A program made the position numbers and the translations under genes. This document shows, piece after piece, positions 1 through 11,468 of a stretch of DNA of 11,468 nucleotides. Under the pieces are notes generated by a model that was not told where the DNA came from, searched no databases, and was given only the letters and a program-made list of their open reading frames with translations. The stretch is from positions 1-11,468 of the forward strand of contig JALLPB010001059.1 in assembly GCA_036939975.1 (NCBI GenBank), in the 5' to 3' direction. Positions within the stretch are counted from its first letter, which is position 1; the number at the start of each line of letters is the position of its first letter. The stretch is from Cyclostephanos tholiformis. Taxonomy: Eukaryota > Bacillariophyta > Thalassiosirophyceae > Thalassiosirales > Thalassiosiraceae.

Positions 1-364
1 GTGGGGGGGGGGGGAGGAGGGTCAATGGTTTAATATGATAGCAGCGGCAAAGTTCGTTTTGGGGCTAGGAACCCTAGATTTGGCGTCCGCCCAGACTAGA
101 CGATACAACTTTTTTTTATGACGGAAATCGTCCTCTAAAAAAGGCGGGCCCCCGTTCGTCCTCCCCGTTCGCTCCCCAACAATCCGCCTCGTCTTGCCCT
201 CCTCCAAGGTCCACCTACTACTGCAAACGAAGAACTGAGCTTTACTCAAAACACAACGAAGTATTAAGAAGTGGCGGTGACAATCGCCTCAGGTCACCTC
301 GACCTCAACCTCGACCTCTCCCCAGGGGAACGATTGCATACAGGTCGACTCTACACAAATCAAT
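1..364. other. Poly-G left edge and upstream region of the uL22m gene
   Basis: The window opens with a run of 12 G (3-14) followed by GGAGGG, a low-complexity edge that may mark a contig end or hard-to-sequence tract. The rest holds no recognisable gene. A 75-codon open frame on the minus strand (22-249) resembles no family I know. This stretch probably contains the promoter and 5' leader of the ribosomal protein gene starting at 365 or 389. No TATA-like box is evident. Confidence 0.4.
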
Positions 365-1325
365 ATGGCTCAGGTAATTTCTTGCAGGATGTCAAGGCTA
401 ATCATTGGCGCGAGGCAACTTATTTCGACGACAGCCTCAACTATGACTCCCAATTTTTCACCCCAAAAGGTGCCCTATCGATGGATGCGTTGCCTCTCGA
501 GCGTCATTCCCGTAAGGCGCATCGAGGCCAGTGGTTTGGACTACGGTGCAACATCCACGCTTGAGGCAGTACCCCCCCAGGACAAGGCCGTGGATTTTGC
601 CGCATTCGCTCACGCTAACCGGCATCTGAAGGTTAAGCCCTTCATCATCAAGCGCCGTATCAAGAAACTGCGGACGTACATCGGCGCCGAGAAGGGCGTA
701 AGGCACTCCCCGTGGAGGATGAATTTGGTATGCCAATTTGCTGCCGGCCTGACGGTACCTGAGGCGTTAAAGCAACTCATGTTCTGTCAGAAGAGGATGG
801 CGCCCCTCGTGGCAAAGGTCATAAGGGACACTGCCAAAGAAGCCGATCGTAGAGATGGGCTACAGCCGAGTCAGTTGGAGGTCGCGGAGTGCTTTTCTAC
901 TCATGGCTCGCATTTGAAGAGGATTAAAATCATGGGGCGAGGTCGGTGAGTATTTAGATTGGTTGTTCGTGGACAGTTCCATTCAACTTGGATGATTGCT
1001 GGAAGTTTCGTCAGCTCCTAAGCTTGCCTTACAACATGATGTGCCGTCCATCTTCTTGCTCTCATATTTCGTTAGTTCTGGTAAAAAACATCGCCGGCAC
1101 TCACATATTCGACTAGTATTGAGAGAGATCGATTTCCCCACTAAATTGTTGCAAGCCACATCAGTGAATCAGAAAAGGAAGTGGCTAGAGGCTTTGAAAT
1201 CTGCTCGAGAGGATTATGAAAAAGCAAGTGTAGAGCGCAAAGAGCTTGCCGAGCTCGAGGCTATGGCCTCTCAGCTCGAGGAAGATGCAAGGAAAAAGGA
1301 GGAAGGACAGAGGGGGAAGATTTAG
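365..1325 (+). CDS. MRPL22: Mitochondrial large-subunit ribosomal protein uL22m (two exons)
   Basis: Component of the mitochondrial ribosome large subunit; in the family, uL22 binds 23S-type rRNA and lines the peptide exit tunnel. Exons are 365-945 and 1076-1325, giving 276 residues. Splicing joins CG to T to make an Arg and rebuilds the family motif GSHLKRIKIMGRGR-SGKKHRRHSH (residues 181-204), which strongly supports the intron. The core runs from about residue 100 (RHSPWRMN, then QKRMAPLVAKVI at 142-153) to about 215. The first ~60 residues are rich in Arg and Ser with few acids, like a mitochondrial presequence; the Met at 389 (MSRLIIGARQL) is the likelier start. Diatom plastids normally encode their own L22, so mitochondrion is the best assignment. 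A charged, probably helical tail (about 225-276) extends past the conserved core. The gene converges on the psbQ' gene. Confidence 0.9.
946..1075 (+). other. Spliceosomal intron of the uL22m gene
   Basis: Intron of 130 nt with donor GTGAGT (946-951) and acceptor TTAG (1072-1075), interrupting an Arg codon after its second base. An in-frame TGA at the donor would end the protein just after GRG-R if the intron were retained. Removing it joins two halves of a motif conserved in the uL22 family. Confidence 0.9.
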
Positions 1326-1819
1326 GAGTTTCAGCTTTCAGTTGGAGCGAGAGACATGAGTGGATAAATGTCACTACATCTTTCGAAGTTGGGCGTTAGT
1401 TGATGTGAGAGATTGTACAATTAAATAGTCTCGTCCCTGCTCAGAGTTATACTCTGCACCACCTTTAAAAAAGCTGGAGTCGCCCCTGGATGAAAAGGTG
1501 GTACATGAGATAGATGAGGTGATGTTTACGAGAGTAGGAGACAGATGCCAGATAATAACGCGAACCAAGAGTGTCCTGTCTGGTGCAATAGTACTTGTTA
1601 AAATGAGAAAGATGGTCAACTATTTTATGACATGAATTTCTCAATCTATCCGCGCGTCATCATCTCCAACACAGACTTTGCGTGAAGTGACAGTCAAACT
1701 CGCGTGTCCATACCTCTGGAGGGCAGAAATACCTGGTGAACGATCCTTCATCAAAGGGAATTGGTAAATAGATACGACTTCATCACCGCATATCTAAGCT
1801 GTAAACGACAGTTAGAAGC
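1326..1819. other. Intergenic region between convergent uL22m and psbQ' genes
   Basis: No supportable gene. It should contain the 3' ends of both flanking transcripts. An 8-bp perfect inverted repeat, CCACCTTT (1459-1466) and AAAGGTGG (1494-1501), could form a hairpin. A 68-codon stop-free stretch on the plus strand (1429-1632) is not longer than chance allows and has its first ATG only at 1522. Confidence 0.5.
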
Positions 1820-2455
1820 TTAGAGAGAGGCAACGAATTGGTCGAGAATCTTCGCGGAGTTGACAGAGGCAGCAGCGCACTTGTCTTGGTTCTTGAGAGT
1901 TGCTTGAAGATTGGCCTCCTCAATCGCCGCGAAGAACGACTTCGCAATTTTCTTCTGTTCTTCGGTCTGGGCAAGGCCACGGACAGCACCACGGGTCTCG
2001 TACATGTAACGGGTCAATTCGTCCTTAACATTGAACCACTGCTTCTTCGCAACGTATCCTGGGAGTAATGCGAGGCGCTTTTGAGATTCGGCGATAAAGC
2101 CCTTCTTACGCTTAATCTCCTCAGCGTTCCCCTCTTTGTAGAGAGAGCTTTCGCTGGCTTCACCGTAGACAGAGTAAGGTGAGTAAAGGGGGGTAGATTG
2201 GTCAGTGCCAAAGGCAGCGCCCTCTGAGTAGGATCCTCCGTCACCGATCAGTCCGAAAACAGAGAAGCGGGGGCTTTCTCCAGCGGCGGCGTTGGCGACG
2301 GCGGGGAGGATGGCAGCGCCGGCAGCAACGATGGAGGACAGAGCCTCACGGCGGGAGTTCTCGGCCTGCAAGGACAAAGCCGGTCGGGCATTGTTGGCCT
2401 GGGGGGTAAAGGCGGAAACCGAGGCGGCAAAGGTGGCAACAAGAGCGAGCTTCAT
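1820..2455 (-). CDS. psbQ: Oxygen-evolving enhancer protein 3-like, PsbQ' of photosystem II
   Basis: Extrinsic lumenal protein that, in red-lineage algae, binds photosystem II and stabilises the oxygen-evolving complex. The product has 211 residues. Residues 1-15 are a signal peptide cleaved at SVSA|FTP, with Phe16 at the +1 position needed for import into the complex plastid. A short Ala/Ser/Asn-rich transit region follows, then a twin-arginine lumen signal: S34-R35-R36, a hydrophobic Ala-rich stretch (38-54), and a probable cleavage site after ANA (54-56). The mature ~155 residues begin near AAGESPRFSVFGLIGDG. They include YSPYSVYG and the Lys-rich helical bundle region with the motif ELTRYMYETRGAVRGLA, as I recall for diatom PsbQ'. 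The frame stays open 77 codons upstream to an earlier ATG, but only the Met at 2455 gives the proper leader. No intron is needed. It is divergent from the gene at 3019. Confidence 0.88.
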   Translation of the reverse strand: MKLALVATFAASVSAFTPQANNARPALSLQAENSRREALSSIVAAGAAILPAVANAAAGESPRFSVFGLIGDGGSYSEGAAFGTDQSTPLYSPYSVYGEASESSLYKEGNAEEIKRKKGFIAESQKRLALLPGYVAKKQWFNVKDELTRYMYETRGAVRGLAQTEEQKKIAKSFFAAIEEANLQATLKNQDKCAAASVNSAKILDQFVASL

Positions 2456-3018
2456 GGTGAAAGGGGTGTTTGTTTGTGGGAACTTTTCTTGAGTGACGCG
2501 CGGAAAGAGGTCCGTCTGTCTGTCACTTGGTTCAACTTGCGTATCTTTGTTTATTAATTCCGGCATAGCGGGAATTCCACGTAAGTACGTCCACAATACC
2601 TCGGAGGAGTTCCGTAACTCAGATAACGAAGCGCTAGTGAATAGCGGGTAAAATATATATTTTTTAGTAAATTTTCGCGCACACAACCTCCACCCCTCTT
2701 CGGAAATCAGAAAAGTCCGTGAGAAAGAAAGAGAGATATGATGCCGACTTTATTTCTTCTTAACAACTCGGAAAATCAATATATCCGTGTTGCATCGGAC
2801 CGCCGCACTGGGGGTCCCCCCATCAAAACTAGTTGTAGTTACAATACTTTCTTGCAGGTGACGAAGGTCGCGGTTCGAAGAAAGTGATCCGATAATTACT
2901 ACCGCCACGGATCTCGACCTCGCCGGTCTCCAAGCGCAAACAAAATAGGTGATCGAGGCAGAAAGGAGATAACTTACCGCTGAGAAGCAGTACACATTAC
3001 TGGGGAGGATTTCCCAAG
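2456..3018. promoter_or_regulatory. Divergent intergenic/promoter region, psbQ' and the Ser/Asp-rich gene
   Basis: This 563-nt stretch lies between two genes pointing away from each other, so it should hold both promoters. A TATA-like AT block (TATATAT, 2654-2660, inside 2649-2666) sits about 200 nt upstream of the psbQ' start codon. A single TGACGC (2494-2499), a variant of the diatom CO2/cAMP element core, lies 38 nt upstream of that start, probably in the leader. A pyrimidine-rich TTTCTTGCAG (2848-2857) looks like a splice acceptor and could belong to a 5' untranslated exon of the plus-strand gene. None of these is proven by sequence alone. Confidence 0.4.
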
Positions 3019-4537
3019 ATGTACTCTCGTCGGGACAACAATGGGGCGCCTGCGGCTCGGTTTCGTCATCACCATGCTCCGTTTGTAGATGGAGGCCAAC
3101 TTAGTGCGATAAGTTGTGAGCCCCGCAGCACTCTGAAGGACAATTTACAAAAACATTCTTTGTCGGGTTATTCTCCAAAAGTTCAACAAGGTGCGAAGAC
3201 ATATAATGGAGTGAAATCACGAGATGCTATCTGGCGTCGACGTCAGATACCCCTACAGCGGACGATGACAGATTCAACCAGTACGTCCATGACAAAAAGT
3301 GACGCTGATGGTCCGGAAAGTGACGACAATACTAGTGACTATTTTCGAAATGATATTGTCTCAAATACAACTCACCTACTGCGGCGATTGAAGTTGGATA
3401 TTTTTAATGACGGTGACAAATTTTCAGGCAAAGCCACGACAAAGTTGTTCAGATCTCCATTTGAGATGGAACGCAAGATGATGCAACACAACACATCGTT
3501 ACCCACGACTTACTATCGACCAATAGATAATCATGCAAAAGACAGGACCAATTCTCCGCCTATGCTACATGTATCGGTACCATTAGAGCTCCCAGATACT
3601 GTCGACTCGTCGTCATCTAAATTGAAATCTGATAGCTATACTTTGACGAGAAAACAAGAAAAACTCCGCCATTATCATCAGAAGAATGACATGAGAACAG
3701 TTTCTCTCGTGAGGTCAGCCAGCGAGTCTGACAATGAGTCCGACGATGATTCGGTCAAACGGATGGAATCTGTCACGCACACATTTCAACGGAATTTGTC
3801 CGTTACGAACAGGAACTCTAAAGTTTCAGCTATCCCACTCTCTGGTATCGGGGTCGACGTTAGCGTGTCTGACTATAATAAGGATGGCGAATATCATCGG
3901 AGTGTAAATACACCTCGAGATACATCGTGTTCGCTCACATCTTTCATAGGTGAAATTGTTGGATTGACTACTCCTACGAACAAAAGCGGTGACACTAAGA
4001 CGAGGAGCCCCTTTGACGTCATTGTAAGTATACCTTTCGCATTCCTCCATGCAACACTGTACAAAATTTCTTCTCAACCATATCAATGGATTTATCTGCA
4101 CAACAAAGAAAAAGGTTTTATGTACTCCTTATCACGTATCCACTGCTTTTAGTGCCAAGGAAGATTATGAATTGAAGTCAGAAATGGACGACGTTAGGTC
4201 AGCAGACGCAGATAATTGGTCTCTGGAGTACGGTATCCAAATTGAATCAGACGATGATGAGAGTATTGAATCATCTAGTCAACGCGAGGCTTGCTTGGGA
4301 AGATCGACCAGGATCAATGATGGCGAGGTCAAGTCAAATCAGCAACCTGACTTGTCACAATACCGTCACTACCACAGGGAAGATTTTAGCTATTGTGAAA
4401 CAGACGCGGACAGCAGTTACTGCCAGCCCTCGCAGTTTACTTTCGCCGATGATGATAGGAGTTACGCTGTCAGTTCCGTTTCCTTTCAACGCTCTAGACG
4501 GTTCATAAATTCTCCTTTTGTTCGACGCCTGAGGTGA
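3019..4537 (+). CDS. Unrecognised Ser/Asp-rich protein with one intron
   Basis: I recognise no domain. Exon 1 runs from the ATG at 3019 to about 4023 (335 codons) and exon 2 ends at the TGA at 4535-4537, giving roughly 460-477 residues depending on the acceptor. The sequence is hydrophilic and rich in Ser, Thr, Asp, Asn and Arg. Acidic Ser clusters include SDADGPESDDNTSDYF (about 93-108), SASESDNESDDDS, and SDDDESIESSS in exon 2. The extreme C terminus is basic (RSRRFINSPFVRRLR). No signal peptide is visible, and the only hydrophobic stretch overlaps the intron boundary. This suggests a disordered, possibly phosphorylated protein such as a regulator or scaffold, which is inference. Both exons share the same biased composition, which supports joining them. 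The exact splice junction is uncertain. Confidence 0.65.
4024..4159 (+). other. Probable intron of the Ser/Asp-rich gene, acceptor uncertain
   Basis: The donor GTAAGT (4024-4029) is canonical and falls between codons. Acceptors that keep the frame open end at 4108 (85-nt intron), 4114 (91 nt) or 4159 (136 nt). The acceptor with the best pyrimidine tract, CTGCTTTTAG ending at 4152, shifts the frame from this donor and gives a stop a few codons later. It would stay in frame only with a weaker donor, GTACAA at 4059, which yields a 94-nt intron. The end given here is one of these options. Confidence 0.45.
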
Positions 4538-4828
4538 CGAGTCCAAATTAGGCCTGTATGTATTATTGTTAAGAGTATTATTTAGTTACCTCTAATCAAC
4601 CACTCAATTAGCCCTAGGCCACCATATGGTTATAGCTGAGCCATAAGAAGGCTCAGATCGTTTTGCATTGTAGAGATTAATTGAAGAGAAGTAAGCATGG
4701 TAGTACCTACTCGTAGTAGCATTCTAGTATCAAAAACGTCTGTGACAGATAACCATCCTAGATATCTCAGCAGCGCAGGAACAATCACATTAAGAGGATT
4801 TAAGGACTGTATACCCGGTAGACAAAGA
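4538..4828. other. Convergent intergenic region with a short hairpin
   Basis: This 291-nt gap lies between two converging genes and should hold both 3' ends. It contains a perfect 10-bp palindrome ACCATATGGT (4621-4630). Six bases later comes a perfect 7-bp hairpin, CTGAGCC (4636-4642), loop ATAAGAA, GGCTCAG (4650-4656). No gene is seen. A role in 3' end formation is possible but not shown. Confidence 0.5.
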
Positions 4829-5975
4829 CTATAGCTGACTGAGCTTGTCCCAAGCAACCTGGCCGATGGCAGCATCCTGAGCCCCTGTACCCGTTAAATC
4901 CACCACAATAATCTCGTTCCCCTCTCTTCCAGGTTTGTCGCCATTCACAACTTCACCTAATTCTGCATAAACATCTTCGTCAGTCATGACGCCTGCCTCC
5001 AGAGCTGATCTGAGCTCTCCAACTTTCCTCGTCTGTTTAGTCAAATCACTGATGTATTTTGAGGCCGCGAGCACATTAGGGGGTATCTCATTTTTTGTTG
5101 GTTGATCTGATCCAGATGCAATGATTGTGACACCTCGGGGATTAAGCCAATCTTTCTCCAGAACTGTGGAACCACCAGTGGTCTGCGTGTAAATGATGTC
5201 TGACTTTCTGCAAAGGTCCTGGGCAGATGCCGCCACTTCGAACGGCATACCCAGCTCCTCCGACATTTCTTTCGCAAATGCCTCCGCGCCTTCAAGCGCG
5301 AATGCTATTCCCTTGTATGGACGCACGGTTGCTGCTGCGCGTGCCATGTTTTTGGCAATTGCACCACAGCCGATGAAACCAACAACATCTTGGCCAGGGT
5401 TAGTGCAATACTTCATTGCAATGGCACCTGCTGCCCCGGTACGAAGATCAGTCATGAACCTGTTTTCCTGGAAGACTCCAAGCGGCGCTCCGGTGCTGGC
5501 GCACACTACAATGAAGATTCCTGAGCCAGGCGGAAGGTTCTTCTTCGTATTATTATAAAAGGATACACATGCAAGCTTCACGGTAAAAGTTGGCGTGCTG
5601 GAAACATCTGCCAAACGTCGAAGAGAAGCAATCGTTGTTATATAGGTTGAAGGAACGATATTTAATTCTGAATGCTCGCTAGAGGTACTTACATCCTCCT
5701 TTGATGTGGCAATCACCGGGGCCAGCCACATCACTCTCGTCAATCCCAATGTGCATCGGCATAGGGACATCCACCTTTCCCTTGGCAAGAGCCTTGAATG
5801 CTTCCTCAACGGACTCGATGGCGTCGCCGACGGTCAAGTTGCGCGTGACGGTCTCGTAATCGAAAAGCCGGGGAGGGGGAAACCCACTGGAGGCGAAAGC
5901 ACGGGAAGCTTGAAGTCCGACGATTTTTTGAAGGGGCAAAGCCCTAACTTTTCGAATAATTGACGATGACATCAT
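4829..5975 (-). CDS. Ornithine cyclodeaminase / mu-crystallin family protein (two exons)
   Basis: NAD(P)-dependent family whose members deaminate ornithine to proline or act as ketimine reductases or alanine dehydrogenases. Exons are 5975-5693 and 5607-4829, encoding 353 residues. Splicing creates Tyr95 and restores the family pattern HIKGG-Y-VSSTPTFTVKLA. By comparison with family members, Lys105 (TVKLA) and Arg150 (TDLRTGAAGA) match conserved substrate-binding residues. The Rossmann loop is FIGCGAIAKNMA (172-183). Asp262 in ASGSDQPTKNE corresponds to the catalytic Asp of ornithine cyclodeaminase. The first ~35 residues (MMSSSIIRKVRALPLQK and onward) contain Arg, Lys and Ser but no acidic residue until Asp39, which resembles a mitochondrial presequence. 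The exact substrate cannot be read from sequence, so ketimine reductase is a fair alternative. The gene is divergent from the proteasome-like gene. Confidence 0.88.
5608..5692 (-). other. Spliceosomal intron of the ornithine cyclodeaminase-like gene
   Basis: Intron of 85 nt read on the minus strand from donor GTAAGT (5692-5687) to acceptor GGCAG (ending at 5608). It interrupts a codon after its first base; T plus AT makes Tyr95, the residue expected at this point in the family. Retaining it would stop translation four codons after the junction. Confidence 0.88.
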
Positions 5976-6257
5976 TGTCTGATGAATACTTACGGCGACT
6001 CGGCTTTGATTGTCGTTGATGTTGTTTGCAGTATTGGGAGTTTGTTGAGCTCTGAGGCAGGTACTTTTTATCTATCTCAGAGTTCTCTTTGGTTGTGTGT
6101 GTGTGATGTGTGAGGTGTGTTGCGCGTGTTGTAGTTTAAAGGTGTATTATAACCGGCCACGTCATGATGACGTCGAAAAAAGATTTGGCACACTTCAAGC
6201 CAGCTAGCCCGCCGTTTCTTTTGTTGCACTTTTTTTGTCCTCCATGATGTACGTAGC
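5976..6257. promoter_or_regulatory. Divergent promoter region, ornithine cyclodeaminase-like and proteasome-like genes
   Basis: This 282-nt stretch separates two start codons on opposite strands and should hold both promoters. It includes a GT-rich microsatellite (about 6091-6129) and a TATA-like TATTATAA (6145-6152). A GTAAGT on the minus strand (5992-5987), just upstream of the cyclodeaminase ATG, could mark a 5' untranslated intron, but I see no convincing acceptor. Confidence 0.5.
6159..6173. promoter_or_regulatory. Paired CRE-like element ACGTCA-TGA-TGACGT
   Basis: Two perfect inverted 6-bp arms, ACGTCA (6159-6164) and TGACGT (6168-6173), are separated by TGA. Each arm is the core of bZIP (CREB/ATF-type) binding sites. 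The same core forms the CO2/cAMP-responsive elements described in the promoter of a Phaeodactylum plastid carbonic anhydrase. It sits 85-99 bp upstream of the proteasome-like ATG and about 184-198 bp from the cyclodeaminase ATG, so either or both genes could use it. Confidence 0.5.
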
Positions 6258-7619
6258 ATGCATCCAATCTCACCTTTCAAAAAAAATACCACACAGCGTC
6301 CAGGCCCAGAGATGATAATATCCCTCTTATTCTTCTTCGAAATATTGCTACACGCCTCTGCCAGCAGTCATGGCAGCTCGAGGGGACACCACAGCCGCCG
6401 ATACGCCGCATATGACTACGACTTGACTACACCGCAATTCACACCTGATGGGAGATTGTTGCAAGTGGAATACGCCACCAACGCGTGTGTACGTGAGGAT
6501 AGCAACCCTATAGTGAGCATTGGCATTACATTGCCGGGCGTTGGGGAAACCATACTAATTATGGCAACAGTATCATCTCCGCCACCATCATCTACCTCAT
6601 CTCTCTCTACAACAATGCGCGTGAACCCGTTGGAAGGAGGAGGACGAGCTACAGACGGACAGGCGGAATTGTATGATGAGAACGAAATTAACTTATTCAT
6701 GAAAGAAAAACATCAGCGTGCGCAATTTAGAATTATTGAAGTTCCACTTTCTTCTAGTGGCACCTCGTTTCAGCATTCAACAATGCTCGTGGGGCTATCG
6801 GGCCTATTATCGGATGCCACCACATTGCTGCAGATTATCTATTCTCATTTAGAACAAGAGCAACGTATGATGGGCTGGCACCGTTTGGGGTTGAGTCCCG
6901 TTGGCGTTAGCGCGATCAATGAAGGTAGTCGTGGCGGTGCCACTAATTTTTTCCCACGTCAATCAATTTTCACGCAGCCGTCGGAAACTGTACTTCGCCT
7001 CTCACGTGCACTTGCAGCTGAGTGTCAGAAACATGCATTTGGAGGGGGGCTGAGGCCATTTGGTGCATCCCTTTTATTGGCCGGGGTTGACAGTTGCCCA
7101 TATGTTCTCAACAAAAACAACAATACACATTTATGGCGCGGGGCAAGGGTGGCGATGTGTGAAACTCATCCAAACGGAGGATGGAGGAATTCTATAACTA
7201 CTGTGCGCGATGAGTACAGTATTGGCCACGGCGAAACTACAGTGGCTGGTGCAACCTCTCCTCAGATCATGATCTCGGGAGGTTGTATTCAATCCCAACG
7301 CAAGTTAAAAAAATTGATTTGGAACCGGTTACACAATATGCCTCTTGGGGTTTCCAATCATCAGATAAATATCAGTCTTGGGATTAGTAAAAATTGCGTC
7401 GAAACATTATATCTGCGTAAGGTTTTGGAAACGGTCACATCATCATTAGTAGAAGAATGGCAGAATCGCGGGGATATTCATATCAAATCATTAGTGAATG
7501 CCAAATCGGGTCAGCATTATTCGAATCTTCCTCAGATGGAAGTTGTAATCGCTTCATCCAGTCGAGGGACACATCGCCTCATGGAAAATGATGTTGCTCG
7601 GATTTTGATGCCGAACTGA
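6258..7619 (+). CDS. Divergent proteasome alpha-subunit-like protein with N-terminal signal peptide
   Basis: The reading frame encodes 453 residues without introns. The Met at residue 19 (position 6312) starts a good signal peptide, MIISLLFFFEILLHASA, cleaved near residues 34-36. A proteasome alpha N-terminal signature follows: YDYDLTTPQFTPDGRLLQVEYA (52-73; normal form YDxxxTxFSPDGRLxQVEYA). Two further alpha-type landmarks are GLSGLLSDATTLLQ (179-192) and RPFGASLLLAGVD (266-278). Normal alpha subunits have about 230-260 residues. This one has a Ser/Pro/Thr-rich insertion (about 105-122) and some 150 extra, unrecognised C-terminal residues with at least one Asn-X-Ser/Thr site. No Met lies just before the signature, so the leader is not an annotation artefact. 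The residue after the predicted cleavage is Ser, not the Phe expected for plastid import, so the ER or secretory route is likelier. A role in a standard 20S core is doubtful. Function is unknown. Confidence 0.75.
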   Translation: MHPISPFKKNTTQRPGPEMIISLLFFFEILLHASASSHGSSRGHHSRRYAAYDYDLTTPQFTPDGRLLQVEYATNACVREDSNPIVSIGITLPGVGETILIMATVSSPPPSSTSSLSTTMRVNPLEGGGRATDGQAELYDENEINLFMKEKHQRAQFRIIEVPLSSSGTSFQHSTMLVGLSGLLSDATTLLQIIYSHLEQEQRMMGWHRLGLSPVGVSAINEGSRGGATNFFPRQSIFTQPSETVLRLSRALAAECQKHAFGGGLRPFGASLLLAGVDSCPYVLNKNNNTHLWRGARVAMCETHPNGGWRNSITTVRDEYSIGHGETTVAGATSPQIMISGGCIQSQRKLKKLIWNRLHNMPLGVSNHQINISLGISKNCVETLYLRKVLETVTSSLVEEWQNRGDIHIKSLVNAKSGQHYSNLPQMEVVIASSSRGTHRLMENDVARILMPN

Positions 7620-8032
7620 GTCTTATGTACCGGTTGACCAAAGTTGGGCCCTAAAAGAGTGATCTGGAGATATGAGATATGTGGTGGCATCTAGAAAAAC
7701 GCTCGAGAGCCGTTCGTGCATTATCGCATGCTCAATAATTCTAACTGTTCCAGCTGATACATAGTCAGCATCTTCTGCATACACTTTAACACAAATACCT
7801 GGACGCTTACTCGAAGAAGATGTATCACTACAGTGCTACTAAGACCAACCTATCTGGCAACCTTCTTCAATGTGTTCTACAGAGCTTCGGCGACATTTCA
7901 AAAAAAAACTACATCATGACTTGACTTTGCGTAGCACATATTATTACACATAATGTATGATTAACATTAAAAAAACTCCCTTTAAGTTACAAATATATAC
8001 TGGGTGACTGTCAAAATTCATCGTAGAAACTC
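7620..8032. other. Intergenic DNA downstream of the proteasome-like gene
   Basis: No gene is supportable on either strand. The base composition turns AT-rich near 7910, with A-runs (7900-7906, 7970-7975). It presumably contains the 3' untranslated region of the upstream gene. Confidence 0.5.
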
Positions 8033-8130
8033 TTTAGACCACCAGTCTAAACTCGGTCTAAATCCTTCAAATAATATAAAATAGACTCGGAAATGCCCAA
8101 TAAAATTTCGACCACCAAAGTTTAGACCAC
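8033..8130. repeat. Cluster of TTTAGAC / GTCTAAA inverted and direct repeats
   Basis: The 7-mer TTTAGAC occurs at 8033-8039 and 8121-8127, and its complement GTCTAAA at 8045-8051 and 8056-8062. The first pair forms a perfect 7-bp hairpin with loop CACCA. Both forward copies extend to TTTAGACCAC, and GACCACCA also occurs twice (8037-8044, 8110-8117). It may be a degraded inverted-repeat element or a binding-site array. Confidence 0.6.
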
Positions 8131-8723
8131 ACCCCCCCTCATCACACATGTTTTTTGGACCATTCAAATTACCAAGCCAATAGGGGCTTTGCCACTGACT
8201 GACAAAGAAGTGTTTTTTCTCTCATTCTTTGGTACAAATATGGTAAGTAGGATTTTTTTGGGGGGCGATTGAGAAAAGGGGGGAGCTCCACAGGCTAGGG
8301 ATTCACATACTAGATGTAACTTCTCTTCAAGCCGGATGTACGTACTGAATCTACCTACCTACTTAGTAGTCTACTTGATAGACACACATGGGAAGTGGAA
8401 GATCCATTTGGGTGACAAAGTTTGACAGACAATCGACAACAACAACCCACATTAAATCTTTTTATCTATCTGAGTTCATTGGCTTGGATCTGAGCACAAC
8501 AGTAGGTCACAGTTCATCCCATATTTCATGGGGCTCCCTCAAGGGCTTCCTTTTTAGTGCCATCAGAAAGGTACGTTGCATTCCCCATTGCATCAGCTGA
8601 CAAGGGAGAGTTAGATGATGCCATGTTTACTGTGAAAATGGGTTTGGTCTTGAATACATTAAATCCCTCGCTGGTATTCAACCAAGGGGTCCATACTTGT
8701 CCTAGGTTATTAATTACATTTTT
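8131..8723. other. Gene-poor AT-rich DNA, no supported gene
   Basis: Contains C and G homopolymers (8132-8138, 8260-8265, 8278-8284) and CTAC microsatellite-like DNA (8351-8364). One ATG-initiated frame of 70 codons (8388-8600) shows no recognisable domain. It carries a donor-like GTACGT at 8571 but no convincing partner exon, so I do not call it a gene. Confidence 0.45.
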
Positions 8724-8869
8724 AGGATTCCTGTTTTGCTTTTGTGAAATCAAGTAATTTTCAGGATTCCAAGGATTCCTGAGTAATTCTTTTTTTGGAG
8801 TAATTTTGATGACACTAACATTTTTTTAGGCCCCCAAAACAGTAATCAGGATTCCTGCAGGAATTCCTG
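8724..8869. repeat. Cluster of AGGATTCCTG near-palindromes
   Basis: AGGATTCCTG occurs at 8724-8733, 8772-8781 and 8848-8857, with a shorter AGGATTCC at 8763-8770. The last copy merges into two overlapping perfect palindromes, ATTCCTGCAGGAAT (8851-8864) and CAGGAATTCCTG (8858-8869). All share the AGGAAT/ATTCCT core. It is either a small interspersed repeat family or a protein-binding array. Confidence 0.65.
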
Positions 8870-9194
8870 TTTCCCACTACCAGACTAGTAACAAACTTTG
8901 GATGCTCAGAACTATTTTGGAAAGTTGGGGTTAGGCAAAGCCAGGAAATTGACATTTTGGTGACATGGTTGAGGCTGTTACCACTGCTTACTTGATCACA
9001 CATTTATATTGTATGTATATAAAGTGTTTGAGCACTTTCATATGCTGTGGATGGGCATATGGCAACATAAGGATGTGCTGAAGCTAAAAGCCAATAAGAT
9101 TCACTGCCAGAAGTTTTCAAACAAAAGAAAGTTTCTTTAGATGCAATTAGATATGGCCATTTAGAAGGAACAAGAACTACTCAAATTATGGTCA
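8870..9194. other. AT-rich DNA without a supported gene
   Basis: No domain or convincing start is seen on either strand. CATATG occurs twice 17 bp apart (about 9040-9062), a weak palindromic repeat. Nothing else is notable. Confidence 0.45.
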
Positions 9195-9313
9195 GTTCTA
9201 ACTTAACTCTAGAGTTAGACACTTTTTGCCTAACTGTAACTCTGCTAACTTTCGATTTTGAAAAAAAATGCTAACTTGAACTTTGCTAACTCTTGATTTT
9301 TTGAAAAAAGCTG
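9195..9313. repeat. TAACT-rich array with a 41-bp tandem repeat
   Basis: A perfect 14-bp palindrome TAACTCTAGAGTTA (9204-9217) precedes several CTAACT/GTAACT words. Two diverged copies of a 41-bp unit follow, starting at 9243 and 9284. Each has the order TGCTAACT, then GATTTT-TTGAAAA, then GC. The T-then-A tracts could themselves form a weak hairpin. This looks like a small local tandem duplication. Confidence 0.55.
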
Positions 9314-9840
9314 CAAGGTTGGAGTTTTTCATTCCCGCCAGAAGGCAAATAGCTGTTAAGCTGTTAAGCAATGGTCCACGACTTAGGGGGTCCGGTGGAA
9401 TAAATGTGATTTTTTCAAAATGCGCCCACACCATTTCTGAGTATTTTAAACTGCTATCCTGTGTTCCAATATGATATCCTGAATGTTTCATTAGAAAAAA
9501 ATGACCAGAATCCACCCGTTGGGTGCACCAAACATTGAAATGTTTTGTGCTAACAAATTAGCCAATTTTACATGCTATTTTGAGCCATATCTGTATAAGC
9601 CATAAAAGATGTATATGGACTTTTGAAGTATGCAAAAATGTTTATTTACATATGCAAAAGATGTATATTAAGTTATGAAACTTTATTGCAACGTTTTGGG
9701 TTTATTAGGGCTGCCAAGCATTGGTGGGGTCCTGCTAATGAAATTTCCAATTTATCTCGTGTTTTCACAAGCTTCTAAACAAAGTTTCACGTAGGATTTT
9801 GGTACATTTTACATAGGAATTCAAGAGGGGGGGGGGGTAA
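9314..9840. other. AT-rich intergenic DNA with short direct repeat and 11-G run
   Basis: No gene is supported. AAAAGATGTATAT is repeated exactly at 9604-9616 and 9656-9668, 52 bp apart, within DNA that also repeats TATGCAAAA. A run of 11 G (9827-9837) ends the stretch. Confidence 0.5.
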
Positions 9841-10265
9841 ACAACAATTTAATCATCATTGTTATCCATTTTCTATCATCCGTTGTCTGTTGCCACCACC
9901 ATGCACTGTTTGTTGTGTTTGTTGTTGCTGTTGTTGTCACTATTTCTGTCGCCACTGTTGCCTGCCATCACCCATCATCTGCTGCTCACTCTCATTGGTC
10001 ATCTCAACTTACTTATATGTCAACCACTGCTCTCATAATGTTGTCTGATGCCTGCCACCTGCTGCCTGCGCAACTACTTTTAACTGCAGTTTTCGATGCA
10101 ACTCTCTTCTTGCCCATCTACTATTTGATTGTTGTTTCTTTTTGTTTGTGTCCGTCTTCTGCCATTCATCGTCCATTGTCCATTGTCCATTGGTTATTGT
10201 CTGTTGTCTTGTTGTCTCTCCTTCCGCTGCCAATGCCACTGACACAACCCCCTTGCCTAACTACT
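9841..10265. repeat. Strand-asymmetric T/C-rich, TTG-rich low-complexity block
   Basis: The plus strand is strongly enriched in T and C and in the words TTG, GTT, CTG and CCA. Examples are a GTTGTTGCTGTTGTTG tract (9921-9936) and three exact tandem copies of TCCATTG (10172-10192). Hydrophobic open frames here (such as 9915-10292, which starts at GTG, and a 45-codon Leu-rich frame from the ATG at 9901) follow from this composition and are not credible genes. Confidence 0.6.
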
Positions 10266-10604
10266 TTAAAGGTTGATTGTAGAATTTTTTAAACCTCAAC
10301 AGTGCCAGGTGCCAGCACCAGCACTATGGCAATAGTCTTAAGGGCACCATCCCCTCCTTCATCAAGGGAGGAGGGGGGGGGACAAAAATTGATGGATCCA
10401 CCACACTCTGACAGTGCCCAACACAAAAAATCCCTGAAAAAACAAATCTGTGGGCATTCAATCCCGCCTTAGGGAAGTAGGTTCAATTGGGGGGGATCCT
10501 GTAGGATGGACGGTGGGGGTGGTGGCTAAATGAGAGCATCAGCGCAAAAAAGGCTTAAATTTAGCATCCATAAGCATTTTGATGGTAATTTTTTTTTAGG
10601 GGGG
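10266..10604. other. Gene-free DNA with poly-G tracts
   Basis: Runs of 9 G (10373-10381) and 11 G (10599-10609) occur, the second preceded by nine T and an A. Short words such as GTGCCAG recur. No coding signal or RNA gene is seen. Confidence 0.5.
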
Positions 10605-10701
10605 GGGGGCGCCCATAGAGCAGATTTTGCCAATGCTACCGCATACCCCCCTCACATTCTTATGTGGTAGTGTAAAGAGAATTTGCTCTAAGGGCACCCC
10701 C
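10605..10701 (+). repeat. Long inverted repeat, 41-nt arms with 15-nt loop
   Basis: The arms are 10605-10645 and 10661-10701, aligned without gaps, with a C-rich loop (10646-10660). Thirty of 41 positions are Watson-Crick pairs. Five of the 11 mismatches become G-U pairs if the plus strand is transcribed, giving 35 of 41. The best blocks are GAGCAGATTTT pairing with GAATTTGCTC, and CTACCGCATA pairing with TATGTGGTAG. It could be a foldback or MITE-like element, or a hairpin RNA. No gene is associated. Confidence 0.6.
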
Positions 10702-10870
10702 TTCTTGAAAAGCCTGGCAAAGAAATAGGACGGGGCACGAAGTGGGAAAAAGTTGGAAAAAGGGGTCGGGTGGAAATGATGTTTTGGGACCAGACCATAT
10801 TGGTCCCGGCAATTTGAGACCCCAAAAAAATCTCCTGCCAATTTTGGGACCCAAAAAAATCAGTTAAAGC
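10702..10870. repeat. GGGACC / GGTCCC repeat region
   Basis: GGGACCA (10786-10792) and TGGTCCC (10801-10807) form a perfect 7-bp inverted repeat with an 8-nt loop. TTTTGGGACC occurs twice, and GACCC-type words followed by CAAAAAAATC also occur twice (about 10817-10861), so a segment of roughly 40 bp appears partly duplicated. Confidence 0.45.
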
Positions 10871-11250
10871 TACCTACTGGACCCCTACAATGCTGTCTCG
10901 TAAATGGGAAGCTAAAAGAGCTAAGTAGAACGTAGACCTCAGGTTTATAGCTCAAAGAGGTGCACACAACCAAGACATCACCATGATGAATTGCAAAAAA
11001 ATCATCAAACCAAATGCAATGGTTGCAACGGGATTCATGGGTATTGCTTGAATTGTCTCGTAGATAGGAGGACAGCTATCTTGTCCAATATGTATCTATT
11101 TGTAGGAATTAAGAAATTTGGGTGTATGCGGCTGTACATAGCAATACTTGTCCTCATGTATGCTTCAGCAGCATATTGTTTAACAACAGCCTATTCAATG
11201 GTACTTAGTTAACCGGCATTTTGGGTCCAGGTTTTGGTAACATTTTTTTT
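10871..11250. other. AT-rich DNA, no supported gene
   Basis: An open frame (10991-11212) begins at TTG and resembles no known protein. Its last 28 codons, from the ATG at 11126, read like a signal peptide (MRLYIAILVLMYASAAYC). With no following exon visible this is not enough for a gene call. Confidence 0.4.
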
Positions 11251-11252
11251 AG

Positions 11253-11267
11253 CTAGCATAATGCTAG
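11253..11267. repeat. Perfect 7-bp inverted repeat CTAGCAT-A-ATGCTAG
   Basis: Near-continuous palindrome with a single central base, following a run of eight T. It lies about 80 bp from the larger palindrome at 11345. Confidence 0.6.
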
Positions 11268-11294
11268 TTAAATTGCGATCCCACTCCCAACATT

Positions 11295-11377
11295 GATGGT
11301 AATATCTAATATCGGAGACTAAAGGGGGATTGGTCATCACGTGCTGATATTAGGTCAGACCTAATATCACCATCGAA
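11295..11377. repeat. Palindrome cluster built on TAATATC / GATATTA
   Basis: The core is a 25-bp perfect palindrome (11345-11369) with 12-bp arms TGATATTAGGTC and GACCTAATATCA around one A. TAATATC is also directly repeated at 11300-11306 and 11307-11313. The word GATGGT at 11295-11300 is mirrored by ACCATC just after the palindrome, so the whole block is a larger imperfect inverted repeat. A CACGTG box (11338-11343) lies inside it. The window ends before any further context. Confidence 0.6.
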
Positions 11378-11468
11378 CACAAGTGTTTTATAGTTCTGGC
11401 AATTGTATTGCATGCAGAACCACCATCTGATTGTCGATGCACAATCCGGCCAGCATGTTAACACTGTC

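Follow-up and report, generated by a model that had tools for sequence, protein, structure and literature searches.

The window, by which we mean the whole stretch of 11,468 nucleotides of Cyclostephanos tholiformis DNA that was analysed, contains a gene for a proteasome alpha-like protein on the forward strand, together with a ribosomal protein L22 match, a PsbQ-like protein and a gene of the ornithine cyclodeaminase/mu-crystallin family, the last of which lies head-to-head with the alpha gene (Table 1). Pfam returned no match for the two ORFs tested within 7630-11468, a region that also carries two short tandem repeats, and Rfam returned none anywhere in the window. The PsbQ-like neighbour shows an inner start, MKLALVATFAASVSAFTPQ, with a plastid-type SAF motif (SAFTPQ). 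By eye, a possible first exon of the ornithine cyclodeaminase gene was seen at 5682-5975 on the reverse strand, which could encode a mitochondrial presequence.

Table 1 Features of the alpha-like gene and its neighbours in the window; residue numbers are those of the 453-residue frame, and A1 is the family alignment of 106 rows
Feature	Positions	Strand	Residues	Remarks
Ribosomal protein L22 match	365-946	+		PF00237, E 4.1e-17, last 85 residues of the ORF
PsbQ-like protein	1823-2686	-		PF05757, 21.7 bits, under the cut-off of 26.9
Ornithine cyclodeaminase/mu-crystallin family gene	4832-5809	-		PF02423, E 2.7e-40
Alpha-like ORF as listed	6258-7619	+		453 aa
Coding sequence from the likely start Met19	6312..7619	+		435 aa; start placed as in P0003 and P0004
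Signal-peptide-like leader	6312..6362	+	19-35	h-region IISLLFFFEILL; best-scoring cleavage site between ASA and SS
Ser/Arg/His-rich short stretch past the predicted cleavage site	6363..6416	+		possible transit-peptide-like element; +1 residue Ser
Alpha-type Ntn-hydrolase sandwich with loop insertions	6414..7616	+	53-453	predicted structure, fold matches
Proteasome alpha N-terminal signature	6417..6485	+	54-76	PF10584, E 9.6e-10
Ser/Pro/Thr-rich stretch and loop insertion after predicted strand 98-106	6573..6728	+	106-157	
Arg aligned with Thermoplasma alpha Lys66	6729..6731	+	158	Arg in 104/106 rows of A1 (1 Lys, 1 gap)
Alpha landmark GLSGLLSDATTLLQ	6792..6833	+	179-192	
Cys in predicted helix 241-261 (helix 2)	7023..7025	+	256	invariant, 106/106 rows of A1
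Alpha landmark RPFGASLLLAGVD	7053..7091	+	266-278	
Short tandem repeats (two)	9230-9309, 9629-9671			

A protein search with the translated frame gave 139 proteins with E ≤ 1e-3 out of 7994 scored candidates, and this conservation rules out a chance ORF. The frame proposed by the first-pass annotation is present, with the nearest upstream in-frame stop at 6168, but its start had to be moved: P0003 and P0004, the closest relatives among the best 120 of the 139 matches (79 and 78 % identical to the window protein), both begin at the position of Met19, so that translation likely starts there, at 6312, rather than at 6258.

The alpha signature scores 38.4 bits against a PF10584 cut-off of 27.7, which upholds the reading made from the letters alone, and both of the later alpha landmarks named in that reading are in place. 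The low-complexity insertion also reported there corresponds to the Ser/Pro/Thr-rich stretch proper, residues 106-119. A PF00227 match over residues 246-278 reaches 19.9 bits, under the library cut-off of 22.4, and the same domain is precomputed on many of the relatives among the best 120 of 139; in NCBIfam only archaeal alpha models were hit, below their cut-off. The structure prediction and comparison with 20S alpha chains suggested in the first-pass annotation yielded the Ntn-hydrolase sandwich, and a model lacking it, which had been named there as counter-evidence, was not seen. The structural matches run from residue 53 to residue 453 of the model and place the extra length in loop insertions, mostly of low confidence, so that the large C-terminal extension originally described has to be withdrawn. 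Both the structure model and the existence of short relatives rule out an appended C-terminal domain. With cleavage at the predicted site, the sequence and alignment put the signature helix at the mature N-terminus, with no catalytic Thr.

The relatives analysed are the best 120 of the 139 matches, of which P0002 is the window's own fragment. Those that carry an organism name come from Thalassiosira, Skeletonema, Cyclotella and one Bacillariaceae assembly. A proteasome name from any source is attached to 18 of these 120, the remainder being unnamed, called 'hypothetical' or known by a transcript or gene label, and such genes are thus easily overlooked. Besides the window protein (P0001), alignment A1 comprises 105 of these 120 relatives, with 15 omitted including P0002. 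Identity of the window protein to most of the distant rows of A1 is 26-33 %, and this divergence, taken with the PF00227 score under the cut-off, would suit a family that had left the proteasome and merely retained the alpha fold. We regard that as extremely improbable, since the N-terminal signature that builds the ring is one of the best-conserved parts of the family and leader-bearing beta partners exist. In trees that included 20 of the 120 family proteins (P0001 and 19 others) the leader-bearing family was monophyletic, with support of 100/100 in one tree and 99/98 in another.

The leader of the window protein was called from hydropathy and a simple -3/-1 cleavage rule of our own, and its cleavage site is a predicted one. 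For the family, leader statistics were compiled over P0001 and P0003-P0121 (120 proteins), among which the alpha signature was found in 104 and was preceded by at least 18 residues in 102. A 10-residue mean hydropathy of at least 1.8 before the signature was reached by 95 of these 102 testable members compared with 29 % of controls, which were random 40-residue pieces from mature parts; at 2.3 the figures were 84/102 and 6 %, in agreement with the hydrophobic leader noted at first pass. Five of the seven members below 1.8 look incomplete (P0012, P0016, P0038, P0059 and P0121) and the other two fall just under it (P0048 at 1.71, P0104 at 1.57). All six members from MMETSP transcriptomes (P0010, P0028, P0041, P0046, P0058 and P0100) have the leader; transcripts starting beyond it had been set beforehand as the observation to speak against a targeted protein.

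A cleavage site could be placed by the simple site rule in 94 members. The residue at +1 under this rule is Ser in 57 of the 94 and aromatic in three, all of them Tyr, while Phe occurs in none. From the predicted site to the signature there are 13 residues in the median and 5 at the minimum, and the net charge is zero in 46 members, positive in 44 and negative in the remaining 4; because half of the members have 13 residues or fewer there, a transit-peptide-like element is short or absent. A leader with Ser/Arg-rich sequence behind it looks like a bipartite plastid presequence, as expected of a stromal protein, yet the stroma is a scarcely credible destination in view of the +1 residues, which differ from the plastid-type SAF motif of the PsbQ-like neighbour, and of the statement in PMC5756292 that a diatom protein without Phe at that position stays in the periplastid space. 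A periplastid rather than a stromal destination is thus suggested by the +1 Ser in place of Phe, and the route is probably to the ER first and from there to the periplastid compartment (PPC). The clear leader and the shortness of what follows it (median 13 residues, zero charge in 46 of 94) would also fit an ER-lumenal, secreted or vacuolar protein, in which case the leader-bearing partners would form an endomembrane proteasome with no import into the PPC. This we consider unlikely, given that leader-bearing diatom 20S subunits are placed in the PPC by PMC5070193 and PMC5756292, that A1 contains no conserved N-glycosylation sequon and that inspection of the window protein found no KDEL-like C-terminal end. 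A conserved glycoprotein is ruled out, the best sequon column being filled in 12 of 106 rows.

We looked for further proteasome genes in the same assembly, which at 24.95 Mb in 1566 contigs looks incomplete. The check for seven normal alpha subunits called for by the first-pass annotation was borne out for alpha1-alpha6, all present and distinct from the window alpha, and failed for alpha7, which was not found in the assembly. The ordinary alpha1-alpha5 start 2-7 residues before the signature, and the first exon of alpha6 is not assembled. An ordinary beta5 was likewise not found in this assembly, and both gaps are presumed to reflect its incompleteness. The missing alpha7 invites the explanation that the leader of the window protein is bypassed, through a downstream start or dual targeting, to give a cytosolic alpha, perhaps the sole alpha7 of the organism. 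Such a bypass appears very improbable: the window protein has no Met between leader and signature, the transcriptome members retain the leader in six of six cases, the parallel absence of beta5 fits an incomplete assembly and the family branch is very long.

Leader-bearing beta genes were identified in the same assembly and typed by eye as beta2 (contig C916, L026), beta4 (C257, L044), beta5 (C43, L024) and beta6 (C516, L046), alongside an ordinary-looking beta4 (C431, its first exon missing from the assembly) and beta6 (C477) typed in the same way; the type names presumably follow motifs as read by eye. The leader of the beta4 on C257 is a run of Leu codons. An HslV-like gene, perhaps mitochondrial, was seen by eye on C139 (L028). 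The catalytic residues are present in the sequences of the leader-bearing beta partners. In the broad family to which the leader-bearing beta2 belongs, the strict motif with the T1 and D17 equivalents occurs in 104 of 120 rows, all 104 of which have K33, with 16 rows outside it, and a hydrophobic leader was found in 82 of 97 testable rows, as judged over the first 100 residues at most with no random control. Among the 120 beta5 rows, 93 have the HGTTT site (50 of a GSK type and 43 of the ordinary type), and a leader was detected in 29 of 33 testable GSK-type rows vs none of 36 rows of the ordinary type, which served as control.

A second leader-bearing alpha-like gene lies on C1440 (L045). It is very divergent: its alpha signature has decayed, it carries insertions rich in Gly and Asp, and no start could be made out. 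Its PF00227 matches (19.9 and 16.2 bits) are under the cut-off. Comparison of its helix-1 piece gave a score of 60 with human alpha3 and human alpha5 alike, and of 45 with the window protein. With an end branch of 3.49 it was dropped from the trees. The assembly also encodes a Cdc48-like protein with a leader on C1092 (L049, L057), for which the CDC48_N match is under the cut-off and the AAA exons were read by eye; judged by sequence, it is of the kind that would be expected of the SELMA motor. No HbYX tail was seen on this gene, whose last exon read ends in LLSG.

Among the ordinary alpha types, alpha7 is nearest to the family in the tree (support 93/87, on long branches, that of the family itself being very long), while each of the six ordinary alphas of the genome forms a pair with the human orthologue (100/100). 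AU tests did not reject placement of the family with alpha1-alpha6 or with archaeal alpha (p 0.08-0.25). Residues common to the family and to one type alone number five for alpha7, two each for alpha5 and alpha6, one each for alpha3 and alpha4 and none for alpha1 or alpha2, a count in which the single alpha7 row (human), set against the types with two rows, eases matching to alpha7. Arg158 aligns with a Thermoplasma lysine that we take to be the activator-pocket lysine, and human alpha7 likewise has Arg there. An alpha7 (PSMA3)-like type is tentatively favoured on these comparisons. Typing by fold was abandoned, as the rows differed by no more than about 1 Z and human chains Q and C, which we assume to be alpha4, ranked high; typing by profile was abandoned as well, the first ranks going to a spinach alpha (alpha4-like by eye), archaeal alphas and yeast PRE6.

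We propose, with a probability of roughly 0.8, that this is a gene for an alpha-type subunit of the 20S proteasome of the diatom PPC, its product most likely belonging to the second, reduced proteasome already described for the remnant cytoplasm that surrounds the plastids of diatoms. Sequence and prediction support this through the leader, the alpha signature and fold, the monophyletic leader-bearing family and the leader-bearing beta2, beta4, beta5 and beta6. The interpretation given at first pass, an alpha paralogue with an ER leader, probably destined for one of the compartments of the complex plastid, is retained, and the protein is distinct from the six ordinary alphas. The leader would direct the subunit into the ER, from which the SELMA translocon would carry it across to the PPC with no onward step to the stroma. 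In the PPC the subunit would become part of a predicted alpha ring that gates a beta chamber, where beta2 and beta5 would do the cutting, and the PPC 20S could clear the former red-algal cytoplasm of misfolded or surplus proteins without help from a 19S cap.

More speculatively, the diatom periplastid 20S may be a re-engineered, uncapped particle with alpha types reduced or strongly altered, in which the window subunit might allow opening without 19S- or Cdc48-type tails and act as a housekeeping peptidase. The Arg at the pocket lysine in 104 of 106 rows, the invariant helix-2 Cys and the many loop insertions are the grounds for this doubtful proposal; the Arg shared with human alpha7 and the second leader-bearing alpha-like gene in the same assembly count against parts of it. 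If true, an uncapped, self-opening 20S would help explain the separation of ubiquitin-driven import from degradation. To the compartment-specific proteasome these data add a sequence family of broad extent and, from a single genome, leader-bearing genes of both alpha and beta type that form a partly matched set. Family and gene set help to test whether SELMA import is uncoupled from degradation in the PPC, and they allow candidates for the catalytic partners and the residues of the alpha pocket to be listed.

The periplastid proteasome has been studied mainly in Phaeodactylum, and Stork and co-workers in 2012 reportedly expanded and localised the set of its 20S components. An orthologue of the window alpha may be among the subunits listed in the primary papers. 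With the PSMA3 subunit (alpha7) of the ordinary 26S proteasome, and with no other type, the window protein shares five diagnostic residues, including YDL, GLL and the Arg at the Lys66 position, but it differs by its leader, its loop insertions, the invariant Cys256 and the very long branch. Archaeal alpha has the same fold and is among the best PDB matches by sequence; it has Lys66, whereas the window protein has Arg there together with the leader and insertions. PMC5070193 states that the PPC of plastid-bearing heterokonts holds 20S core subunits only (citing Moog 2011, Stork 2012 and Lau 2016) and that these are host-encoded and brought in by a signal peptide, and it suggests that Cdc48 passes substrates to the periplastid 20S. 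PMC5756292 describes periplastid 20S proteasomes in diatoms without a 19S cap, two of whose proteins were localised, and between them the two sources attribute the periplastid 20S to Moog 2011, Stork 2012, Lau 2016 and Maier 2015. Signal-peptide-borne 20S subunits in the PPC had thus already been described in these papers, and the novelty claimed in the first-pass annotation is lost. The likeness of our genes to that system lies in nuclear 20S genes with signal peptides and a leader-bearing Cdc48-like gene, and the difference in that the PPC is a predicted localisation for the window protein. The cryptophyte proteasome is likewise a second proteasome in a remnant red-algal cytoplasm; according to PMC5070193 it is nucleomorph-encoded and comprises core and cap, whereas the window gene is nuclear and its product carries a leader.
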